NCBI RefSeq assembly: GCF_021353235.1
Contig: NZ_JAJTWT010000001.1
Location: 620,001 to 684,000, forward strand
From: Pelomonas caseinilytica
GTDB taxonomy: Bacteria; Pseudomonadota; Gammaproteobacteria; Burkholderiales; Burkholderiaceae_C
Reading direction: 5' to 3'
DNA: 64,000 nt
Positions 1 through 64,000 of this stretch are shown in pieces. Each line of letters opens with the position of its first letter. The first letter of the stretch is position 1. A program made the position numbers and the translations under genes. The notes beneath the pieces were generated by a model, which was given only the letters and a program-made list of their open reading frames with translations, did no database searches and was not told the origin of the DNA.

Positions 1-351
1 GGCTTCTTCGACTTCTACTTCGCCGGCGTCGACACCTGGCTGTTCGACCTGGCCGTCTGCCTGAACGACTGGTGCATCGACCTGGCGGACGGCCGCCTCG
101 TCGAGGACAGGGCGGCGGCCTTCGTCGCCGCCTACGAGGGCGTCAGGCCGCTGACCGGCGCCGAGCATCGCCTGCTGCCGGCCCTGATGCGCGCGGCGGC
201 GCTGCGCTTCTGGGTGTCGCGGCTGTTCGACCTGCACCTGCCGCGCGAGGCCAGCCTGCTCAAGGCCCACGACCCGCGCCACTTCGAGCGCGTGCTGCGC
301 CAACGCATCGCCAGGCCCTGGCATGCCCTGCATGGCGGAGCGGCTGAATGA
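1..351 (+). CDS. thrB: Homoserine kinase, C-terminal part (5' end outside window)
   Basis: The frame is open from base 1 and ends with TGA at 349-351, giving the last 116 residues. It contains an [17 protein letters not shown] stretch followed by CLNDWCID and a C-terminal [10 protein letters not shown] segment, which fits the phosphotransferase-fold (type II) homoserine kinase of proteobacteria. That enzyme phosphorylates homoserine with ATP in the cytoplasm, the step before threonine synthase. The next gene, a BPSS1780-family membrane protein, is a frequent neighbour in Burkholderiales. The catalytic N-terminal half is missing from the window, so the call rests on the C-terminal lobe. Confidence 0.8.
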
Positions 352-433
352 GCCGCGCCGCGCCGGCCCGCCCCAGGCAAGCGGCCATTCCCCCGGGGGA
401 TCGCGCGATGCATGCATCGCGCGAGGGTCTGGC

Positions 434-1261
434 ATGACCATGCAGTTGCACCTCCAGCAGGTGCCGGCCCGTAACGGCCGGCTATGGATACGCCACGGCT
501 TCAAGGTCTTCCAGCGCCAGCCCTGGGCCTTCTCGATGGGCATCCTCACGCTGTCGCTGTGCTCCAAGCTGCTCATCCTGGTGCTGCCGGGCCTCGGCAC
601 GGCGCTGCTGCTGGCGGTCATGCCCCTGGTCTCGCTGGGCTTCATGCTCGCCACCCACCTGACGCTGCAGCGCAAGCGGCCCGACGTCGCCACCTTCCTG
701 AGCCCGCTGCGCCTGACGCCCGAACGCAGCCGCCGCCAGCTGCTGCTGTGCCTGCTCTACCTCGTCGGCATCTCGGCCGTCATGGGCCTGGCCTACTGGA
801 TCGACGGGGGCAGCTCCGAGCGACTGCAGGAGCTGATGGCCGCCGGCAAGGACAAGGACGCCATCGACGCCGCGGCGACCGATCCGCGCCTGGTCTGGAG
901 CGGGCTGACCTTCGGCCTGGGCATGCTGGCCCTGTCGGTGCCCTTCTGGCATGCGCCCGCCCTCGTGCACTGGGGCGGCCAGGGCGTGGCCCAGGCGCTG
1001 TTCTCCAGCACCCTGGCCCTGTGGCGCAACAAGACGGCCTTCCTGCTCAACGGGCTGCTCTGGGGCGCCCTCATCGCCGGCTGGTTCGCCGCGATGCTGC
1101 TGCTGGCCGGCATGCTCGGCCTGGCCCTGGACCCCGCCCTGGCCCTGCAGATCACCGGGCTGATGCTGTCGCCGGTCTACTACGCGTCGCTGTACTTCAC
1201 ATTCGTCGACTGCTTCATGTTCGGCGCGCCGAGCGACGTGCTGAGCCGCACCGACGCCTAA
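434..1261 (+). CDS. BPSS1780-family membrane protein
   Basis: A 275-residue protein starting MTMQLHLQQVPARNG. It has an N-terminal amphipathic stretch (WIRHGFKVFQRQPWAF) and then about five to six hydrophobic segments: around residues 35-75, 110-130, 160-180, 210-240 and 250-270. This N-terminus and topology match the BPSS1780 family of Burkholderiales inner-membrane proteins, whose function is unknown. The start at 434 was chosen over the in-frame 323 because the extra residues read as non-membrane, basic, shadow-like sequence and overlap the end of thrB. It lies 82 bp after thrB and overlaps the stop of the convergent thioesterase gene by 4 bp. Confidence 0.8.
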   Translation: MTMQLHLQQVPARNGRLWIRHGFKVFQRQPWAFSMGILTLSLCSKLLILVLPGLGTALLLAVMPLVSLGFMLATHLTLQRKRPDVATFLSPLRLTPERSRRQLLLCLLYLVGISAVMGLAYWIDGGSSERLQELMAAGKDKDAIDAAATDPRLVWSGLTFGLGMLALSVPFWHAPALVHWGGQGVAQALFSSTLALWRNKTAFLLNGLLWGALIAGWFAAMLLLAGMLGLALDPALALQITGLMLSPVYYASLYFTFVDCFMFGAPSDVLSRTDA

Positions 1262-1677
1262 CGCTGCGGCGGGATGGCGTAGGTGCCCACGGCGTGGGCG
1301 ACGGGCTCCTCCTCGCCTTCCGAGCTGATCCACACCTCGCCCACGGCCAGCGACTTGCCCAGCTTCATGAGCCGGCAGCGGGCGATGACGCGGCGGTCGG
1401 CCCGCGGCTTGCGCAGGAAGTTCACCGTCAGGCTGGTCGTCACCGCCAGCGGCACGATGCCCACGCGGGCCAGGATGGCGACGTAGAGGGCCACGTCGGC
1501 CAACGTCATCATCACTGGGCCCGACACCGTGCCCCCAGGCCGCAGTTCGGTCTCGCCGATCGGGTGGGCCATGACGACACCGTCGTCATCGATGGCTTCC
1601 AGCGTGCAGCGAGTCTGCGGGAACTCGGCCTTCAGGAAGGCGTCGAGCTCCGCCTGGGTGGGGCGGGGATCGGTCAT
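1258..1677 (-). CDS. PaaI-family (hotdog fold) thioesterase
   Basis: A 139-residue protein with the hotdog thioesterase pattern: a PGGTVSGPVMMTLADVALYVAI helix region near residues 50-70, then VTTSLTVNFLRKP, then a C-terminal strand ending HAVGTYAIP. PaaI-type proteins hydrolyse acyl- or aryl-CoA thioesters in the cytoplasm. The usual Asp/Glu-bearing helix is present as TLADVA. The start MTDPRPTQ at 1677 was preferred to the longer frame up to 1767, which would overlap the divergent methyltransferase gene. Substrate cannot be inferred from the sequence. Confidence 0.8.
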   Translation of the reverse strand: MTDPRPTQAELDAFLKAEFPQTRCTLEAIDDDGVVMAHPIGETELRPGGTVSGPVMMTLADVALYVAILARVGIVPLAVTTSLTVNFLRKPRADRRVIARCRLMKLGKSLAVGEVWISSEGEEEPVAHAVGTYAIPPQR

Positions 1678-1741
1678 GGCGAATTTGCAAGCAATTGCGA
1701 AGGCAGCGGCGGCGAGCCTAGCATCGCCCCAGAATCGGCCC

Positions 1742-2554
1742 ATGGACCTCGACGACCGGGGCTTCACGGGCTCCGTCCCCCAGCTCTACGAGCGCTACAT
1801 GGTGCCGCTGATCTTCGAACCCTATGCGGTCGACCTGGCGGCACGCGCCGCTGCGTTGCGCCCCACCCAGGTGCTGGAGATCGCCGCCGGCACCGGCATG
1901 CTGACGCGCCGCCTCGCGGCCGAGCTGCCCCCGCAGACCGATATCGTCGCCAGCGACCTCAACGCCACCATGCTCGACATGGCCGCGACGCTGGGCACCG
2001 GGCGGCCCGTGCAATGGCGGCTGGCCGACGCCATGGAGCTGCCCTTCGAGGACGCCGGCTTCGACCTCGTGGCCTGCCAGTTCGGCGCCATGTTCTTCCC
2101 CGACCGGCCGCACGCCTTCGCCGAGGTGCGGCGCGTGCTGAAGCCGGGCGGCATCTTACTGTTCAACGTCTGGGACCACATCGACAGCAACGAGCTGGCC
2201 GAGACCGTGACCCACGCCCTGGCCCAGGTCTTTCCGGACGACCCGCCGCGCTTCCTCGCCCGCACGCCGCACGGCTACCACGACGTGGACCAGCTGCGGA
2301 CCGACCTCGCCGCCGCGGGCTTCGAGCACGAGGCCGACGTGGTCACCCTGCCGCTGCGCGCATGCGCCGAGTCGCCCTCGCACCCGGCGCTGGGCTATTG
2401 CCAGGGCACGCCGCTGCGGGGCGAACTCGAGGCGCGCGCGCCGGGCCGGCTGCCCGAGCTGACGGCCCATGTGGCCCAGGCCATCGGCGAGCGCTTCGGC
2501 GTCGGCGCCATCGACACGCTGATGCAGGCCCACGTCGTCATCGTGGGTCGGTAG
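1742..2554 (+). CDS. Class I SAM-dependent methyltransferase
   Basis: A 270-residue protein with a standard Rossmann methyltransferase core. Motif I reads VLEIAAGTGMLT (residues about 41-52), followed by an acidic SAM-binding strand (IVASDLNATML), and motif IV/post-I regions FDLVACQFGAMFFPD and RVLKPGGILLFNVWDH. These are typical of the UbiE/Methyltransf_11 group acting on small molecules. It is divergent from the thioesterase at 1677, with 64 bp between starts. A longer in-frame start at 1529 exists but runs antisense through the thioesterase, so ATG 1742 was chosen. Substrate unknown. Confidence 0.8.
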   Translation: MDLDDRGFTGSVPQLYERYMVPLIFEPYAVDLAARAAALRPTQVLEIAAGTGMLTRRLAAELPPQTDIVASDLNATMLDMAATLGTGRPVQWRLADAMELPFEDAGFDLVACQFGAMFFPDRPHAFAEVRRVLKPGGILLFNVWDHIDSNELAETVTHALAQVFPDDPPRFLARTPHGYHDVDQLRTDLAAAGFEHEADVVTLPLRACAESPSHPALGYCQGTPLRGELEARAPGRLPELTAHVAQAIGERFGVGAIDTLMQAHVVIVGR

Positions 2555-2617
2555 AGCCCGCGTCCGCCGCCACGAACGATTGTGGCAAGCTGTCGGCGTG
2601 CAAACTCCGGAGGCGCC

Positions 2618-2830
2618 ATGGACACCCACTTTGAAACGCTGGAAGCCGAGGTGCTGAAACTGCCTCCTGCGCAACGGACCAAGCTGCTGGACCGTGTGGT
2701 CGCCAGCCTTGATGCCGACGCGGCGCGGGACGCGGCATGGGATGCCGTGGCGGCCCAGCGTGAGGCGGAGTCCGTCGAGTTCGAACCGCTTGAAAAGGTC
2801 CTGGCACGCCTGCGCGACGAGAACGCGTGA
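2618..2830 (+). CDS. Addiction-module antitoxin (TIGR02574-like)
   Basis: A 70-residue acidic protein: LKLPPAQRTKLLDRVVASLD followed by DAAWDAVAAQREAESVEFEPLEKVLARLR. The 'lpp..r..L.e.ll.SLd' N-terminus and the C-terminal 'w.....R..e...g...p...vla.lr' pattern are typical of the short antitoxin that precedes ParE/RelE-type toxins. ATG at 2618 has a GGAG ribosome site at 2609-2612. Its stop overlaps the toxin start (GTGA at 2827-2830), so translation is probably coupled. It would bind and neutralise the ParE-like partner and repress its own promoter, by analogy with the family. Confidence 0.85.
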   Translation: MDTHFETLEAEVLKLPPAQRTKLLDRVVASLDADAARDAAWDAVAAQREAESVEFEPLEKVLARLRDENA

Positions 2831-3120
2831 GCCGCTCCATCCACCGTCTGGCTGCCGAAGAACTGGCAGCCGCTTTCCGCTTCTACCGACGGGAAGCCGG
2901 TCTCGGCATCGCCCTGCGCTTTCTCGACGAATTCGAGCGCGTCGCCCAGCTCATTGAACGCCAGCCTGAGCTGGGTACGCCAACCAACGCCGGCCGCCGC
3001 AGCTACCCGCTCCACGATTTCCCCTACACGGTGATCTACACCGGCACACCGGAAGGCCTGCGCATCCTCGTCGTGCGTCACCAGCACCGTGATCCGGCTC
3101 TCGGCGAAAGGCGACGCTGA
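2827..3120 (+). CDS. RelE/ParE-family toxin
   Basis: A 97-residue basic protein. It shows the ParE/RelE fold signature: an N-terminal helical pair (AAEELAAAFRFYRREAGLGIALRFLDEFERVAQLI), then PELGTPTNAGRRSYPLHDFPYTVIY and a final strand LRILVVRHQHRDP. The R-x-y-pl--FPY-v-Y core is characteristic. Start is GTG, overlapping the antitoxin stop. ParE toxins poison DNA gyrase whereas RelE members cleave mRNA; the sequence looks more ParE-like but the target is not proven. The gene ends exactly where the convergent uvrD-type gene ends (3121). Confidence 0.85.
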   Translation: MSRSIHRLAAEELAAAFRFYRREAGLGIALRFLDEFERVAQLIERQPELGTPTNAGRRSYPLHDFPYTVIYTGTPEGLRILVVRHQHRDPALGERRR

Positions 3121-5481
3121 TCAATCAATCGGCGTCAGCTTGGCGACCGACAGCGCCAGCCACTTGGTGCCATGGCGGCCGAAGTTGACCTGGGCGCGCG
3201 CGTCGGCACCGCTGCCTTCCAGGGTCAGCAGCACGCCTTCGCCGAACTTGGTGTGGAAGACGCCCTTGCCGACCCTCAGGCCGCCGTGCTCGTCGGACAC
3301 CTTGGGCTTCATGCTGGCCGGCACCGGCGGCTCGACCCACGCGGGCTTGTCGACCCGACCGGCGCCCACCATGCCCTTCAGGCCCGAGCCGCGCGCCCAG
3401 GCCTGCTGGTACTCGCGGGCGAAGCCCGAGCCGAAACCCTGGTTGCGCGGCGTCAGCCATTTCAGCGCCTCTTCGGGCAGCTCGTCGAAGAACCGGCTCT
3501 TGACGTGATAACGGGTCTGTCCGTGCAGCATGCGCGTCTGGCAGAAGCTCAAGGACAGCTTCTTGCGCGCCCGGGTGATGGCCACGTACATCAGCCGCCG
3601 CTCCTCCTCCAGCCCGTCGTGGTCGGACATGGAGTTCTCGTGCGGGAACAGGCCCTCCTCCAGGCCGGTGATGAAGACGGCGTCGAACTCCAGCCCCTTG
3701 GCGGAGTGGACCGTCATCAGCTGCACCGCGTCCTGCCCGGCCTGGGCCTGGTTGTCGCCGGCCTCCAGGGAGGCATGCGTCAGGAAGGCCACCAGCGGCG
3801 ACATGATCTCGCCGGTCTCGGCATCGGGCACCGCCCCCGGCGTGCCGGGCTCGGCCACTTCGTCCACCGGCAGGCCCACGGCGTTCTTGCCGAAGCCCTC
3901 CTGCATGACGAAGGCCTCCGCGGCATTGACCAGTTCGTCGAGGTTTTCCAGGCGCTCGGCGCCGTCCTTGTCGGTGCGGTAGAAGTCCGCCAGGCCCGAG
4001 GTCTCCAGCACCTGCTCGATGATCTCCCGCAGCGTCAGCCCCTGGGTGAGGTTGCGCGTGGAGTCGATGAGGTTGGCGAAGGCCACCAGGTTGCTGCCGC
4101 CCTTGCCGGGCACCGCCGAGACGGTCTGGTAGAGGCTGCGGCCGCTGGCCTTGGCCAGGTCCTGCAGGGTCTCCAGCGTCTTGGCGCCGATGCCCCGGGT
4201 CGGGAAGTTCACGACGCGCAGGAAGCTGGTGTCGTCACTGGGGTTCTCCAGCAGGCGCAGGTAGGCCAGCGCATGCTTGACCTCGGCCCGCTCGAAGAAG
4301 CGCAGGCCGCCATAGACGCGGTAGGGGATGCCCGCGTTGAAGAGGGCCGACTCGATCACCCGTGACTGCGCGTTGCTGCGGTAGAGGACGGCGATCTCCT
4401 GCCGGTCCAGCCCGCCGCGGTGGAGGCTCTGCACCTCCTCGATGACCCACTGCGCCTCGGCGAAGTCGCTCGGCGCCTCGTAGACGCGGATGGGCTCGCC
4501 CAGGCCCGCATCGGTGCGCAGCGTCTTGCCCAGGCGCTGGGTGTTGCGGCTGATCAGCTCGTTCGCGGCGTCGAGGATGTGGCCGAAGCTGCGGTAGTTC
4601 TGCTCCAGCTTGATGACGCGCTTGACGCGGTACTCGCGCTCGAAGTCGGCCATGTTGCCCACGCGCGCGCCGCGGAAGGCGTAGATGCTCTGGTCGTCGT
4701 CGCCGACGGCCAGCAGGCTCTGGCCCGTGCCGGCGCCCGGCGGGGCGAACATCTTGAGCCAGGCGTACTGCAGCTTGTTGGTGTCTTGGAATTCGTCGAC
4801 CAGGATGTGGCGGAAGCGCCGCTGGTAATGCTCGCGCACGGCGGGGTTGTCGCGCAGCAGCTCGTAGGTGCGCAGCATCAGCTCGGCGAAATCCACCACG
4901 CCCTCGCGCTGGCACTGGTCCTCGTAGTTGGCGTAGATCTCGACGAGCTTGCGAGTCTGCTCGTCGCGGATCTCCACGTCGCCGGGGCGCAGGCCGTCCT
5001 CCTTGCAGCCGGCGATGAACCAGCCCACCTGCTTGGGCACGAAGCGCTCCTCGTCGAGCTTCATGGCCTTGATGACGCGCTTGACGGCCGAGGTGGTGTC
5101 GCTGGCGTCCAGGATCTGGAAGGCCTGCGGCAGGTGGGCCAGCTTCCAGTGCGAGCGCAGGAAGCGGTTGCACAGGCCATGAAACGTGCCGATCCACATG
5201 CCGCGCACGTTGAAGGGCAGCATGGCCGACAGCCGCGTGAGCATCTCCTTGGCCGCCTTGTTGGTGAAGGTCACGGCCATCACGCCGGCGGGGCCTACCT
5301 GCCCCGTCTGCAGCAGCCAGGCGATGCGCGTCGTCAGTACCCGGGTCTTGCCCGAACCGGCACCGGCGAGGATGAGGGCCGGCTCGGGGGCCGCCGTCAC
5401 GGCGGCGAGCTGCTCGGGGTTGAGGTTCTTGAGGAGGGGGCTGTGCAGGGCTGCAGCGTCAGCCTCGGGCGCGGGATTCAT
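3121..5481 (-). CDS. uvrD: UvrD/Rep-family superfamily 1 DNA helicase
   Basis: A 786-residue ATP-dependent 3'-5' helicase. Walker A is AGAGSGKT at residues 39-46; further motifs include a VDEFQDTN Walker B, GDDDQSIYAFRGA, LEQNYRS, VMAVTFTNKAA, LMTVHSAKGLEFD and YVAITRARKKL, all in the order expected for UvrD-type enzymes. The C-terminus carries a Tudor-like tail (GEGVLLTLEGS...VNFGRHGTKWL). UvrD unwinds DNA in nucleotide excision and mismatch repair. Length is slightly longer than E. coli UvrD because of an insert with a long acidic loop around residues 530-570. A Rep-like role cannot be excluded. Confidence 0.92.
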   Translation of the reverse strand: MNPAPEADAAALHSPLLKNLNPEQLAAVTAAPEPALILAGAGSGKTRVLTTRIAWLLQTGQVGPAGVMAVTFTNKAAKEMLTRLSAMLPFNVRGMWIGTFHGLCNRFLRSHWKLAHLPQAFQILDASDTTSAVKRVIKAMKLDEERFVPKQVGWFIAGCKEDGLRPGDVEIRDEQTRKLVEIYANYEDQCQREGVVDFAELMLRTYELLRDNPAVREHYQRRFRHILVDEFQDTNKLQYAWLKMFAPPGAGTGQSLLAVGDDDQSIYAFRGARVGNMADFEREYRVKRVIKLEQNYRSFGHILDAANELISRNTQRLGKTLRTDAGLGEPIRVYEAPSDFAEAQWVIEEVQSLHRGGLDRQEIAVLYRSNAQSRVIESALFNAGIPYRVYGGLRFFERAEVKHALAYLRLLENPSDDTSFLRVVNFPTRGIGAKTLETLQDLAKASGRSLYQTVSAVPGKGGSNLVAFANLIDSTRNLTQGLTLREIIEQVLETSGLADFYRTDKDGAERLENLDELVNAAEAFVMQEGFGKNAVGLPVDEVAEPGTPGAVPDAETGEIMSPLVAFLTHASLEAGDNQAQAGQDAVQLMTVHSAKGLEFDAVFITGLEEGLFPHENSMSDHDGLEEERRLMYVAITRARKKLSLSFCQTRMLHGQTRYHVKSRFFDELPEEALKWLTPRNQGFGSGFAREYQQAWARGSGLKGMVGAGRVDKPAWVEPPVPASMKPKVSDEHGGLRVGKGVFHTKFGEGVLLTLEGSGADARAQVNFGRHGTKWLALSVAKLTPID

Positions 5482-5500
5482 CGACGCATTTTACGGAGCC

Positions 5501-5776
5501 CTACCTGCGCCTGACCTTGCCCGCCCGGTCGGCCTTGGACCAGTCGTAGGCCTGGCCGTCGGGCGTGCGGCCCGCTTCCACGGCGGCCACGCCAGGCCGG
5601 CCGACGCTCTCCTCCAGCTCGGTGGAGATGCTGACGTGACGGCGACCCTCGCGGCGCTTCTCCTCGGCGCAGGCCAGGGCCTGCGTCAGCTGCAGGCCGC
5701 TGAATTCCTGACAGCTCGGTCTGGCGGCTGCCTCACCATCGTCTTCCAGCCAATACACCACGATGCCCAATGCCAT
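5501..5776 (-). CDS. Conserved hypothetical small protein
   Basis: A 91-residue protein, MALGIVVYWLEDD..., with an alpha/beta look (a hydrophobic first strand, a Leu/Ala helix LQLTQALACAEEKRREG, a strand HVSISTEL) and a conserved-looking C-terminus YDWSKADRAGKVRRR. I recall similar short proteins next to uvrD in Burkholderiales but know no function. It starts 45 bp from the divergent MarR-GNAT gene, and the palindrome at 5788-5800 lies between them, so it may share the regulator's operator. ATG 5776 is preferred over the in-frame 6073, which runs through the divergent gene. It is 19 bp upstream of uvrD and may be co-transcribed with it. Confidence 0.65.
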   Translation of the reverse strand: MALGIVVYWLEDDGEAAARPSCQEFSGLQLTQALACAEEKRREGRRHVSISTELEESVGRPGVAAVEAGRTPDGQAYDWSKADRAGKVRRR

Positions 5777-5787
5777 TCTCCATTTAA

Positions 5788-5800
5788 TTGCTAAAAGCAA
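5788..5800. promoter_or_regulatory. Perfect inverted repeat, likely MarR-type operator
   Basis: TTGCT-AAA-AGCAA is a perfect 5-bp inverted repeat with a 3-bp spacer. It sits in a locally AT-rich patch in the 45-bp gap between the divergent starts at 5776 and 5822. MarR dimers bind palindromes of this size, and the right-hand gene encodes a MarR domain, so autoregulation and control of the small left-hand gene are likely by inference. No binding data are implied. Confidence 0.55.
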
Positions 5801-5821
5801 GCATTCTGCGATGATGCCGCC

Positions 5822-6760
5822 ATGAACACCGCTGCCCAGGCGCAGGACGTCCGCGCCTTCAACCGCTTCTACACCCGCCGCATCGGCATGCTGGCTGCCA
5901 AGCTGGGCGGCAGCGACTTCACGCTGCCCGAGGCGCGCGTGCTGTGGGAGCTGGCCCATCATGCACCGGTCAGCGCCTCGGCCCTGAGCAAAAGCCTGCA
6001 GCTCGATGCTGGCTACCTCAGCCGGCTGCTGCGCGGCCTGAAGAACCGTGGGCTGCTGGCCGCGCAGCGCCATCCCAAGGACGCGCGCCAGACCCTGCTC
6101 AAGCTCAGCGCCGCCGGCAAGCGCGCCTTCGCGCCGCTGGACCGCGCCAGCCAGGCCGAGACGGAAGCCCTGCTGGAGCCGCTGTCGGCACCGCAGCGCC
6201 AGGCCCTGGTCGGCGCCATGTCACGCATCCATGCGGTGCTGGAGCCCGAGGCTTCGGCCGAGGTGGTGCTGCGCCCGCCCGCGCCGGGCGATCTCGGCTG
6301 GCTGGTCGAGCGGCACGGCGCGATCTACGCCGCCGAGTACGGGTTGAGCGCCGGCTTCGAAGCGCTGGTCGCCCGCATCTGCGCCGACTTCGTCGACCGC
6401 TTCAAGCCCGGACGCGAAGCCTGCTGGATCGCCGCGCGCGGCGGCGAAAGGCTGGGTGCCGTCATGCTCGTGCAGGCGCGCGACGAGGCCAGCGGCCGGC
6501 TGCGGCCCGGCGTCGCGCAGCTGCGCCTTCTGCTGCTGGAGCCGCATGCGCGCGGCCTCGGCCTGGGCAAGCGGCTGGTGCGCCAATGCAGCGACTTCGC
6601 CCGGGCCGCGGGCTACAGGCGCATCGTGCTCTGGACGCAAAGCGCGCTGACCGCGGCCCGTGCCATCTACGCCGCCGAGGGTTACCGCCTCGTCAGCAGC
6701 GAAGCCGTGAACAGCTTCGGGCAGGACGTGGTCAGCGAACACTGGGAGTTGGCGCTGTGA
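5822..6760 (+). CDS. MarR-family regulator fused to GNAT acetyltransferase
   Basis: A 312-residue two-domain protein. Residues 1-145 form a winged-helix MarR domain (RVLWELAHH, ASALSKSLQLDAGYLSRLLRGLKNRGLL, then a DARQTLLKLSAAGK wing). Residues about 150-312 form a GNAT domain with the acetyl-CoA pocket in ARGLGLGKRLVRQC and a C-terminal AIYAAEGYRLV strand. This fusion is a known architecture in proteobacteria; its acetyl acceptor is generally unknown. Its stop overlaps the GTG start of the YchJ gene (GTGA at 6757), so the two are translationally coupled. A palindromic operator candidate lies just upstream. Confidence 0.88.
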   Translation: MNTAAQAQDVRAFNRFYTRRIGMLAAKLGGSDFTLPEARVLWELAHHAPVSASALSKSLQLDAGYLSRLLRGLKNRGLLAAQRHPKDARQTLLKLSAAGKRAFAPLDRASQAETEALLEPLSAPQRQALVGAMSRIHAVLEPEASAEVVLRPPAPGDLGWLVERHGAIYAAEYGLSAGFEALVARICADFVDRFKPGREACWIAARGGERLGAVMLVQARDEASGRLRPGVAQLRLLLLEPHARGLGLGKRLVRQCSDFARAAGYRRIVLWTQSALTAARAIYAAEGYRLVSSEAVNSFGQDVVSEHWELAL

Positions 6761-7164
6761 CGGCGCCCTGCCCCTGCGGCTCCGGTCACGACTACCAGGC
6801 CTGTTGCGGCACCCTGCACGCGGCCTACGCCGCCGGCCAGGGCCTGGCGGCACCCACGCCCGAGGCGCTGATGCGCTCGCGCTACTGCGCCTTCGTGCTC
6901 GACCTGAGGCCCTACCTGCTGGCGAGCTGGCATGCGAGCACGCGACCGGCAGCGATCGAGCCACCGGAGCCTGGCCTGAAGTGGCTGGGTCTCGACATCA
7001 AGCGCACCGCCCTTCAGGACGCCGACCACGGCAGCGTCGAGTTCGTGGCCCGCAGCAAACTGGGCGGTCGAGCGCACCGGCTGCACGAGACCAGCCGCTT
7101 CGTGCGCGAGGGCGGCGAGTGGTTCTACGTCGATGGCCGCTTTGGGAACGGCCCGGAAAATTGA
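6757..7164 (+). CDS. YchJ-family protein (SEC-C motif)
   Basis: A 135-residue protein starting with GTG. The N-terminus carries the SEC-C zinc-binding motif, CPCGSGHDYQACCG, at residues 5-18. The following APTPEALMRSRYCAFV and YLLASWH segments and the C-terminal FVREGGEWFYVDG strand are characteristic of YchJ/UPF0225 proteins, which adopt a cystatin/NTF2-like fold. Function is not established; a role as a small metal-binding accessory protein is only a guess. It overlaps both neighbours by 4 bp (GTGA before it, TTGA after it), so three genes probably form one operon. Confidence 0.88.
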   Translation: MTAPCPCGSGHDYQACCGTLHAAYAAGQGLAAPTPEALMRSRYCAFVLDLRPYLLASWHASTRPAAIEPPEPGLKWLGLDIKRTALQDADHGSVEFVARSKLGGRAHRLHETSRFVREGGEWFYVDGRFGNGPEN

Positions 7165-7850
7165 CTCTGACCCCACTTTACGAGGACGAGCACCTCGTCG
7201 CCATCGACAAGCCGCCGGGCTTGCTGGTGCATCGCACCCAGTTGGCGGCGCACGAGGAGGTGGCCGCGCTGCAGTTGCTGCGTGACCAGCTGGGGCGGCC
7301 TGTATGGCCGGTGCATCGGCTGGACCGGGGGACGTCGGGCGTGCTGCTCTTCGCGCTGTCGGCAGAGGTCGCTTCGCGGCTGGGCGCGATGTTCGAGCAG
7401 GGCCTGATGGACAAGCGCTACCTTGCCCTCGTGCGCGGCTGGCCCGCGGAGGACGCGGGCGTCGTCGACCACCCGCTGGCGCGCGACCCCGAGCGGCCTT
7501 CGGCCGGGCAGCCGCTGCTGCAGGCGCAGACCCGCTGGCGGGTGCTGGCCCGCCTGGACTGGCCCATCGCCATCGATGCGCGCTTCGCCACCACCCGCGC
7601 GGCCTTGGTGGAGGCCGAGCCGCTGCAGGGCCGGCGCCACCAGATCCGGCGCCACCTCAAGCACATTGCCCATCCCATCCTCGGCGACGCCACCCACGGC
7701 AAGGGGCCGTTGAACCGGTCCGTCGCCGCCTACCTCGGCCAGCAGCGGCTGTGGCTCCACGCGCAGCGCCTGGCCTTCGTCCACCCGCTCACCGGGGCGC
7801 CGCTGCAGGTCGAAGCGCCCCCAGGCGCCGGCTGGCCTCTGCCGCCGTGA
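7161..7850 (+). CDS. truC: RluA-family pseudouridine synthase, TruC-like
   Basis: A 229-residue protein starting at TTG 7161, which overlaps the YchJ stop. The catalytic motif HRLDRGTSG places the nucleophilic aspartate at residue 55. The second conserved block, GRRHQIRRHLKHIAHPILGD, is also present. Length, the lack of an N-terminal S4 domain and the position of the aspartate fit TruC, which isomerises uridine 65 in certain tRNAs. Other RluA-type targets cannot be excluded from sequence alone. A GGAAAA stretch sits just upstream of the start. Confidence 0.82.
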   Translation: MTLTPLYEDEHLVAIDKPPGLLVHRTQLAAHEEVAALQLLRDQLGRPVWPVHRLDRGTSGVLLFALSAEVASRLGAMFEQGLMDKRYLALVRGWPAEDAGVVDHPLARDPERPSAGQPLLQAQTRWRVLARLDWPIAIDARFATTRAALVEAEPLQGRRHQIRRHLKHIAHPILGDATHGKGPLNRSVAAYLGQQRLWLHAQRLAFVHPLTGAPLQVEAPPGAGWPLPP

Positions 7851-7863
7851 AAGGGATGCGCGC

Positions 7864-9810
7864 TCAGCGCCGCGCCGGCTCCACAACCAGCACGTCCAGC
7901 CCCGAGGCCTGACCCTTCGAGCGGTAGACCTTCTGGGTCGCGACCTGGAAGTCCTCGGCCTTGGCGCTGCGCAGGGGCACGAAGCTCTGCGGGTTGCGGT
8001 CGATCAACGGGAACCAGCTGCTCTGCACCTGCACCATGATGCGGTGGCCGCGGCGGAAGCTGTGATTGACGTCCTGGAGCCGGACCTTCAGTTCCTCCAC
8101 CTGACCCGGCACCATGGCCTCGGGCACCTCGAAGCTCTTGCGGAAGCGCCCCCGCAGCGGGTCGGCGCGCACCAGCTGCTGGTAGCCGCCGAGGGCCGGC
8201 TCGGGGGCTTCCACGTCCTCGGTGCGCGGGCGGCGCTTCCTGGGCGGCGCCCCCTCCTCTTCCAGGTCGGCGGGGTAGACATCGATGAGCTTGACGACCC
8301 AGTCGGCATCGGTGCCCGAGGTCGAGGCGAACAGGCGGGCGACGATGGGGCCGGCCAGGGTCACGTCCTCTTCGAGCACGTCGCTGCGGTAGGTCAGCAC
8401 GTCAGGCCGCGTCGAGGCGAAGCGCTGGTCGCTGACCATGTACTCCTGCGGCACGCCCAGGGTGGCATAGCCGACGAAGGGCACCGGCTTGGCGGGGTCG
8501 CTGATCCAGGCGTCGAAGGCCGGGCCGGCTGCCTCGGGCGCGTCGAAGCTCAGCCGGCCGCCCGGCGCGAAGTAGAGGGTGCGGGCATGCGCCTCGCGGG
8601 GCGGCCAGGCGTCGTAGCGGCGCCAGGTGTTGGTACCCGTCTCGAAGACCGTGGCCTTGGCGACCTTGGGCAGCTTGGGATCGGGCGCGTCGCGCAGCTG
8701 CTGCTCGAAGAAGGGCAGCAGCACCTCCTTCTGGAACTGTTCCGACGTCGGCTGCTGGAACTGCACGCGGCCGAGCTGGCGGCCCGGCGAGCCGAGCCAG
8801 CCGCCGTGCACCCACGGGCCCATGACCAGGCGGTTGTCGGTGGCGGGGCTTTGGCGGCCGATGGCACGGTAGGTGGCCAGCGGGCCGGCCAGGTCCTCGG
8901 CATCGAACCAGCCGCCCACGGTCAGCACGGCGGCATGGATGTTCTTCAGGTGGGGCGTGATGGCCCGGCTCTTCCAGAACTCGTCGTAGCGGTCGTGGCC
9001 GAGCTGGTCGTCGAAGTAGTGGTTGGGCTTGCCGTCGCGCGCCAGGCGGGCGGCGATGGCGTCGAGGTTGGTGAACTGTAGGAAGAAGTCGTAGCTGTCC
9101 GCCGTGCCGTAGTCGAACTGCGGCCACTCCTTGGGCGGCAGCACCGGCGTCTGCTGGGGCTTGAAGAAAGTGTAGAAGCCGAAGTTGGCCGCCAGCATGA
9201 AGGCGCCGCCGTGGAAGCTGTCGTCGCCCATGAAGAGGTCGGTCACGGGTGCCTGCGGCGACGCGGCCTTGATGGCCGGGTGCGAATCGATGATGGAGGC
9301 CGACGTGTAGAAGCCCGGGTAGGAGACGCCCCAGATGCCGACGCGCCCGTTGTTGCCGGGCACGTGGTCGATCAGCCATTGCACGGTGTCGTGCGTGTCG
9401 CTGCTCTCGTCCACGTCGGCGGGCGTCTTCTTGAGCGGCCGGTGCGGCGTCATCTCGATGAAGCGGCCCTCGGACATGAAGCGGCCGCGCACGTCCTGGC
9501 AGACGAAGATGTAGCCGGCCTTGAGGAAGTCCTCGTTGGGCGCGACGTGGCCCACGCCGTCGCGGTCGACGCCGTAGGGCCCGCAGCTGTAGGGCGTGCG
9601 CACCATCAGCAGCGGGTAGCGGCGGCTCGCGTCCTTGGGCACGTAGACGGCCGTGTAGAGCTTCTTGCCGTCGCGCACCGGGATGCGGTACTCGTACTTG
9701 GTGTAGTGCTCGCGCGGCTCGTACTTGGGCTTGGCGTCGGGCGCTTCGTCGGCCCGGGCGGCGCCGAGGCAAAGCAGGGTCAGGGCCGTGAGGCCGAGGG
9801 CAAGGCGCAT
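7864..9810 (-). CDS. Secreted CocE/NonD-family hydrolase (copy 1)
   Basis: A 648-residue protein with a cleavable-looking signal peptide (MRLALGLTALTLLCLGAARA). The X-Pro dipeptidyl-peptidase S15/CocE fold is shown by R-x-PYSCGPYG, a nucleophile elbow GVSYPG with Ser163, GGWFDAEDLAG with the acid residue, and GPWVHGGW with the histidine. The C-terminal half is the jelly-roll PepX_C-type domain ([23 protein letters not shown]). These enzymes cleave esters or amides; substrate is unknown. It lies 26 bp downstream of a close paralogue. The start at 9810 is set by the signal peptide; the frame remains open far upstream only as antisense-like sequence. Confidence 0.88.
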   Translation of the reverse strand: MRLALGLTALTLLCLGAARADEAPDAKPKYEPREHYTKYEYRIPVRDGKKLYTAVYVPKDASRRYPLLMVRTPYSCGPYGVDRDGVGHVAPNEDFLKAGYIFVCQDVRGRFMSEGRFIEMTPHRPLKKTPADVDESSDTHDTVQWLIDHVPGNNGRVGIWGVSYPGFYTSASIIDSHPAIKAASPQAPVTDLFMGDDSFHGGAFMLAANFGFYTFFKPQQTPVLPPKEWPQFDYGTADSYDFFLQFTNLDAIAARLARDGKPNHYFDDQLGHDRYDEFWKSRAITPHLKNIHAAVLTVGGWFDAEDLAGPLATYRAIGRQSPATDNRLVMGPWVHGGWLGSPGRQLGRVQFQQPTSEQFQKEVLLPFFEQQLRDAPDPKLPKVAKATVFETGTNTWRRYDAWPPREAHARTLYFAPGGRLSFDAPEAAGPAFDAWISDPAKPVPFVGYATLGVPQEYMVSDQRFASTRPDVLTYRSDVLEEDVTLAGPIVARLFASTSGTDADWVVKLIDVYPADLEEEGAPPRKRRPRTEDVEAPEPALGGYQQLVRADPLRGRFRKSFEVPEAMVPGQVEELKVRLQDVNHSFRRGHRIMVQVQSSWFPLIDRNPQSFVPLRSAKAEDFQVATQKVYRSKGQASGLDVLVVEPARR

Positions 9811-9836
9811 GGCGGGAATGGCAGGCAGAAGGGAGG

Positions 9837-11807
9837 TCAGGGCTTGGCGGCGGCTTGCGCCTTGGCGGGGTCGACGACGCGCAGCTCGATGCGCGACGCC
9901 TGGGCGCCGCCGCGGTAGACGGTCTGCGTCGCGACCTGGAAGTCTTCGGGCCGCGCGCTGCGGATGCGCACGAAGCTCTGCGGGTTGCGGTCGATCAGCG
10001 GGAACCAGCTGCTCTGCACCTGCACCATCAGCCGGTGGCCGCGGCGGAAGCTGTGGTTGACGTCGGGCAGCTCGAAGCGCAGGGCCTCGACCCGGCCCGG
10101 CACCAGGGCCTCGGGCTTGTCGAAGCCGTGGCGGAAGCGCGCCCGCAGCGGGTCGCCGCGCACGAGCTGCTGGTAGCCGCCGAAGTTGGGCTTGGGCGGC
10201 TCGACGTCGGCGGGTTTGTCGCGCGGCGGCTGGGCCGGCTCGGGGCCGGCGTCCTGGGGCCAGACGTCGATGAGCTTGACGACGAAGTCGGCGTCCGTGC
10301 CGGTGGAGGCGACGAAGAGTTCGACGCCGACGGGGCCGGCCACGGTCAGGTCCTCCTCCAGGGGTTCGGTCTCGTAGACCAGCACGTCGGGCCGGGTCGC
10401 GGCGAAGCGCTGGTCGGCGACCATGTAGTCCTTGGGCATGCCCAGTGCCGTGTAGCCGATGAAGGGCACGGGGCGGTTGGGGTCGCTGACGTAGCGGTCG
10501 AAGGCCTCGGCCGCGCCGGGCGCCCCGGGCGCCAGCCGGCCGCCGGCCTGCAGGTAGAAGCTGCGCCTGACGGCCTGGCGCGGCGGCCAGGCGTCGTAGC
10601 GGCGCCAGACGTTGGTGCCGGTCTCGAAGACGGTGGCCTCGGCCAGCCTGGCGTCGGCGCCGCCGCGCAGGTGCTGCTCGAAGAAGGGCAGCAGCACGTT
10701 CTTCTGGAACCACTCGCTGTGGCGGCCGTCGAAGCCGATGGCGCCGAGCTGCTGGCCGATGCCGCGCATCCAGCCGCCGTGGACCCAGGGCCCCATGACG
10801 AGACGGTTGGGCGTGCCCGGGTTCTGGCGCTCGATGGCGTGGTAGATGGCCAGCGGGCCGGCCAGGTCCTCGGCGTCGTACCAGCCGCCCACGGTCAGCA
10901 CGGCGGCGTGGATGTTCTTCAGGTGCTCGGGCAGGCGGCGCGCCCTCCAGTAGTCGTCGAAGCTGTCGTGCTCGACCAGCTCGGTGAAGAAGGGGTTGGT
11001 GGCGGGCTTGTCGGGGTCGGCGCCGGCGAAGGTCGAGGCGATGGCGTCGAGGTTGCCCAGGCGCAGGAAGTAGCTGTAGGCGTCGCGGTCGCGGTAGTCG
11101 AAGGCCGTCCACTTCTTCGGCTCGACCGTCGGCGTCTGCTGCGGGCGGTAGGCCGCGTAGAAGCCGTAGTTGTGGGCCAGCATCAGGGCGCCGCCGTGGT
11201 AGCCGTCGTCGCGCTGCGAATAGTCGGCGATGGGCGCCTGGGGCGACGCGGCCTTGATGGCCGGGTGCGAGTCGACGATGGAGGCCGCCGTGTAGAAGCC
11301 CGGGTAGGAGATGCCCCAGAGGCCCACCTTGCCGTTGTTGCCGGGCAGGTGGTCGATCAGCCATTGCACGCTGTCGTGGGTGTCGCTGCTCTCGTCCACG
11401 TCCTGCACGCCGCGCTTGGCGTCCAGGTGCGGGGTCATGACCCGCCACGTGCCTTCGGACATGTAGCGCCCGCGCACGTCCTGGCAGACGAAGATGTAGC
11501 CGGCCTTCAGGAAGTCCTCGCTCGGCGCCAGGCGCCGGATGCCGTCCCGGTCCACGCCGTAGGGCCCGCAGCTGTAGGGCGTGCGCGTCATCAGCAGCGG
11601 ATAGGTCTTGCCGCCCTGCCCCGCGTCCTTGGGCAGGTAGACGACGGTGAAGAGCTTTTTGCCGTCCCGCACGGGGATGCGGTACTCGTACTTGGTGTAG
11701 TGCTCGCGGGGCTCGTACTTGGGCGCTTCGGGCGCCTCGTCGGCGCGGGCAGCCGGGGCCAGGGTGAGGCCGGGCAGCAGGAGCAGGAATGCAGGCAGGC
11801 GCAGCAT
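9837..11807 (-). CDS. Secreted CocE/NonD-family hydrolase (copy 2)
   Basis: A 656-residue paralogue of the gene at 7864-9810, with the same order of motifs: signal peptide [22 protein letters not shown], then [20 protein letters not shown], a GISYPG nucleophile elbow with Ser167, [19 protein letters not shown] and the C-terminal PepX_C-like domain. The two copies agree over most of their length, so they are a tandem duplication. Differences concentrate in the middle (residues 215-290) and in the surface of the C-terminal domain, which would fit divergence in substrate. ATG 11807 was preferred to 11846 because it places the signal peptide at the N-terminus. Confidence 0.88.
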
Positions 11808-11902
11808 GCGTCGTCGTCCGGAATGCAAAGTGGCGAAGTCTGCCACCGAGGCGGGGCCTCGCGGCGTTAGGCTCTTTCCTCCCCCCCGCCGGAGCCTCGA
11901 AC

Positions 11903-12772
11903 ATGACGATCGACACTGACGCCTACCGCGTCCTTCCTGGCAGCCAGGTCAAGCTGGGCCAGTGGCCGACGGCCGTCGCGCCGCTCTATCGCGACAAGGA
12001 CGACTACGAGGACCAGCTCGCCGCCCACGTCAAGCGCCTGAGCGAACTGCAGGACCTGCTGTATGCCGACAACCGGCATGCCCTGCTGCTGGTCTTCCAG
12101 GCCATGGACGCCGCAGGCAAGGACGGCGTCATCAAGCACGTGATGTCGGGCGTGAACCCGCAGGGCTGCCAGGTGTTCAGCTTCAAGCACCCCAGCGCCC
12201 TGGAGCTGGACCATGACTTCCTGTGGCGCACCACCCAGTGCCTGCCCGAGCGCGGGCGCATCGGCATCTTCAACCGCTCCTACTACGAGGAGGTGCTGAT
12301 CGTGCGCGTGCACCCGGAGATCCTGAAGGCCCAGTCCCTGCCCGGCCCGGTCGCCAAGGGGCCACGGCTCTGGCAGGAACGCTTCGACTCCATCGTCAAC
12401 CTGGAGCGCCACCTGCACCGCAACGGCACCCAGGTGCTCAAGTTCTTCCTGCACGTCTCCAAGGACGAGCAGCGCCGGCGCTTCCTGGCGCGCCTGGACG
12501 ACCCGCGCAAGAACTGGAAGTTCACGGCCGCCGACATGCAGGAGCGCGAACTCTGGCCCCGGTACATGCACGCCTACGCCGAGGCGCTCGGCGCCACCAG
12601 CACGGAGCAGTCGCCCTGGTACGCCGTGCCGGCCGACGACAAGCGCAACGCGCGGCTCATCGTCTCGCAGGCCATCGTCGAGCGGCTGGGCGCGCTGAAG
12701 CTGCGCTACCCCGAGCCGGAACTCGGCGCGGCAGAGCTGCGCAAGGTGCGCGAGCGCCTCAGCCGAACCTGA
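11903..12772 (+). CDS. ppk2: Polyphosphate kinase 2 family protein
   Basis: A 289-residue PPK2-family phosphotransferase. Walker A is MDAAGKDG at residues 68-75, followed by [16 protein letters not shown] and the lid/Walker B region [22 protein letters not shown], then [11 protein letters not shown] and [14 protein letters not shown]. Such enzymes move phosphate between polyphosphate and nucleoside mono- or diphosphates (ADP-polyphosphate phosphotransferase). The single-domain length is typical of class I or III. It starts 95 bp from the divergent hydrolase gene and overlaps the convergent BNR gene by 14 bp. The subclass (AMP or ADP acceptor) is not resolved. Confidence 0.9.
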
Positions 12773-13832
12773 CGGCGTAGATGGGCGGCAGGTGGGCCGA
12801 GACGCACTGCCAGCTGTCGCCTTCGTCGGCGCTGGCCCACAGGCCCCCGGTCGTCGAGCCCATCATCAGCTGCTCGCCGCCGTCGTCCACCGCCAGGCCG
12901 TGGCGGTAGACGAGGTCGTAGCAGTGCCGCTGCGGCAGGCCGTGGCGCAGTACCTCGAAGCTGCGCCCGCCGTCGCGGCTGCGGGTCACGCACAGGGCGG
13001 CATCGACGGGGATGCGGCGCTCGTCCTTGACGGCGGGCACGAACCAGGCGGTGCCGGGGTCTCGGGGGTGGGCGGCGACGGCGAAGCCGAAGCTCGACGG
13101 CTGGGCCGCCACCTCGGTCCAGGTGGCGCCGTTGTCCACCGAACGGAAGATGCCGCAGTGGTGCTGGCACCAGAGCACGTCGGGCGCGGCGCGGCAGCGG
13201 GCGATGAGGTGCGGGTCCTGGGAGTTCTCGTCGCCCGCCAGCTCGGGCGGCATGAAGTCGGCCCGCATGCCCTTGGCGCGCAGATGCCAGCTGGTGCCGC
13301 CGTCGGTGGTGCGCCAGGCGCCGCCGCAGGACACGCCGACCAGCAGCTCCTGCGGGCGCTCGGGATGGGGGCAGATGGAATGCAGGGCCGGCGCGGGGTT
13401 GCCGCCGCCCATCCACTGCTCGCGCCGGGGGTCCCGCCACAGCGTCTCGTCGAGGCGCCACGACTCGCCGCCGTCGCGGCTCACGAACAGGCCGCCGGGA
13501 ACGGTGCCGCACCAGATCGCATCCGCGGAGCGCTCCAGAGAGAAGACCTGCTGGAGCTTCCACTCCGGGCCCTCGGCGCCTTCGGGCTGGGGCGGGAAGG
13601 TGGGGGCGGCGACTTCGCGCCAGGTCCGCCCGGCGTCGTCACTGGCCTGGAGCTTGGCGCCGAAATGCCCGAGGTTGAGGCCGGCCAGCATGCGGCCCGA
13701 GGCGTCGGGCGGCAGCAGCATGGTCACGGGGTCGGCCAGGAAGCTGACGTTGTCGATCTGCCAGGCGCCGCCGCGGCGGCGCAGTTCGAACAGGCCCTTG
13801 CGGGTCGCGGCCCAGGCGCGGTCTTGGGACAT
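12759..13832 (-). CDS. BNR/WD40-like beta-propeller protein
   Basis: A 357-residue protein built of repeated blades with the BNR pattern S-x-D-x-G-x-T/[10 protein letters not shown] (about 66), SRDGGESW (about 118), TTDGGTSW (about 175), SVDNGATW (about 233), SRDGGRSF (about 289) and SADEGDSW (about 335). This is the fold of sialidases and Vps10-type propellers, but no catalytic sialidase residues are evident and no signal peptide is present, so it is probably cytoplasmic and binding-type. It lies 6 bp downstream of a MoaD/ThiS-like gene on the same strand. I recall this pairing from other bacteria, with no function assigned. Confidence 0.8.
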
Positions 13833-13838
13833 GGTGTT

Positions 13839-14108
13839 TCAACCTCCGGAAAGGGCTTGCAGGACATGGACCCGGCTGTCGGGGCCGAGGGGGTCGGTCA
13901 GCCCGCGCAGGTCGCGCGCGCGCCGGCCGTCGATGAAGACGACCACGTTGGCCCGCAGGTGGCCCTGGTCGTCGAGGATGTAGCCGCGCAGCCTCGGGTT
14001 GATGGCGAAGGCGGCGTCCAGGCCCTGCCTCAGCAGGGTCGCCGGCGTGTCGGCGACGGGGGTGTCGACGAAGCGATGCAGCTGGGGCGTGAATTCAATG
14101 CGGGCCAT
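13839..14108 (-). CDS. MoaD/ThiS-family ubiquitin-like protein
   Basis: An 89-residue beta-grasp protein. The C-terminus reads DSRVHVLQALSGG, ending in the Gly-Gly pair that is adenylated and thiocarboxylated in MoaD and ThiS. The N-terminal strand MARIEFTPQLHRFV and the middle segment VVVFIDGRRARDLRGLTDPLG fit MoaD. Neither a MoaE, a ThiG nor an E1-like enzyme is encoded nearby; its neighbour is a BNR propeller protein instead. It may be a sulfur carrier or a protein-tag-like modifier. The start at 14108 is chosen over 14180 because the extra residues are not beta-grasp-like. Confidence 0.8.
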   Translation of the reverse strand: MARIEFTPQLHRFVDTPVADTPATLLRQGLDAAFAINPRLRGYILDDQGHLRANVVVFIDGRRARDLRGLTDPLGPDSRVHVLQALSGG

Positions 14109-14185
14109 GGCATGACGACGAACGGGCAGGCGCCGATTCGACGAGCCCGACCCCACGACAGCACCCGGGATTACCCTCAACGAGA

Positions 14186-15079
14186 ATGCCGGCGATGAAT
14201 TCCGGCATCTTCTTCGCCCTGGGCGCCTATCTGAGCTGGGGGCTGTTCCCGCTCTACTTCCGCCAGATCGCCACCGTCCCGGCCCTGCAGATCGTGGCCC
14301 ACCGCACGATCTGGTCGCTGGCCTTCGTCGCCGTGGTGCTGCTGGCCACGGGTCATCTGAAATGGCTGCGCGACGTGGGCGCGGCGACGTGGCGGCGCTT
14401 CACGCTGTCGGCCCTGCTGATCGCGGTCAACTGGCTGACCTATGTCTGGGCCGTCGGCCACGGCCATGTGCTGGATGCCAGCCTGGGCTACTTCATCAAC
14501 CCGCTGGTGAACGTGGCCCTCGGCTTCGCCGTGCTGCACGAGCGCCCACGGCCGGCCCAATGGCTGGCCGTGGGGCTGGCCGCCTTCGGCGTCGTCTGGC
14601 TCACCGTCGCGGCCGGCCGCCTGCCCTGGGTGGCCCTGGTGCTGGCGTTGAGCTTTGGCCTGTACGGCCTGATGCGCAAGACGGCGGCGCTGGGCGCCAT
14701 CGAGGGGCTGACGCTGGAGACCCTCATCCTCGCGCCGCTGGCCGCGGGCGGCCTGCTGTGGTGGTCGCAGGACGGCAGCATGGCCGGCCAGACGGCCGTG
14801 GACTGGGCCTGGCTGGTCGGCACCGGCCCGGTCACGGCCGGCAGCCTGCTGCTGTTCGCGGCCGGCGCCCGGCGCATCCCGCTGGCCACGCTGGGCGTGG
14901 TGCAGTATGTGTCGCCGTCGCTGCAGTTCCTGCTCGGTGTCTTCCTGTTCCACGAGCCCATGGACGCGACGCGGCTGGTGGCCTTCGGCTTCATCTGGAG
15001 CGCCCTGGCCGTCTACAGCGCGGAAGGCCTTTGGCAGAACCGGCAGGCCCGCCGCGCCCTGGCCGTCAAGCCGCTTTAG
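14186..15079 (+). CDS. rarD: EamA-family transporter RarD
   Basis: A 297-residue integral membrane protein with about ten hydrophobic segments. The first block, [21 protein letters not shown], and the second, [14 protein letters not shown], match RarD, a DMT-superfamily protein whose substrate is not firmly known. Later [13 protein letters not shown] and [15 protein letters not shown] are the conserved second-repeat motifs. An alternative in-frame ATG at 14195 gives MNSGIFF, the usual RarD start, so the first three residues are uncertain. It ends 14 bp inside the 3' end of the convergent ahpF gene. Confidence 0.88.
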
Positions 15080-16637
15080 CCGCGGGCTGGCGCATCAGGT
15101 AGTCGAAGGCGCCGAGGGCGGCCTTGGCGCCGTCGCCGGCCGCGATGATGATCTGCTTGAAGGGCACGGTCGTCACGTCGCCGGCGGCGAACACGCCGGG
15201 CACGGAGGTCGCGCCCTTGGTGTCGACGATGATCTCGCCGTGCTTGCTCAGCTCCACCGTGCCGCGCAGCCATTCGGTGTTGGGCACCAGGCCGATCTGC
15301 ACGAAACAGCCGTCCACCTCCACGCGCCGGCTTTCGCCGCTGACGCGGTCGGTGTAGTTCAGTCCGTCGAGCTTGCCGTCGCGGCCGGTGAACTCGGTGG
15401 TCTGCGCGTTGGTCAGGATGGTGACGTTGGGCAGGCTCCTGAGCTTGGCCACGAGAACGGCGTCGGCGCGCAGCTCAGCACCGAACTCCAGCAACGTGAC
15501 GTGCTTGACGATGCCAGCCAGGTCGATGGCCGCCTCGACGCCGGAGTTGCCGCCGCCGATGACCGCCACGGGCTTGCCCTTGAACAGCGGACCGTCGCAG
15601 TGCGGGCAGTAGGCCACGCCCTTGTTCTTGTACTCGGCCTCGCCGGGCACGCCGACGTTGCGCCAGCGGGCGCCGGTCGAGAGGATGACGGTCCGGCCCT
15701 TGAGCCGCGCGCCGTTGGCCAGCTCGACTTCCACCAGGCCGCCAGACTCGCTCGCGGGGACGAGCTTCTCGGCGCGCTGCAGGTTGTGGATGTCGACCTG
15801 GTAGTCCTTGACGTGGCCCTCCAGGGCCGCGGCGAACTTGGGGCCGTCGGTCATGGAGACGGAGATGTAGTTCTCGATGCCCAGGGTGTCGTTGACCTGG
15901 CCGCCGAAGCGCTCGGCCGCCACGCCGGTGCGGATGCCCTTGCGGGCCGCGTAGACGGCCGCCGCGGCGCCGGCCGGTCCGCCGCCGATGATGAGCATGT
16001 CGTAGGGGTCCTCGGCGTCGAGCTTCTTCGCGTCGCGGGCCGCCGCGCCGGTGTCGAGCTTGGCGACGATCTCCTCCAGGCTCATCCGGCCGGAGGCGAA
16101 GTGTTCGCCGTTGAGCCAGACGCTGGGCACGGCCATGATGTCCCGAGCCTCCACCTCGGCCTGGAAGAGGCCGCCGTCGACGACGGTGGTGCGGATGCGC
16201 GGGTTGAGCACCGACATCAGCGACAGGGCCTGCACGACGTCCGGGCAGTTGTGGCAGGTCAGGCTCATGTAGATCTCGAAGTCCAGGTCCCGGTCGAGGG
16301 CCTTGACGGCATCGATCTGGGCGGCCTCGACCTTGGGCGGATGGCCGCCCGTCCACAGCAGGGCCAGCACGAGCGACGTGAACTCGTGGCCGAGCGGAAT
16401 GGCCGCGAAGCGCAGGCTCTGCTCGGTGCCGGTGCGGCGCAGCAGGAAGGACGGGGTGCGGGTGTCGACGCCGTCCGTGCGCAGCGTGATCTTGTCGTTC
16501 ATGCCGGCGATCTCGGCCAGCAGCTCGCGCATCTCGTCGCTGGCGGCAGAGTTGTCCAGCGAGGCGACGATCTCGAAGGGGAGCTTGACGTGGTCCAGAT
16601 AGCCCTGGAGCTGGGTCTTCAGTGCGGCGTCCAACAT
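15066..16637 (-). CDS. ahpF: Alkyl hydroperoxide reductase subunit F
   Basis: A 523-residue flavoprotein disulfide reductase. It has an N-terminal double-thioredoxin domain with a redox-active CHNC, an FAD-binding [19 protein letters not shown], the thioredoxin-reductase-type active site CPHC at residues 344-347, and a NAD(P)H site [16 protein letters not shown]. The C-terminal [27 protein letters not shown] is the family signature. It passes electrons from NADH to AhpC. It lies 132 bp downstream of ahpC, separated by three hairpins. Length matches the E. coli enzyme, so it looks intact. Confidence 0.95.
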
Positions 16638-16675
16638 GGTGAGGTCCTTTCAGTAAGGCGTGGCGGGGCGGGCCA

Positions 16676-16714
16676 CTGCTGAAAGGGTCCCCGGTGCGGA
16701 GGCCCTTTCAGCAG
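16676..16714 (-). terminator. Hairpin 1 of the ahpC-ahpF spacer
   Basis: CTGCTGAAAGGG (16676-16687) and CCCTTTCAGCAG (16703-16714) form a perfect 12-bp stem with a 15-nt loop. On the transcript from ahpC towards ahpF this is the last of three hairpins in the 132-nt spacer. No clear T-run follows, so it could be a partial terminator, an RNA-stability element or a processing site that lowers ahpF relative to ahpC. Confidence 0.5.
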
Positions 16715-16730
16715 AGCCTGAGGGGCTCTG
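16712..16730 (-). terminator. Hairpin 2 of the ahpC-ahpF spacer
   Basis: CAGAGCC (16712-16718) and GGCTCTG (16724-16730) pair as a perfect 7-bp stem around a 5-nt loop. It overlaps the right arm of hairpin 1 by three bases, so the two structures are partly exclusive. Confidence 0.4.
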
Positions 16731-16739
16731 CGGAGGGAA

Positions 16740-16757
16740 GGAGCCCTCCCGGGCTCC
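16740..16757 (-). terminator. Hairpin 3 of the ahpC-ahpF spacer
   Basis: GGAGCCC (16740-16746) and GGGCTCC (16751-16757) form a perfect 7-bp stem with a 4-nt loop, 13 bp beyond the ahpC stop codon. It is the first structure met by polymerase leaving ahpC. As with the other two hairpins there is no obvious T-run after it. Confidence 0.45.
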
Positions 16758-16769
16758 CTGCAAAACGCA

Positions 16770-17333
16770 TCAGATCTTGCCGACCAGATCCAGCGACGGG
16801 GCGATGGTCTTGGCGCCTTCGTTCCACTTGGCCGGGCAGACCTCGCCGGGGTGGGCGGCGGTGTACTGGGCGGCCTTGAGCTTGCGCAGCGTTTCCTTCA
16901 CGTCGCGGGCGATCTCGTTGGAATGCACCTCGGCCGTCTTGATGACGCCCTCGGGGTTGATCACGAAGGTGCCGCGCAGGGCCAGGCCTTCTTCGGGGAT
17001 GTGCACGCCGAAGGCGTTGGTCAGCGTGTGGGTCGGGTCGCCGACCAGCGGGAACTTGGCCTTGCCGACGGCGGGCGAGGTCTCGTGCCAGACCTTGTGC
17101 GAGAAGTGGGTGTCGGTCGTGACGATGTAGACCTCGGCGCCCAGCTTCTGGAACTCGGCGTAGTTGTCGGCGGCGTCTTCGACTTCGGTCGGGCAGTTGA
17201 AGGTGAAGGCGGCCGGCATGAAGATCAGCACGGACCACTTGCCCTTCAGGGTCTCGTCGGAGACTTCGACGAACTTGCCGTTGTGGAAGGCCTGGGTCTT
17301 GAAGGGTTGGACTTGGGTGTTGATCAGGGACAT
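16770..17333 (-). CDS. ahpC: Alkyl hydroperoxide reductase subunit C (2-Cys peroxiredoxin)
   Basis: A 187-residue typical 2-Cys peroxiredoxin. The peroxidatic cysteine is C47 in AFTFNCPTE, the resolving cysteine is C166 in EVCPAKW, and the GDPTHTLTNAFGV and RGTFVINPEGVI segments match AhpC of enterobacteria. It reduces hydrogen peroxide and organic hydroperoxides in the cytoplasm, with AhpF as reductant. An OxyR-like site starts 31 bp upstream of its start codon, so peroxide induction is likely. It is the first gene of ahpC-ahpF. Confidence 0.96.
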   Translation of the reverse strand: MSLINTQVQPFKTQAFHNGKFVEVSDETLKGKWSVLIFMPAAFTFNCPTEVEDAADNYAEFQKLGAEVYIVTTDTHFSHKVWHETSPAVGKAKFPLVGDPTHTLTNAFGVHIPEEGLALRGTFVINPEGVIKTAEVHSNEIARDVKETLRKLKAAQYTAAHPGEVCPAKWNEGAKTIAPSLDLVGKI

Positions 17334-17363
17334 GGTTGCTCCAGTGGGGGCTGGGTTGAAGGG

Positions 17364-17398
17364 ATAGGCAAGACTATATCGAAGATCGTTTTTCGGTT
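17364..17398 (-). promoter_or_regulatory. OxyR-like binding site upstream of ahpC
   Basis: ATAG-gcaaga-CTAT (17364-17377) matches one full OxyR element (ATAG-N6-CTAT) exactly. After 7 bases a weaker second element, ATCG-N6-GGTT (17385-17398), follows at the correct spacing. OxyR tetramers contact four such half-sites on one DNA face. The first dimer site is perfect and the second weak, which would suit peroxide-dependent activation. The local sequence is unusually AT-rich for this genome. The site is 31-65 bp upstream of the ahpC start codon. Confidence 0.6.
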
Positions 17399-17610
17399 GA
17401 AAACATTTATCAAATCGCCGATATTGATTGCGCCTATGACGGCCTTCGCGGGAATGCGGTGGCAGGACGGGCGAGTGTGCGCCGCACCCACCGCGGCGTC
17501 ATCGAAAGCCCGCGCGACTCGCGAGCCTTAAGCATCGCCCGGCTCGCGCCGCGAGCCACTCCCCAAAAAGGCAGGGCCGCCGCAACCCGCGGCAGGGCGG
17601 TCCTCGTCCT

Positions 17611-18855
17611 TCAGGCCTCCAGGGCCAGGAGTTCTTCGACGGTCTGCCGGCGACGGATCAGCCGGCTGGCCTCGCCATCCACCAGCACCTCGGCGGCCAG
17701 GGGCCGGCTGTTGTAGTTGCTGGACATGGAGGCGCCGTAGGCTCCGGCGTCGTGGATGACGAGGAGATCACCCACGCGAGCCTCGGGCAGCTCGCGCGTC
17801 AGCACCTCGCCGCCCGCGGCCTGGGTGAATACGTCGCCCGACTCGCACAGCGGCCCGGCCACCACGGTGTCCTGCAGCGGCCTGGCGACGCCGTCGCGGG
17901 GCAGCAGCGTCATCGCGTGGAAGCTGCCGTACATGGCCGGACGCATCAGCTCGTTGAAGCCGGCGTCCACCAGCACGAAGCGATTGGCGCCGGCGTTCTT
18001 CACCGCCCTCACCTCGGCCAGCAGCACCGCGCTCTCGGCGACGAGGTAGCGGCCGGGCTCCAGCTCGAGCGTGAGCGGATGGCCGACCAGGCCCTCGGCC
18101 TCGCGCCGCGCGGCATCCCAGAGGCCGAAGTAGTGGTCGACGTCGATGCGCGCATCGCCCTCGCGGTAGGGAATGGACAGCCCGCCGCCGGCCGAGATGG
18201 CGTGCAGGTCGTGGCCGGCGGCGACCGTCTCCCGCACCAGGCCCACCATGGCTTGGCCGACCTGGGCGAGGTGGCCGTAGTCCACGCCCGAGCCGATGTG
18301 CATGTGCAGGCCCACGAGGTGGAGCCCGTGTTCGCGCACGGCGGCCAACGCCGCGCCCAGGTCGGCGTGCCAGATGCCGTGCTTGCTGTGCTCGCCGCCG
18401 GTGTTGGTCTTGTGGCTGTGGCCGTGGCCGAAGCCGGGGTTGATGCGCAGCCAGACGGCGTGCCCCGGCGAGGCCTGGCCCAGTTGGTGGAGCATGTCGA
18501 TGGAGCCCGCGTTGACGGGGATGCAGTGCTCGACGACGGTGGCCAGCGTGGCGTGGTCGAGCAGGTCGGCGGTGAAGACGATGTCGTCGCCCCCCGGAAC
18601 ATAGCCTGCCGCGAGCGCCCGCAGGATCTCACCGCGGGACACCGAGTCCACCTTCACGCCGGCCTCGCGCAGCAGCTTGAGGATGTGGATGTTGGAGCAG
18701 GCCTTCTGGGCAAAGCGCACGACGTCGAAACCCTGCAGCGAAGCAGCGCGTTCGCGGATGGTGGCGGCGTCGTAGACCCACAGCGGCGTGCCGTGGTCGA
18801 CGGCCAGGGATTGCAGGCGAGCGGGGCTGAGGGCGGCGGGCAGGGGCTTGGTCAT
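17611..18855 (-). CDS. lysA: Diaminopimelate decarboxylase
   Basis: A 414-residue PLP-dependent fold-III decarboxylase making lysine from meso-diaminopimelate. The PLP lysine is in VVRFAQKACSN, with HIGSGVDY, SAGGGLSIPY, EPGRYLVAE, GPLCESGDVF and the C-terminal DAGAYGASMSSNYNSRP also present. From memory the sequence follows the E. coli LysA type very closely, including FGHGHSHKTNTGGEHSKHGIW, and not the type usually seen in betaproteobacteria. It is divergent from lysR, the same arrangement as in E. coli. ATG 18855 is the start; 18882 would add unlikely residues. Confidence 0.93.
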   Translation of the reverse strand: MTKPLPAALSPARLQSLAVDHGTPLWVYDAATIRERAASLQGFDVVRFAQKACSNIHILKLLREAGVKVDSVSRGEILRALAAGYVPGGDDIVFTADLLDHATLATVVEHCIPVNAGSIDMLHQLGQASPGHAVWLRINPGFGHGHSHKTNTGGEHSKHGIWHADLGAALAAVREHGLHLVGLHMHIGSGVDYGHLAQVGQAMVGLVRETVAAGHDLHAISAGGGLSIPYREGDARIDVDHYFGLWDAARREAEGLVGHPLTLELEPGRYLVAESAVLLAEVRAVKNAGANRFVLVDAGFNELMRPAMYGSFHAMTLLPRDGVARPLQDTVVAGPLCESGDVFTQAAGGEVLTRELPEARVGDLLVIHDAGAYGASMSSNYNSRPLAAEVLVDGEASRLIRRRQTVEELLALEA

Positions 18856-18887
18856 GCCGCAAGGATGCCCGCGGCGACCCATTCAAT

Positions 18888-18901
18888 CAAATTGCAATTT
18901 G
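18888..18901. promoter_or_regulatory. Perfect 14-bp palindrome, likely LysR operator between lysA and lysR
   Basis: CAAATTGCAATTTG is a perfect palindrome in the 69-bp gap between the divergent lysA and lysR starts. It contains T-N11-A spacing as in LysR-type binding sites and lies in an AT-rich island. In E. coli, LysR activates lysA from this gap and represses itself; the same is inferred here. Confidence 0.55.
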
Positions 18902-18924
18902 TTGGCCCACAATTCAATGCTGAT

Positions 18925-19833
18925 ATGGATATCCAGCACCGCCACATCGAGGTCTTCCGCGCCGTGATGACAGCCGGAAGCGTCACCGCCGCCGCCGCGC
19001 TGCTGCATACCTCGCAGCCCACGTTGTCGCGCGACCTGGCGCGGCTGGAGCAGCTGCTCGGCTACCCGCTCTTTGACCGCGAACGGGGCCGCCTCAAGCC
19101 CACGGCCCGGGCCCGGGCGCTGTTCGACGAGGTGGAACGCAGCTTCCAGGGGCTGGCCCGTGTCGTCGAACGGGCGCAGGCCTTGGGCCGCGACGCCGAC
19201 GCCGAGCTCAGCGTCCTCAGCCTGCCGGCCCTGAGCCACGCCCTGCTGCCCAGCGCACTGGCCGCGCTATTGGGCGGCCATCCGGGCGTGCGCGTCGACA
19301 TCACCCCGGCCGAGCCGCCACTGCTGGACGCGTGGATGAGCGAGCAGCGCTTCGACCTGGGCCTGGCCGAGCAGGCCACGCCGCTGCCCGGCGTACGGAT
19401 CGAGCCGGTGCTGGAAGCCGACGAGGTGGCCGTGCTGCCCGCCGCCCATGTCCTCGCCTCGCGCAGCCGCCTGGCACTGCAGGATTTCGAGGCCGGCGCC
19501 TTCATCAGCCTGGCCGCCGACGACCCCTACCGCCACGAGATCGACGCGCGCTTCGAGGCGGCCGGCGTACGCAGGCGGCTCAGCGTGCAGACACACAGCG
19601 CCGTCGCGGTCTGCGAACTGGTGCGCGCCGGGCTGGGCGTGGCCATCGTGAACCCGCTGACGGCGCAGGCCTGTGCGGGGCGAGGCCTCGTCGTGCGCCC
19701 GCTGGCGGTGTCCATTCCCTACCGAGTCAGCGCATTGATCCCGCTGCACCGGCCGACACAGCCGCTGGCGGACCGGCTGCTCAGCGCACTGCGGTCGAGC
19801 GCACCACCACCGGCCTGGCGCCAAAGCGCTTGA
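18925..19833 (+). CDS. lysR: LysR-family transcriptional regulator (LysR-like)
   Basis: A 302-residue LTTR. The winged-helix domain (residues 1-60) reads [38 protein letters not shown] and [14 protein letters not shown]; the rest is a periplasmic-binding-protein-like effector domain. Divergence from lysA and an ATG at 18925 make it the likely activator of lysA, responding to diaminopimelate and lysine as in E. coli. Its last 53 bp overlap the convergent 3' end of dxs. Confidence 0.88.
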
Positions 19834-21676
19834 CGATGCTGGCCTCGATGCCCGCGGCGTCCAGGCCGCACAGGCTCATCAGCTTGACCGGGTCGCCGTG
19901 TTCGATGAACTCGTCGGGCAGGCCGAGCTGCAGCACCGGCACCGTCAGGCCGGCGGCATTCAGCGCCTCGGTCACGGCGCTGCCCGCGCCACCCATGATG
20001 CAGCCGTCCTCGGCGGTGACGATGGCGTCGTGGCTGCGCGCCAGCTCCACCACCAGCTCGGTGTCCAGCGGCTTGACGAAGCGCATGTTGGCCACCGTCG
20101 CATCCAGCCGCTCGGCGGCTTCGAGCGCCGGATGGAGCAAGGTGCCGAAGGCCAGGATGGCCACGCGCTGGCCGCGGCGGCGCACCTCGCCCTTGCCCCA
20201 GGGCAGGGCCGCCATGGCCTTGGCCGGCACCACGCCGACCCCAGCGCCGCGGGGGTAGCGCACCGTGGCCGGGCCGTCGTGCATGAAGCCGGTGTAGAGG
20301 GCCTGGCGGCACTCGTCCTCGTCGGACGGGGTCAGCACCGCCATGTTGGGAATGCAGCGGGTGAAGGCGATGTCGTAGTTGCCCGCGTGGGTCGCGCCGT
20401 CGGCGCCGACGAGGCCGGCCCGGTCCAGCGCGAAGAGCACGGGCAGGTTCTGGATGGCCACGTCATGGACCATCTGGTCGTAGGCGCGCTGCAGGAAGGT
20501 CGAGTAGATCGCGACCACCGGCTTCAGCCCTTCGCAGGCCAGGCCGGCCGCGAAGGTGACCGAATGCTGCTCGGCGATGCCGACGTCGTGGTAGCGCTGC
20601 GGGAAGCGCTTGTGGAAGTCCACCATGCCCGAGCCCTCGCGCATCGCCGGCGTGATGCCCACCAGGCGCGCATCGGCCTCGGCCATGTCGCACAGCCACT
20701 CGCCGAAGACCTGGGTGAAGGTCGTCTTGGGCGGCGTGGCCGGCTTGACGAAACCCACGGCCGGGTCGAACTTGCCGGAGGCGGCGTGGTACTTGACCGG
20801 GTCGGCCTCGGCCAGCTTGTAGCCGGCGCCCTTCTTGGTGACGATGTGCAGAAACTGCGGACCCTTCTTGTCGCGCAGGTTCTCCAGCGTCGGGATCAGC
20901 GAGTCGAGGTCGTGGCCGTCGATGGGGCCGACGTAGTTGAAGCCGAACTCCTCGAAGATGGTGCCCGGCACGACCATGCCCTTGGTGTGCTCCTCGAACT
21001 TGCGCGCGAACTCGTAGAGCGGCGTGTTCTTGAGCACGCTCTTGGCGCCCTCGCGGGCCGCGGCGTAGAAGCTGCCGCTCATCAGCCGCGCCAGGTACTT
21101 GTTCAGCGCGCCGACGGGCGGGCTGATGGACATGTCGTTGTCGTTGAGGATGACGAGCACGTCGCCCAGCAGGCCGCCGTGGGCGATGCCGGCGTTGTTC
21201 AGGGCCTCGAAGGCCATGCCGGCCGTCATCGAGCCGTCGCCGATGATGGCCACGGCCTTGCGGTCCTCGCCCTTGAGCTTGGCCGCGATGGCCATGCCGT
21301 GGGCTGCGGAGATGCTGGTGGAGGAATGCCCCGTGCCGAAGGTGTCGTAGACGCTCTCGTCGCGGCGCGGGAAGCCGCTGATGCCGCCGATCTGGCGCAG
21401 GCTGTCCATGCGGTCGCGCCGGCCGGTCAGCACCTTGTGCGGGTAGGTCTGGTGGCCCACGTCCCAGACCAGCCGGTCCTCCGGCGTGTTGAAGACGTAG
21501 TGCAGGGCGACGGTCAGCTCGACGGTGCCGAGGTTGGAGCCCAGGTGGCCGCCCGTCCTGGAGACGCTCTCGAGCACATAGGCCCTGAGTTCGTCGGCGA
21601 CCCGCCTCAGCTCGGTGCGAGGCAGGCGGCGCAGGTCGGCCGGGCTGTCGATGCTCTTGAGCAGGGTGTACTCCAT
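19781..21676 (-). CDS. dxs: 1-deoxy-D-xylulose-5-phosphate synthase
   Basis: A 631-residue thiamin-diphosphate transketolase-like enzyme, condensing pyruvate and glyceraldehyde 3-phosphate to start the MEP isoprenoid pathway. [53 protein letters not shown] and the TPP motif [18 protein letters not shown] are present; the second domain has [18 protein letters not shown] and [15 protein letters not shown]. It is 11 bp downstream of ispA, and xseB precedes that. The frame opens further upstream, through ispA, but ATG 21676 ([10 protein letters not shown]) matches the family start. Confidence 0.96.
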
Positions 21677-21687
21677 GGCGAAACCCT

Positions 21688-22575
21688 TCAATTGACGCGC
21701 TCGACGACGGAGTCGGCCAGCAGGCTGAGGTGGCTGACGTCGGCCAGGCCGCTGGCCGCCAGCGCCGCCTTGGCCTCGGCCCGCAGTTCCTGGGCCAGCG
21801 CACGCGCGGGCGCAAGGCCGAGCACGCTGACGTAGGTGGGCTTGTTGGCGTCCTGGTCCTTGCCGGCCGTCTTGCCCAGCACCTGGGAGTCCTGGGTGAC
21901 GTCCAGGATGTCGTCCACCACCTGGAAGGCCAGCCCGAGGGCGGCGCCATAACTGGACAGTGCCTGGGCCGCCTGCGTCGACGTGGCCCCGCAGGCGGCG
22001 CCCATCATGACGCTGGCCTGCAGCAGCACGCCGGTCTTGCGGCGATGCATGTCGCGCAGCGTGGCTTCGTCGAGCCGCTTGCCGATGCTGGCCAGGTCGA
22101 TGGCCTGGCCGCCGGCCATGCCGTCGTGGCCGGCCGAACGGGCCAACAGAGCGCATAGACGCGCCTGCAGGGCCGGGGCGATGCCGCTGTCGGGCGTCAG
22201 CACCTCGAAGGCCAGGGCCTGCATTGCGTCGCCCGCCAGCATGGCCTGGGCCTCGCCGAACTGCACGTGCGTGGTGGGCTTGCCGCGGCGCATGACGTCG
22301 TCGTCCATGCAGGGCATGTCGTCATGCACCAGGGAATAGGCATGGATCAGTTCGACCGCGCAGGCCGCACGCATGGCCGCAAAGCTGTCGCCGCCGACCG
22401 CCGCGCAGCTCGCCAGCACCAGCAGTGGCCGCAGGCGCTTGCCGCCGCCGAGGACCGCGTAGCGCATCGCATCGCCGAGGCCGGCCGGCGCGTTCGCCGG
22501 CACCAGGTCGTCCAGCGCCGCCTCGAAGGCGGCCAGGGACGTGTCGACCCAATGGTCAAAGTCCTTTGCATCCAT
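21688..22575 (-). CDS. ispA: Farnesyl/geranyl diphosphate synthase
   Basis: A 295-residue trans-prenyltransferase. The first aspartate-rich motif is DDMPCMDDD (the DDxxxxD form of bacterial FPP synthases), preceded by GGGKRLRP, and the second is [22 protein letters not shown] and [14 protein letters not shown] are also present. It builds C15 diphosphate from IPP and DMAPP in the cytoplasm. It sits between xseB and dxs, 4 bp after xseB and 11 bp before dxs, the usual proteobacterial cluster. Confidence 0.95.
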
Positions 22576-22579
22576 GATC

Positions 22580-22831
22580 TCAGGAGCCCTCCCAGGCCTT
22601 CAGTTCCGCTCCGTCGAGCAGCTTCACCTGCTGCTCCACCGCCTGGAGCCGGCCCCGGCACAAGGCCAGCAGTTCGGCCCCGCGCTGGTAGCTCTGCAGC
22701 AGTTGGTCCAGCGGCAGTTGCTGCCCTTCCATCGCCGCCACCAGGCGCTCCAGCTCGTCGAGCGCCTGCTCGTAGCTGAGCTCGCTGCCGTCTGTCGCGG
22801 CGGCCTTGGTGCGGGGGGAAGTCTTGCTCAT
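22580..22831 (-). CDS. xseB: Exodeoxyribonuclease VII small subunit
   Basis: An 83-residue, mostly helical protein: [54 protein letters not shown] is the characteristic XseB pattern (EQALxELExIVxxLE...PLexsLxxyxrGxeLxxxCrxxLxxAExkv). It binds XseA, whose gene is not in this window, to form the single-strand-specific exonuclease. It is the first gene of xseB-ispA-dxs. ATG 22831 was chosen; an in-frame ATG at 22852 would add seven residues. Confidence 0.93.
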
Positions 22832-22920
22832 TTCAAAACGCGAAACGGGCATTGTAGTCAGGGGGGTGTGACATCCGATGTAACGCCCTGTCGGCTGTGG
22901 CCGGAATGCGACCGCCTGGG

Positions 22921-22966
22921 TAGAATCCCGCCCTCCCCTGGGGCCGCCACACAGCGGCCCGTTTTC
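22921..22966 (+). promoter_or_regulatory. Promoter-like -10 box followed by a hairpin and T-run
   Basis: TAGAAT at 22921-22926 resembles a sigma-70 -10 box; the -35 region (TGGCCG, 22898-22903) is weak. A perfect 7-bp stem (GGGCCGC 22941-22947, GCGGCCC 22954-22960) with a 6-nt loop follows, then GTTTTCT at 22961-22967. A transcript starting near 22933 would meet this terminator-like element almost at once. It lies 100 bp upstream of the Rieske gene, so an attenuated leader or short RNA is possible. Confidence 0.35.
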
Positions 22967-23065
22967 TCCACCACCTAGCAACCTGGCCGCCTCGGAGTTC
23001 CCGAGATGCGCCGGAGGGACGCAGCACCCCAAATTCGCCGTTAGGCCTGAAAGACCCCCTGGATC

Positions 23066-24190
23066 ATGTCCGACCTGAGCCTCCCCGTCTCGGCGCTTCA
23101 ACGCAGCCGGACCCAGCTCCCGGTGAGCGCCTATTTCGACCCCGACCTGTTCCAGCGCGAACAGGCCACCATCTTCCAGCGAGGGCCCCGGTATGTCGGG
23201 CATGCGCTCGCCGTGCCTGAAGTCGGCGACCACTACGCCCTGCCCCAGGAAGGCGAAGGGCGGGCCCTGGTGAGGTCGGCACAGGGCGTGGAACTCATCT
23301 CCAACATCTGCCGCCACCGCCAGGCGGTGATGCTCAAGGGTCGCGGCAATACGGGTTCCAACATCGTCTGCCCGCTGCACCGCTGGACGTATTCCCACCA
23401 GGGGGAACTGATCGGGGCCCCGCATTTCGCAGAGGACCCCTGCCTCAGCCTGAACCGCTACCCGCTGCGCGAGTGGAACGGCCTGCTCTTCGAGGACAAC
23501 GGCCACGACGTCGCGGCGGAGCTGGCCCGGCTCGGCCCGCGCAGCCAGCTCGACTTCACCGGCTTCGTGCTCGACAAGGTCCAGGCCCACGAGTGCAACT
23601 ACAACTGGAAGACCTTCATCGAGGTCTACCTCGAGGACTACCACGTCGGCCCCTTCCACCCCGGCCTCGGCGGCTTCGTCACCTGCGACGACCTGGCCTG
23701 GGAGTTCGGCAAGCACCACTCGTTGCAGACGGTGGGCGTGCACAAGGAACTGAGCCGGCCGGGCTCGCCCGTCTACCAGCGCTGGCACGACCAGCTCCTC
23801 AAGTACCGCGAGGGCCGCCCGCCCGAGGCCGGCGCCATCTGGCTGACCTACTACCCGCACATCATGGTGGAGTGGTATCCGCACGTGCTGGTGGTCTCCA
23901 CGCTGCACCCGATGGGTCCGCAGAAGACGCTCAACCTTGTCGAGTTCTACTACCCCGAGGAGATCGCCGCCTTCGAGCGCGACTTCGTCGAAGCCCACCA
24001 GGCCGCCTACATGGAGACCTGCATCGAGGACGACGAGATCGGCGAGCGCATGGATGCCGGCCGCAAGGCCCTGATGATGCGCGGCGACGACGAGGCAGGC
24101 CCCTACCAGAGCCCGATGGAAGACGGCATGCAGCACTTCCATGAATGGTTCCGGCAGCAGATGGGTGAGAACCTGGACCGCACCGCCTGA
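23066..24190 (+). CDS. Rieske [2Fe-2S] oxygenase, large-subunit type
   Basis: A 374-residue ring-hydroxylating-oxygenase-like protein. The Rieske site is C82-x-H84 and C102-x2-H105 (CRHRQ and CPLHRW), and the mononuclear iron ligands lie in [11 protein letters not shown] (His193 and His198), with a distal acidic ligand likely in the C-terminal [11 protein letters not shown]. No beta subunit, ferredoxin or reductase gene is adjacent, so partners must be elsewhere. The substrate is unknown; stand-alone Rieske oxygenases act on aromatic acids, carnitine or betaines among others. The next gene starts inside its stop codon. Confidence 0.88.
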
Positions 24191-25092
24191 TGCCGGCCCC
24201 GTTGCTCATGGTCCTGGCGACCTTCCTGTTCGCCACCATGGGCGTCTGCGTCAAGCTGGCCAGCGAGTTCTACGCGGCCAGCGAGATCGTCATGTACCGG
24301 GGCCTGGTCGGCATGGCCATGACGGCCTTCATCAGCCGCCAGCGCGGCCTCAGCCTCCGGACGGCCCTGCCCGGCATGCACCTGTGGCGCAGCATCTCCG
24401 GCGTCACCTCGCTGTGCCTGTGGTTCTATGCCATCGGCAAGCTGCCCCTGGCCACGGCCATGACGCTGAACTACATGTCGTCGGTCTGGATGGCCCTGTT
24501 CCTGCTCGGCGGCGCCGTGCTGCTGGGGGCGCAGCGGCTGGACTGGAAGCTGATGGCCTCCGTGCTGCTCGGCTTCGTCGGCGTGGCCCTCATCCTGCGC
24601 CCCACGCTGGACCAGCAGCAGCTCTGGCACGGCCTGGCGGGCCTGCTGTCGGGCATGCTGGCAGCCATGGCCTACCTGCAGGTGACGGCCCTGGGCCGCG
24701 CCGGCGAGCCGGAACTGCGCGTCGTCTTCTACTTCTCGGCGGGCGGCGCCATCGCCGGCGCCGTCGTCACGGCCGTCACCCAGGGCGGGCTGCAATGGCA
24801 CTCCGCCTGGGGCGCCACGCTGCTGCTGGCCGTCGGGCTGCTGGCCACCACGGCCCAGCTGTCGCTGACCCGCGCCTACAGCACCGGCAAGCCGCTGGTG
24901 AACGCCTGCCTGCAATACCTCGGCATCGTGTTCTCCTTCGTCTACGGCATGCTGTTGTTCAAGGACGCGCTGACGCTGTCGGCCACCGTCGGCATGCTGC
25001 TCATCATCGGTGCGGGCCTCGCCGCGACGCTGCTGCGCAACAAGGCCGCCCCGCCGCCCAAGGACAGCCAGTTCAATCCCGCTGAATCCTGA
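24190..25092 (+). CDS. DMT-superfamily (EamA) transporter
   Basis: A 300-residue membrane protein with ten hydrophobic segments in two EamA repeats: [37 protein letters not shown], and repeat 2 features [35 protein letters not shown]. Its ATG overlaps the Rieske stop (ATGA at 24187-24190 region), so the two are an operon and it may import the oxygenase's substrate or export a product; this is inference. The 80-bp structured repeat begins 2 bp after its stop, probably acting as the transcript end. Confidence 0.85.
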
Positions 25093-25093
25093 A

Positions 25094-25173
25094 CCCACCC
25101 CCTACGCGCTTCGCGCGCCCCCTCAAGGGGGCACTGCCAGCGGCCCGGCAAAGCCGGTTCCGCGGCAGTCGCT
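25094..25173 (+). repeat. Structured 80-bp intergenic repeat, copy 1
   Basis: This 80-bp element differs from the copy at 61801-61880 at 9 positions. It has three potential stems: CGCGC-TTC-GCGCG (25105-25117), CCCCCT-CA-AGGGGG (25118-25131), and an outer CTGCC/GGCAG stem (25134-25138 and 25164-25168) enclosing CCGGC-AAA-GCCGG. In the other copy four bases in stem 1 differ but all pairs are preserved. Both copies lie directly 3' of a gene, so a terminator or mRNA 3'-end role fits. Confidence 0.8.
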
Positions 25174-25203
25174 GGGCAAGTCACTACACGGAGTAGCTTC
25201 GAC

Positions 25204-26031
25204 ATGTCGTTCACGACCTTGATTTCCGCCACGGAACTGCGCGCCGTCGCCGACCCGCTCATCCTCGAGTGCAGCTTCGACCTCGCCGACACCTCGGCCG
25301 GCGAGCGGGCCTACGCCGCCGGCCACATCCCCGGCGCCTTCTACCTGCACCTCGACCGCGACCTCGCCGGCTCCAAGACCGGGCCGGATGGCGCCTTCCG
25401 CGGCCGGCACCCGCTGCCCGAGCGCGACGCCTTCGCCGCGCTGATGCGGCGCCTGGGCCTGCGCACCGGGCGCCAGGTGGTCACCTACGACCGCCAGGGC
25501 GGCATGTACGCGGCGCGTGCCTGGTGGATGCTGCGCTGGCTGGGCCACGCCGAGGCCGCCGTGCTCGATGGCGCCTGGGACGGCGAGTGGACGACCGAGG
25601 CGCCGCCCGCCGCCACGCCCACCGACTGGCAGCCCGGCGCCCCCCTCGTCGGCCAGATCGACGCCGCCACCCTGCTCGCCCGGCTGGGCCGCGTGCGCCT
25701 CATCGACGCCCGCGCGCCGGAGCGTTTCCGCGGCGAGGTCGAGCCGCTGGACAAGGCCGCCGGCCACATCCCGGGGGCCAGCAACCGACTCTTCAAGGAC
25801 AACCTCGGCCCGGACGGCCGTTTCAAGCCCGCCGCTCAACTGCGCGCCGAGTTCGAACCGCTGCTGGCGCCCTTCGCGGCCGACGCCGTCGTCCACCAAT
25901 GCGGCTCGGGTGTCACCGCCTGCCACAACCTGCTGGCCATGGCCCATGCCGGCCTGGGCAGCGGCCTGCTCTACCCCGGTTCCTGGAGCGAATGGTCGGC
26001 CGACCCCGCCCGGCCAATCGCCACGGCTTGA
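25204..26031 (+). CDS. sseA: Sulfurtransferase (SseA-like, tandem rhodanese)
   Basis: A 275-residue protein with two rhodanese domains. The N-terminal domain is non-catalytic (YDRQGGMYAARAWW at the loop), and the C-terminal domain has the active loop CGSGVTA with the catalytic cysteine at residue 233. The CGSGV[T/S]-type loop is that of 3-mercaptopyruvate sulfurtransferase SseA, whereas thiosulfate-preferring rhodaneses have a different loop. It moves sulfur from a donor to thiols or cyanide in the cytoplasm. It starts 31 bp downstream of the structured repeat. Confidence 0.88.
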   Translation: MSFTTLISATELRAVADPLILECSFDLADTSAGERAYAAGHIPGAFYLHLDRDLAGSKTGPDGAFRGRHPLPERDAFAALMRRLGLRTGRQVVTYDRQGGMYAARAWWMLRWLGHAEAAVLDGAWDGEWTTEAPPAATPTDWQPGAPLVGQIDAATLLARLGRVRLIDARAPERFRGEVEPLDKAAGHIPGASNRLFKDNLGPDGRFKPAAQLRAEFEPLLAPFAADAVVHQCGSGVTACHNLLAMAHAGLGSGLLYPGSWSEWSADPARPIATA

Positions 26032-26098
26032 CGCTCGGCAAACTCGGCGTCACGCTGGCGGCGCACACTCTGCACCATCGCAACGACTGGAGGTCCGC

Positions 26099-26533
26099 AT
26101 GTTCAAGCGCATCCTCGTCCCCACGGACGGTTCCGACATCACCGCCCACGCCGTGGACACCGCCATCCAGCTCGCCAAGGTGCACGGCGCACAGCTGCTG
26201 ACGCTCAGCGTGATGGAGCCCTTCCCCTACAGCGCCGTTTCCGAGATCCAGCCGGTGCCGCCGCAGGAGTTCCTGGACGCCCAGCGCCGCGTCGCCACCC
26301 AGCGCGTCGAGGCCGTCAGCGCCGCCGCGGCGGCCCAGGGCCTGTCCTGCCAGGCCCACACCGTCGAGGCTCTGCACGCCTGGGAAGCCATCGTCGAGCA
26401 CGCCAAGCGCGAGGGCGCCGACCTCATCGTCATGGCGTCGCACGGCCGCAAGGGCCTGGCCTCGCTGCTGCTCGGCAGCGAGGCGCAGAAGGTGCTGACC
26501 CACATCGAGCTGCCGGTCCTGATCGTCAAATAG
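26099..26533 (+). CDS. Universal stress protein (UspA family)
   Basis: A 144-residue single Usp domain, MFKRILVPTDGSDITAHAVDTAI, ending MASHGRKGLASLLLGSEAQKVLTHIELPVLIVK. The C-terminal G-x2-G-x9-G-[ST] pattern (GRKGLASLLLGSEAQ) marks an ATP-binding Usp. Members accumulate under stress; specific targets are unknown. ATG 26099 has GGAGG nearby (26089-26093). It ends 8 bp inside the convergent thioesterase gene. Confidence 0.92.
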   Translation: MFKRILVPTDGSDITAHAVDTAIQLAKVHGAQLLTLSVMEPFPYSAVSEIQPVPPQEFLDAQRRVATQRVEAVSAAAAAQGLSCQAHTVEALHAWEAIVEHAKREGADLIVMASHGRKGLASLLLGSEAQKVLTHIELPVLIVK

Positions 26534-26948
26534 CCTCGGCGGCATCGGCGTCCAGCCGCAGAAAGGACGCCGAGAACACCACGACCTCCTCGCCGGCACG
26601 CAGCCAGGCGCCGGCGACGACGCCGAGCCGCCGCCCCGGCCGCAGCCGGTCCACGCGCGACTCCAGCCAGTCACCCGCCCTCGCGGCACCGACGAACTCC
26701 GTCCGCAGCGAGGTCGTCACCAGCACGGCCGAGGCCGGCAGCAGCGGCGCCAGCGTGTAGCCGGCCGCCACGTCCACGAGGGTGGAGAGGAAACCGCCAT
26801 GGGCCAGGCCGCGGCCGTTGCAATGGTGAGGCTGCACGCGGATGCCGAAGCGCCGCGGCCGGCCCTCGTCCACCCACAGCTCGATGCGCCCGTCCAGGAA
26901 AGGCGAGCGCAACGGCAACGGCGAAAAGCCCGGTGCCGCCGCCGTCAC
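26526..26948 (-). CDS. PaaI-family thioesterase
   Basis: A 140-residue hotdog protein starting with GTG at 26948. HHCNGRGLAHGGFLSTLVDVAAGYTL is the HGG-containing active region of PaaI/YdiI thioesterases, followed by VTTSLRTEFVGAARAGDWLESRVDRLRPGRRLGVVAGAWLRAGEEVVVFSASF. It hydrolyses acyl- or aroyl-CoA thioesters by analogy. Its start overlaps the stop of the upstream isomerase gene, so they are coupled. It differs from the thioesterase at 1258 in both length and HGG motif. Confidence 0.85.
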   Translation of the reverse strand: MTAAAPGFSPLPLRSPFLDGRIELWVDEGRPRRFGIRVQPHHCNGRGLAHGGFLSTLVDVAAGYTLAPLLPASAVLVTTSLRTEFVGAARAGDWLESRVDRLRPGRRLGVVAGAWLRAGEEVVVFSASFLRLDADAAEAI

Positions 26949-27562
26949 GATTCGCCCTCGCCGAACTCGCGCCGGGCCGCCCAGGCCAGGGCATCGTCCA
27001 GCCGGTCGTCGCCCCAGAACATCTCCGCGCCCACGAAGAAGGTGGGCGCGCCGAAGATGCCCCGCCCCTGGGCCTGCTCGGTGTTGCGGCGCAGGGCCGC
27101 ACGCCCCTCGGGCGAGGCCGATTGCGCCAGCACGGTGGCCGCATCGGCGCCCAGGCCGCCCAGCAGGCCGGTGCACAGCGCCTCGTCGTCCATGGCGCGG
27201 TCGTGGGCGAAGTTCTCGGCCATCACGGCTTGGCAGAAGGCCGGCATCCAGGCCTCGTCCGCATGGGCCGCGGCGATGCGCATGGGCAGCGTGGCCTTGC
27301 GCGGGAAGTCGCTCGGCCGCCGGAAGGCGATGCCGTGCTTGGCGCACTGCCTTTGCATGTCGCGCCAGACGTAGGCGCCCTTGGCCTTCTGCAGCACGAA
27401 GGGCGAGGTCGACCAGCCCAGCTCGGCAAAGATGGGCCCGAGCAGGAAGGGCAGCCAGGCCACGCCCACGCCAGCGCGGGCGGCGGCCGCCTCGATGCGC
27501 ATGGAGCTCACGTAGCTGTAGTTGCTGGACATGTCGAACCAGAACTCGATGCGTCGCGTCAT
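26945..27562 (-). CDS. 2-hydroxychromene-2-carboxylate isomerase-like protein (DsbA fold)
   Basis: A 205-residue protein with FWFDMSSNYSYVSSMRIE at the N-terminus, where a serine replaces the DsbA CxxC (catalytic Ser in the kappa-class GST / HCCA isomerase group). Later motifs are GIFGAPTFFVGAEMFWGDDRLDDAL, the family C-terminal signature with cis-proline. The named reaction is glutathione-dependent isomerisation in naphthalene breakdown, but most homologues have unknown substrates. It lies between a CmcJ-like and a thioesterase gene in a three-gene operon. Confidence 0.85.
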   Translation of the reverse strand: MTRRIEFWFDMSSNYSYVSSMRIEAAAARAGVGVAWLPFLLGPIFAELGWSTSPFVLQKAKGAYVWRDMQRQCAKHGIAFRRPSDFPRKATLPMRIAAAHADEAWMPAFCQAVMAENFAHDRAMDDEALCTGLLGGLGADAATVLAQSASPEGRAALRRNTEQAQGRGIFGAPTFFVGAEMFWGDDRLDDALAWAARREFGEGES

Positions 27563-27571
27563 GGGGGCACC

Positions 27572-28429
27572 TCAGAACAGGACGAGGCAGCGGGCCTCGA
27601 TGCTGGCGCGCAGCGGCGCATCGGGCGGGACCTCGGGCAGGTCGAAGGCGGCATGCGGCGTGAAGCGCGGCACGCCGCTGACCTGCGAGTCGTACTGCTT
27701 GAAGACCAGCACCTCGTGGCGATCCATGGCGGAGAAATAGCTCCAGCGATGGGCCGGCGAGTGCAGGCACTGGTAGATCTCGCCGCTGCGCTCGGGATAG
27801 CGGATCTCGCTGGCCACGAGATCGCCGGCCTGCACCGTGGTCGCATCGCAGACGGCCAGCGGCGTGTCGAGCACGGGGCCGTTGAGGGAACGCCAGAAGT
27901 TCAGGATGCAGTAACGGCCCACCTCCGTGCCACGAGCCGCCTCGTCCGGCATCACCAGAGCCAGCCGCCTGCGCCCCGAGGCCTCGCTGTAGTCGTTGTG
28001 CACCCGGCCGTTGCCCGAAGGCGCACGACCGTCGCCCGGGCGGCCCAAGGCCAGCGCGGGTCGCCCGGGCTCGCGCCGGCGCACGAGGTGGTCGAACACC
28101 TGCGCCCGGCGCCCGCCGGTCAGCTGCAAGGCCAGGGCGACGCACTCGGCGTGGTAGACCCGCCTGACCTCCTCCTCGTCGTCGAAGCAGGCCACCCGTG
28201 AGGGCGCGTCCCACAGCTCGAAGCCCTCGCGCGCCAGCGACGGTGGCCGCAGCGCCTGGCGCGCATCGGCGATGGCAGTCTGGCGCACGTCGGCCGGCAC
28301 GCTCTCGCGCGGCACGCCGGGCGGCGGCTCGAACATGTAGTTGACGGGGCTCTCGTCGGTGGGGCTGAGGTAGCCGAGCGGGGCGTGGACCACGGCGCCG
28401 GCGTGGCCCTGGCGGTGCGGGAGGTGCAT
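27572..28429 (-). CDS. CmcJ/NvfI-family oxidoreductase
   Basis: A 285-residue protein related to CmcJ and the fungal NvfI/AsaB group, whose members are non-heme enzymes or dehydratases. The segment VHNDYSE (around residue 142) and the block RHEVLVFKQYDSQ (about 235) are the conserved family parts. The middle segment RYCILNFWRSLNGPVLDTPLAVCDATTV also fits. Function in bacteria is mostly unknown. It is the first gene of an operon with an HCCA-isomerase-like gene (9-bp gap) and a thioesterase. ATG 28429 was preferred to 28495. Confidence 0.75.
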   Translation of the reverse strand: MHLPHRQGHAGAVVHAPLGYLSPTDESPVNYMFEPPPGVPRESVPADVRQTAIADARQALRPPSLAREGFELWDAPSRVACFDDEEEVRRVYHAECVALALQLTGGRRAQVFDHLVRRREPGRPALALGRPGDGRAPSGNGRVHNDYSEASGRRRLALVMPDEAARGTEVGRYCILNFWRSLNGPVLDTPLAVCDATTVQAGDLVASEIRYPERSGEIYQCLHSPAHRWSYFSAMDRHEVLVFKQYDSQVSGVPRFTPHAAFDLPEVPPDAPLRASIEARCLVLF

Positions 28430-28520
28430 GGTGGCGGCCTCGGAGTTGCGAGGCCGCCAGTGGAGCCCAGGTTCGCGGCATCGCGACGCGAACAATTTTC
28501 ATGTCCGCGGCGGGCGTGGA

Positions 28521-29996
28521 CTACAGTGACTCGAGGAGGCTCCTATGCTGCTCGTCTGTCCCCACTGCGGCACCCGCAACCGGGTGCCTGACCAACGCCT
28601 CGGCGACGACCCCGTCTGCGGGCGCTGCGGCCAGCCGGTCGCGCCGCGCAAGCCGGTGGCCCTCGGCGATGCCGACCTGGCTGCCTATCTGCAGGGCACC
28701 GAAGCGCCCGTCCTGGTCGACTTCTGGGCCACCTGGTGCGGCCCCTGCCGCTCCTACGCGCCGCACTTCGAGCAGTTGGCCGCCGCGCGTCCCGAGCTGC
28801 GCTTCGTCAAGGTCGACAGCGACGCCGCGCCCCGCTCCAGCGCCAGCCTGAACATCCGCAGCATCCCGACGACGCTGCTTTTCGTCGGTGGCCGCGAGCT
28901 GGCCCGGCAGAGCGGCGCGATGACGGCGGCCCAGCTCCAGGCCTGGGTGGACCAGGCCCTGCGCTAGTCCACCCAGCAGGTGGCGGCGGAAGAAGTCCAC
29001 CGTCGGCACGACCCACCGCGGCGTGGCGGCGGCACGGTCGAAGCCCGGCGGGTCGCAGATCAGGGCGCATTCGAGCGAGCCGAGCTGGCTGGGCGGCGGC
29101 GCGGGCGCCAGCAGGGCGCCGTGGCCGCCCTCCGGCAGGTCGGCCAGGTGCTCGCAGGAGGCACAGGCGGCCAGCACCACGTCGCTGTGGAATCGCGCTG
29201 GCAGCCAGCGGTCGCGCCCCACGGTGACCAGACCCAGAGGCACCCGTGGCCGCGCCAGGCTGCCGGGGTCGAAGTCGGCCGCCAGCGGCACGCCGGCCAC
29301 CACGGCCGCGAGGCGGGGGTCGACGTGGCTGCGCGGCGCCGCGTCGGCGAAGCGGGCGTTGAGCACGCGCTGCGCCAGCCAGAGCTTGAAGCCGTCCAGC
29401 CAGCCGCCGGTCAGGCGCGTGGCCAGGCCCACGCAGGCGGCGAAGTCCTCGGCCAGATGCTGCTCGCAGTGGGCGCGGAAGCGTTCGGGCGACCAGACGC
29501 CGCCGGCCAGGCTCAGCATCGTGTGTCCGCCGGCCGACATGCCGAAGCCGCCGACGCGGTCCAGCGCCAGTCCGGCGAAGCGCGGGTCCGCCGCCACACG
29601 GTCGATGGCGCGGCTGACCTCGGCCGGCCGCAGCGTCCAGCTGTCGGGCCCCGGGTGGCCGGGGTCGCGCCAGTTGTCGCCCCGGTGCAGCGGCAGGGCG
29701 ACCACGAAGCCGGCCTCCACCAGGGCCGCGGCCAGGGTGGTGTGCACCCAAGGGCCGCCTCCCGAGCCATGGGAGATGACGACCAGCCGCCCATTGCCGG
29801 GCGCCGGCGGCGCGCCGGCGGCCAGGTTCAGCTGCAGGTCACCGCGGGTTTCGGGGCGGCCGGCCGCGGCGGTGGGATAGAACAGGGTGATGGCTTCGCT
29901 GGCGTCGTCGCCGGGCAAGGTGAGGCTGCCGAGCGTGGGCGCGGCCTGGGCGGCCAGGCTCAGCAGGAGGCCGGCGAGCAGGGAGGAGGCGTGCAT
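28521..29996 (-). CDS. Secreted alpha/beta hydrolase (PlaA/acetylhydrolase-like), possibly with an abnormal antisense tail
   Basis: A signal peptide (MHASSLLAGLLLSLAAQA) leads into an alpha/beta-hydrolase domain: VVISHGSGGGPWVHTTLA (oxyanion region), GGFGMSAGGHTMLSLAGG with the GxSxG nucleophile, and a catalytic histidine likely in LPEGGHGALLAP. The domain appears complete by VDFFRRHLL, near 28970. The frame however stays open for another ~150 codons antisense through trxC to TAG at 28521-28523. The functional stop may have been lost or a frameshift may exist near 28965 (a TAG lies in another frame at 28966-28968). The tail has no recognisable motif. Confidence 0.6.
   Translation of the reverse strand: MHASSLLAGLLLSLAAQAAPTLGSLTLPGDDASEAITLFYPTAAAGRPETRGDLQLNLAAGAPPAPGNGRLVVISHGSGGGPWVHTTLAAALVEAGFVVALPLHRGDNWRDPGHPGPDSWTLRPAEVSRAIDRVAADPRFAGLALDRVGGFGMSAGGHTMLSLAGGVWSPERFRAHCEQHLAEDFAACVGLATRLTGGWLDGFKLWLAQRVLNARFADAAPRSHVDPRLAAVVAGVPLAADFDPGSLARPRVPLGLVTVGRDRWLPARFHSDVVLAACASCEHLADLPEGGHGALLAPAPPPSQLGSLECALICDPPGFDRAAATPRWVVPTVDFFRRHLLGGLAQGLVHPGLELGRRHRAALPGQLAATDEKQRRRDAADVQAGAGAGRGVAVDLDEAQLGTRGGQLLEVRRVGAAGAAPGGPEVDQDGRFGALQIGSQVGIAEGHRLARRDRLAAAPADGVVAEALVRHPVAGAAVGTDEQHRSLLESL
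28545..28967 (+). CDS. trxC: Thioredoxin TrxC (zinc-containing thioredoxin 2)
   Basis: A 140-residue thioredoxin 2. Four N-terminal cysteines (C5, C8, C25, C28 in CPHC and CGRC) bind zinc, and the redox site WCGPC is at 64-68; the cis-proline is in SIPTTLLFV. TrxC reduces disulfides in the cytoplasm and in E. coli is induced by OxyR, but I see no clear OxyR site here. It is divergent from the CmcJ operon by 115 bp. The opposite strand carries a long open frame (the hydrolase tail), which is judged non-functional in this region. Confidence 0.93.
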   Translation: MLLVCPHCGTRNRVPDQRLGDDPVCGRCGQPVAPRKPVALGDADLAAYLQGTEAPVLVDFWATWCGPCRSYAPHFEQLAAARPELRFVKVDSDAAPRSSASLNIRSIPTTLLFVGGRELARQSGAMTAAQLQAWVDQALR

Positions 29997-30090
29997 GACG
30001 ATGAAGCGGAGTTGAAACGGCCGCAGCCTCGCCGCCCCGCCGCGCGCCGTCTGGCCGAAACCTGCGGCTTGCAGCTTTCGGCGCGATGTT

Positions 30091-31164
30091 TCAGGAATCG
30101 GCCAGCGAGGCGCGCTGCCTGAACTCGGTCGGCGTCAGGCCGGTCTCGGCCTTGAAGGCCCGGTTGAAGGGGCCGATCGAGCCGAAGCCGACGTCCAGGG
30201 CGATGCTGAGCACGGGCAGGGCGCGCTCGGCCGGGTCGGCGAGCCGCCGCCTGGCCTCGGCCAGCCGCAGGCCGTTCACGTAGGCGTTGAAGTTGCGATG
30301 GCCCAGGCCCCGGTTGATGACCCGGCGCAGCCGGTACTCGGGTGCGCCCAGTTGCGCCGCCAGGCCAGCCAGGGTCAGGCCCTCCTGCGCATAGCCGCGG
30401 CCCTCGCCCATGTGCCGGGCCAGGGCGTCGGCGAGGGCCCGATCCGACGCGTCCTCGACCGGTGCCGGCGGCGGCGCAGGCATGTCGGGCGCCGGAAGCG
30501 GCGGCGCTGCGGCCTCGTCCTCCCACAGGCCCTGGGCGCGCGGCGCCAGCAGCCGTCCGGCGATCAGCACCGTCAGCACCAGCAGCATGGCCACGTCGCC
30601 CAGCGCGGCGCCGCTGCCCAGGCTGCCGTCGGGCGAGCGGATGCGCAGGGCCACCATGACCAGGGCGTAGGCCGCACCGCCGCCCACCACCACGCCACGC
30701 CAGCGGCGGCGCTTTTCCACCAGGTCCACCCGCCACGGCCCCACCACCGCCGCCAGGCCGAGCAGCGCGAACACGATGGGCACCGCCCGCATCAGCACAT
30801 AGCCCGGCCGCCACGGCGACCAGAGGCAGATCGACGCCCCCAACAGCACCACCCCCGCCCAGACCAGGCCGTGCCAGGCGCGCAGCCTGAAGCCGTCCTC
30901 GAAGACGGCGCGGGCGAACAGCCAGAACAGGGGGGCCGCGCCCAGCGACACGCCGATGCCCGGCGACTGGACGGCACAGCTCACCTCGTGCTCGACCCAG
31001 GGCGAAGCCGCCATCGCCTGCACGATGAGCGACACCGCCAGCGCGATGCCGACGCGAACCAGGTCGGCATGCCGCGGGTGGCGCCACTGCCGCAGCAGCA
31101 CGGCCACCACCAGCACCAGCAGCGCCACCAGGGCGCCGCGCAGCGCCGCGTCAATGAGCGCCAT
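30091..31164 (-). CDS. Membrane-anchored AraC-family transcriptional regulator
   Basis: A 357-residue protein. The N-terminal ~190 residues contain six to seven hydrophobic segments (starting ALRGALVALLVLVVAVLL), a proline-rich linker (PLPAPDMPAPPPAPVED) follows, and the C-terminal 100 residues form an AraC HTH domain (GLTLAGLAAQLGAPEYRLRRVINRGLGHRNFNAYVNGLRLAEARR, VLSIALDVGFGSIGPFNRAFKAETGLTPTEFR). This architecture occurs in many proteobacteria and suggests sensing at the membrane. It overlaps the ZIP transporter gene stop by 14 bp, so it could regulate or be co-transcribed with it. Confidence 0.88.
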   Translation of the reverse strand: MALIDAALRGALVALLVLVVAVLLRQWRHPRHADLVRVGIALAVSLIVQAMAASPWVEHEVSCAVQSPGIGVSLGAAPLFWLFARAVFEDGFRLRAWHGLVWAGVVLLGASICLWSPWRPGYVLMRAVPIVFALLGLAAVVGPWRVDLVEKRRRWRGVVVGGGAAYALVMVALRIRSPDGSLGSGAALGDVAMLLVLTVLIAGRLLAPRAQGLWEDEAAAPPLPAPDMPAPPPAPVEDASDRALADALARHMGEGRGYAQEGLTLAGLAAQLGAPEYRLRRVINRGLGHRNFNAYVNGLRLAEARRRLADPAERALPVLSIALDVGFGSIGPFNRAFKAETGLTPTEFRQRASLADS

Positions 31165-31933
31165 GCAGCAGGCGCGACACCCCGAAGGCCACGCCCAGGC
31201 CGACGCCCAGCCACAGCACCTGGGCCAGAGTCTCGCGCCAGGCCAGGCGCTGCTGCAGCTGCGGCAACAGGTCGGCCACCGAGATGTAGATGAAGCTGCT
31301 GGACGCCAGCACCAGCAGGTAAGGCAGGACGCCGTCGAAACTGCCGATCAGGAAGTAGCCCACCACTCCGCCGGCCACGGCCGACATGCCCGAGAGGGCG
31401 TTGAACAGCAGCGCCTTGGCGCGGCTGAAGCCGGCGTTGAGCAGCACGATGTAGTCGCCCACCTCCTGCGGGATTTCGTGCGCCACGATGGCCACGGCGG
31501 TCGCCAGCCCCAGCCTCGCATCGGCCAGGAAGGCCGCGGCGATGATGGCGCCGTCGCAGAAGTTGTGGATGCTGTCCCCCACCAGCACCGTCAGCCCGCC
31601 GCGGCCGGCCTGCTCGGCATCGAAGTGGTGGTGATGGTGATGGCCGTCGCCCTCGTGGTGGTGGACGTGCCGGTACAGCTCCACCTTCTCCAGCAGCCAG
31701 AAGAAGAGCAGCCCGCCCAGCAGCATGGCGAAGAGGGTTTGCGGCTGCGCGGTGCGGCTCTCGAAGGCTTCGGGCAGCACGTTGAGCAGCGAGGTGCCGA
31801 GAAGGATGCCGGCCGACAGGCTGACCAGGCTCTTCACGAGCCGGGCCAGCACGGCCACGGTGAGGCTGGCCGCCACGAGCACGGAGAGCAGCCCGCCCGC
31901 GAAGGTCGCGAGCACGATGTACAGGAGAGTCAT
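31151..31933 (-). CDS. ZIP-family metal transporter
   Basis: A 260-residue protein with about eight hydrophobic segments. A histidine-rich cytoplasmic loop (HVHHHEGDGHHHHHH near residues 88-104) and the TM4/TM5 metal-site motifs HNFCDGAIIAAAF and HEIPQEVGDY mark it as a ZIP transporter, probably for zinc and perhaps iron or manganese. ZIP proteins move divalent metals into the cytoplasm. It is upstream of the AraC-type regulator on the same strand (14-bp overlap). No Zur or Fur box was identified. Confidence 0.92.
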   Translation of the reverse strand: MTLLYIVLATFAGGLLSVLVAASLTVAVLARLVKSLVSLSAGILLGTSLLNVLPEAFESRTAQPQTLFAMLLGGLLFFWLLEKVELYRHVHHHEGDGHHHHHHFDAEQAGRGGLTVLVGDSIHNFCDGAIIAAAFLADARLGLATAVAIVAHEIPQEVGDYIVLLNAGFSRAKALLFNALSGMSAVAGGVVGYFLIGSFDGVLPYLLVLASSSFIYISVADLLPQLQQRLAWRETLAQVLWLGVGLGVAFGVSRLLHGAH

Positions 31934-32002
31934 CCCCGGATTGTCCAGGAAGGCGCCGAGCCGGCAGCCGGGGCCGCCGGCGGCGTGCGCGGCGTGGTGA
32001 GG

Positions 32003-32866
32003 TCAGGCCACGCCGTTCTTCTTGAACCAGGACAGGCAGCGGCCCCAGGCGTCTTCGGCCGCGGCGGGGCGGTAGCTGGGCCGGTAGTCGGCGAAGAAGG
32101 CGTGCGGCGTGTCGGGGTAGACGACGAATTCGCAGGCGGCGTTGCCTGAGGACTTGAGGGCCGCCTCGAGCTGGGTCAGGGTGTCGACGGGGATGCCGCC
32201 GTCGGCCGCGCCGTACAGGCCCAGCACCGGCGCGTGGATGCTGGCGGCGAGCTCGATGACGGTCTTGTCGCCGGGGTGGTAGGCGCGCGCCACCGGCCCG
32301 TACCAGGCCACCGCCGCCTTCACCGCGGCGCTGTGCGCGGTGTAGAGCCAGGTCGTGCGCCCGCCCCAGCAGAAGCCCGTGACGCCCAGCCGCGAGGTGT
32401 CGCCGCCATGGGCCGCGGCCCAGGCGACGGTGGCATCGAGGTCGCCGTTGACCTGGCCGTCGGTGGCCTTGCTGACCACTTCGCTGATGAGCTTGGGGAT
32501 GTCGGTGTAGGCGCTGGCATTGCCGTGGCGCGCGAAGAGGTCGGGCGCCACGGCGAGATAGCCCTGCTTGGCCAGGCGCCGGCACACGTCGGCGATGTGC
32601 TCGTGCACGCCGAAGATCTCGCAGGCCACCAGCACCACCGGCGGCCTCGTCTTGCCCGCCGGCATCGCGCGATAGGCCGGCATGGCGAAGTCGCCCACTG
32701 GAATGGTCACCGGGCCGGCCTCCAGGCCCTTGGCATCGGTGGCGATGGCCTGGGCCGTCACGGGCAGCACCGCGGCTGCGAAGCCGCTGCCCACCGCCGT
32801 CTGCACGAAGCCACGGCGGCTGAAGTCGCGGCCGGGGGCCAGGCTGTCGATCTCGTCCTTCAACAT
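32003..32866 (-). CDS. Dienelactone hydrolase family protein with Tat-type signal
   Basis: A 287-residue protein. The N-terminus has SRRGFVQTAVGSGFAAAVLPVTAQA, a twin-arginine-type signal, suggesting export in folded form. The hydrolase shows EIFGVHEHI, the nucleophile elbow GFCWGGR with cysteine in place of the usual serine, and TPHAFF with the histidine. Dienelactone hydrolase opens lactones in chloroaromatic breakdown, but the closely similar YsgA-type proteins have unknown substrates. ATG 32866 is preferred because the longer frame lies antisense to the exopolyphosphatase gene. Confidence 0.88.
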   Translation of the reverse strand: MLKDEIDSLAPGRDFSRRGFVQTAVGSGFAAAVLPVTAQAIATDAKGLEAGPVTIPVGDFAMPAYRAMPAGKTRPPVVLVACEIFGVHEHIADVCRRLAKQGYLAVAPDLFARHGNASAYTDIPKLISEVVSKATDGQVNGDLDATVAWAAAHGGDTSRLGVTGFCWGGRTTWLYTAHSAAVKAAVAWYGPVARAYHPGDKTVIELAASIHAPVLGLYGAADGGIPVDTLTQLEAALKSSGNAACEFVVYPDTPHAFFADYRPSYRPAAAEDAWGRCLSWFKKNGVA

Positions 32867-32941
32867 GGGCACTCCTTGTGCGTGGCAGGGGACCACGCGG
32901 TTACGAAAGGGCGTCAAATTTTGCCCCGACAATGCCGGCCC

Positions 32942-34435
32942 ATGACGACGCGCCGCGACCCCAGCAGCCAGATCTGGGCCTCCATCGACATCGGCTCCAA
33001 CAGCTTCAGGCTCGAACTGGCCCGCCTCGCCGGCGACCGCTACCAGCGCATCAGCTACACCAAGGAGAGCGTGCGCCTGGGTGCCGGCCTCGATGCCCAG
33101 GGCATGCTGACCGAGGCCGCCATGCAGCGCGGGCTGGCCTGCCTCAAGGGCTTCGGCGAGCAGCTCGCCGGCCTGCCGCGCGAACGCATCCGTGCCGTGG
33201 CGACGCAGACCCTGCGCGAGGCGCGCAACCGCAACGCCTTCCTGGCGCGCGCCGAGGCGGTGCTCGGCCACCCCGTCGAAGTCATCTCGGGCCGCGAGGA
33301 AGCCCGGCTCATCTACGCCGGCGTGGCGCGTCTGCAGCCCTCCGACAAGCCGCGGCTGGTCATCGACATCGGCGGGCGCTCCACCGAGATGATCCTCGGC
33401 AAGGGCCGCAAGCCGATGCTGGCGGAGTCCTTCGGCGTCGGCAGCGTCGGGCTGTCGCTGCGCTTCTTCGCCGACGGCCGCTACACCGCCGAGGCCTTCC
33501 GCGCGGCCCAGGTCGCCGCCGGCGCCGAACTCGAAGAAGCCTTGACCCTCTTCCGCCCCGAGCTGTGGCAGGAGGCCCTGGGCTCGTCGGGCACGGTGGG
33601 CGCGGTGTCGCAGATCCTCGCCGCCAGCGGCGAGACCGACGGCCGCATCACGCCGGACGCGCTGCGCTGGTGCATCGCCCGCTGCCTGGAGGCCGGATCG
33701 CAGGACAAGCTGATGCTGCCCGGCCTGAAGGAGGACCGCCGCCCCGTCGTCGCGGGCGGCCTGTGCATCCTCTACACGCTGCTGACCCAGTTCGGCATCG
33801 CCGAATTGCTGCCCACCAAGGGCGCGCTGCGCCAGGGCGTGATCTTCGACCTGGCCGAACGCCTGCGGCCCAGCGGCCCGCGCGACCCGCGGGCCGGCTC
33901 GGTGGCCGAACTGCAGCGGCGCTTCGGCGTCGACACGGCCCAGGCCGAGCGCGTGGCCGCGCAGGCCGAGCGGCTGTACCGGCAGCTCGGCGCCAGGCCG
34001 TCGCCCGAGCTGCTGCGCGAGCTGCGCTGGGCCGCAGCGCTGCACGAGATGGGCATGCTGGTGTCCCACCACGACCACCACCGCCACAGCGCCTACCTGA
34101 TCGCCCACGTGGACGCCCCGGGCTTCTCGACCAACCAGCTGCAGCGCCTGGGCACCCTGGCCCTCGGCCAGCGAGGCGGCCTGCGCAAGGTGGAGTCCCA
34201 GCTGGCCGACCCCAGCCTGCTCGACCAGCTCCTCGCCCTGCGCCTGGCGGTGATCCTGTGCCATGCGCGCACGCCCTCCGTCGAGCGCGGCCCGGACCTC
34301 GTCCGCCACGGCAGGCGGCTGACCCTGCGCTGCCCCGCGAACTGGGGCGCCACCCAGGCCCGCACCCGCTTCCTGCTCAGGGAAGAGGCCGAAGCCTGGG
34401 GCCGGACCGGCCTGCTGGAACTCGCCGTCGCCTGA
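32942..34435 (+). CDS. ppx: Exopolyphosphatase / Ppx-GppA family phosphatase
   Basis: A 497-residue ASKHA-fold enzyme. Phosphate-binding loop 1 is SIDIGSNSFRLELARL and loop 2 VIDIGGRSTEMILG; the family usually has DIGGGSTE, so a glycine is replaced by arginine here. The catalytic Glu region REEARLIYAGV is intact. A C-terminal HD-type half (LHEMGMLVSHHDHHRHSAYLI) follows. It hydrolyses polyphosphate ends or pppGpp. It is divergent from the dienelactone hydrolase gene by 75 bp and about 1.5 kb from sixA and ppk1. Confidence 0.9.
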   Translation: MTTRRDPSSQIWASIDIGSNSFRLELARLAGDRYQRISYTKESVRLGAGLDAQGMLTEAAMQRGLACLKGFGEQLAGLPRERIRAVATQTLREARNRNAFLARAEAVLGHPVEVISGREEARLIYAGVARLQPSDKPRLVIDIGGRSTEMILGKGRKPMLAESFGVGSVGLSLRFFADGRYTAEAFRAAQVAAGAELEEALTLFRPELWQEALGSSGTVGAVSQILAASGETDGRITPDALRWCIARCLEAGSQDKLMLPGLKEDRRPVVAGGLCILYTLLTQFGIAELLPTKGALRQGVIFDLAERLRPSGPRDPRAGSVAELQRRFGVDTAQAERVAAQAERLYRQLGARPSPELLRELRWAAALHEMGMLVSHHDHHRHSAYLIAHVDAPGFSTNQLQRLGTLALGQRGGLRKVESQLADPSLLDQLLALRLAVILCHARTPSVERGPDLVRHGRRLTLRCPANWGATQARTRFLLREEAEAWGRTGLLELAVA

Positions 34436-34469
34436 GCCGCGTCCTCGACCGCAAGCTCGGCCGGCGAGG

Positions 34470-34727
34470 CTAGCCGCGCGAGTCGGTCAGCTTGAGCGGC
34501 GCGTTCGCATACCGCTGACACAGGCACAGGCCCTTGCACTTGTCGCGGCGCTTGGCCTCGGGCACCTGGTAGCGCCAGGGCACGCCGAATTCGTTGGCGC
34601 ATTCGTCCTGCTCGCGGCAGCGCACATAGGCCTGGGCCAGCCAGAACGCCGCATGGGTTGGGCGCTCGGCGGGCGGTGAGTCGGAGGCGGCGGCCGAGCG
34701 GCGGGAGCGGGCGGGTTCGGATGTCAA
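34470..34727 (-). CDS. Small cysteine-rich hypothetical protein (TTG start)
   Basis: An 85-residue protein starting TTG at 34727, with a GGAGA ribosome site at 34734-34738 spaced 6 bases. The start codon overlaps the stop of the next upstream gene (TTGA). The second half contains cysteines in VRCREQDECANEFG and KRRDKCKGLCLCQRY, a C-x5-C ... C-x3-C-x-C pattern, with a tryptophan-rich FGVPWRYQVP between. No signal peptide is evident. I do not recognise the family; a zinc-binding or disulfide-bonded fold is possible. Confidence 0.55.
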   Translation of the reverse strand: MTSEPARSRRSAAASDSPPAERPTHAAFWLAQAYVRCREQDECANEFGVPWRYQVPEAKRRDKCKGLCLCQRYANAPLKLTDSRG

Positions 34728-35290
34728 GATGGATCTCCGGATCGAGGGTGGGGAGGTGGCCGCTGGGCCGTTCGGGCCGGGCCATGCTCGGATTCGGGTG
34801 CGGGGCCGGACACCGGCGGCGCGGGCTCCGCCGGCCAGGCCAGCAGCCGGCTTTCGGCCTCGCGCTCGCGGGCGAGCAGCTCGAGCAGGTCCTGCCGGCG
34901 CTGCGCCACCTGGCTGGCGCTGGCCAGGCCGCGTTGGAGCAGCGCTTCGTCGCGCTCCAGGCCATTGCGGGCGAGTTGCACGCGCAGCTGCAGCAAGTCG
35001 AGCTCGGCCATCAGCGCCGGCCGCGACCTGGCCTGGAAAGCGCTGCCGGCAGCGGACGGCTGCGTCGATGGACTCCCGCACGCACCGGCCGCCAGCGGGC
35101 CGATCAGCCCCGCGCCGAACAAGGCCTGCGCAATGGCCAGGCCCACGGCCGAACCGGCCACCAGCAGCACCGCCGTCGTGCCGGTCAGGCAGCCGCCGGC
35201 CTCCGCCTCCGGAACGGAGACGGATGGCGCCGGTCCGGCGTCACGGGGGTCAGGGAGGGTCGCAGGGGAAGGCAGGGGCGCGCGCGGCAT
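34724..35290 (-). CDS. Hypothetical protein with one hydrophobic region and a coiled coil
   Basis: A 188-residue protein. Residues about 35-70 are hydrophobic (TAVLLVAGSAVGLAIAQALFGAGLIGPLAAGA); residues 90-145 are helical and charged with heptad-like leucines (LMAELDLLQLRVQLARN, EALLQRGLASASQVAQRRQDLLELLARE). The coiled-coil segment resembles the alpha-hairpin of HlyD-type membrane-fusion proteins, but no lipoyl or barrel domain is present. Its stop overlaps the TTG start of the small cysteine-rich gene. No family is recognised. Confidence 0.5.
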   Translation of the reverse strand: MPRAPLPSPATLPDPRDAGPAPSVSVPEAEAGGCLTGTTAVLLVAGSAVGLAIAQALFGAGLIGPLAAGACGSPSTQPSAAGSAFQARSRPALMAELDLLQLRVQLARNGLERDEALLQRGLASASQVAQRRQDLLELLAREREAESRLLAWPAEPAPPVSGPAPESEHGPARTAQRPPPHPRSGDPS

Positions 35291-35459
35291 GCAACGGTCG
35301 GGTCAGGCCCACGGTCCGCAGCGCCTGCCGGGCCGATCACGCCTTCCCACGTGCCAGTCGTTATGCGCCGAACGCTATCGGCGCGCCACCGTCATGCCAG
35401 GAGCTTGACCACGAAACGCCTTGGCCGGGAACGACCGGCCCTCCAACGGCCATGAACGC

Positions 35460-35921
35460 TCACAGCGCGTCCGGTCCCTGCACCGCATGCAGGGTCACGT
35501 CCGGCTCGCCGTCGCGCTGCCGCCAGCGCAGCCACCACACCGCCCCCTTCTTGACGGCCCAGTCCTGCTCGGCACCGGCCAGCAGCTTCGCGGCCAGCCG
35601 GCCCAGCGTCGGCTGGTGGCCGCACAGCAGCACGGGCTCGCTGGCCTTGGGCCAGCGCGAGGCCTCGAGCAGGGCGGCGACGGTCGCATCGGGCGCGATG
35701 GCGGGCACGATGCGCATCTCCCGCCCCAGGGCCTCGGCCGTCTGCCGGCAGCGCAGGGCCGGGCTGACGATCACCCGCGTGGACGCCGGCAGGCGATGGT
35801 TGAGCCAGGCGGCCATGCGCCGGGCCTGGCGCTCGCCCTTGTGCGTCAGCGCGCGCTGCAGGTCATCCTGGCCGGCGGCGAGGGTCTCGGCTTCGGCGTG
35901 GCGCCAGAGGATCAGGTCCAT
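35460..35921 (-). CDS. sixA: Histidine phosphatase SixA-like
   Basis: A 153-residue phosphohistidine phosphatase of the PGM superfamily. The RHG motif is RHA at residues 7-9 with catalytic H8, an arginine follows in SPALRCRQTAEAL, and the second histidine is in LLCGHQPTLGRLA. SixA removes phosphate from histidine of signalling proteins such as PtsP. It is 12 bp downstream of ppk1 on the same strand, an arrangement seen in other proteobacteria, suggesting a link to polyphosphate metabolism. Confidence 0.9.
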   Translation of the reverse strand: MDLILWRHAEAETLAAGQDDLQRALTHKGERQARRMAAWLNHRLPASTRVIVSPALRCRQTAEALGREMRIVPAIAPDATVAALLEASRWPKASEPVLLCGHQPTLGRLAAKLLAGAEQDWAVKKGAVWWLRWRQRDGEPDVTLHAVQGPDAL

Positions 35922-35933
35922 GGCCCGCGATGT

Positions 35934-37985
35934 TCACTCGGAAAAGCGCCGCATCAAGGCCTGCTGGGCGCTGATGCCGCCCTCGCCGCCAATGCGCACG
36001 GAGCGGCCGTCCGGGCCGAGCTGCCAGGCGTCCATGGTGTCGTGCAGATAGGGCTGCAGGGCCTCGTCGATGACGCGCTGGCGCAGCTTGGGGTCCTGCA
36101 CCGGCCAGGCCACCTCGATGCGGCGGAACATGTTGCGGCTCATCCAGTCGGCGCTGGACAGGAAGAGGGCCTCGCCCTCCTCGGCCTCGGCCCAGCGGAA
36201 GTAGCAGACGCGCGAATGCTCCAGGAAGCGGCCGACGACCGAGCGCACGACGATGTTGTCGCTGACCCCCGGCAGGCCCGGCGGCAGCATGCAGGCGCCG
36301 CGCACGATGAGATCGACCTTGGCCCCGGCCTGGGCCGCGCGCAGCAGGGCGTGGATGAGCTCCGCGTCGGTCAGCGCGTTGATCTTGACGACCACGCGCG
36401 CTGCCTTGTAGCCGCCGCGCGCCGCCGCCTCCACCTGGGCGAGCAGCTCCAGCATGCGGCTGTGCATGTTGAAGGGCGCCAGCAGCATGCGCCGCGGCGC
36501 CTTGAACTTGCCGAGCGACGCCAGCTGGCGGAACACGGTGTCGGCGTCGGCCGTCAGGTCGGGGTCGGCGGTGAGCAGGCCGAGGTCGGTGTAGAGCCGC
36601 GCCGTCTTGGGGTTGTAGTTGCCGGTGGAGAGGTGGGCATAACGGCGCAGCTTGCCGTTCTCGCGCCGCGTCACCATCAGCAGCTTGGCATGCGTCTTGT
36701 AGCCGACGATGCCGTACACGACCTGGGCACCCACGGCCTCCAGCCTTTCGGCCCAGTTGATGTTGGCCTCCTCGTCGAAGCGGGCCTTGAGCTCGACCAC
36801 CGCCATGACCTCCTTGCCGCGCCGCGAGGCCTCGATCAGCAGGTCCATCAGCTCCGACTTGGCGCCGGTGCGGTAGATGGTCTGCTTGATGGCGAGCACG
36901 TCGGGGTCCTCGACGGCCTCGCGCAGCAGTTGCACGACGGGATCGAAACTCTCGAAGGGATGGTGCAGCAGCACGTCGCCCTTGCGCAGCATCTCGAAGA
37001 TGGACCGGTGGCGCGGCAGCCGGCGCGTCGGCCATGCGGGTTCGAAGGGCTTGAAGCGCAGCTCCGGCGCGTCCGTCAGGTCGATGAGTTCGTTCAGCCG
37101 CACCAGGTTGACCGGGCCGTTGACCCGGTACAGCGCCGCCGCCGGCAGGCCGAACTGCTCGAGCAGGAACTCCGACAGCTCCGCCGGGCAGCTGTTCACC
37201 ACCTCCAGGCGGACGGCGCGTCCGAAGTGACGCGTCGTCAGCCCCGAGCGCAGGGCGTGGCGCAGGTTGGCGATCTCCTCCTCGTCGACCTCGAGGTCGG
37301 AGTCCCGCGTGACGCGGAACTGCGAGAAGGCCTCGACCTTGCGGCCCGGGAAGAGCTCCTCCAGGTGGGCGCGGATGACGCTGGTCAGCAGAACGAAGGC
37401 CTGGTGGCCGTCGCTGAGGTTGGCCGGCAGCTTGATGACCCGCGGCAGCACCCGCGGCACCTTGACGATGGCGATGCGGTTGTCGCGGCCGAAGGCGTCC
37501 TTGCCCGACAGCCGCGCGATGAAATGCAGCGACTTGTTGGCCACCTGCGGGAAGGGGTGGGCCGGATCCAGGCCCACCGGCACCAGCAGCGGGCGCACCT
37601 CGCGCTCGAAGAACTTCTGCACCCAGCGCCGCTGCGGCTCGTCGCGGTCGGCGTGGTTGAGGATGACGATGCGCTGCTTGAGCAGCAACGGCGTGAGCTG
37701 CTCGTTGAAGATGAGGTACTGCTCGTCGATCAGCGTGTGCGCGGCGCGGCCGACGCGGTCCACGTCCTGATTGCTCACGGTGCCCAGCGCGTCGCGCGCG
37801 GCGTCCAGCATGTCGGCAAAGCGGACCTCGAAGAATTCGTCCAGGTTGCTCGACACGATGCAGATGTAGCGCAGCCGCTCCAGCAGGGGCACGTCCTCGC
37901 GCTGGGCCTGGGCCAGCACGCGCCGGTTGAACTCCAGGATGGCTTGTTCGCGGTTGAGCAGCTTCAGCGAGGTCGGGTCGGTCAT
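35934..37985 (-). CDS. ppk1: Polyphosphate kinase 1
   Basis: A 683-residue PPK1. The N-terminus SLKLLNREQAILEFNRRVLAQ, then SSNLDEFFEVR, the VELKARFDEEANI ATP region, and the autophosphorylated-histidine region HLSTGNYNPKTARLYTD (His451) followed by DLGLLTADPDL are all present. It makes long-chain polyphosphate from ATP. sixA follows by 12 bp. A Pho-box-like sequence lies 13 bp upstream of its start codon. Length is normal for the family. Confidence 0.95.
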   Translation of the reverse strand: MTDPTSLKLLNREQAILEFNRRVLAQAQREDVPLLERLRYICIVSSNLDEFFEVRFADMLDAARDALGTVSNQDVDRVGRAAHTLIDEQYLIFNEQLTPLLLKQRIVILNHADRDEPQRRWVQKFFEREVRPLLVPVGLDPAHPFPQVANKSLHFIARLSGKDAFGRDNRIAIVKVPRVLPRVIKLPANLSDGHQAFVLLTSVIRAHLEELFPGRKVEAFSQFRVTRDSDLEVDEEEIANLRHALRSGLTTRHFGRAVRLEVVNSCPAELSEFLLEQFGLPAAALYRVNGPVNLVRLNELIDLTDAPELRFKPFEPAWPTRRLPRHRSIFEMLRKGDVLLHHPFESFDPVVQLLREAVEDPDVLAIKQTIYRTGAKSELMDLLIEASRRGKEVMAVVELKARFDEEANINWAERLEAVGAQVVYGIVGYKTHAKLLMVTRRENGKLRRYAHLSTGNYNPKTARLYTDLGLLTADPDLTADADTVFRQLASLGKFKAPRRMLLAPFNMHSRMLELLAQVEAAARGGYKAARVVVKINALTDAELIHALLRAAQAGAKVDLIVRGACMLPPGLPGVSDNIVVRSVVGRFLEHSRVCYFRWAEAEEGEALFLSSADWMSRNMFRRIEVAWPVQDPKLRQRVIDEALQPYLHDTMDAWQLGPDGRSVRIGGEGGISAQQALMRRFSE

Positions 37986-37997
37986 GCCGAAAAGTGT

Positions 37998-38015
37998 ATG
38001 AACGGTTTATGACAG
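37998..38015 (-). promoter_or_regulatory. Pho-box-like direct repeat upstream of ppk1
   Basis: On the minus strand the sequence is CTGTCATAAACCGTTCAT. Against the Pho-box consensus CTGTCATAWAWCTGTCAY it matches 15 of 18 positions, with mismatches only at 11, 13 and 14. It is oriented towards ppk1. The distance to the ATG at 37985 is only 12 bases, closer than usual for a PhoB-activated promoter. A TACACT box (37993-37998) directly follows. A PhoB-dependent, nearly leaderless ppk1 transcript is possible but unproven. Confidence 0.45.
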
Positions 38016-38063
38016 CCGTGTGGGAAGGCGTCGGCGCACGCCGGGGTTTGGATAATCCCATCC

Positions 38064-38939
38064 ATGCACCTGATGATTCCCCATGCCAGCGCCCTCGACG
38101 AGGCCGCGCGGCATGCGCTGTCCAGCCTCGCCCTGCCCAACCTGGGCGCGCTGCTGGCCCGGCTCAGCCCCGCCGAAAGCTGGGGGGGCGACGCCTACTC
38201 CCCCCACCCGCCCCACCAGTTGGCCCTGGCCGGCCTGCGCGGCCAGGCCGAGCCCAGTGCCGCCGCCTGGAGCGTGGGCGCCGGCCCCGAGCTGAGCTGG
38301 GCGATGCTGACGCCGGTGCACCTGTCCGTGGGCACCGACGGCGTCGACGTGCTGCCGCCGGCCGCGCTCAACCTGTCCGAGTCCGACGCCGCCCGCTTCG
38401 CCGCGCTGCTGCGCGAACTCTGGCCCGAGGCCGAGGGCTGGCAGTGGCGGTTGCTGGACGCGACGCGCTGGGCCATCGGCCATGCCACGGCACTGGAAGG
38501 TTTGCACGCCGCCAGCATCGAGCGGGCCGCGGGCCGGCCCATCGAGCCCTGGCTGCCCGAGAGCCGCACGCTGCGCCGCTGGCAGAACGAGGCCCAGATG
38601 CTGCTGCACGGCCATGCCCTGAACGAGGAACGCGAGGCGCGCGGCGAGCCGGTGGTCAACTCGGTATGGATCGGCGACATCGGCCGCAGCGGCGGCGCCG
38701 ACGCCGGCGTGACCGTCGACGCCCGGTTGACCGAGCCGCTGCTGGCCGGCGACCTGGCCGCCTGGGCGGAGGCCTGGCAGCGCCTGGATGCCGGCCCGCT
38801 GGCCCAGCCCCTGCAGAGCCTCACCCTCGCCGGCGAACGCTTCGCCCGCCGCTTCACCGCCCGGCCGCTGCCGCTGCTCGACAGGCTCAGGCGCCGCTGG
38901 CAGGGCACCGACGTGGCCGCCGTGCTGGAGTCGCTGTGA
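38064..38939 (+). CDS. Conserved hypothetical (COG4255-like, phosphoglycerate mutase annotation)
   Basis: A 291-residue protein beginning MHLMIPHASALDEAARHAL. The segment WLPESRTLRRWQNEAQMLLHGHALNEEREARGEPVVNSVWI resembles the part of the metal-independent phosphoglycerate mutase-like group that appears next to recJ in Burkholderiales (COG4255). I see no metal-binding core of true cofactor-independent mutases, so the enzymatic name is doubtful. Its stop overlaps the GTG start of recJ (GTGA at 38936-38939), so the two are coupled. Confidence 0.65.
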   Translation: MHLMIPHASALDEAARHALSSLALPNLGALLARLSPAESWGGDAYSPHPPHQLALAGLRGQAEPSAAAWSVGAGPELSWAMLTPVHLSVGTDGVDVLPPAALNLSESDAARFAALLRELWPEAEGWQWRLLDATRWAIGHATALEGLHAASIERAAGRPIEPWLPESRTLRRWQNEAQMLLHGHALNEEREARGEPVVNSVWIGDIGRSGGADAGVTVDARLTEPLLAGDLAAWAEAWQRLDAGPLAQPLQSLTLAGERFARRFTARPLPLLDRLRRRWQGTDVAAVLESL

Positions 38940-40672
38940 ACGCGCCGCGGCTGATCGAACGCGACGTGCCGCCGCGCACCGCCTGGGCGCTGGAACAGGC
39001 GGGTATCGCCCCCCTGCTGGCGCGGCTGCTGGCCGCGCGCGGCGTGCGCGAGGCGGCCGAGCTGGACGAGAGCCTGGCCCAGCTGCTGCCGCCCGACGGC
39101 CTCAAGGGCCTGGTCGCGGCGGCGCGGCTGCTGGCCGACGCCCTGCAGGCGGGCCAACGCCTGGTCATCGTGGCCGACTACGACTGCGACGGGGCCACCG
39201 CCTGCGCCGTCATGCTGCGCGGCCTGCGCCAGCTGGGCTTCACGCCCGCGCAGCTGGGCTACGTGGTGCCCGACCGCGCGGTGCACGGCTACGGCCTCAC
39301 GCCCACCATCGTCGACCTCGCCCTCGAACAGCAGCCCGCCCTGCTCGTGACCGTCGACAACGGCATCGCCAGCCTGGCCGGCGTGGCGCATGCCCGCGCC
39401 CATGGCCTCAAGGTGCTGGTGACCGACCACCACCTGCCCGCCCAACTGGGCGGTAACGTCGTCGTCCCCGAGGCCGACGCCATCGTCAACCCCAACCAGC
39501 CCGGCTGCGGCTTCGCGAGCAAGTCACTGGCGGGCGTGGGGGTGGCCTTTTACGTGCTGCTCGGGCTGCGCGCCGAGCTGCGCGCCCGCGGGGCACTGCC
39601 CGCGCCCGAGCCGCGCCTGGACGGCCTGCTCGACCTCGTCGCCCTGGGCACGGTGGCCGACGTCGTCAAGCTCGACGCCAACAACCGCCGCCTCGTCGCC
39701 CAGGGCCTCAGGCGCATGCGCGCCGGGCGCGCCCAGCCCGGCGTCATGGCCCTGTTCAGCGCCGCCAAGCGCGATGCCAGCAAGGCCCAGGGCTTCGACC
39801 TGGGCTTCGCCCTCGGCCCTCGCATCAATGCCGCCGGCCGCCTGGCCGACATGACCCTCGGCATCGAGACGCTCACGACCGACGACCCCGAGCGCGCCCT
39901 GGCCCTGGCCACCCAGCTCGACGCCATCAACCGCGAGCGCCGCGACATCGAGGCCGGCATGCGCGAGATGGCCGAGGCGCGGCTGGAGGCCCTGGTAGAG
40001 GCGCTGCAGGGCGCCCTGCCCCCGGCCGTGGCCCTCTTCGACGCGGACTTCCATGAAGGCGTCGTCGGCATCGTCGCCTCGCGCATCAAGGACCGCGTGC
40101 ACCGCCCGACCTTCGTCTTCGCCCGCGGCGCCGACGGCCAGCTCAAGGGCTCGGGCCGCTCCATCCCGGGCTTCCACCTGCGCGACGCCCTCGACCTCGT
40201 CAGCAAGCGCGAGCCCGAGCTGCTCGCCCGGTTCGGCGGCCACGCCATGGCCGCGGGCGCGACGCTGGCCCTGCCCGACGCCGCCGGCGTGCACCGCTTC
40301 GCGCTGGCCTTCGCCCGCGTCGCCGAGGAGTGGCTGAACGAGCAGGACCTCACCCGCACCCTGCGCCACGACGGCACCCTGCCCGCCGAGGCGGCGACAC
40401 CCGAGACGGCGCGGCTGCTGGACGCCCAGGTCTGGGGCCAGGGCTTCGAGCCGCCGGTGTTCTGCGACCGCTTCGAGCTGGTCTCGCAGCGCCTCGTCGG
40501 CGAAAAGCACCTGAAGCTGCGCCTGCGCCAGGGCGGCCGGCTGGTGGACGGCATCTGGTTCGGCCGCACCGAGATGCTGCCCGAGCGCGTGACCCTGGCC
40601 TACCGCCTGAGCCTGGACGAATGGCAGGGCCAGGCCCGGGTGCAATACGTCGTGGAGGCGGCGCAGCCGTGA
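38936..40672 (+). CDS. recJ: Single-stranded-DNA-specific exonuclease RecJ
   Basis: A 578-residue DHH-superfamily nuclease. The motifs are DYDCDGATA (DxDxDG), VTVDNGIAS, VTDHHLPA (the DHH motif) and GTVADVVKLD; the DHHA1 domain shows GLIVGI-like FHEGVVGIVASRIKDR and SGRSIPGFHLRDAL, GGHAMAAG. RecJ degrades 5'-ended single-stranded DNA in recombination and mismatch repair. Start is GTG at 38936 overlapping the preceding stop. Length is typical. Confidence 0.95.
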   Translation: MNAPRLIERDVPPRTAWALEQAGIAPLLARLLAARGVREAAELDESLAQLLPPDGLKGLVAAARLLADALQAGQRLVIVADYDCDGATACAVMLRGLRQLGFTPAQLGYVVPDRAVHGYGLTPTIVDLALEQQPALLVTVDNGIASLAGVAHARAHGLKVLVTDHHLPAQLGGNVVVPEADAIVNPNQPGCGFASKSLAGVGVAFYVLLGLRAELRARGALPAPEPRLDGLLDLVALGTVADVVKLDANNRRLVAQGLRRMRAGRAQPGVMALFSAAKRDASKAQGFDLGFALGPRINAAGRLADMTLGIETLTTDDPERALALATQLDAINRERRDIEAGMREMAEARLEALVEALQGALPPAVALFDADFHEGVVGIVASRIKDRVHRPTFVFARGADGQLKGSGRSIPGFHLRDALDLVSKREPELLARFGGHAMAAGATLALPDAAGVHRFALAFARVAEEWLNEQDLTRTLRHDGTLPAEAATPETARLLDAQVWGQGFEPPVFCDRFELVSQRLVGEKHLKLRLRQGGRLVDGIWFGRTEMLPERVTLAYRLSLDEWQGQARVQYVVEAAQP

Positions 40673-40768
40673 CGGAGTTGGCAGGCACGCCCGGCCTGCC
40701 GCGCCAAGTCACCTGACTGTCACGGGGGCTTCGAAGAATCCGCGCGGCCAGCCGACCCGGAGCCCTCC

Positions 40769-42589
40769 ATGCGCGACCCCGCGCCCGATCCCCTTGCCGA
40801 CGCCCTCGACCGCCTCATCGAGCAGCGCAGCTTCGACCTGCACTTCCAGCCCCTCGTCGCCATCGACCGCGCCGAGATCTACGGCTACGAGGCGCTGACG
40901 CGCGCGCCGGCCGACGGGCCCCTTCATTCGCCCCTGGTGCTGTTCGAGGCCGCCGCCCGGCTGGGCCGCCTCGTCGAGCTGGAACACCTCATCGTGCGGC
41001 GCGCCATCCAGCGCTTCAAGGCCCTGGGCCTGCCCGGTCAGCTCTTTCTCAACGTCACGGCCGACACCCTGCTCGGCGCCCGCGAGCATGCGGGCGAGCT
41101 CGCCGCCGAAATGGCGGCCCTCGGCCTGCCGACCTCGCGCGTCGTCATCGAGCTGACCGAGACCCGCCCCATCGAGGACCTGGCCCAGCTCGACGACGCC
41201 CTGCAAGCCCTGCGCGAGCGGGGCTTCCGCGTCGCGCTGGACGACCTCGGCGAGGGCTTCGCCTCGCTGCGCCGCTGGATGCAGATGCGGCCCGACTTCG
41301 TCAAGATCGACCGCCACTTCATCGACGGCATCGCGCAGGAGCCGCTGAAGCAGCAGTTCGTGCGCAGCATCGTCGAGATGGCCGCGACCAGCGGCTGCGA
41401 GGTGGTCGCCGAAGGCCTGGAGCAGGAGCCTGACCTCGAAGTGCTGCGGCGCCTGGGGCTGTCCATCTGCCAGGGCTATCTCTTCGCCCGGCCGAGCGCC
41501 ACGCCGCGCGCCTCCCTCAGCGCCCAATGGAGCGGGCGGCTGGCGGCCGACGCCCAGCCGCGGCTGCTGCAGAACGACCTCGCCCTGCCCCTGGCCCAGG
41601 GCGCCGTCACCAGCGCGGCCCAGCTCGCCCGCCGCGGCCTCACCGTCACGCCGGCCACCAGCTGCCGCAGCGTCGTCGACCTCTTCCACCGCGACGACCA
41701 ACTGCTCGCCATCCCCGTGCTGGACGACCAGCAGCGCCCCATCGGCGTGCTGCGCTCGCTGCACGTTCTCAAGCGCAGCACCGAGCGCTATTTCATGGAC
41801 ATCTTCGACAAGCGCAGCTGCGTCGAGCTGATGGACGCCCACCCGCTGGTGTTCGACGTGGCCACGCCGCTGCGGGCCATGAGCGACGCGCTGTCCAACC
41901 TCGACGAGCGCCTGCTCATCGACGGCTTCATCGTCACCCGCGACGGTGCCTATTTCGGCTCCGGCCGCAGCTCGGACCTGCTCAAGGCGGTGTCGGACCT
42001 GCAGGTGCACGCCGCCCGCTACGCCAACCCGCTGACGCTGCTGCCGGGCAACGTGCCCATCGACCACCACCTGGACCGCCTCATCGAGGCGGGCGACACC
42101 TTCGCGGCCGTGGTGTGGGACATCGACCACTTCAAGCCCTTCAACGACGTCTACGGCTATCGCGTCGGCGACGACATCATCCGCCTCGCGGCGCGCGTGC
42201 TGACGCAGGCGGCCGACCCGCAGCTGGACTTCGTCGGCCACATCGGCGGCGACGACTTCGTCATGGCTCTCGCCAGCGCCGACTGGGAGGCGCGCCTGGC
42301 CCGCATCTGCGAGGCCTTCGACGCCGGCGTGCGCAGCTTCTTCTCGCCCGAGCACCTGGCGGCCGGCGGCTACATCACCCTGAACCGGCAGAACCAGCCC
42401 AGCTTCCATCCCCTGCCCACCATCTCGGCCGGCGCCGTGCTGCACCTGCCGGGTCATTTCGAGAACGCCCGCGCGCTCAGCGCCGCCCTGGCCGAGCCCA
42501 AGCGCGTGGCCAAGGGCCGGGCCGGCGGCAGCCGCTACTTCGTCGACCGCCGCCAGCCCCAGCCCCAGCGCGCCCAGCTCGCGGCCTGA
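40769..42589 (+). CDS. EAL-CBS-GGDEF cyclic-di-GMP protein
   Basis: A 606-residue protein. The N-terminal EAL phosphodiesterase domain contains EAL at 41-43, LFLNVT, ELTETR, DDLGEG, VKIDRHFI and AEGLEQ, so metal and substrate residues look intact. A middle region (about 285-410) resembles a CBS pair (LLAIPVLDDQQRPIGVLRSLHVL). The C-terminal GGDEF domain has GGDDF at 493-497, where the usual GGDEF/GGEEF glutamate is replaced by aspartate, so cyclase activity is doubtful. No I-site RxxD precedes it. It may act as a phosphodiesterase tuned by nucleotide binding. Confidence 0.9.
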   Translation: MRDPAPDPLADALDRLIEQRSFDLHFQPLVAIDRAEIYGYEALTRAPADGPLHSPLVLFEAAARLGRLVELEHLIVRRAIQRFKALGLPGQLFLNVTADTLLGAREHAGELAAEMAALGLPTSRVVIELTETRPIEDLAQLDDALQALRERGFRVALDDLGEGFASLRRWMQMRPDFVKIDRHFIDGIAQEPLKQQFVRSIVEMAATSGCEVVAEGLEQEPDLEVLRRLGLSICQGYLFARPSATPRASLSAQWSGRLAADAQPRLLQNDLALPLAQGAVTSAAQLARRGLTVTPATSCRSVVDLFHRDDQLLAIPVLDDQQRPIGVLRSLHVLKRSTERYFMDIFDKRSCVELMDAHPLVFDVATPLRAMSDALSNLDERLLIDGFIVTRDGAYFGSGRSSDLLKAVSDLQVHAARYANPLTLLPGNVPIDHHLDRLIEAGDTFAAVVWDIDHFKPFNDVYGYRVGDDIIRLAARVLTQAADPQLDFVGHIGGDDFVMALASADWEARLARICEAFDAGVRSFFSPEHLAAGGYITLNRQNQPSFHPLPTISAGAVLHLPGHFENARALSAALAEPKRVAKGRAGGSRYFVDRRQPQPQRAQLAA

Positions 42590-42651
42590 TCCGACACCAT
42601 CCCCAGCACCTCACGCCATCGTGGGCTCGGACCGCCTGCGACAATGAGGGC

Positions 42652-43515
42652 GTGAACCTCGATGCCTCGCTCAATGCCGACCTGCACTGCCACTCGGTGG
42701 TCTCCGACGGCACGCTGACGCCCGAGGCCCTGGCCGAGCGCGCCAAGGCCGGCGGCGTCGACCTCTGGTCGCTGACCGACCACGACGAGATCGGCGGCCA
42801 GGCCCGGGCCCTGGCCGCGGCCCGCGCCGCAGGCCTGCCCTACCTCACGGGCACCGAAATCTCCGTCAGCTTCGCCGGCCGGGTCGTGCACATCGTCGGC
42901 CTGGGCTTCGACCACGGCGCCGAGGAGATGGCCGAGGGCCTGCGCGCCACGCGCGGCGGGCGCGAGGCCCGCGCCCGGGAGATGGCGGCCGGCCTCGCCG
43001 AGGTGGGCATCCCCGGCGCTTTCGAGGGCGCACTGAAATACGTCGGCAACCCGGAACTGATCTCGCGCACCCATTTCGCCCGCTTCCTCGTGGACGCCGG
43101 CCACTGCACGGACGTGCCCGAGGTCTTCCGCCGCTTCCTGACCGAAGGCAAGCCGGGCTTCGTGCCGCACAAGTGGGCCGCCCTCAAGGACGCGGTCGGC
43201 TGGATCACCCGCGCCGGCGGCATTGCCGTCATCGCCCACCCCGGCCGCTACGACTTCACGCCGACCGAGGAGTACGCCCTGATCACCGAGTTCATCGGCC
43301 ACGGCGGCCGGGGCATCGAGGTCGTCACCGGCAGCCACACGGTCGCCGAGTACGCGAAGTACGCCGACACGGCGGTCGAGTTCGGCCTCCTCGCCTCGCG
43401 CGGTTCGGACTTCCACAGCCCCGACGAAAGCCGGGTGGACCTGGGAACGCTGCAGCCCCTGCCCGGCAAGCTGACGCCCGTCTGGGCCGAGCTGGCCGAC
43501 CGTATCCACCGCTGA
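42652..43515 (+). CDS. PHP-domain phosphatase (3',5'-nucleoside bisphosphate phosphatase-like)
   Basis: A 287-residue PHP-domain metallophosphoesterase with GTG start at 42652. Metal-binding motifs: DLHCHSVVSDG (residues 10-20), LTDHDEIGG, ISRTHFAR, IAHPGRYDF and SDFHSPDE. These match the family that includes E. coli YciV/RnaAM, a 3',5'-nucleotide phosphatase with 5'-3' RNA exonuclease activity. It lies 10 bp upstream of the YciO-type gene, the same neighbour as in E. coli, which supports that assignment. Confidence 0.88.
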   Translation: MNLDASLNADLHCHSVVSDGTLTPEALAERAKAGGVDLWSLTDHDEIGGQARALAAARAAGLPYLTGTEISVSFAGRVVHIVGLGFDHGAEEMAEGLRATRGGREARAREMAAGLAEVGIPGAFEGALKYVGNPELISRTHFARFLVDAGHCTDVPEVFRRFLTEGKPGFVPHKWAALKDAVGWITRAGGIAVIAHPGRYDFTPTEEYALITEFIGHGGRGIEVVTGSHTVAEYAKYADTAVEFGLLASRGSDFHSPDESRVDLGTLQPLPGKLTPVWAELADRIHR

Positions 43516-43525
43516 CCCGCCCGCC

Positions 43526-44161
43526 ATGGCCCAGCTTTTCGAAGTCCACCCCGACAACCCCCAGCTCCGATTCCTGCGCCAATGCGCCCAGATGCTGCAG
43601 GCCGGCGGCCTCGGCGCCATCCCGACGGATTCCAGCTACGCCTTCGTCTGCCACCTCAACGACAAGGCCGCCGCCGAGGCGCTGCGCCGGGTGCGCGGCG
43701 TCGACGAGAAGCACCACCTGACGCTGCTGTGCCGCGACCTGTCGGAGCTGGCCACCTACGCCATGGTCGACAACCGCCAGTACCGGTTGCTCAAGCTCGC
43801 CACGCCCGGCCCCTACACCTTCATCCTGCCGGCGACCAAGGAAGTGCCGCGGCGCCTGTCCCACCCCAGCCGCCGCACCATCGGCCTGCGGGTGCCCGAC
43901 CACCGCGTGACGCAAGACCTGCTGGCCCTGTTCGGCGAGCCGCTGCTGTCGACCACCCTCATCCCGCCCGGCGAAGGCGAGCCCATGAACGACGCCGCCG
44001 ACGTCTGCGCCCGGCTGGACCGGCAGCTGCAGTTCGTGCTGGATGCCGGCGCCTGCCCGGCCCAGCCCACCACCGTGCTGGACCTCAGCCAGGGCGGGGA
44101 GCCCGTGCTGGTGCGCCAGGGCCGGGGCGATCTCGCCCGGCTGGGTTTGCAGCTCGACTGA
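43526..44161 (+). CDS. Sua5/YciO/YrdC-family protein (YciO-like)
   Basis: A 211-residue YrdC-fold protein. GGLGAIPTDSSYAFVC is the ATP-binding start, then RRVRGVDEKHHLTLLCRDLSELATYA and TPGPYTFILPATKEVPRR, and VPDHRVTQDLLALFGEPLLSTTL. The LLCRDLSELSTYA-type segment resembles YciO more than TsaC. TsaC/Sua5 members make threonylcarbamoyl-AMP for the tRNA t6A modification; YciO's activity is less clear. It is 10 bp downstream of the PHP gene. Confidence 0.85.
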   Translation: MAQLFEVHPDNPQLRFLRQCAQMLQAGGLGAIPTDSSYAFVCHLNDKAAAEALRRVRGVDEKHHLTLLCRDLSELATYAMVDNRQYRLLKLATPGPYTFILPATKEVPRRLSHPSRRTIGLRVPDHRVTQDLLALFGEPLLSTTLIPPGEGEPMNDAADVCARLDRQLQFVLDAGACPAQPTTVLDLSQGGEPVLVRQGRGDLARLGLQLD

Positions 44162-44304
44162 GCCGCCCATCCCGCCTTCCTGCAGTTCATCCAGCGCCGC
44201 TGGCGCTTGATCGCAGGCGCCTGGAAGGCCGCAGTCTCATTGCCGAAACTGACTCCATCGATACAGCAATACCGCTGTTCGACACCCACCGAACGGAGTC
44301 CATC

Positions 44305-44577
44305 ATGAGCCTGCAAACCACCCTCTTCGCCGCCATCGTCCTGGCCCTGTCCACCGCCGCCCAGGCCGCCCCGCAAGCCACCATCAAGCTCGAGCGCGTC
44401 GTCGTCACCGGCAAGGCCGTGCGCGAAGTCGCCCAGCTCCCGCGCGTCGTCGTGACCGGCTATGCTCAGCGCGACGTGGCCCAGCTGCCGCGTGTCGTCG
44501 TCACCGGCTACAGCGAAGGCACGCTGCTGCGCAACACCACCCTGGCCGCCGCCAAGAGCCCGGCCAAGCGCGGCTGA
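44305..44577 (+). CDS. Small secreted peptide with three TonB-box-like repeats
   Basis: A 90-residue protein with a signal peptide (MSLQTTLFAAIVLALSTAAQA, cleavage likely after A21 or A22). The mature part begins PQATIKLERVVVTG. Two 16-residue repeats (31-46 and 47-62) and a partial third (63-68 and on) read RVVVTG[K/Y]A-x-R-[E/D]-VAQLP and then RVVVTGYSEG. R-VVVTG is the usual N-terminal segment (TonB-box region) of TonB-dependent receptors. There is no barrel domain. Repeat unit is 48 bp in DNA. No known family is recognised. Confidence 0.65.
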   Translation: MSLQTTLFAAIVLALSTAAQAAPQATIKLERVVVTGKAVREVAQLPRVVVTGYAQRDVAQLPRVVVTGYSEGTLLRNTTLAAAKSPAKRG

Positions 44578-44619
44578 AGCGGACGTGCACCGATGCGAAT
44601 GACGCCCACTTCCACCACC

Positions 44620-44670
44620 GCCGAGCCGAGTCGCCAGCGCTGCTGAGCAGCGTTGCCGACTCGGCTTGGC
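44620..44670. terminator. Long hairpin between convergent genes
   Basis: A 14-bp outer stem (44620-44633 with 44657-44670; one G-U type pair) and an 8-bp inner stem (44636-44643 with 44647-44654) with a small internal loop form a 51-nt hairpin. It lies between the convergent ends of the repeat-peptide gene (44577) and the glutaredoxin-like gene (44681). No T-run is evident on either side, so a bidirectional terminator or transcript-stabilising element is inferred. Confidence 0.5.
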
Positions 44671-44680
44671 CTCGTGCCTG

Positions 44681-45016
44681 TCACTTCAGGATCTCGCGCA
44701 GCCGCGCGCGGTCGAAGCCGATGACGCGCTGGCCGCGCACCAGCAGCGTCGGCGTGCCCGCCGCGCCCAGGGCCTGGTAGTCGGCCAGGCATTGCGCGTC
44801 GCGTTCGATGAAGCACTCGCTGAAGGGCACGCCCTGCTCCGTCATCCACCGCCGCGCCGCCAGGCAATAGGGGCAGGTCTCGGACGACAGCATGCGGATG
44901 TCGCCCGGCCGCGCATGCTGCGCGAGCCAGGTGCCGTCCTCGGCCCGCACATGGCCGCGCCAGGCCCAGGAGGCCAGGGCCACGACGGCGACGAGGACGA
45001 GCAGCGAGCGGGGCAT
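44681..45016 (-). CDS. Glutaredoxin-like protein, exported or membrane-anchored
   Basis: A 111-residue protein with an N-terminal hydrophobic stretch (SLLVLVAVVALASWAW, residues 4-19) and a glutaredoxin fold: CPYC at 48-51, then ARRWMTEQGVPFSECFIERDAQC, and a cis-proline in AAGTPTLLVRGQRVIGFD. The N-terminal anchor suggests a periplasmic or membrane-bound thiol-disulfide protein. Start at 45016 was chosen because it places the hydrophobic segment at the N-terminus; 45040 would add 8 residues. Confidence 0.8.
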   Translation of the reverse strand: MPRSLLVLVAVVALASWAWRGHVRAEDGTWLAQHARPGDIRMLSSETCPYCLAARRWMTEQGVPFSECFIERDAQCLADYQALGAAGTPTLLVRGQRVIGFDRARLREILK

Positions 45017-45100
45017 GCGGGCATCGTAGGACTTCGACATCCGCGCAGCCGATCAGGGGCCCCGCCGGCGGCACGGGCGTCTCGCCGTGACGGCCTTCGC

Positions 45101-45883
45101 TCAGGCCGGCAGGCGGTAGTTCTGCGACCCGAAGAGGTCGATGCCGCACTCCAGTTGCTCCACCCAGTTGATGAATTCGCCCACGGCGGCGCCGGCCATG
45201 GGGGAGCCGTGCTGGGGCACGATCATCTTGATGTCCAGCTGCCTCACCATGGCCGCCCACAGCCTCAGCACCTTGTTGCTGACCATGTAGCGGCGGTGGA
45301 AGCCTTCCATGTACTGGAGGTGGCCGGCCAGGGACTTGACGACGTGCTCCGGGTTGAGGCCGGTGCCCAGCGAGGCGCCGAGGTCGCCGGAGAAGAGGAT
45401 GCGGCTGACCGGGTCGTAGAACTGGAAATTGCCCTCCGCGTGGAGGAAGTGCGCCGGCACTGCCCACAGCTCGAAGCGGTCGTCGCCCGTGCCCAGGCGC
45501 AGGCGCTCACCGGCGTCGGGCAGGCCGACGACGCGCCCGACGGTCTTGCCGGGCTTGCAGAAGTGGGGGGCGAAGCGCTCCCACAGCCGCGAGATGTAGA
45601 CGGGCGCATCGGTGGCCGTCATCCAGCGGTCCAGCGAGGCGATGATGTCGGGGTCGGCATGCGAGGCCAGGATGGCCGACAGTTTGTGCGGCGGGAAGAA
45701 CGCCGACATGCCGAGGTAGAGCTCGTTGTAGGCGGTGTTGCCGCCCGGGTCCAGGATGGCGCCGGTGCCGCCGTTGACCAGCAGGAACTGGTTGGACTGC
45801 ACCGCGTCGCCGCCCTCGTCTCCCAGGCGGGCGAACATGACGCAGACATGCCGCCCCTGGCGGAACAACTCGATGGACATCAA
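45101..45883 (-). CDS. MBL-fold metallohydrolase resembling the flavodiiron (ODP) domain
   Basis: A 260-residue beta-lactamase-fold protein. It lacks the HxHxDH of classical members; the corresponding loop reads ILASHADPDIIAS, and downstream AHFLHAEGNFQFYDPVSRILFSGDLGASL and VPQHGSPM match the oxygen-reducing diiron (ODP) group. Such proteins are stand-alone relatives of flavodiiron NO/O2 reductases. Second in-frame start at 45880 gives MSIEL. No rubredoxin or flavodoxin gene is adjacent. Confidence 0.78.
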   Translation of the reverse strand: MMSIELFRQGRHVCVMFARLGDEGGDAVQSNQFLLVNGGTGAILDPGGNTAYNELYLGMSAFFPPHKLSAILASHADPDIIASLDRWMTATDAPVYISRLWERFAPHFCKPGKTVGRVVGLPDAGERLRLGTGDDRFELWAVPAHFLHAEGNFQFYDPVSRILFSGDLGASLGTGLNPEHVVKSLAGHLQYMEGFHRRYMVSNKVLRLWAAMVRQLDIKMIVPQHGSPMAGAAVGEFINWVEQLECGIDLFGSQNYRLPA

Positions 45884-45982
45884 CCGGCTCCAGTGTGGAC
45901 TGAGTCGGCAGGCTAACGGTTGGACGCCCCGCAGGGCTTGTGGAAGATCAAGGGCCGGCGAACCAGGCCGGCCCCGGCGTGG

Positions 45983-46339
45983 TCAAACCGCCGCGGTGAT
46001 GACGATCTCGACCTTCCACTCCGGGCGGGCCAGCCCGGCGATGACGGTGGCGCGGGTGGGCGCGTGACCCGCCGGCACCCAGGCGTCCCAGGCGGCGTTC
46101 ATGCCGGGGAAGTCGGCCCGGTCGGCCAGGAAGATCTGGGCGCGCAGGATGCGGCTCTTGTCGGTGCCGGCGCGCTCCAGCAGCCGGTCGATGGCGGTCA
46201 GCACCTGGGCCGTCTGGCCGGTGATGTCGGCGCTGGCGTCCTCGGCCACCTGGCCGGCCAGGTAGGCCACGCCGTTGTGCACCGCCATCTCGGAGAGGCG
46301 GGCGCCGATGTCGAAGCGTTGGATCTCTTGCTTGCTCAT
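45983..46339 (-). CDS. RidA-family protein
   Basis: A 118-residue single-domain RidA/YjgF protein. The C-terminal [26 protein letters not shown] includes the arginine that binds the imine/enamine carboxylate and the final glutamate. RidA deaminates reactive enamines from PLP enzymes. It lies immediately downstream of plsY, overlapping its stop codon (ATGA at 46336-46339). This neighbour is not functionally obvious. Confidence 0.87.
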
Positions 46340-47007
46340 GTCTTTTTCCTGGCCTTGGTGGCGTGGTGGGGTTTCGAAACGGGGGAGGCGGCGCTGCCGG
46401 CCTTGTGGCCGAGCTTGCTCTCGGTGCCGGCCAGCAGCTTCTTGATGTTGGCCTGGTGGCGCCACACCAGCAGCAGGCCCATGATGATGAGGGTCAGGGC
46501 GGTGGGGCCGGCTTCCCAGATGAGCAACTGATAGATCGGCGCGAACGCAGCCGACACGATGGCCGCCAGCGACGAATAGCGGCTGAAGGCCGCGATGATG
46601 ACCCACGTGGCCAGCGTGGCCACGCCCAGCCAGGGGTTGAGGGCGAAGATGACGCCGGCCGCCGTGGCCACGCCCTTGCCGCCCTGGAAGCGGAAGAACA
46701 CCGGCCAGAGATGGCCGAGGAAGGCCGCCAGGCCGACCAGGGCGGCCGTGCCTTCTTCCAGGCCATGGGGCGGGCCCCAGACGAGCACCGCCAGCACGGG
46801 CAGGTAGCCCTTGAGGGCGTCGAAGACCAGGGTCAGGATGGCCGCGGCCTTGTTGCCCGAACGCAGCACGTTGGTGGCGCCCGGGTTGCCTGAGCCGTAG
46901 GAGCGCGGGTCGGACAGGCCCATGGCGCGGCTGACGATGACGGCGAAGGACAGCGAGCCGATCAGGTAGCCCGCGAGGGCCGCAAGCAGGGAGAGAGCGG
47001 TTTGCAT
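46336..47007 (-). CDS. plsY: Glycerol-3-phosphate acyltransferase PlsY
   Basis: A 223-residue membrane enzyme acylating glycerol 3-phosphate with acyl phosphate. Motif 1 is [14 protein letters not shown] and motif 2 [13 protein letters not shown]; about five to six membrane segments, starting [21 protein letters not shown]. The C-terminus has a basic tail ([12 protein letters not shown]), longer than usual. It is upstream of ridA with a 4-bp overlap. PlsX is not in this window. Confidence 0.94.
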
Positions 47008-47046
47008 GGGGCGGCATTGTCGTGCAGCCCGGCGGCATATCGCCGC

Positions 47047-47523
47047 TCAGTCGGCGCCCTTGCGGCGGGCCAGCTTGGGCAGCACGGCGAGCACCGCCAG
47101 CGCCAGGGCCGTGCTCAGCAGGGCCGTGCTCTCGCGGCCCAGCCCGCAGGCCACCCCGATGGCGGCCGTCATCCAGATGCCGGCGGCAGTGGTCAGGCCC
47201 TCGACGTGCTCCTCGGACTTGTGCTTGACGATGGCGCCCGCGCCCAGAAAGCCCAGGCCGGTCACGATGCCCTGTATGACCCGGCTCAGGTCGGCCGACA
47301 CCATGCCGTCGAGTTGCGGCACCAGCACGAACAGGGCCGCACCCATGGCCACCAGCATGTGGGTGCGCAGGCCGGCGGCCTTTCCCTGGCGCTCGCGTTC
47401 GTAGCCGAGCAGCCCGCCGAGCAGGGCGGCCAGCAGCAGCCGCGTCATGATCCGCGTGAGCCGCTCGGCATCGGGCGCGTCGGAGAACTCGGACTTCAGG
47501 GTCTCGACCACGGTGTTCCACAT
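47047..47523 (-). CDS. MgtC/SapB-family membrane protein
   Basis: A 158-residue protein with three to four hydrophobic segments. The MgtC signature includes RLLLAALLGGLLGYERERQGKAAGLRTHMLVAMGAALFVLV and VIQGIVTGLGFLGAGAIVKHKSEEHVEGLTTAAGIWMTAAIGVACGLG. Short members lack the C-terminal ACT-like domain of virulence MgtC. ATG 47523 (MWNTVVETLK) is likely; the track's longer frame is not membrane-like. Ends 39 bp from the plsY start region on the same strand. Confidence 0.88.
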   Translation of the reverse strand: MWNTVVETLKSEFSDAPDAERLTRIMTRLLLAALLGGLLGYERERQGKAAGLRTHMLVAMGAALFVLVPQLDGMVSADLSRVIQGIVTGLGFLGAGAIVKHKSEEHVEGLTTAAGIWMTAAIGVACGLGRESTALLSTALALAVLAVLPKLARRKGAD

Positions 47524-47552
47524 GGCCGCGCGCGGGCAAGCCGCATACCCGT

Positions 47553-48041
47553 TCAGTTCGCGCAGTTCACCGGCCTTGCGCCCAGCAGCTCGGTCAGCAC
47601 CCGCGGCTCGATGCCGACGAGGTAGCCGCGGCGCCCGCCGTTGATGCAGATGCCGGGCAGCTCCAGGATGCTGGCCTCCACGAACACCGGCATGGCCTTG
47701 CGCGTGCCGAAGGGCGAGGTGCCGCCCACCTGGTAGCCGCTGTGGCGCTGGGCCACCTCGGGCTTGCAGGGCTCGACCTTCTTGCACGGGATCTGGCGTG
47801 CCAGCTCCTTGAGGCTGACCGTGCGGTCGCCGTGCATCAGCACGATCAGCGGCTCGGCCTTTTCATCCTGCATCACCAGGGTCTTGACGACGGCATGCTC
47901 GTCCACGCCGAGCTGGCGGGAGGACTCCTCCGTGCCGCCGTGCTCCACGTAGTCGTAGACGTGCTCGGTGAAGGCCACGCCGGCGCGCTTGAGCACCTGG
48001 GTGGCCGGGGTTTCGCTGACATGGGCGGTCTTCTTGCTCAT
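47553..48041 (-). CDS. ybaK: Cys-tRNA(Pro) deacylase YbaK/EbsC
   Basis: A 162-residue YbaK-family editing enzyme. TPATQVLKRAGVAFTEHVYDYVEHGGTEESSRQLGVDEHAVVKTLVMQ gives the catalytic lysine in VVKTLV, and GYQVGGTSPFGTRKAMPVFVEASILELPGICINGGRRGYLVGIEP is the family C-terminus. It hydrolyses Cys-tRNA-Pro misacylated by ProRS. An alternative start at 48050 adds 3 residues. The gap to the divergent DUF2975 gene is 89 bp. Confidence 0.92.
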   Translation of the reverse strand: MSKKTAHVSETPATQVLKRAGVAFTEHVYDYVEHGGTEESSRQLGVDEHAVVKTLVMQDEKAEPLIVLMHGDRTVSLKELARQIPCKKVEPCKPEVAQRHSGYQVGGTSPFGTRKAMPVFVEASILELPGICINGGRRGYLVGIEPRVLTELLGARPVNCAN

Positions 48042-48130
48042 GGGGTGCATTTTCACGGCGACGAAGATTCTGTACTGCGACAACGAATTATTGTTTTACA
48101 GTAAGTTTTTTCCGTTTCGCTCAGGATGCC

Positions 48131-48679
48131 ATGCCCGACTCCTTTTCCGCCGACGGCCTCAGGCGCATCCGCCGCCTGGCCTGGATCGTGCGGCTGCTGT
48201 GCCTGATCGGCGTCGTCGTCATCGGCACCCTGCCCTTCATCTTCTGGGCCCAGCCGGACTGGGTGGCCGAGGTGGCAGCCAAGACCTGGGGCCTCACCAC
48301 CATGCAGCTGGACCTCGGCGCGCGGCTGTGGGGCCTGGCGGCCCTGATGCTGCCCACGTCGGTGAGCGTCTTCGCGCTGTGGCAGATGTGGTCGCTGTTC
48401 GGCTGCTTCGCCCAGGGCGAGCTGCTGGCGCGCCGCCCGGCCCAGCACCTACGCCGCCTCGGGTTGAGCCTGTGCATCCTGGCCGCCGCGCAGCCGCTGG
48501 GCCACACCCTGGGCATCCTGGCGCTGACCTTCGGCAACCCCAAGGGGCAGCGCCAGTTGGCCTTCAGCCTCTCGTCGGACCACTACCTCGCCCTGCTCTT
48601 CGGCCTGCTGCTGCTGGCCCTGGCCCTCGTGCTGGGCGAGGCCGCCCGCGTGGCCGACGAGAACGCGGAGTTTGTGTGA
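48131..48679 (+). CDS. DUF2975-domain membrane protein
   Basis: A 182-residue protein with four hydrophobic segments (about 17-39, 65-90, 115-135, 150-170). LGARLWGLAALMLPTSVSVFALWQMWSLFGCFAQGELLARRPAQHLRRLG is the conserved core (G-E-x-F/L and the aromatic-rich turn). Such proteins are usually paired with a small XRE-type regulator, here at 48854. Function unknown. A GC-rich stem-loop (48746-48770) lies between them. Confidence 0.8.
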   Translation: MPDSFSADGLRRIRRLAWIVRLLCLIGVVVIGTLPFIFWAQPDWVAEVAAKTWGLTTMQLDLGARLWGLAALMLPTSVSVFALWQMWSLFGCFAQGELLARRPAQHLRRLGLSLCILAAAQPLGHTLGILALTFGNPKGQRQLAFSLSSDHYLALLFGLLLLALALVLGEAARVADENAEFV

Positions 48680-48745
48680 GCCCCTCGTCCAGTCGCGCCG
48701 CGCTGAACGCGGGCACGCCTGGCCGGTCCCCCGCGGGGACGGCGA

Positions 48746-48770
48746 TGCTTGCGGCATTGAGCCGCAAGCA
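48746..48770 (+). terminator. Stem-loop between the DUF2975 gene and the XRE gene
   Basis: TGCTTGCGGC (48746-48755) and GCCGCAAGCA (48761-48770) form a perfect 10-bp stem with a 5-nt loop (ATTGA), in a 174-bp gap. No T-run follows. It may separate or regulate the two genes of the pair, for example as a processing or attenuation site. Confidence 0.4.
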
Positions 48771-48853
48771 CATCGCCATGACGGGCCGGCTTGGGAGCGG
48801 CCCGGCGCTCGGCCCGAATACGTCCACTAGATGCGAGAGAGGGTGTCGCTGAC

Positions 48854-49081
48854 ATGCCCATCGTCGTGACCCTGGACGTCATGCTCGCGCGCCGCAAGAT
48901 GCGCTCGCGCGAGCTGGCCGAGCGCGTGGGCATCACCGAGGCCAACCTGTCGCTGCTCAAGAGCGGCAAGGTGCGCGGCGTGCGCTTCGACACCCTCGCC
49001 CGCATCTGCGAAGTCCTGCAATGCCAGCCCGGCGAACTGCTCGCCTGGGAGCCCGGCCCCGAACCTCCCCAAGACCCCTGA
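48854..49081 (+). CDS. Small XRE/Cro-type helix-turn-helix regulator
   Basis: A 75-residue HTH protein: MLARRKMRSRELAERVGITEANLSLLKSGKVRGVRFDTLARICEVLQCQPGELLAW. The ELAERVGITEANLSLLKSGKVRGVRFDTL segment is the full lambda-repressor-like fold of the YozG-type family, typically encoded with DUF2975 proteins. It likely regulates its own operon. The following gene starts 10 bp later. Confidence 0.88.
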   Translation: MPIVVTLDVMLARRKMRSRELAERVGITEANLSLLKSGKVRGVRFDTLARICEVLQCQPGELLAWEPGPEPPQDP

Positions 49082-49091
49082 CCACCCCTCC

Positions 49092-49814
49092 ATGCGACGC
49101 CTGACCTGTTCCCTGGCGCTGTGCGCCACGCTGGCCGCCCACGCCCAGACCGAAGTCCTGCCCCCGGTGAAGACCGAGCTCAAGCGCGACGGCAGCATGC
49201 TGGCCTATGGCCAGATCAACAGCCTGCTGACCCGGCTGGGGCGCCACGGCGAAGGCCTGTTCCGCATGGACTTCAAGGTGGACGCCGAGAAGACCAAGGT
49301 GCCCGTCGCCAGCGTGCGAATGGCCGTGCGCAGCGACGAGGCCGACCACCCCATCGCCATCGACGCGCAAGGCCGCTTCGACCTGCCCGTGCTGCCCGAG
49401 GCCGAGGGCAAGACCGCCGACCTCGCCACCAACGTGCCCAAGGGCCAGCTCGCGGTGAACGGCACGCTGGAGCTGACCGTCAAGCCCGAGCAGCTCGACA
49501 TGGCCAAGGTGCGGCAGATCATCCGCGTCGCCCGCACGCTGCGCGAGGAGCTGCTGCCCTGGTATCTGCGCTGGCTCTTCCCGCGCATCCAGGCGGTGCG
49601 GGTCTGCAGCGCCACGCCCACCTGGGAACTCGAATGGCGCGAGAACGGCCAGCTGCTCGGCCTGCCCCTGCCCGAGGCCGTCGGCGAGCGCGACCCCGAG
49701 GCGAAGAAGGGCGAGAAGGGCCGCCCCTGCACGCTGCTGACCGGCCAGGAGAGCTGGCCCGATGCGGCCCGCCTCGTGGCGCCGCCGGACACCAAGCTCG
49801 GCGTCAAGCTCTAG
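49092..49814 (+). CDS. Hypothetical secreted protein
   Basis: A 240-residue protein with a signal peptide (MRRLTCSLALCATLAAHAQ). The rest is soluble, with an Asp/Lys-rich middle (EKTKVPVASVRMAVRSDEADHPI), LTVKPEQLDMAKVRQIIRVARTLREELLPWYLRWLFPRIQAVRVC, and a C-terminal cysteine pair. I do not recognise a domain with confidence (a DUF2987-type relationship is possible). It directly follows the XRE gene and precedes a TonB-like protein, so all three may be an operon. Confidence 0.55.
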   Translation: MRRLTCSLALCATLAAHAQTEVLPPVKTELKRDGSMLAYGQINSLLTRLGRHGEGLFRMDFKVDAEKTKVPVASVRMAVRSDEADHPIAIDAQGRFDLPVLPEAEGKTADLATNVPKGQLAVNGTLELTVKPEQLDMAKVRQIIRVARTLREELLPWYLRWLFPRIQAVRVCSATPTWELEWRENGQLLGLPLPEAVGERDPEAKKGEKGRPCTLLTGQESWPDAARLVAPPDTKLGVKL

Positions 49815-49824
49815 GCTCCAGGCC

Positions 49825-50469
49825 ATGGACCACCGCTGGATCGCGCGCGCCCTCGTCGCGGCCCTGCATCTGGCGCTGCTGGCGGCCCTGTGGCAGCACC
49901 GGCCACCGCCGCTCGACGAACCGACGTCGCGGCGCATCACCACCGTGCGCCTCATCGCCCCACCGCGGCCGGCGCCTCGGCCCACACCCGCCGCGCCGGC
50001 CACCCTGCCGCGCACCGAGCTGCCGGCCCCGTCGCCCCTCCCTCCGCTGCCGTTCACGACCGAGCCGCCCACCGCGGCCTCGCCGCCGCCACCTCTGCCA
50101 GCACCCGCCACCCCTGCGGCCGAACCGCCGCGCATGAGCCTGCGCCTGACCCTGCCGCCCGGCTATGCCGCCTCGGCCGCCGCCGCGCGCAACCCGGCGC
50201 TCAGCGACCCGCGCGCCAACACGCCGCGGCCCACGCTCGAAGACCGCATCGCCGACGCCACCGGCGGTGCCGGCGCCTGGGTGGAGGAAAGCACCGGCGA
50301 ATACCACTCCCAGGCGGTCGGCGCCCAGGGCGACCGCCGCACGGTGCTGCGCCGCGGCAATACCTGCATCGAGGTCTTCCGATCGCGCATCGCCGACACG
50401 GACGCCTTCAACGGCAGCGTCGCGCCGCGGACCATGGCCATGGTCGGCAAGCCCTACGAGTGCAAGTGA
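49825..50469 (+). CDS. Proline-rich single-span protein with TonB-like N-terminus
   Basis: A 214-residue protein. One N-terminal membrane segment (ALVAALHLALLAALW, residues 8-22) is followed by a long proline- and alanine-rich region (about 45-110) as in the periplasm-spanning part of TonB. The C-terminal part (110-214) has charged and aromatic residues, RRGNTCIEVFRSRIAD and a final KPYECK, with two cysteines; it lacks a clear TonB C-terminal domain. Family unknown. It is 10 bp downstream of the secreted hypothetical gene. Confidence 0.55.
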   Translation: MDHRWIARALVAALHLALLAALWQHRPPPLDEPTSRRITTVRLIAPPRPAPRPTPAAPATLPRTELPAPSPLPPLPFTTEPPTAASPPPPLPAPATPAAEPPRMSLRLTLPPGYAASAAAARNPALSDPRANTPRPTLEDRIADATGGAGAWVEESTGEYHSQAVGAQGDRRTVLRRGNTCIEVFRSRIADTDAFNGSVAPRTMAMVGKPYECK

Positions 50470-50490
50470 ACGGCAGCTCGCTCCGCCCGG

Positions 50491-50784
50491 TCAGGGCGCG
50501 CCGCCCGACGCCGCGGACGCCGCCGAGGCGGCGCGACCGTCTCCGGCGGTCGGCGGCACGCTGCCGCCATGGGTGGCGCCGCCGTCCTGGTTGGGCGTGA
50601 CCGCGCCGATGGCGGGCGGCGCCTGGGGATGGTCGGAGGCGCCGCGCAGGTCGCTGCTTGGCGTAACGCTCGGCGTGGGCTCGGCCGGCGGCACGGTCGG
50701 CGTGGGCACCTCCTTGCGGCAGGCCGCCAGCAGCACGAGGCCGGCCAGCGGCAGGGACAGGGCGGCGAAATGGGCAGGCGGCAT
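50491..50784 (-). CDS. Hypothetical lipoprotein
   Basis: A 97-residue protein with a type II signal peptide: MPPAHFAALSLPLAGLVLLAAC, where LLAAC is the lipobox. The rest is a low-complexity Ser/Ala/Thr/Pro/Gly sequence, disordered-looking. ATG 50784 has GGAG at about -9; a GTG at 50796 is also in frame. Ends 21 bp from the TonB-like gene on the other strand. No family recognised. Confidence 0.5.
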   Translation of the reverse strand: MPPAHFAALSLPLAGLVLLAACRKEVPTPTVPPAEPTPSVTPSSDLRGASDHPQAPPAIGAVTPNQDGGATHGGSVPPTAGDGRAASAASAASGGAP

Positions 50785-50883
50785 GGCGGTCTCCACGGTG
50801 AGGATGGCTCACCGGGGCAAGCCGCATGCCAGGCGACGGATTGCTTAGACTCCACGCCGCCCCTTCATCCGACGCGCCCCACC

Positions 50884-51516
50884 ATGCCCTTGTCGACCTG
50901 GCTGCTCTTCTGCAGCGTCGCCCTGCTCGCCACCTTCTCGCCGGGCCCCGGGGTGCTGCTGGCCATCTCCAACTCGGTGGCCGTCGGTCCCCGCCACACG
51001 GTCTTCAGCTCGCTGGGCAACGGCGTCGGCCTCTTCATCGTCTCGGGCGCGGCAACCGCCGGCATGGGCGCCCTGCTGGCGGTCTCGGCGTCGGCCTTCC
51101 TGGCGGTGAAGCTGGTCGGCGCCGGCTATCTCGTCTACCTCGGCATCCGGCAGTGGCGCAGTGCCCCGATGAGGCTGGACGCCACCGTGCGCCCTGGCCA
51201 GCCGCACACGCCGGGCAAGCTCTTCCTGCAAGGCCTAGGCGTGGCGGTGACCAACCCCAAGGCCATCCTGTTCTTCACGGCGCTGTTCCCGCAGTTCCTG
51301 ACGCCGGGCCCCGGCCTGCTGACGCAGACGCTGCTGCTCACCGCCACCTTCACCGCCCTGGCCCTGGTCTCGCACGCCTGCTACGTGGGCCTCTTCCGCA
51401 GCCTGCGCCGCGTGCTGACGGCGCCGCGCCACCTACGCCTGTTCAACCGCGTCTCGGGCGGCCTTTTCGTGCTGCTGGGGTTGAGCCTGTTGAAGTTGAG
51501 GAACAGGGCGCCTTGA
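50884..51516 (+). CDS. LysE/RhtB-family amino-acid exporter
   Basis: A 210-residue membrane protein with about six segments. The N-terminus LLFCSVALLATFSPGPGVLLAISNSVAVG contains the family SPGP motif; GLGVAVTNPKAILFFTALFPQFLTPG is the conserved second block. It would export amino acids or homoserine lactone-like compounds. It is the last gene before the lower-GC region that holds the IS66 element. Confidence 0.88.
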   Translation: MPLSTWLLFCSVALLATFSPGPGVLLAISNSVAVGPRHTVFSSLGNGVGLFIVSGAATAGMGALLAVSASAFLAVKLVGAGYLVYLGIRQWRSAPMRLDATVRPGQPHTPGKLFLQGLGVAVTNPKAILFFTALFPQFLTPGPGLLTQTLLLTATFTALALVSHACYVGLFRSLRRVLTAPRHLRLFNRVSGGLFVLLGLSLLKLRNRAP

Positions 51517-51643
51517 GGTGGTTTGCCGTTCGAAGGGGTACGGCGCACGGAGCGCTGGCCGCATTTTGTGAAGCTGCGGCTGCAATAGGCTGGAAGCGGA
51601 AGTTCACCAAGGGCTGCTCCCGGCATGCGCAGTCCGCCGACTC

Positions 51644-51790
51644 TTAGCAGAATCGACCATTGACCAGTTGCTGACGACGCCCCTGCTTCTTGTTCGACCA
51701 CAGCACCCGCCCCTTGGCGGCCGGATTACCGGGCCAGAGCTGCGCGAGCTTCGCAAGACTACCGGCCAGAACCAGTACCACGGCGCCCAT
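51644..51790 (-). CDS. Very short ORF (48 aa) with a hydrophobic start
   Basis: Minus-strand frame: MGAVVLVLAGSLAKLAQLWPGN..., ending with a stop at 51644-51646. The hydrophobic start (GAVVLVLAGSLAKLA) followed by a basic tail (SNKKQGRRQQL) gives it the look of a small membrane peptide. It starts 2 bp after the stop of the ORF ending at 51793, so the two could be translationally coupled. No homologue is known to me; it may be chance. Confidence 0.3.
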   Translation of the reverse strand: MGAVVLVLAGSLAKLAQLWPGNPAAKGRVLWSNKKQGRRQQLVNGRFC

Positions 51791-51792
51791 AT

Positions 51793-52166
51793 TCAGCGTG
51801 CCCAGCCCAAGTCTCGAAGTAAGAAAGCCAACGCATCTAACGCAAAGCCACCATCAGCTTCAGTCACCTGAAGGGTGCCCAGTCGCAGCTGTTCATTCGG
51901 CTTACCCCTCGGATGCAACAGCCGAATGATGTCGGCGGCGCTACGTCGAAGCGTTGATTCTGGCGGCATCTTGGCGATGACCTGTCCAAGGTCCTGTATT
52001 CGCCGGTGGAGCCAAGGATGCCCCATCTCACGGAGGCGGATGTGATCGGAGACATCACAGTTCGCTACGTCTAAGAACGGGAGCTGAACGCATTGATCCG
52101 AGGTCCATAGCGTTCCTGCCGCCTGAAGCCGCCGGCGGTCGGGTATGCGCGTGCTGAACGTTGAAC
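51793..52166 (-). pseudogene. C-terminal part of an ORF split by the IS66 element
   Basis: On the minus strand this frame runs into the left end of the IS at 52167. When the IS and one copy of its target duplication are removed, it joins in frame with 55107-55218 to give a 161-codon ORF. Residues include PFLDVANCDVSDHIRLREMGHPWLHRRIQDLGQVI and SAADIIRLLHPRGKPNEQLRLGTLQVTEADGG. No family is recognised. The ORF may have been a downstream gene of the acyl-CoA synthetase operon. Confidence 0.4.
52159..52166. repeat. Target-site duplication, left copy
   Basis: CGTTGAAC at 52159-52166 directly precedes the left terminal repeat and is repeated exactly at 55099-55106 after the right terminal repeat. 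Eight base pairs is the duplication length known for IS66-family elements. Confidence 0.9.
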
Positions 52167-52192
52167 GTAAGCGTCCTGGCAAGTCATGTTGA
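52167..52192 (+). repeat. IS66 left terminal inverted repeat
   Basis: Starts GTAAGCGTCCTGGCAAGT. Compared with the reverse complement of 55073-55098 it matches at 20 of 26 positions (differences at 4, 11, 13, 14, 21 and 22). Confidence 0.88.
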
Positions 52193-52253
52193 TCCGCTGA
52201 GCCGTGCCTAGGATGCTCGTATCCATCAACGACTTGATGGGTACGTACGCACT

Positions 52254-52619
52254 ATGGACCAAGCAGCGCCAGGCCGCCGGCGGCGAGTTCACAGCGCCGA
52301 GTTCAAGGCGCAGGCCGTGCAGGCCTCGCAGCAGCCAGGCGTATCAATGGCAGCTGTGGCAATGGCTCACGGCATCAACGCCAACCTGCTGCGGCGTTGG
52401 GTCCATGAACGGGTGCAGCCGCCTGCCGACACGGAGACTGTCAGCGCTAATCCCGTTGGCTTCATCGCGCTGCCGATGCCGACGCCGGCCGAGCCGCCTG
52501 CGCCGAGCGCAGAGCCCATCCGCATTGAGGTCCGCCGCGGCTCGACCGTCATCGCGGTGACCTGGCCAGCAAGCGCTGCCGATGCGTGCGCGGCCTGGAT
52601 GCGCGAGCTGCTGCGTTGA
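52254..52619 (+). CDS. tnpA: IS66 accessory protein TnpA
   Basis: A 121-residue protein: RVHSAEFKAQAVQASQQPGVSMAAVAMAHGINANLLRRWVHE is the helix-turn-helix of IS66 TnpA/OrfA, needed for transposition. The stop overlaps the TTG start of tnpB (52616). The start ATG is 87 bp inside the left end. No frameshift is seen. Confidence 0.9.
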   Translation: MDQAAPGRRRRVHSAEFKAQAVQASQQPGVSMAAVAMAHGINANLLRRWVHERVQPPADTETVSANPVGFIALPMPTPAEPPAPSAEPIRIEVRRGSTVIAVTWPASAADACAAWMRELLR

Positions 52620-52951
52620 TCCGCATAGACGCCGTGTGGCTCGCCACGACGCCACTGGACATGCGCGCCGGAACCGAGACCGCCCTGGCCCGCGTGGTCC
52701 AGGTGTTCGGCGGCGCGAAGCCGCACCATGCCTACCTCTTTGCCAACCGGCGCGCCACGCGCATGAAGGTTCTCGTGCATGACGGCATCGGTGTGTGGCT
52801 GGCGGCGAGGCGCCTGCACCAGGGCCGCTTCGTGTGGCCTCGCGATGTCTCGCTGGAGCAGATGTCGCTGACGCAGCCGCAGCTGCACGCCCTGGTGCTC
52901 GGGCTGCCATGGCAGCGCGTGGAAGACGACGGCGCGATCCGGTTGCTATGA
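52616..52951 (+). CDS. tnpB: IS66 Orf2 protein TnpB
   Basis: A 111-residue protein starting TTG at 52616, overlapping the tnpA stop. Typical TnpB motifs are LDMRAGTETALARVVQVFG and HHAYLFANRRATRMKVLVHDGIGVWLAARRLHQGRFVWP. TnpB is required with TnpA and TnpC for IS66-type transposition. Alternative in-frame start at 52586 would add 10 residues. Confidence 0.9.
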   Translation: MIRIDAVWLATTPLDMRAGTETALARVVQVFGGAKPHHAYLFANRRATRMKVLVHDGIGVWLAARRLHQGRFVWPRDVSLEQMSLTQPQLHALVLGLPWQRVEDDGAIRLL

Positions 52952-53006
52952 CGCAATCGGTGCTCGCGCCGATGCGCGCGGCCCGCGCTCGCACCACACT
53001 GCCGTC

Positions 53007-54596
53007 ATGGCAGTCGCCGCGCCCCTCAGTGCCGAAGACATCGCCTCGCTGGAGGCGGCGGGGCTCGGGCACATTGGCGCCAAGGTGCTTGCACTCCTGC
53101 AGCGGCAGTCGCACGACCAAACCGAGATCGAGTGGCGCGACGCCAAGATCGAGAAGCTAACCTTCGAGATGGCGCAGCTGCGCCGCGTGAAGTTCGGCAA
53201 GAAGAGCGAGCAGCTCGACGCTGAGCAGAGGACCCTGTTCGACGAGGCCGTGGATGCCGACCTCGCTGCCTTGGAGGCACAGCTGGCCGAGCTGATGGCC
53301 GCCAAGCGCAAGGACACCGAGCCCACGCCCGAGCGGCCGAAGCGTGCCGCGTTACCCGCACATTTGCCGCGCGTGGAGCGGCATCACGAACCGAGCGACA
53401 CGACGTGTCCCTGCGGCTGCCAGATGACACGGATCGGCGAGGACGTCAGCGAGAAGCTGGACTACACGCCAGGCAGCTTCACGGTAGAGCGCCATGTGCG
53501 CGGCAAGTGGGCTTGCGCGAAGTGCCGCACGTTGACCCAGGCACCGGTGCCGGCAGAGATCATCGACAAGGGCTTGCCCACCTCGGGCCTGCTCGCTCAT
53601 GTGCTGGTCGCCAAGCACTCGGACCACCTGCCGCTCTATCGCCAAGAAGCGATCTTCGAGCGCGCCGGCCTGGCCATCCCGCGCTCGACACTGGCGGCCT
53701 GGGTGGGCGTGTGCGGTGTACGGCTGCAGCCGCTGGTAGACGCAATGAAGGCCGACCTGCTGCGCCTGCCGGTGCTGCACGCCGACGAGACGCCGGTGGC
53801 CATGCTGGCGCCCGGCACCGGCAAGACCCATCGCGCCTATCTCTGGGCCTACGCCAGCGGCGCCTTCGAGACGATGCGCGCGGTTGTCTACGACTTCACC
53901 GAGAGCCGCTCCGGCCAGCATCCACGGACCTTCCTTGGTCATGGCACGGAGTGCGCCTGGAAGGGCAGCCTCGTGTGCGACGACTACTCGGGCTACAAGG
54001 CGCTGTTCCTCGACGGCGGCATCACCGAGGTGGGCTGCATGGCCCACGCGCGCCGCAAGTTCGTGGAGCTGCACTTGGCCAACAAGAGCACGCTGGCGGC
54101 CACCGCCATCGAGTTCATCGGGCAGCTCTACGGCATAGAGCGGGAAGTGAAGGACCTGCCAGCCGAGGATCGCTTGCGAGAACGACGAACTCGCGCGGCG
54201 CCGGTCGCGCAGGCGCTGCACGAGTGGTTGCTGGAGTTCCGGCCGAAGGTGCCGGATGGCTCGGCGACCGCCAAGGCCATGGACTACAGCCTCAATCGCT
54301 GGGCCGCGCTCACGCGTTACCTCGGCGACCCCGCCTTGCCCATCGACAACAATTTCGACGAGCAGCAGATCAGGCCCTGGGCCACAGGCCGGAAGAACTG
54401 GCTCTTCGCTGGGACGCTCCTCGCTGGACAGCGCGCTGCGGCCATCATGAGCCTCATCCAAACCGCGAAGTTGAACGGGCATGACCCCTACGCTTACCTG
54501 CACGATGTGCTGACGCGGCTACCGACTCAGAAGAACAAGGACCTCGACGGCCTACTTCCTCATCGGTGGAAACCCAACACAATTGAGGCTGGGTAG
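53007..54596 (+). CDS. tnpC: IS66 transposase TnpC
   Basis: A 529-residue DDE transposase. A leucine-rich N-terminal coiled-coil (QSHDQTEIEWRDAKIEKLTFEMAQLRRVKFGKKSEQL), a zinc-binding CPCGC...CAKC, and the catalytic residues D260 (LHADETP), D325/D326 (CDDYSGY) and E452 (DNNFDEQQIRP). C-terminal NWLFAGTLLAGQRAAAIMSLIQTAKLNGHDPYAYLHDVLTRLP is the family end. It appears full length and is followed by the passenger gene, 17 bp later. Confidence 0.94.
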   Translation: MAVAAPLSAEDIASLEAAGLGHIGAKVLALLQRQSHDQTEIEWRDAKIEKLTFEMAQLRRVKFGKKSEQLDAEQRTLFDEAVDADLAALEAQLAELMAAKRKDTEPTPERPKRAALPAHLPRVERHHEPSDTTCPCGCQMTRIGEDVSEKLDYTPGSFTVERHVRGKWACAKCRTLTQAPVPAEIIDKGLPTSGLLAHVLVAKHSDHLPLYRQEAIFERAGLAIPRSTLAAWVGVCGVRLQPLVDAMKADLLRLPVLHADETPVAMLAPGTGKTHRAYLWAYASGAFETMRAVVYDFTESRSGQHPRTFLGHGTECAWKGSLVCDDYSGYKALFLDGGITEVGCMAHARRKFVELHLANKSTLAATAIEFIGQLYGIEREVKDLPAEDRLRERRTRAAPVAQALHEWLLEFRPKVPDGSATAKAMDYSLNRWAALTRYLGDPALPIDNNFDEQQIRPWATGRKNWLFAGTLLAGQRAAAIMSLIQTAKLNGHDPYAYLHDVLTRLPTQKNKDLDGLLPHRWKPNTIEAG

Positions 54597-54613
54597 GCAG
54601 CGCAAGACATCTG

Positions 54614-55081
54614 ATGGACCAACTGGAAGAACTCATCGCTTCGACGTTCGCCGCGTTCAAAGCCGAGGCGATGTCCACGCCACCGATGAGCCTGCGCGCA
54701 GGCGATGCGGTTGACGACTACACCGACCAGCCCTCCTACTCGGCGCAAGCGGATGCAATCACCGATGACTACTTGCGCGAGTTCCGTTGGGGCCTCCCTC
54801 ACCTGGACAGCGCCTCTTGGCGTCACTACCTGCCCCATTTGCTCGCACATGCCGCTAAGCATCACGCCCTTGGCAGTGATGTGACCGACGCCCTCATCCA
54901 GAACCTACGGCCACCAGATCGCGGCCAGCTCTCATCGCTGAGCGCCGATCAGCAGCAGGTGGTCATCAAGGTTCTTGACCTCATCGCGTTCTGCGAAACA
55001 TCGCCGCACTCGCAAGCAGCCCAGACCGCACTTGAGGAATGGTGGGCGCCTGGCGCCTTGTACCGTCCGGCGTCAATCTGA
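54614..55081 (+). CDS. Passenger gene of the IS66 element (DUF6714-like)
   Basis: A 155-residue protein: MDQLEELIASTFAAFKAEAM, DYLREFRWGLPHLDSASWRHYLPHLLAHAAKHHALGSD, SSLSADQQQVVIKVLDLIAFCETSPHSQAAQTALEEWW. The W/Y-rich 'sWRhYLPhLLahAakh' block resembles the DUF6714 family; I cannot verify this without a search. It is not a transposase. It starts 17 bp after tnpC and its stop codon (55079-55081) lies inside the right terminal repeat, so it belongs to the element. Its role, such as target or host interaction, is unknown. Confidence 0.7.
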   Translation: MDQLEELIASTFAAFKAEAMSTPPMSLRAGDAVDDYTDQPSYSAQADAITDDYLREFRWGLPHLDSASWRHYLPHLLAHAAKHHALGSDVTDALIQNLRPPDRGQLSSLSADQQQVVIKVLDLIAFCETSPHSQAAQTALEEWWAPGALYRPASI

Positions 55082-55098
55082 CTTCGCGGGACGCATAC
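55073..55098 (-). repeat. IS66 right terminal inverted repeat
   Basis: Reads inward as GTATGCGTCCCGCGAAGT (reverse complement of 55098 downwards). It contains the stop codon of the passenger gene and matches the left repeat at 20 of 26 positions. Confidence 0.88.
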
Positions 55099-55106
55099 CG
55101 TTGAAC
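55099..55106. repeat. Target-site duplication, right copy
   Basis: CGTTGAAC, identical to 52159-52166. Confidence 0.9.
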
Positions 55107-55218
55107 GACGGCTTGCGGGAGTCGAGTTCGCGAATTCAAAGGCGGCAAACGCTGCAAAGCACCCAGCCCAGCCGCCAGCGTGAACTCCCCGCCAGCCCGA
55201 TAGCCGCTCTGCGTCCAC
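55107..55218 (-). pseudogene. N-terminal part of the ORF split by the IS66 element
   Basis: The reading frame starts with GTG at 55216-55218, 6 nt after the stop of the acyl-CoA synthetase gene, and reads VDAERLSGWRGVHAGG... FANSTPASRRS before meeting the right end of the IS. It joins in frame to 51793-52166 if the IS and one 8-bp copy are removed. The ribosome site is weak, so the true start could lie further downstream in the interrupted gene. Confidence 0.35.
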
Positions 55219-55224
55219 CCGTCG

Positions 55225-56907
55225 CTAAACCGCCCTCGCCTGCTCCCGCAGCCTCAGCACCCTGCGCTGCACCTTGCCGGTCGTCGTCATTGGCAGGGCG
55301 TCGATGAACTCGATCTCCTTGGGATACTCGTAGGGCGCCAGCCGCGCCTTCACGTGGGCCTGCAGCGCCTCCACCAAGGCCGCGTCGCCGCGCTGGCCCT
55401 CGGCCAGCACGACGTAGGCCTTGACCAGGGCGCCGCGCTCGGGGTCGGGCTTGGGCACCACGGCGACGTTGGCCACCGCCGGGTGCTTGACCAGGCAGTT
55501 CTCGATCTCGCCCGGGCCGATGCGGTAGCCGGCGCTCTTGAAGACGTCGTCCGCCCTGCCCTCGTACCAAAGCGTGCCGTCGGCATCGCGGCGGGCGAGG
55601 TCGCCCGTGCGGCACCAGCTGTCGCCCGGCTCGCCGGTGAACTTGGCGCGCGTGGCGGCCTCGTTGTTCCAGTAGCCGAGGAAGAAGACCGGGTCGGGGT
55701 CGCCATGGCGGTCCCGTGCGTGCAGGGCCACCTCGCCGACTTCGCCGGGCGCGCACTCGCGGCCTTCGTCGTCAATGACGGCCACGCGGTGGCCCGGATA
55801 GGCGCGGCCCATGCTGCCCGGCTTGGCCGGCCACAGGGCCTGGCAGTTGCCAACGACGTAGTTCATCTCCGTCTGGCCGAACATCTCGTTCACCGGCACC
55901 CCGAGGGCGTCGCGGCACCAGGCGAAGACGGCGTCGCCGACCGCCTCGCCCGCGCTCATCAGAGCGCGCAGCTTGAGCCCGTGGCGCCTGGGCCGGGGCT
56001 CAGCCTTCATCATGGCCTTGAGCGCCGTGGGAAAGAGGAAGGCGTGGGTGACGCCGTAGGCCGCCATCAGCTCGAAGGCCTTGGCCGCCGAGAAGCGCCC
56101 CTGCCAGGCCACGATGGGCCGGCCGAAGTAGAGCGTGGGCAGCAGGGCGTCCATCAAGCCGCCGGTCCACGCCCAGTCGGCCGGGCTCCAGAAGACGGCG
56201 TCGCTCGGCCGGGCCGGGTCGAAGGGGTCGAAGCCGAACCAGTTCTGGCTGGCGACGAAGCCGCTCAGGTTGCCGATGAGCGCGCGCTGCGGGATGAGGG
56301 CGCCCTTGGGGTTGCCGGTGGTGCCGCTGGTGTAGATGAGGATGGCCGGGTCGCCCGCGCGGGTGGCCACGGGCTTGAAGCGGGCTTCCTCCGCCTGCAG
56401 GGCTTGCATCCAGGGCAGTTCGTCGCTCTCCACGGGGCAGTCGCCCACGACGAGGATGCGCCGCAGCGCCGGGCAGCGGGCCTTGACCTCGCGCAGGGCC
56501 GGCAGGGCCTCGCAGGCGGCGATGGCCAGCACCGCGCCGCTGTCCTGCAGCCGGTACTCCAGCGCCTCGGCGCCGAAGAGCATGGACAGCGGCATGGCCA
56601 CGGCGCCGATCTGCTGGATGGCGATGTGGGCGACGGCCGTCTCGAAGCGCTGCGGCAGCACGATGGCCACGCGGTGGCCGCGGCGCACGCCCTGGTTCAG
56701 CAGCGCATTGGACAGGCGGTTGGCGGCGCGCTGCAGTTGGGCATAGCTGTATTGCGCGCGGCAGCCGCTCTCGCTGTCGAAGTGGATGGCCGTGGCCTTG
56801 GGCGTGTCGCGCGCCCAGCGTCCGCAGCAGGCCTCGGCGATGTTGAAGTCTTCGGGCACCTGCCAGCGGAAGGCGGCGTGCAGCGGCTCGTATCGGTCTT
56901 CCACCAT
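55225..56907 (-). CDS. Acyl-CoA synthetase (AMP-forming, Acs-like)
   Basis: A 560-residue adenylate-forming enzyme. The P-loop is ILIYTSGTTGNPKGALI, the middle motifs are FGQTEMNYVVGNC and SWCRTGDLARRDADGTLWYEGRADDVFKSAGYRIGPGEIENCL, and the C-terminal catalytic Lys lies in MTTTGKVQRR, the site of reversible acetylation in Acs. It activates a carboxylic acid to its CoA thioester; the substrate could be acetate or a longer acid. The IS66 element and the split ORF follow within 120 bp downstream. Confidence 0.9.
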   Translation of the reverse strand: MVEDRYEPLHAAFRWQVPEDFNIAEACCGRWARDTPKATAIHFDSESGCRAQYSYAQLQRAANRLSNALLNQGVRRGHRVAIVLPQRFETAVAHIAIQQIGAVAMPLSMLFGAEALEYRLQDSGAVLAIAACEALPALREVKARCPALRRILVVGDCPVESDELPWMQALQAEEARFKPVATRAGDPAILIYTSGTTGNPKGALIPQRALIGNLSGFVASQNWFGFDPFDPARPSDAVFWSPADWAWTGGLMDALLPTLYFGRPIVAWQGRFSAAKAFELMAAYGVTHAFLFPTALKAMMKAEPRPRRHGLKLRALMSAGEAVGDAVFAWCRDALGVPVNEMFGQTEMNYVVGNCQALWPAKPGSMGRAYPGHRVAVIDDEGRECAPGEVGEVALHARDRHGDPDPVFFLGYWNNEAATRAKFTGEPGDSWCRTGDLARRDADGTLWYEGRADDVFKSAGYRIGPGEIENCLVKHPAVANVAVVPKPDPERGALVKAYVVLAEGQRGDAALVEALQAHVKARLAPYEYPKEIEFIDALPMTTTGKVQRRVLRLREQARAV

Positions 56908-56971
56908 GGGGCCACCCCGGTTGGGACAAGGGGGCGAATGCTAGCCAGCGCGGCCGGGGCCGGCCTCAGGG

Positions 56972-58033
56972 CTAGCCCGGGTTGCCGCCCCCGCCGGGCA
57001 CGGCGCCGCAGAGATGGCGGTCGAGCAGCGCGGCCGTGAACTCCCAGCTCTGCTGATGCATGCCGCGCTGGTTGTAGTGGGTGCGGGTGACCACGGCGAC
57101 CGCGTCCAGCGCCGGCAGCATGAGGACGTGGTTGCCGCCATTGCCCGACATCATCCAGCCGCTGAAACGGCCGCAGCTCAGGCTGTAGTCGCGGCGCCAG
57201 AAGAGTTCGCCATAGTCCAGGCCGAAGGGGGTCTGGCGACGCACGCTCAACAGGGCGTCCACCTGGGCCGGCGCCAGCAGCTCCCGGCCCTGCCAGCGGC
57301 CGTGCTGAAGCAGCAGCTGCATCAGCGCCGCCCAGTCGCGGGTGCGCAGGCGCAGGCCGCCGCCGGCCATGGTCTCGCCGCTGGGCGAGTGATGCCACTG
57401 CACGGCGGTGATGCCCAGCGGCTCGAACAGCCGCCGCCTCGCGTAGGCCTCCAGGCCACCCGGCACCCGGCGCTCCAGCAGTTGCCCGAGCAGCACCACG
57501 CCGGCGGTGCAATAGGCCCAGGGCCCCAGGCCCTCGGCGTCGCGGGCGACGGCGCGAGTCGGCAGGTCCGCGGCCCAGCGCAGCCAGTGCGCCAGCGGGT
57601 ACATGTTCTCCTCGTTGCCGGGGCTGGCGTCCTGGTTGTCGTCGCAGTCGAGGGCCGACGACATCGTCAGCAAGTCCTCCACCGTGATGCCGCGCTTGGC
57701 CGGGCCGTCATGGGCGAGCGGCGCCAGGTCGTCGAAGGCGGCGAACACCGGCGTGTCGCGGCGCAGCATGCCGTCCTGCACCGCGGCGGCCACCAGCATG
57801 GCGGTGACCGATTTGCCCGCCGAGCGCGTGTCGTGCAGGGTGGCCGCGTCGGCACCGCGCGCGTAGGCCTCGACCTGCACACGGCCGCCGCGCTGCAGCA
57901 GCACGCTGGTCGCGCCAGGCAGGGCCTGCAGGGCGGCGGCATCGGGGTCGGCGGCCTCGGCACCGGCGGCCGAGGCGGCCAGCAGCAGCGGGGCGAGGAG
58001 GCGGACGGCGAGGAGGAGGCGCGGGCGGGTCAT
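56972..58033 (-). CDS. Serine hydrolase of the beta-lactamase class C fold
   Basis: A 353-residue protein with a signal peptide (RLLLAVRLLAPLLLAASAAGA). The active-site S-x-x-K is TRSAGKSVTAM, a Tyr motif is in GPWAYCTAGVVLLGQ, and a C-terminal GNGGNHVLMLP resembles the third motif. Such proteins include esterases, D-aminopeptidases and penicillin-binding-like hydrolases; true beta-lactamase activity is not implied. The start is either 58033 or 58042. Confidence 0.8.
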   Translation of the reverse strand: MTRPRLLLAVRLLAPLLLAASAAGAEAADPDAAALQALPGATSVLLQRGGRVQVEAYARGADAATLHDTRSAGKSVTAMLVAAAVQDGMLRRDTPVFAAFDDLAPLAHDGPAKRGITVEDLLTMSSALDCDDNQDASPGNEENMYPLAHWLRWAADLPTRAVARDAEGLGPWAYCTAGVVLLGQLLERRVPGGLEAYARRRLFEPLGITAVQWHHSPSGETMAGGGLRLRTRDWAALMQLLLQHGRWQGRELLAPAQVDALLSVRRQTPFGLDYGELFWRRDYSLSCGRFSGWMMSGNGGNHVLMLPALDAVAVVTRTHYNQRGMHQQSWEFTAALLDRHLCGAVPGGGGNPG

Positions 58034-58066
58034 GCCCCGCATGCTCGCGGTTGGCGATGCGCCGGT

Positions 58067-58882
58067 CTAGAAGGTTTTGAACCCGCCCAGCCAGGCCGCC
58101 GGAGTGCAGCGGTATTCGGCGCGGAAGAGCCGGGTGAAGTGGCTCTGGTCCGCGAAGCCGAGCTGGGCGGCCACGTCGGCGATGGGCTGGCCTTCGCGCA
58201 GCCGGCAGGCCGCACGGTTGAGCAGCGCCCGGCGCTGCAGTTGGCCAGGCGAGAGCCCGTAGCGGCGGCGGAAAGCCCGCGACAGCGAGACGGGATGCAC
58301 CCCTGCCGACGCCGCCAGGTCGGCCAGGCGCAGCGGCCGTTCGCAGTCGTCCACCAACTGCTCCATGCAGCGCCGCAGCCAGGCCGGCTCGCGCCGGTCG
58401 CCGATGGCGGCGGCGTCCGCCCGCGGCACGGTGGCGCTCAGCGCGCAGAGCTCGTGGCAACCCGCCTCGACCTGCAGCAGGCCGCCGAGGTCCAGGGCGC
58501 CGGCCTTGCCGGCCAGCGCCTGGGCGAAGCGCTGGGCCGCGTCCCGCAGCCGGCGCGCGCCGCCGTCCAGCAGCCCGAGCCCCGCCGCCTGGCTCGCGCC
58601 CAGGCTCAGCGCGGCAAAACGGCCGCCCGGCTCGACGAAGCTGTCGCGATGCCGCGTGCCGGGGGGATTCCACAGCACGTCGCCCGGGCCGAGCAGGCGC
58701 TCGGCGCCGCGCGCGCTGCTGCGGTAGCGGCCCGCGAGCACGACGATGAAGTGGCCGTCCGGATGCTCGTGCGGCTCCACGTCATGATCGGCCGCGCGCG
58801 CATTCAGGCGGGCGAGGCTGAAGCCGGCGACGTCGCTGCGGGCCTCGAAGCTGCCGTAGAACTGGGCGTGCAGCAGCCGCAT
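58067..58882 (-). CDS. AraC-family transcriptional regulator with cupin sensor
   Basis: A 271-residue protein. The N-terminal cupin-like domain carries EPHEHPDGHFIVVLAGRYRSS and LLGPGDVLWNPPGTRHRDSF, a metal- or ligand-binding beta-barrel. The C-terminal AraC HTH reads RLADLAASAGVHPVSLSRAFRRRYGLSPGQLQRRALLNRAACRLREGQPIADVAAQLGFADQSHFTRLFRAEYRCTPAAW. It lies 33 bp upstream of the serine hydrolase gene on the same strand and may regulate it. Confidence 0.88.
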   Translation of the reverse strand: MRLLHAQFYGSFEARSDVAGFSLARLNARAADHDVEPHEHPDGHFIVVLAGRYRSSARGAERLLGPGDVLWNPPGTRHRDSFVEPGGRFAALSLGASQAAGLGLLDGGARRLRDAAQRFAQALAGKAGALDLGGLLQVEAGCHELCALSATVPRADAAAIGDRREPAWLRRCMEQLVDDCERPLRLADLAASAGVHPVSLSRAFRRRYGLSPGQLQRRALLNRAACRLREGQPIADVAAQLGFADQSHFTRLFRAEYRCTPAAWLGGFKTF

Positions 58883-58913
58883 GGTCGGGACGCGGCGCCC
58901 GGCCGGCCTGCGC

Positions 58914-59441
58914 TCAGATGGACAGCCAGCTCGACGGCGACCACATGCTGGGCCGGTCGCCGTCGGCATAGCGCTCGAGGGCGTCGCCCGTGAGGCGGCA
59001 GATGCGCCAGTCGGGCATGACGTCCGCGCCCAGCTTCTCGTAGAAGCGGATGGCGTCCTCGTTCCAGTCCAGCACGGTCCAGTCGAAGCGGCCGTAGCCG
59101 CGCTCGCAGGCCAGCTGGGCGAGCTGGATGATCAGCGCGCGGCCCAGGCCGCTGCGGCGGTGGGCGGGGCGCACGTAGAGGTCCTCCAGGTAGAGGCCGG
59201 GCTTGGAGAGGAAGGTCGAGAAGTTGGTGTAGTACAGGGCGAAGGCCACCACCTCGCCGCCCACCTCGCCCACCATGCACTCGGCCACGGGCCGCTCGCC
59301 GAAGAGGTGGGGCGCCAGCTTGTCGGGCGTCACCTCCAGGAGGTGGGTCAGGTTCTCGAACTCGGCAAGTTCGCCGATCAGCTGGACGATGGCGTTCAGG
59401 TCGCGCGGCTCGGCGGCGCGGATGTCATGGGGTGCAGGCAT
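58914..59441 (-). CDS. GNAT-family N-acetyltransferase
   Basis: A 175-residue acetyltransferase. Acetyl-CoA motif A is LEDLYVRPAHRRSGLGRALIIQLAQLACERGYGRFDWTVLDWNEDAIRFYEKLGA, with the R/Q-x-x-G-x-G/A pattern RRSGLGRA. The N-terminus (EPRDLNAIVQLIGELAEFE) and the aromatic motif fit the diamine/spermidine N-acetyltransferase-like group. The acceptor is unknown. It is upstream of the AraC regulator gene, on the same strand, by 31 bp. Confidence 0.88.
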   Translation of the reverse strand: MPAPHDIRAAEPRDLNAIVQLIGELAEFENLTHLLEVTPDKLAPHLFGERPVAECMVGEVGGEVVAFALYYTNFSTFLSKPGLYLEDLYVRPAHRRSGLGRALIIQLAQLACERGYGRFDWTVLDWNEDAIRFYEKLGADVMPDWRICRLTGDALERYADGDRPSMWSPSSWLSI

Positions 59442-59485
59442 GGTGACGGCATTGTCCGCGGACTGGCGTGTCCTACAGTGCGGAT

Positions 59486-60385
59486 ATGCCCGATGTCTAC
59501 ACCCCCCGCCGCCTGCACGCCGGCGAATTCCTGAGCCTGCGCGGCCTGCGCCACCACCTCCTGCGCTGGGGTCAGCCCTTGCCCGGTCGCCCGCCCCTGG
59601 TGATGGTGCACGGCTGGATGGACGTCGGCGCCTCCTTCCAGTTCGTCGTCGACGCCCTGCCCGACGACCGCGAGATCGTCGCCCTGGACTGGCGCGGCTT
59701 CGGCCTGAGCGCCACGACGGGCGCCGACTGCTACTGGTTCCCCGACTACCTCGGCGACCTCGACGCCCTGCTCGATGCCATCAGCCCCGGCGCGCCGGTG
59801 GACCTGCTGGGCCACAGCATGGGCGGCAACGTGGCGATGAGCTATGCCGGCGTTCGCCCGCAGCGGGTGCGGCGCTTGATCAATCTCGAAGGCTTCGGCA
59901 TGCCCGACGTGGCGCCCGCCGCCGCGCCCGAGCGCCTGGCCAAGTGGCTGGACGAGCTGAAGGACCCGCCCACGCTGCGGCCCTACGCCACGCGCGCCGA
60001 GGTGGCCGAGCGGCTGATCAAGAACAACCCCCGCCTGCCGGCCGACAAGGCCGCCTGGCTGGCCGGCCACTGGGCGCGCGAAACGCCCGCGGGCTTCGTG
60101 CTCAACGCCGACCCCGCCCACAAGCTGGCCAACCCCATGCTCTACCGCAAGGCCGAGGTGCTGGCCTGCTGGCAGCGCATTGCCGCGCCGACGCTGTGGG
60201 TGGAGGGCAGCGACGACCAGCTCAGCCGCTTCTGGGGCGGCCGCTACCCCCGCGAGGACTTCGAAGCCCGGCTGGCGCTGGTGCCCGACCTGAAGCGCGC
60301 CGTGCTGCAGGACGCCGGCCACATGCTGCACCACGACCAGCCCGAGGCGCTGGCCGCGCAGATCAGCGCATTCCTGGCGGAGTGA
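59486..60385 (+). CDS. Alpha/beta hydrolase
   Basis: A 299-residue protein with MVHGWMDVG (oxyanion hole), the nucleophile elbow LLGHSMGGNVAMSYA, an acid region LWVEGSDD and a histidine in DAGHMLHHDQPEAL. Short hydrolase of the Mhp/esterase type; substrate unknown. ATG 59486 was preferred to 59468. It overlaps the convergent DUF4212 gene by 23 bp. Confidence 0.85.
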   Translation: MPDVYTPRRLHAGEFLSLRGLRHHLLRWGQPLPGRPPLVMVHGWMDVGASFQFVVDALPDDREIVALDWRGFGLSATTGADCYWFPDYLGDLDALLDAISPGAPVDLLGHSMGGNVAMSYAGVRPQRVRRLINLEGFGMPDVAPAAAPERLAKWLDELKDPPTLRPYATRAEVAERLIKNNPRLPADKAAWLAGHWARETPAGFVLNADPAHKLANPMLYRKAEVLACWQRIAAPTLWVEGSDDQLSRFWGGRYPREDFEARLALVPDLKRAVLQDAGHMLHHDQPEALAAQISAFLAE

Positions 60386-60653
60386 CTTCGGGCGGGCTGG
60401 CCGCCTCGTCCAGCCGGCGCATGCGCCAGGCGTAGACGATGACGATGGCGCAAAAGCCCAGCAGCGCCCCCTGCGACGCCAGCCAGAAGCCCAGCGGCCA
60501 GCCGAAGATCTCGATGCTGAGCTCGCGGGCGAAGAACACCGGCGCGAAGGCGACGACGGCCCAGGCCAGCAGCAGCCAGGCGGTGAGGCGCCGGGTGCGG
60601 CGCCAGTAGTCGTCGCGCGAGGAGGGTGTCGTCACGCCGGCATTCTGGCCCAT
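60363..60653 (-). CDS. DUF4212 small subunit of a sodium:solute symporter, apparently orphan
   Basis: A 96-residue protein with two membrane spans (WLLLAWAVVAFAPVFFA and GFWLASQGALLGFCAIVIVYAWRM). DYWRRTRRLTAWLLLAWAV and the W-x-x-GFWxAxQGxxxxFxxIVxxYAxRM pattern match DUF4212, which is the small subunit normally encoded just upstream of an SSS-family symporter. The downstream position here is filled by the convergent alpha/beta hydrolase, so no partner is adjacent. Start at 60653 is preferred to 60716. Confidence 0.75.
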   Translation of the reverse strand: MGQNAGVTTPSSRDDYWRRTRRLTAWLLLAWAVVAFAPVFFARELSIEIFGWPLGFWLASQGALLGFCAIVIVYAWRMRRLDEAASPPEVTPPGMR

Positions 60654-60692
60654 GTGAAAATCCGCGTTTTGCCAAGAACACGCTGGCCCGTC

Positions 60693-61797
60693 ATGGACAT
60701 CGAACACATCAACCAAATCGGCAACACCCTGGCCGACCTCTCAGCGCGCACCGACGCGCTAAGGGGGTATCTTTGACTTCGACCGCAAGGCCCTGCGCCT
60801 GAACGAAGTCAACGCCTCGCTCGAGAACCCCAACGTCTGGAACGACCCCAAGCGGGCCCAGGAACTGGGCAAGGAAAAGCGCCAGCTCGAAGCCATCGTC
60901 GACACCATCCAGCACCTGACCACCTCGCTGGCCGACAACCGCGAGCTCTTCGACATGAGCCGCGAGGAAGGCGACGAGGCCGGCATGCTGGCCATCGAGG
61001 AAGACGCCGGCAAGCTGCGCGGCAAGATCGAGGAACTCGAGTTCCGCCGCATGTTCAACAACCCGGCCGACCCGAGCAACTGCTTCATCGACATCCAGGC
61101 CGGCGCCGGCGGCACCGAGGCCTGCGACTGGGCCGGCATGCTGCTGCGGCAGTACCTGAAGTACTGCGAGCGCAAGGGCTTCAAGACGACGCTGGAAGAC
61201 GAGACGCCCGGCGACGTGGCCGGCATCAAGAGCGCCACCATCAAGGTCGAGGGCGAGTACGCCTTCGGCCTGCTGCGCACCGAGACCGGCGTGCACCGCC
61301 TGGTGCGCAAGTCGCCCTTCGACTCCTCCGGCGGCCGGCACACCTCCTTCGCCTCGCTCTTCGTCTACCCGGAGATCGACGACTCCATCGAGATCGACAT
61401 CAACCCGGCGGACGTGCGCACCGACACCTTCCGCGCCAGCGGCGCGGGCGGCCAGCACATCAACAAGACCGACTCGGCCGTGCGCCTGACGCACATCCCG
61501 ACCGGCATCGTCGTGCAGTGCCAGGACAGCCGCAGCCAGCACAGCAACCGCGACGTCGCCTGGCGCCGCCTGCGCTCGCGCCTGTACGACCACGAGATGC
61601 GCAAGCGCATGGAAGAGCAGCAGAAGCTGGAAGACACCAAGACCGACGTCGGCTGGGGCCACCAGATCCGCAGTTATGTGCTCGACCAGAGCCGCATCAA
61701 GGACCTGCGCACCAACTACGAGACCTCGGCCACGCAGAAGGTGCTGGACGGCGACCTCGACGCCTTCATCCACGAGAGCCTGAAGCAAGGCGTGTGA
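60693..61797 (+). CDS. prfB: Peptide chain release factor 2 with programmed +1 frameshift
   Basis: The first 27 codons (60693-60773) end CTT, followed by an in-frame TGA at 60774-60776. A +1 shift at CTT-T-GAC continues from 60775 to the stop at 61797, giving 367 residues. An internal Shine-Dalgarno-like AGGGGGT (60761-60768) sits at the expected position. RF2 features: SPFDSSGG and the catalytic GGQ at 252-254 (AGGQHINKT). RF2 reads UGA and UAA, so low RF2 promotes the shift, an autoregulation known in E. coli. Confidence 0.95.
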
Positions 61798-61800
61798 TGG

Positions 61801-61880
61801 CCCACCCCCTACCGGCTTCGCCGGCCCCCTCGAGGGGGCGCTGCCAGTGGCCCGGCAAAGCCGGTTCCACGGCAGCCGCT
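61801..61880 (+). repeat. Structured 80-bp intergenic repeat, copy 2
   Basis: 71 of 80 bases match copy 1 (25094-25173). Stem 1 is CCGGC-TTC-GCCGG here and CGCGC-TTC-GCGCG in copy 1, so four substitutions preserve all five base pairs. Stem 2 (CCCCCT-CG-AGGGGG) and stem 3 (outer CTGCC/GGCAG around CCGGC-AAA-GCCGG) are kept. It starts 3 bp after the prfB stop. It ends 51 bp upstream of the next gene. Confidence 0.8.
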
Positions 61881-61930
61881 CGGTCGGCCGTCCGGGGCCA
61901 GCCAGCGGTGGCGTCGTCGGAGGTCGGGCC

Positions 61931-62374
61931 TTGAAGCCCGGCTTTGCCCTGGCCATGGCGGTCGCCATCACGGGCCAGGTGCTCTACCACTTCATGCAGA
62001 AGCAGGTCGCGCCGGGCGCCCACCCGGTGCTGGCCCTGATCGCCTTCTACCTCGGCGCTGCGGTGCTGAGCCTGCCGCTCTTCCTGCTCTTCCCGCTGCA
62101 GGCGCCGCTGGCGCAGGCCGCGGGCGGCCTGGGTGGCGCGGTCTGGGGCGTGGCCGTGGCCATCGTGCTGATCGAGCTCGGCTTCCTGCTGGCCTACCGC
62201 GCCGGCGGCAGCCTGTCGAGCGCCTTCGTGCTGTCGGCCTCGGTCGTCACCGCCGCCCTGCTGGCCATCGGGCTCGTCGTCTTCAAGGAGGCCGTGAGCC
62301 TCAAGCAAATCGCCGGCCTCGGGCTCTGCCTGGCCGGCATCTGGCTGCTGTCGGGCAACCGCAGCACGCACTGA
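61931..62374 (+). CDS. Small EamA-like membrane protein
   Basis: A 147-residue, four-span protein with TTG start at 61931 (a later ATG is at 61955). Motifs GGSLSSAFVLSASVVTAALLAIGLVVFKEAVSLKQIAGLGLCLAGIWLL match the second half of DMT/EamA transporters; half-length proteins of this type may dimerise, like small multidrug transporters. It lies between the structured repeat and pepN. Confidence 0.75.
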   Translation: MKPGFALAMAVAITGQVLYHFMQKQVAPGAHPVLALIAFYLGAAVLSLPLFLLFPLQAPLAQAAGGLGGAVWGVAVAIVLIELGFLLAYRAGGSLSSAFVLSASVVTAALLAIGLVVFKEAVSLKQIAGLGLCLAGIWLLSGNRSTH

Positions 62375-62401
62375 TCGAACCATCCCACAAGGAAGCCCCT
62401 C

Positions 62402-64000
62402 ATGCGTGAAGGCACCTCCCCCCTGATCCATCGGCTGGACTACCAGCAACCCGCCTACTGGATCCGCAAGGTCGACCTGACTTTCGACCTCGACCCGGCC
62501 AAGACCCTGGTCACGAGCAAGATGCAGGTCGAGCGCAACCGCGCCGTGCCGCACGGCCCGCTGCGTCTGCACGGCGAGGAGCTGAACCTGCTGCGCGTGC
62601 TCATCGACGGCAGCAGCGTCTCCTTCCGCCAGGAGGGGCATGAGCTGGTCATCGAGGGCGCGCCGGATGCCGACTTCGCGCTCGAGATCCGCAACACCTG
62701 CTGCCCCGAGAAGAACACGGCCCTGTCCGGGCTCTACACCTCGGGCGGCAGCTTCTTCACGCAGTGCGAGGCCGAGGGCTTCCGCCGCATCACCTACTTC
62801 CTCGACCGGCCGGACGTGATGGCCGTCTACACGGTGACCCTGCGGGCCGACGCGTCCAGATACCCCATCCTGCTGTCCAACGGCAACCTGACGGACAGCG
62901 GCAGGCTCGACAACGGCCGCCACTTCGCCGTCTGGAGCGACCCCTTCCCCAAGCCCAGCTACCTCTTCGCCGTCGTCGCCGGTGACCTCGTGGCGCGTGA
63001 ACAGCGCGTCCGCACCCGCGCCGGCAAGGACCATCTGCTGCAGGTCTACGTGCGCCGCGGCGACCTGGAGAAGACCGAGCATGCGATGAACAGCCTCATC
63101 GCCTCCATGGTGTGGGACGAAGCCCGCTTCGGCCTGCCGCTGGACCTGGAGCGCTTCATGGTCGTCGGCGTGTCCGACTTCAACATGGGCGCGATGGAGA
63201 ACAAGGGCCTGAACATCTTCAACACCAGCGCCCTGCTCGCCTCCCCCGCCACCGCGACGGACGCCGACTTCCACCGCATCGAGTCCATCGTCGCCCACGA
63301 GTACTTCCACAACTGGACCGGCAACCGCGTCACCTGCCGCGACTGGTTCCAGCTGTCGCTGAAGGAGGGCCTGACCGTCTTCCGCGACCAGGAGTTCTCC
63401 ATGGACATGGCCGGCACCCCGTCGGCCCGCGCCGTCTGCCGCATCCAGGACGTGCGCCAGCTGCGCGCCCTGCAGTTCCCCGAGGACAGCGGCGCCATGG
63501 CCCACCCCGTGCGCCCGGACAGCTACGCCGAGATCAACAACTTCTACACGACCACGGTCTACGAAAAGGGCGCCGAGGTCGTGCGCATGTACCAGACGCT
63601 GGTGGGCCGCAAGGGCTTCGAGGCGGGCATGAAGCTCTACTTCGAGCGCCACGACGGCCAGGCCGTGACCTGCGACGACTTCGCCGCCGCCATCGCCGAC
63701 GCCAACCCCGGCTCGCCCCTGGCCACGCGGCTGGACACCTTCAAGCGCTGGTACTCCCAGGCCGGCACGCCGCGCCTGACCGCCCGCGGCGAGCACGACG
63801 CCGCCGCTCGCACCTACACGCTGCGCCTGGCCCAACACACACCCGCGACGCCGGGCCAGGGCGACAAACAGCCCCAGGTCATCCCCGTCGTCATGGGCCT
63901 GCTGGACCGCCACGGCGCGGCCCTGGCCCTGAATGCCGCCGGCGACACCGAGACCGTGCTGGTGCTCGACCAGGCCGAGCAGACCTTCGTCTTCGAGAAC
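62402..64000 (+). CDS. pepN: Aminopeptidase N, N-terminal part (continues beyond window)
   Basis: The first 533 codons of an M1-family metallopeptidase. GAMEN substrate motif (SDFNMGAMENKG) and the zinc motif HEXXH-(18)-E (HEYFHNWTGNRVTCRDWFQLSLKEGL) are present. The N-terminus TSPLIHRLDYQQPAYWIRKVDLTFDLDPAKTLV matches proteobacterial PepN. It releases N-terminal residues from peptides in the cytoplasm. The end of the window cuts it in frame. Confidence 0.95.
   Translation, partial: MREGTSPLIHRLDYQQPAYWIRKVDLTFDLDPAKTLVTSKMQVERNRAVPHGPLRLHGEELNLLRVLIDGSSVSFRQEGHELVIEGAPDADFALEIRNTCCPEKNTALSGLYTSGGSFFTQCEAEGFRRITYFLDRPDVMAVYTVTLRADASRYPILLSNGNLTDSGRLDNGRHFAVWSDPFPKPSYLFAVVAGDLVAREQRVRTRAGKDHLLQVYVRRGDLEKTEHAMNSLIASMVWDEARFGLPLDLERFMVVGVSDFNMGAMENKGLNIFNTSALLASPATATDADFHRIESIVAHEYFHNWTGNRVTCRDWFQLSLKEGLTVFRDQEFSMDMAGTPSARAVCRIQDVRQLRALQFPEDSGAMAHPVRPDSYAEINNFYTTTVYEKGAEVVRMYQTLVGRKGFEAGMKLYFERHDGQAVTCDDFAAAIADANPGSPLATRLDTFKRWYSQAGTPRLTARGEHDAAARTYTLRLAQHTPATPGQGDKQPQVIPVVMGLLDRHGAALALNAAGDTETVLVLDQAEQTFVFEN

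What the first reader, a model, noticed from the sequence alone, without database searches (positions are those of the whole stretch)
44305..44577. Secreted 90-residue peptide made of three TonB-box-like repeats
After a signal peptide the protein carries three copies of RVVVTG at a 16-residue period, the segment normally found once at the N-terminus of TonB-dependent receptors, but there is no barrel. It might compete for TonB, act as a linker or sensor partner, or be a decoy or regulator of iron-type transport. The 48-bp DNA period suggests it grew by tandem duplication.
Basis: partly seen in the sequence, partly recalled or inferred. Interest (0 to 1): 0.75.

Follow-up and report, generated by a model that had tools for sequence, protein, structure and literature searches.

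The report
LytTR-controlled secreted TonB-box repeat protein
The window holds one member of an apparently undescribed family of tiny exported bacterial proteins built from copies of the tag that normally links nutrient receptors to their energy source, preceded by a shared kind of control region, which hints at a natural way to tune nutrient uptake.

Summary
The ORF at 44305-44577 encodes 90 residues with a Sec-type leader and RVVVTG at residues 31, 47 and 63. Against a matrix made from 19 TonB-box regions of the same genome, all three copies score like real boxes.

It is not isolated. A match at E<=1e-15 is in 18 of 19 congeners (Roseateles/Pelomonas). The genome has five paralogues, one of them weak, and 27 of 200 genomes of the same GTDB family (18 genera) carry relatives. 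Pfam, NCBIfam, PHROGs and the PDB gave no convincing match.

The main find is upstream: three phased TTCATC-type boxes, a weak -35 and a -10 form a LytTR-type promoter. A promoter model scanned over the genome ranks the five paralogues first to fifth (two were in its training set). A LytS orthologue is in 15 of 17 genomes with the family and 0 of 16 without; 14 of 15 such LytS genes have a box at the same distance (37-38 bp) from a -10.

Most likely the proteins are LytTR-controlled, disordered periplasmic peptides that occupy TonB. Regulation is well supported by sequence; TonB binding is inferred and untested. A peptide-signal reading is the main rival.

The parts
44305..44577 (+). coding sequence of the small exported repeat protein (90 aa and stop)
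44305..44370 (+). Sec-type leader, residues 1-22, cleavage expected after AQA
   Evidence: sequence; hydropathy peak at residues 5-19; no signal-peptide program was run
44386..44418 (+). TonB-box-like repeat 1, KLERVVVTGKA, residues 28-38
   Evidence: matrix score 23.6, 0 of 56,484 control windows as high
44434..44466 (+). TonB-box-like repeat 2, QLPRVVVTGYA, residues 44-54
   Evidence: matrix score 15.3; 2 of 56,484 control windows as high, both receptor TonB boxes
44482..44514 (+). TonB-box-like repeat 3, QLPRVVVTGYS, residues 60-70
   Evidence: matrix score 16.3; the same 2 control windows as high
44161..44276 (+). composite LytTR-type promoter (match of model R1)
   Evidence: E 2.4e-23 (this promoter was in the training set)
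44166..44171 (+). box 1, CCCATC (weak here, TTCATC-like in relatives)
44182..44190 (+). box 2, GCAGTTCAT
44203..44211 (+). box 3, GCGCTTGAT, 12 bp after box 2
44222..44227 (+). putative -35, TGGAAG, 10 bp after box 3
   Evidence: position and alignment
44245..44250 (+). putative -10, GAAACT, 17 bp after the -35
44295..44298 (+). GGAG, putative ribosome-binding site
   Evidence: sequence
44620..44670 (.). inverted repeat with 25-nt arms, possible two-way terminator before the convergent neighbour

Best explanation
The gene makes a small, Sec-exported, unstructured envelope protein whose mature part is mainly three TonB-box-like linear motifs joined by 5-residue linkers, plus a basic tail. It is one of five paralogues in this genome and of a family found in at least 18 genera of those sampled. 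Its promoter carries three phased direct repeats of LytTR type, and the likeliest regulator is the LytS/LytTR pair at G000:C37:13725-15578. Proposed mechanism: LytS senses an envelope or membrane state, LytTR switches on the scattered small genes together, and the periplasm receives peptides with two or three TonB boxes each. These pair with the C-terminal domain of TonB as receptor boxes do, so that TonB is buffered or withheld from the receptors (57 plug matches in this genome) until the signal ends. Shown by sequence: the gene, the repeats, the family, the shared promoter. Supported by co-occurrence: the regulator. Inferred: periplasmic location and TonB binding.
For: Repeats score within the range of left-out receptor boxes (7.1-32.6) and the only control windows as high as repeats 2 and 3 are two receptor TonB boxes. 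Family conserved. Promoter: boxes in phase at 38, 59 and 79 bp before the -10 in 49, 26 and 30 of 58 promoters; one of 125 -10-like sites in the window has both proximal boxes in phase, the one at 44245. The model ranks the five paralogues 1-5 in the genome, three of them outside the training set. LytS orthologue 15 of 17 with, 0 of 16 without, with the same box-to-(-10) distance before 14 of 15 LytS genes. A TonB-dependent receptor gene lies in the same locus in 5 of 13 linked genomes, four genera. Model of the mature part unstructured, low confidence. A Ton-box pentapeptide added to cells was used to prevent TonB action (passages of PMC5413942).
Against: No interaction was tested. The T of VVVTG is replaced in 11 of 15 third repeats and often by E, V or S in the wider family; in the 19 receptor boxes it is T in 14. 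Repeats 2 and 3 carry a proline two residues before the first V, where receptor boxes mostly have E or D. The receptor neighbour is absent in 8 of 13 linked loci, the window's genome included. The promoter class also serves other genes and, in G030, an exported protein without such repeats. G138 has a family gene and its promoter but no LytS orthologue.
Confidence: 0.32

Rival explanations
1. The small proteins are secreted signal or effector peptides of the LytS/LytTR pair itself, a Gram-negative counterpart of the LytTR-controlled peptide regulons of Gram-positives. LytS, with a few membrane spans and no large sensor domain, reads the exported peptide or its fragments, and LytTR raises all copies and its own operon together.
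For: Polytopic kinase with only His_kinase and HATPase domains found, LytTR regulator, shared direct-repeat promoters, a box at the same distance before the LytS genes, several scattered short exported products, a pair within 15 kb of a small gene in 13 of 15 genomes.
Against: The best conserved part is the TonB-box-like core rather than a variable signal segment. No double-glycine leader in the sequences read. The linked order includes recQ in 13 of 13, so linkage may be inherited gene order.
Confidence: 0.2
2. The repeats are beta-strand or adhesive segments of an envelope-protective or surface-structure protein made under envelope stress; likeness to the TonB box reflects a shared short strand motif, not TonB binding.
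For: Promoter hits next in rank in this genome precede two DUF2807 proteins and a HlyD-type adaptor, a mix that suggests an envelope programme. Positive net charge (+7) of the mature part.
Against: The likeness covers about ten residues including the flanking L, E and basic positions. No strand is predicted with the alignment. A receptor lies beside the small genes in four genera.
Confidence: 0.2
3. The proteins are TonB-dependent antibacterial peptides that use their boxes to enter relatives.
For: TonB-dependent colicins carry such boxes (recalled; listed reference titles). Several copies per genome with variable tails.
Against: No recurrent partner gene that could give immunity was seen among the neighbours compared in 21 loci. 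No receptor-binding or toxic domain in 75-110 residues; very similar orthologues throughout the genus.
Confidence: 0.06
4. Spurious ORF or remnant of a receptor gene.
For: Short ORF in a GC-rich genome with many mechanical ORFs; resemblance to a receptor N-terminus.
Against: Selection on the protein, conserved promoter, paralogues and a wide family.
Confidence: 0.01

Closest known systems
N-terminal TonB box of TonB-dependent receptors (Plug PF07715, barrel PF00593)
   Same: Exported leader followed by a [KQ]LExV[VE]VTGxR-like segment
   Different: Two or three copies, no plug, no barrel, about 90 residues
Synthetic Ton-box pentapeptide ETVIV (passages of PMC5413942, which cites Tuckman and Osburne 1992)
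   Same: A free box peptide that can prevent TonB action
   Different: Synthetic and added from outside; here gene-encoded, exported and multivalent; effect on TonB untested
LytTR regulons of Gram-positives (HdrR/BrsR and others; passages of PMC6193735)
   Same: 9-bp direct repeats mostly 12 bp apart just upstream of the -35; control of small exported products
   Different: Three boxes, Sec-type leaders, Gram-negative host, products with TonB-box-like repeats
RcoM1 and CoxC operators (passages of PMC11347149); AlgR sites (passages of PMC4064291)
   Same: Triple LytTR-type direct repeats at 12-13 bp spacing (RcoM1, CoxC); AlgR site CCGTTCGTC is close to the box core
   Different: Other box sequence for RcoM1 (TTCNNGCA), other targets; AlgR sites are not necessarily phased at 12 bp

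Membership tests
TonB-dependent receptor | TonB box after the leader | tested here: met
   by sequence likeness only
TonB-dependent receptor | plug and beta-barrel domains | tested here: not met
   90 residues, no Pfam match apart from PF05436 at E 0.052
TonB ligand | binds the C-terminal domain of TonB | not testable with these tools
   no complex prediction or binding assay available
LytTR regulon | 9-bp direct repeats about 12 bp apart, about 10 bp upstream of a -35 | tested here: met
   12 bp, 10 bp and a 17-bp spacer at 44182-44250, compared with passages of PMC6193735
LytTR regulon | a LytTR regulator in the genome, co-occurring with the target | tested here: met
   11 LytTR matches in the genome; LytS partner 15 of 17 with, 0 of 16 without the family
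LytTR regulon | the regulator binds and activates the promoter | not testable with these tools
   needs EMSA and reporter fusions
Gram-positive-type peptide pheromone or class II bacteriocin | double-glycine leader | tested here: not met
   leader of the window protein and of the family members read is Sec-like, without GG before the mature part (by eye)
Gram-positive-type peptide pheromone or class II bacteriocin | dedicated exporter and immunity genes | tested here: inconclusive
   no such recurrent neighbour cluster noticed in 21 loci; most neighbours were not annotated one by one and genes elsewhere were not examined

The most novel reading that the evidence does not exclude
A natural, signal-controlled TonB brake: a LytS/LytTR pair fills the periplasm with multivalent TonB-box peptides from several scattered genes and so turns down all TonB-dependent uptake at once, or makes TonB selective for particular receptors such as the one encoded beside the small genes in four genera.
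Probability: 0.27. Interest if true: 0.88.

Novelty: new variant of a known kind. Interest (0 to 1): 0.72.

Why it matters
How a cell shares TonB among dozens of receptors is an open question (recalled). A family of natural multi-box peptides under its own regulator would give a direct handle on it and a new layer of control of outer-membrane uptake. Even if TonB is not the target, a protein family without an entry in the libraries searched, with one promoter signature and a co-occurring two-component system across many genera, is a new regulon to study.

Tried and rejected
Rfam over 44100-44700 gave only a sub-threshold CRISPR-repeat match inside the neighbouring gene, taken as chance. Pfam, NCBIfam, PHROGs and PDB gave nothing convincing; PF05436 (E 0.052), two NCBIfam matches at E 0.044 and 0.08 and, for members of A2, DUF6426 (E 0.0021, 3 of 8) and PRK13150 (E 0.0049, 1 of 8) were set aside as weak. 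The plasmid collection had no match. PADLOC was not run. The first DNA pattern for the boxes was too loose: 137 matches against 22 for the reversed control; a promoter profile replaced it. A test of the recalled 9-bp LytTR consensus on single boxes was not informative. The single-sequence fold had pLDDT 44, the one with 18 rows 61 and no strand, so no fold search was run. The named-genome scan found 6 loci. Profile A1 over 250 genomes of the order matched only the own genome and one place in a 939-aa frame, not looked at further.

Limits and dropped rows. In one search only 150 of 17,983 first-look candidates were scored, and 26 per genome in most, so weak members may be missed. Of the 36 of 200 genomes nine match only at E between 1e-5 and 1e-3, several of them in long frames that look like receptors; I quote the other 27, counted by eye. 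Group C promoters (11 read) lack the anchor used for the spacing counts: 10 were left out, and one that was anchored wrongly was dropped from A3 and from the counts. Three further promoters (one each of G153, G076 and G012) had no anchor. In one search, 8 of 51 promoter hits had no family protein just downstream and 9 of 53 protein places had no promoter hit at E<5e-7. One search used 16 group A sequences that a motif picked, not every group A locus.

Full report
What is there. Window 44305-44577 (+) encodes 90 residues. A Sec-type leader ending AQA-AP is followed by RVVVTG at residues 31, 47 and 63. The DNA shows three 48-nt direct copies. Shuffling the mature part 200,000 times never gave two copies. 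The gene follows a Sua5/YciO-type gene and precedes a convergent glutaredoxin-like gene, with an inverted repeat of 25-nt arms between it and the latter.

It is a conserved gene. A search of 60 genomes (own included) matched 22: own, 19 congeners and two others of the family. E<=1e-15 is reached in 18 of 19 congeners, the exception being G010 (83% complete, E 0.005). Named hits are Pelomonas, Roseateles and an unclassified Burkholderiales MAG (6 loci). In 17 of 19 loci the YciO-type and/or the glutaredoxin-like neighbour is within 1.5 kb. Of 120 pairs among 16 group A sequences 118 have pN<pS, median pN/pS 0.52 over the whole protein, leader included. The third repeat has VVVTG in 4 of 15 intact sequences.

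It is one of a family. Group B (74-96 aa, three repeats) and group C (92-95 aa, two repeats, often a CVAPAVC-like end) are paralogues on contig C37. Two more lie at C34:43.0 kb and C12:61.8 kb; the last is a weak member with one clear repeat (profile E 3.1e-4). A profile of group C plus two outgroups matched 36 of 200 genomes of the GTDB family at E<=0.001, 27 of 200 (18 genera) at E<=1e-5 by my count. Several genomes hold three to eight matches, often side by side. The common core is close to [KQ]LERVV[VI]xGKR then QLPRVV[VI]xGR. Libraries gave no convincing match.

The repeats look like TonB boxes. Of 57 plug matches in the genome 30 loci were read, and 19 with a readable N-terminus gave an 11-column matrix. 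Repeats 1, 2 and 3 score 23.6, 15.3 and 16.3, against 7.1-32.6 for receptor boxes left out one at a time. Among 56,484 windows of 119 control proteins none reached 23.6 and two reached 15.3; those two are the TonB box of a receptor in two related genomes (one confirmed by Pfam). The boxes were picked by eye and the control proteins are neighbours of the small genes with exact family motifs removed, so this shows likeness, not function. Weak matches in long frames include receptors: three of the four such loci that I fetched begin with a leader and a KLERIEVTG-like box, one showed nothing under the motif used.

The promoter is the strongest finding. The DNA upstream of the small genes is alike across genera. 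An alignment of 33 promoters gives three TTCATC-type boxes 20-21 bp apart, a CTGG element and CCGAAACTG. In 58 promoters, orthologues included, a full box match lies 38 bp before the -10 in 49, at 59 in 26 and at 79 in 30, and at other offsets from 30 to 88 three times in all. In the window one of 125 -10-like sites on both strands has both proximal boxes in phase, the one at 44245. The 9-bp boxes GCAGTTCAT and GCGCTTGAT are 12 bp apart, the second is 10 bp from TGGAAG, and that is 17 bp from GAAACT. This fits what the passages of PMC6193735 say of LytTR sites: direct repeats mostly 12 bp apart, with a strong bias to 10 bp upstream of the -35. Triple arrays are described for RcoM1 and CoxC (passages of PMC11347149); the AlgR site is CCGTTCGTC (passages of PMC4064291).

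The promoter model finds the family. A sequence-only model scanned over the genome ranks B, A, D, E and C first to fifth; A and B were in training, D (E 5.6e-17), E (2.8e-5) and C (3.5e-5) were not. At ranks 6-11 and 13 an ATG with a plausible product lies 83-123 bp after the start of the match: two DUF2807 proteins, a HlyD-type adaptor, a DUF6622 protein, an exported protein without Pfam match, and two LytS-type kinases. Rank 12 and the five lower hits looked at (14-18) have no ORF starting at that distance. In nine other genomes 43 of 51 hits with E<5e-7 precede a family protein; part of these were training promoters. Of 13 other-genus loci not used in training (L132, L144-L146, L149-L157) 12 have a hit at E<=1.1e-7 at the expected place; L154 has only 0.0026. 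In the 16 genomes without the family the best hit is weaker than 1e-5 in 14; the exceptions are G030 (3.5e-10) and G033 (1.7e-6). In G030 the hit precedes a 62-residue exported protein without such repeats. The promoter class is thus wider than the family.

A candidate regulator. LytTR matches number 4-15 (median 9) in 16 genomes with the family and 0-4 (median 2) in 16 without; the latter tend to be smaller genomes, which is not corrected. An orthologue of the LytS at G000:C37:13725 (E<1e-100; the 14 others 57-68% identical) is in 15 of 17 genomes with the family and in 0 of 16 without. The exceptions are G126 (86% complete) and G138. Fisher's test gives 1.5e-7, relatedness not corrected. In 13 of the 15 the pair lies within 15 kb of a small gene, always with recQ between (for G071 the small gene is placed). 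Since recQ, and often uvrA, belong to the same stretch, this may be inherited gene order. Before 14 of 15 LytS genes a box lies 38 bp (12) or 37 bp (2) before a TAAGAT-like -10. The promoter model did not list the C37 LytS operon itself among its 90 matches, and the genome has 11 LytTR matches, so control of the window gene by this pair is likely but not shown.

A receptor next door. In 5 of the 13 linked genomes (G117, G158, G078, G223, G119; four genera) a TonB-dependent receptor gene lies between recQ and a small gene (plug and barrel confirmed by Pfam in four). In G117 and G158 it is convergent with the small gene about 20 bp away, in G078 and G201 about 100 bp. This favours a tie to TonB-dependent uptake, but it is absent in the other 8, the window's genome included.

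How it most likely works. LytS senses an envelope signal, LytTR activates the small genes, the products reach the periplasm as unstructured chains (low-confidence models), and their boxes occupy TonB. That a free Ton-box peptide can stop TonB action is on record: PMC5413942 used ETVIV for that purpose and cites Tuckman and Osburne 1992 (passages; the 1992 paper was not seen). My probabilities: real co-regulated family 0.97; LytTR-type control 0.9; the C37 LytS/LytTR as regulator 0.7; periplasmic location 0.85; TonB as main target 0.4.

Novelty. The parts are known kinds (LytTR regulon, TonB box); their union in a stand-alone multi-box protein is not in the family libraries searched, and the listings of the paper searches (open-licence PubMed Central only) showed no such protein. 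I call it a new variant of a known kind and keep the bolder reading in the novel case.

Noticed in passing
G000:C40:51789 (L188) and G000:C37:187977 (L193): Two exported DUF2807 (head GIN domain) proteins have the same promoter type as the small genes (E 1.4e-4 and 0.005).
   Followed up: partly
G000:C39:226099 (L195) and G000:C37:244209 (L192): Promoter-model hits directly before two LytS-type kinase genes, with LytTR matches at C39:227768 and C37:246724; a further hit at C2:138091 is 3 kb from a LytTR match. Suggests self-control and cross-talk among LytTR systems.
   Followed up: partly
L289 (G030) and L291 (G029): In genomes without the repeat family the same promoter type (E 3.5e-10 and 1.5e-5) precedes other short exported proteins of 62 and about 125 residues; the second recalls DUF4148 (from memory).
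   Followed up: no
L043 (G012:C16:774000-779500): Three group A copies side by side, one disrupted and one containing N; one has unrelated upstream DNA.
   Followed up: no
L305 (G117), L297 (G158), L306 (G078), L296 (G223), L295 (G119): Locus order lytS-lytTR-recQ-receptor-small gene; the receptor may be a partner of the system.
   Followed up: partly
window 52254-54596: Three consecutive + strand ORFs look, from memory, like the three genes of an IS66-type element.
   Followed up: no
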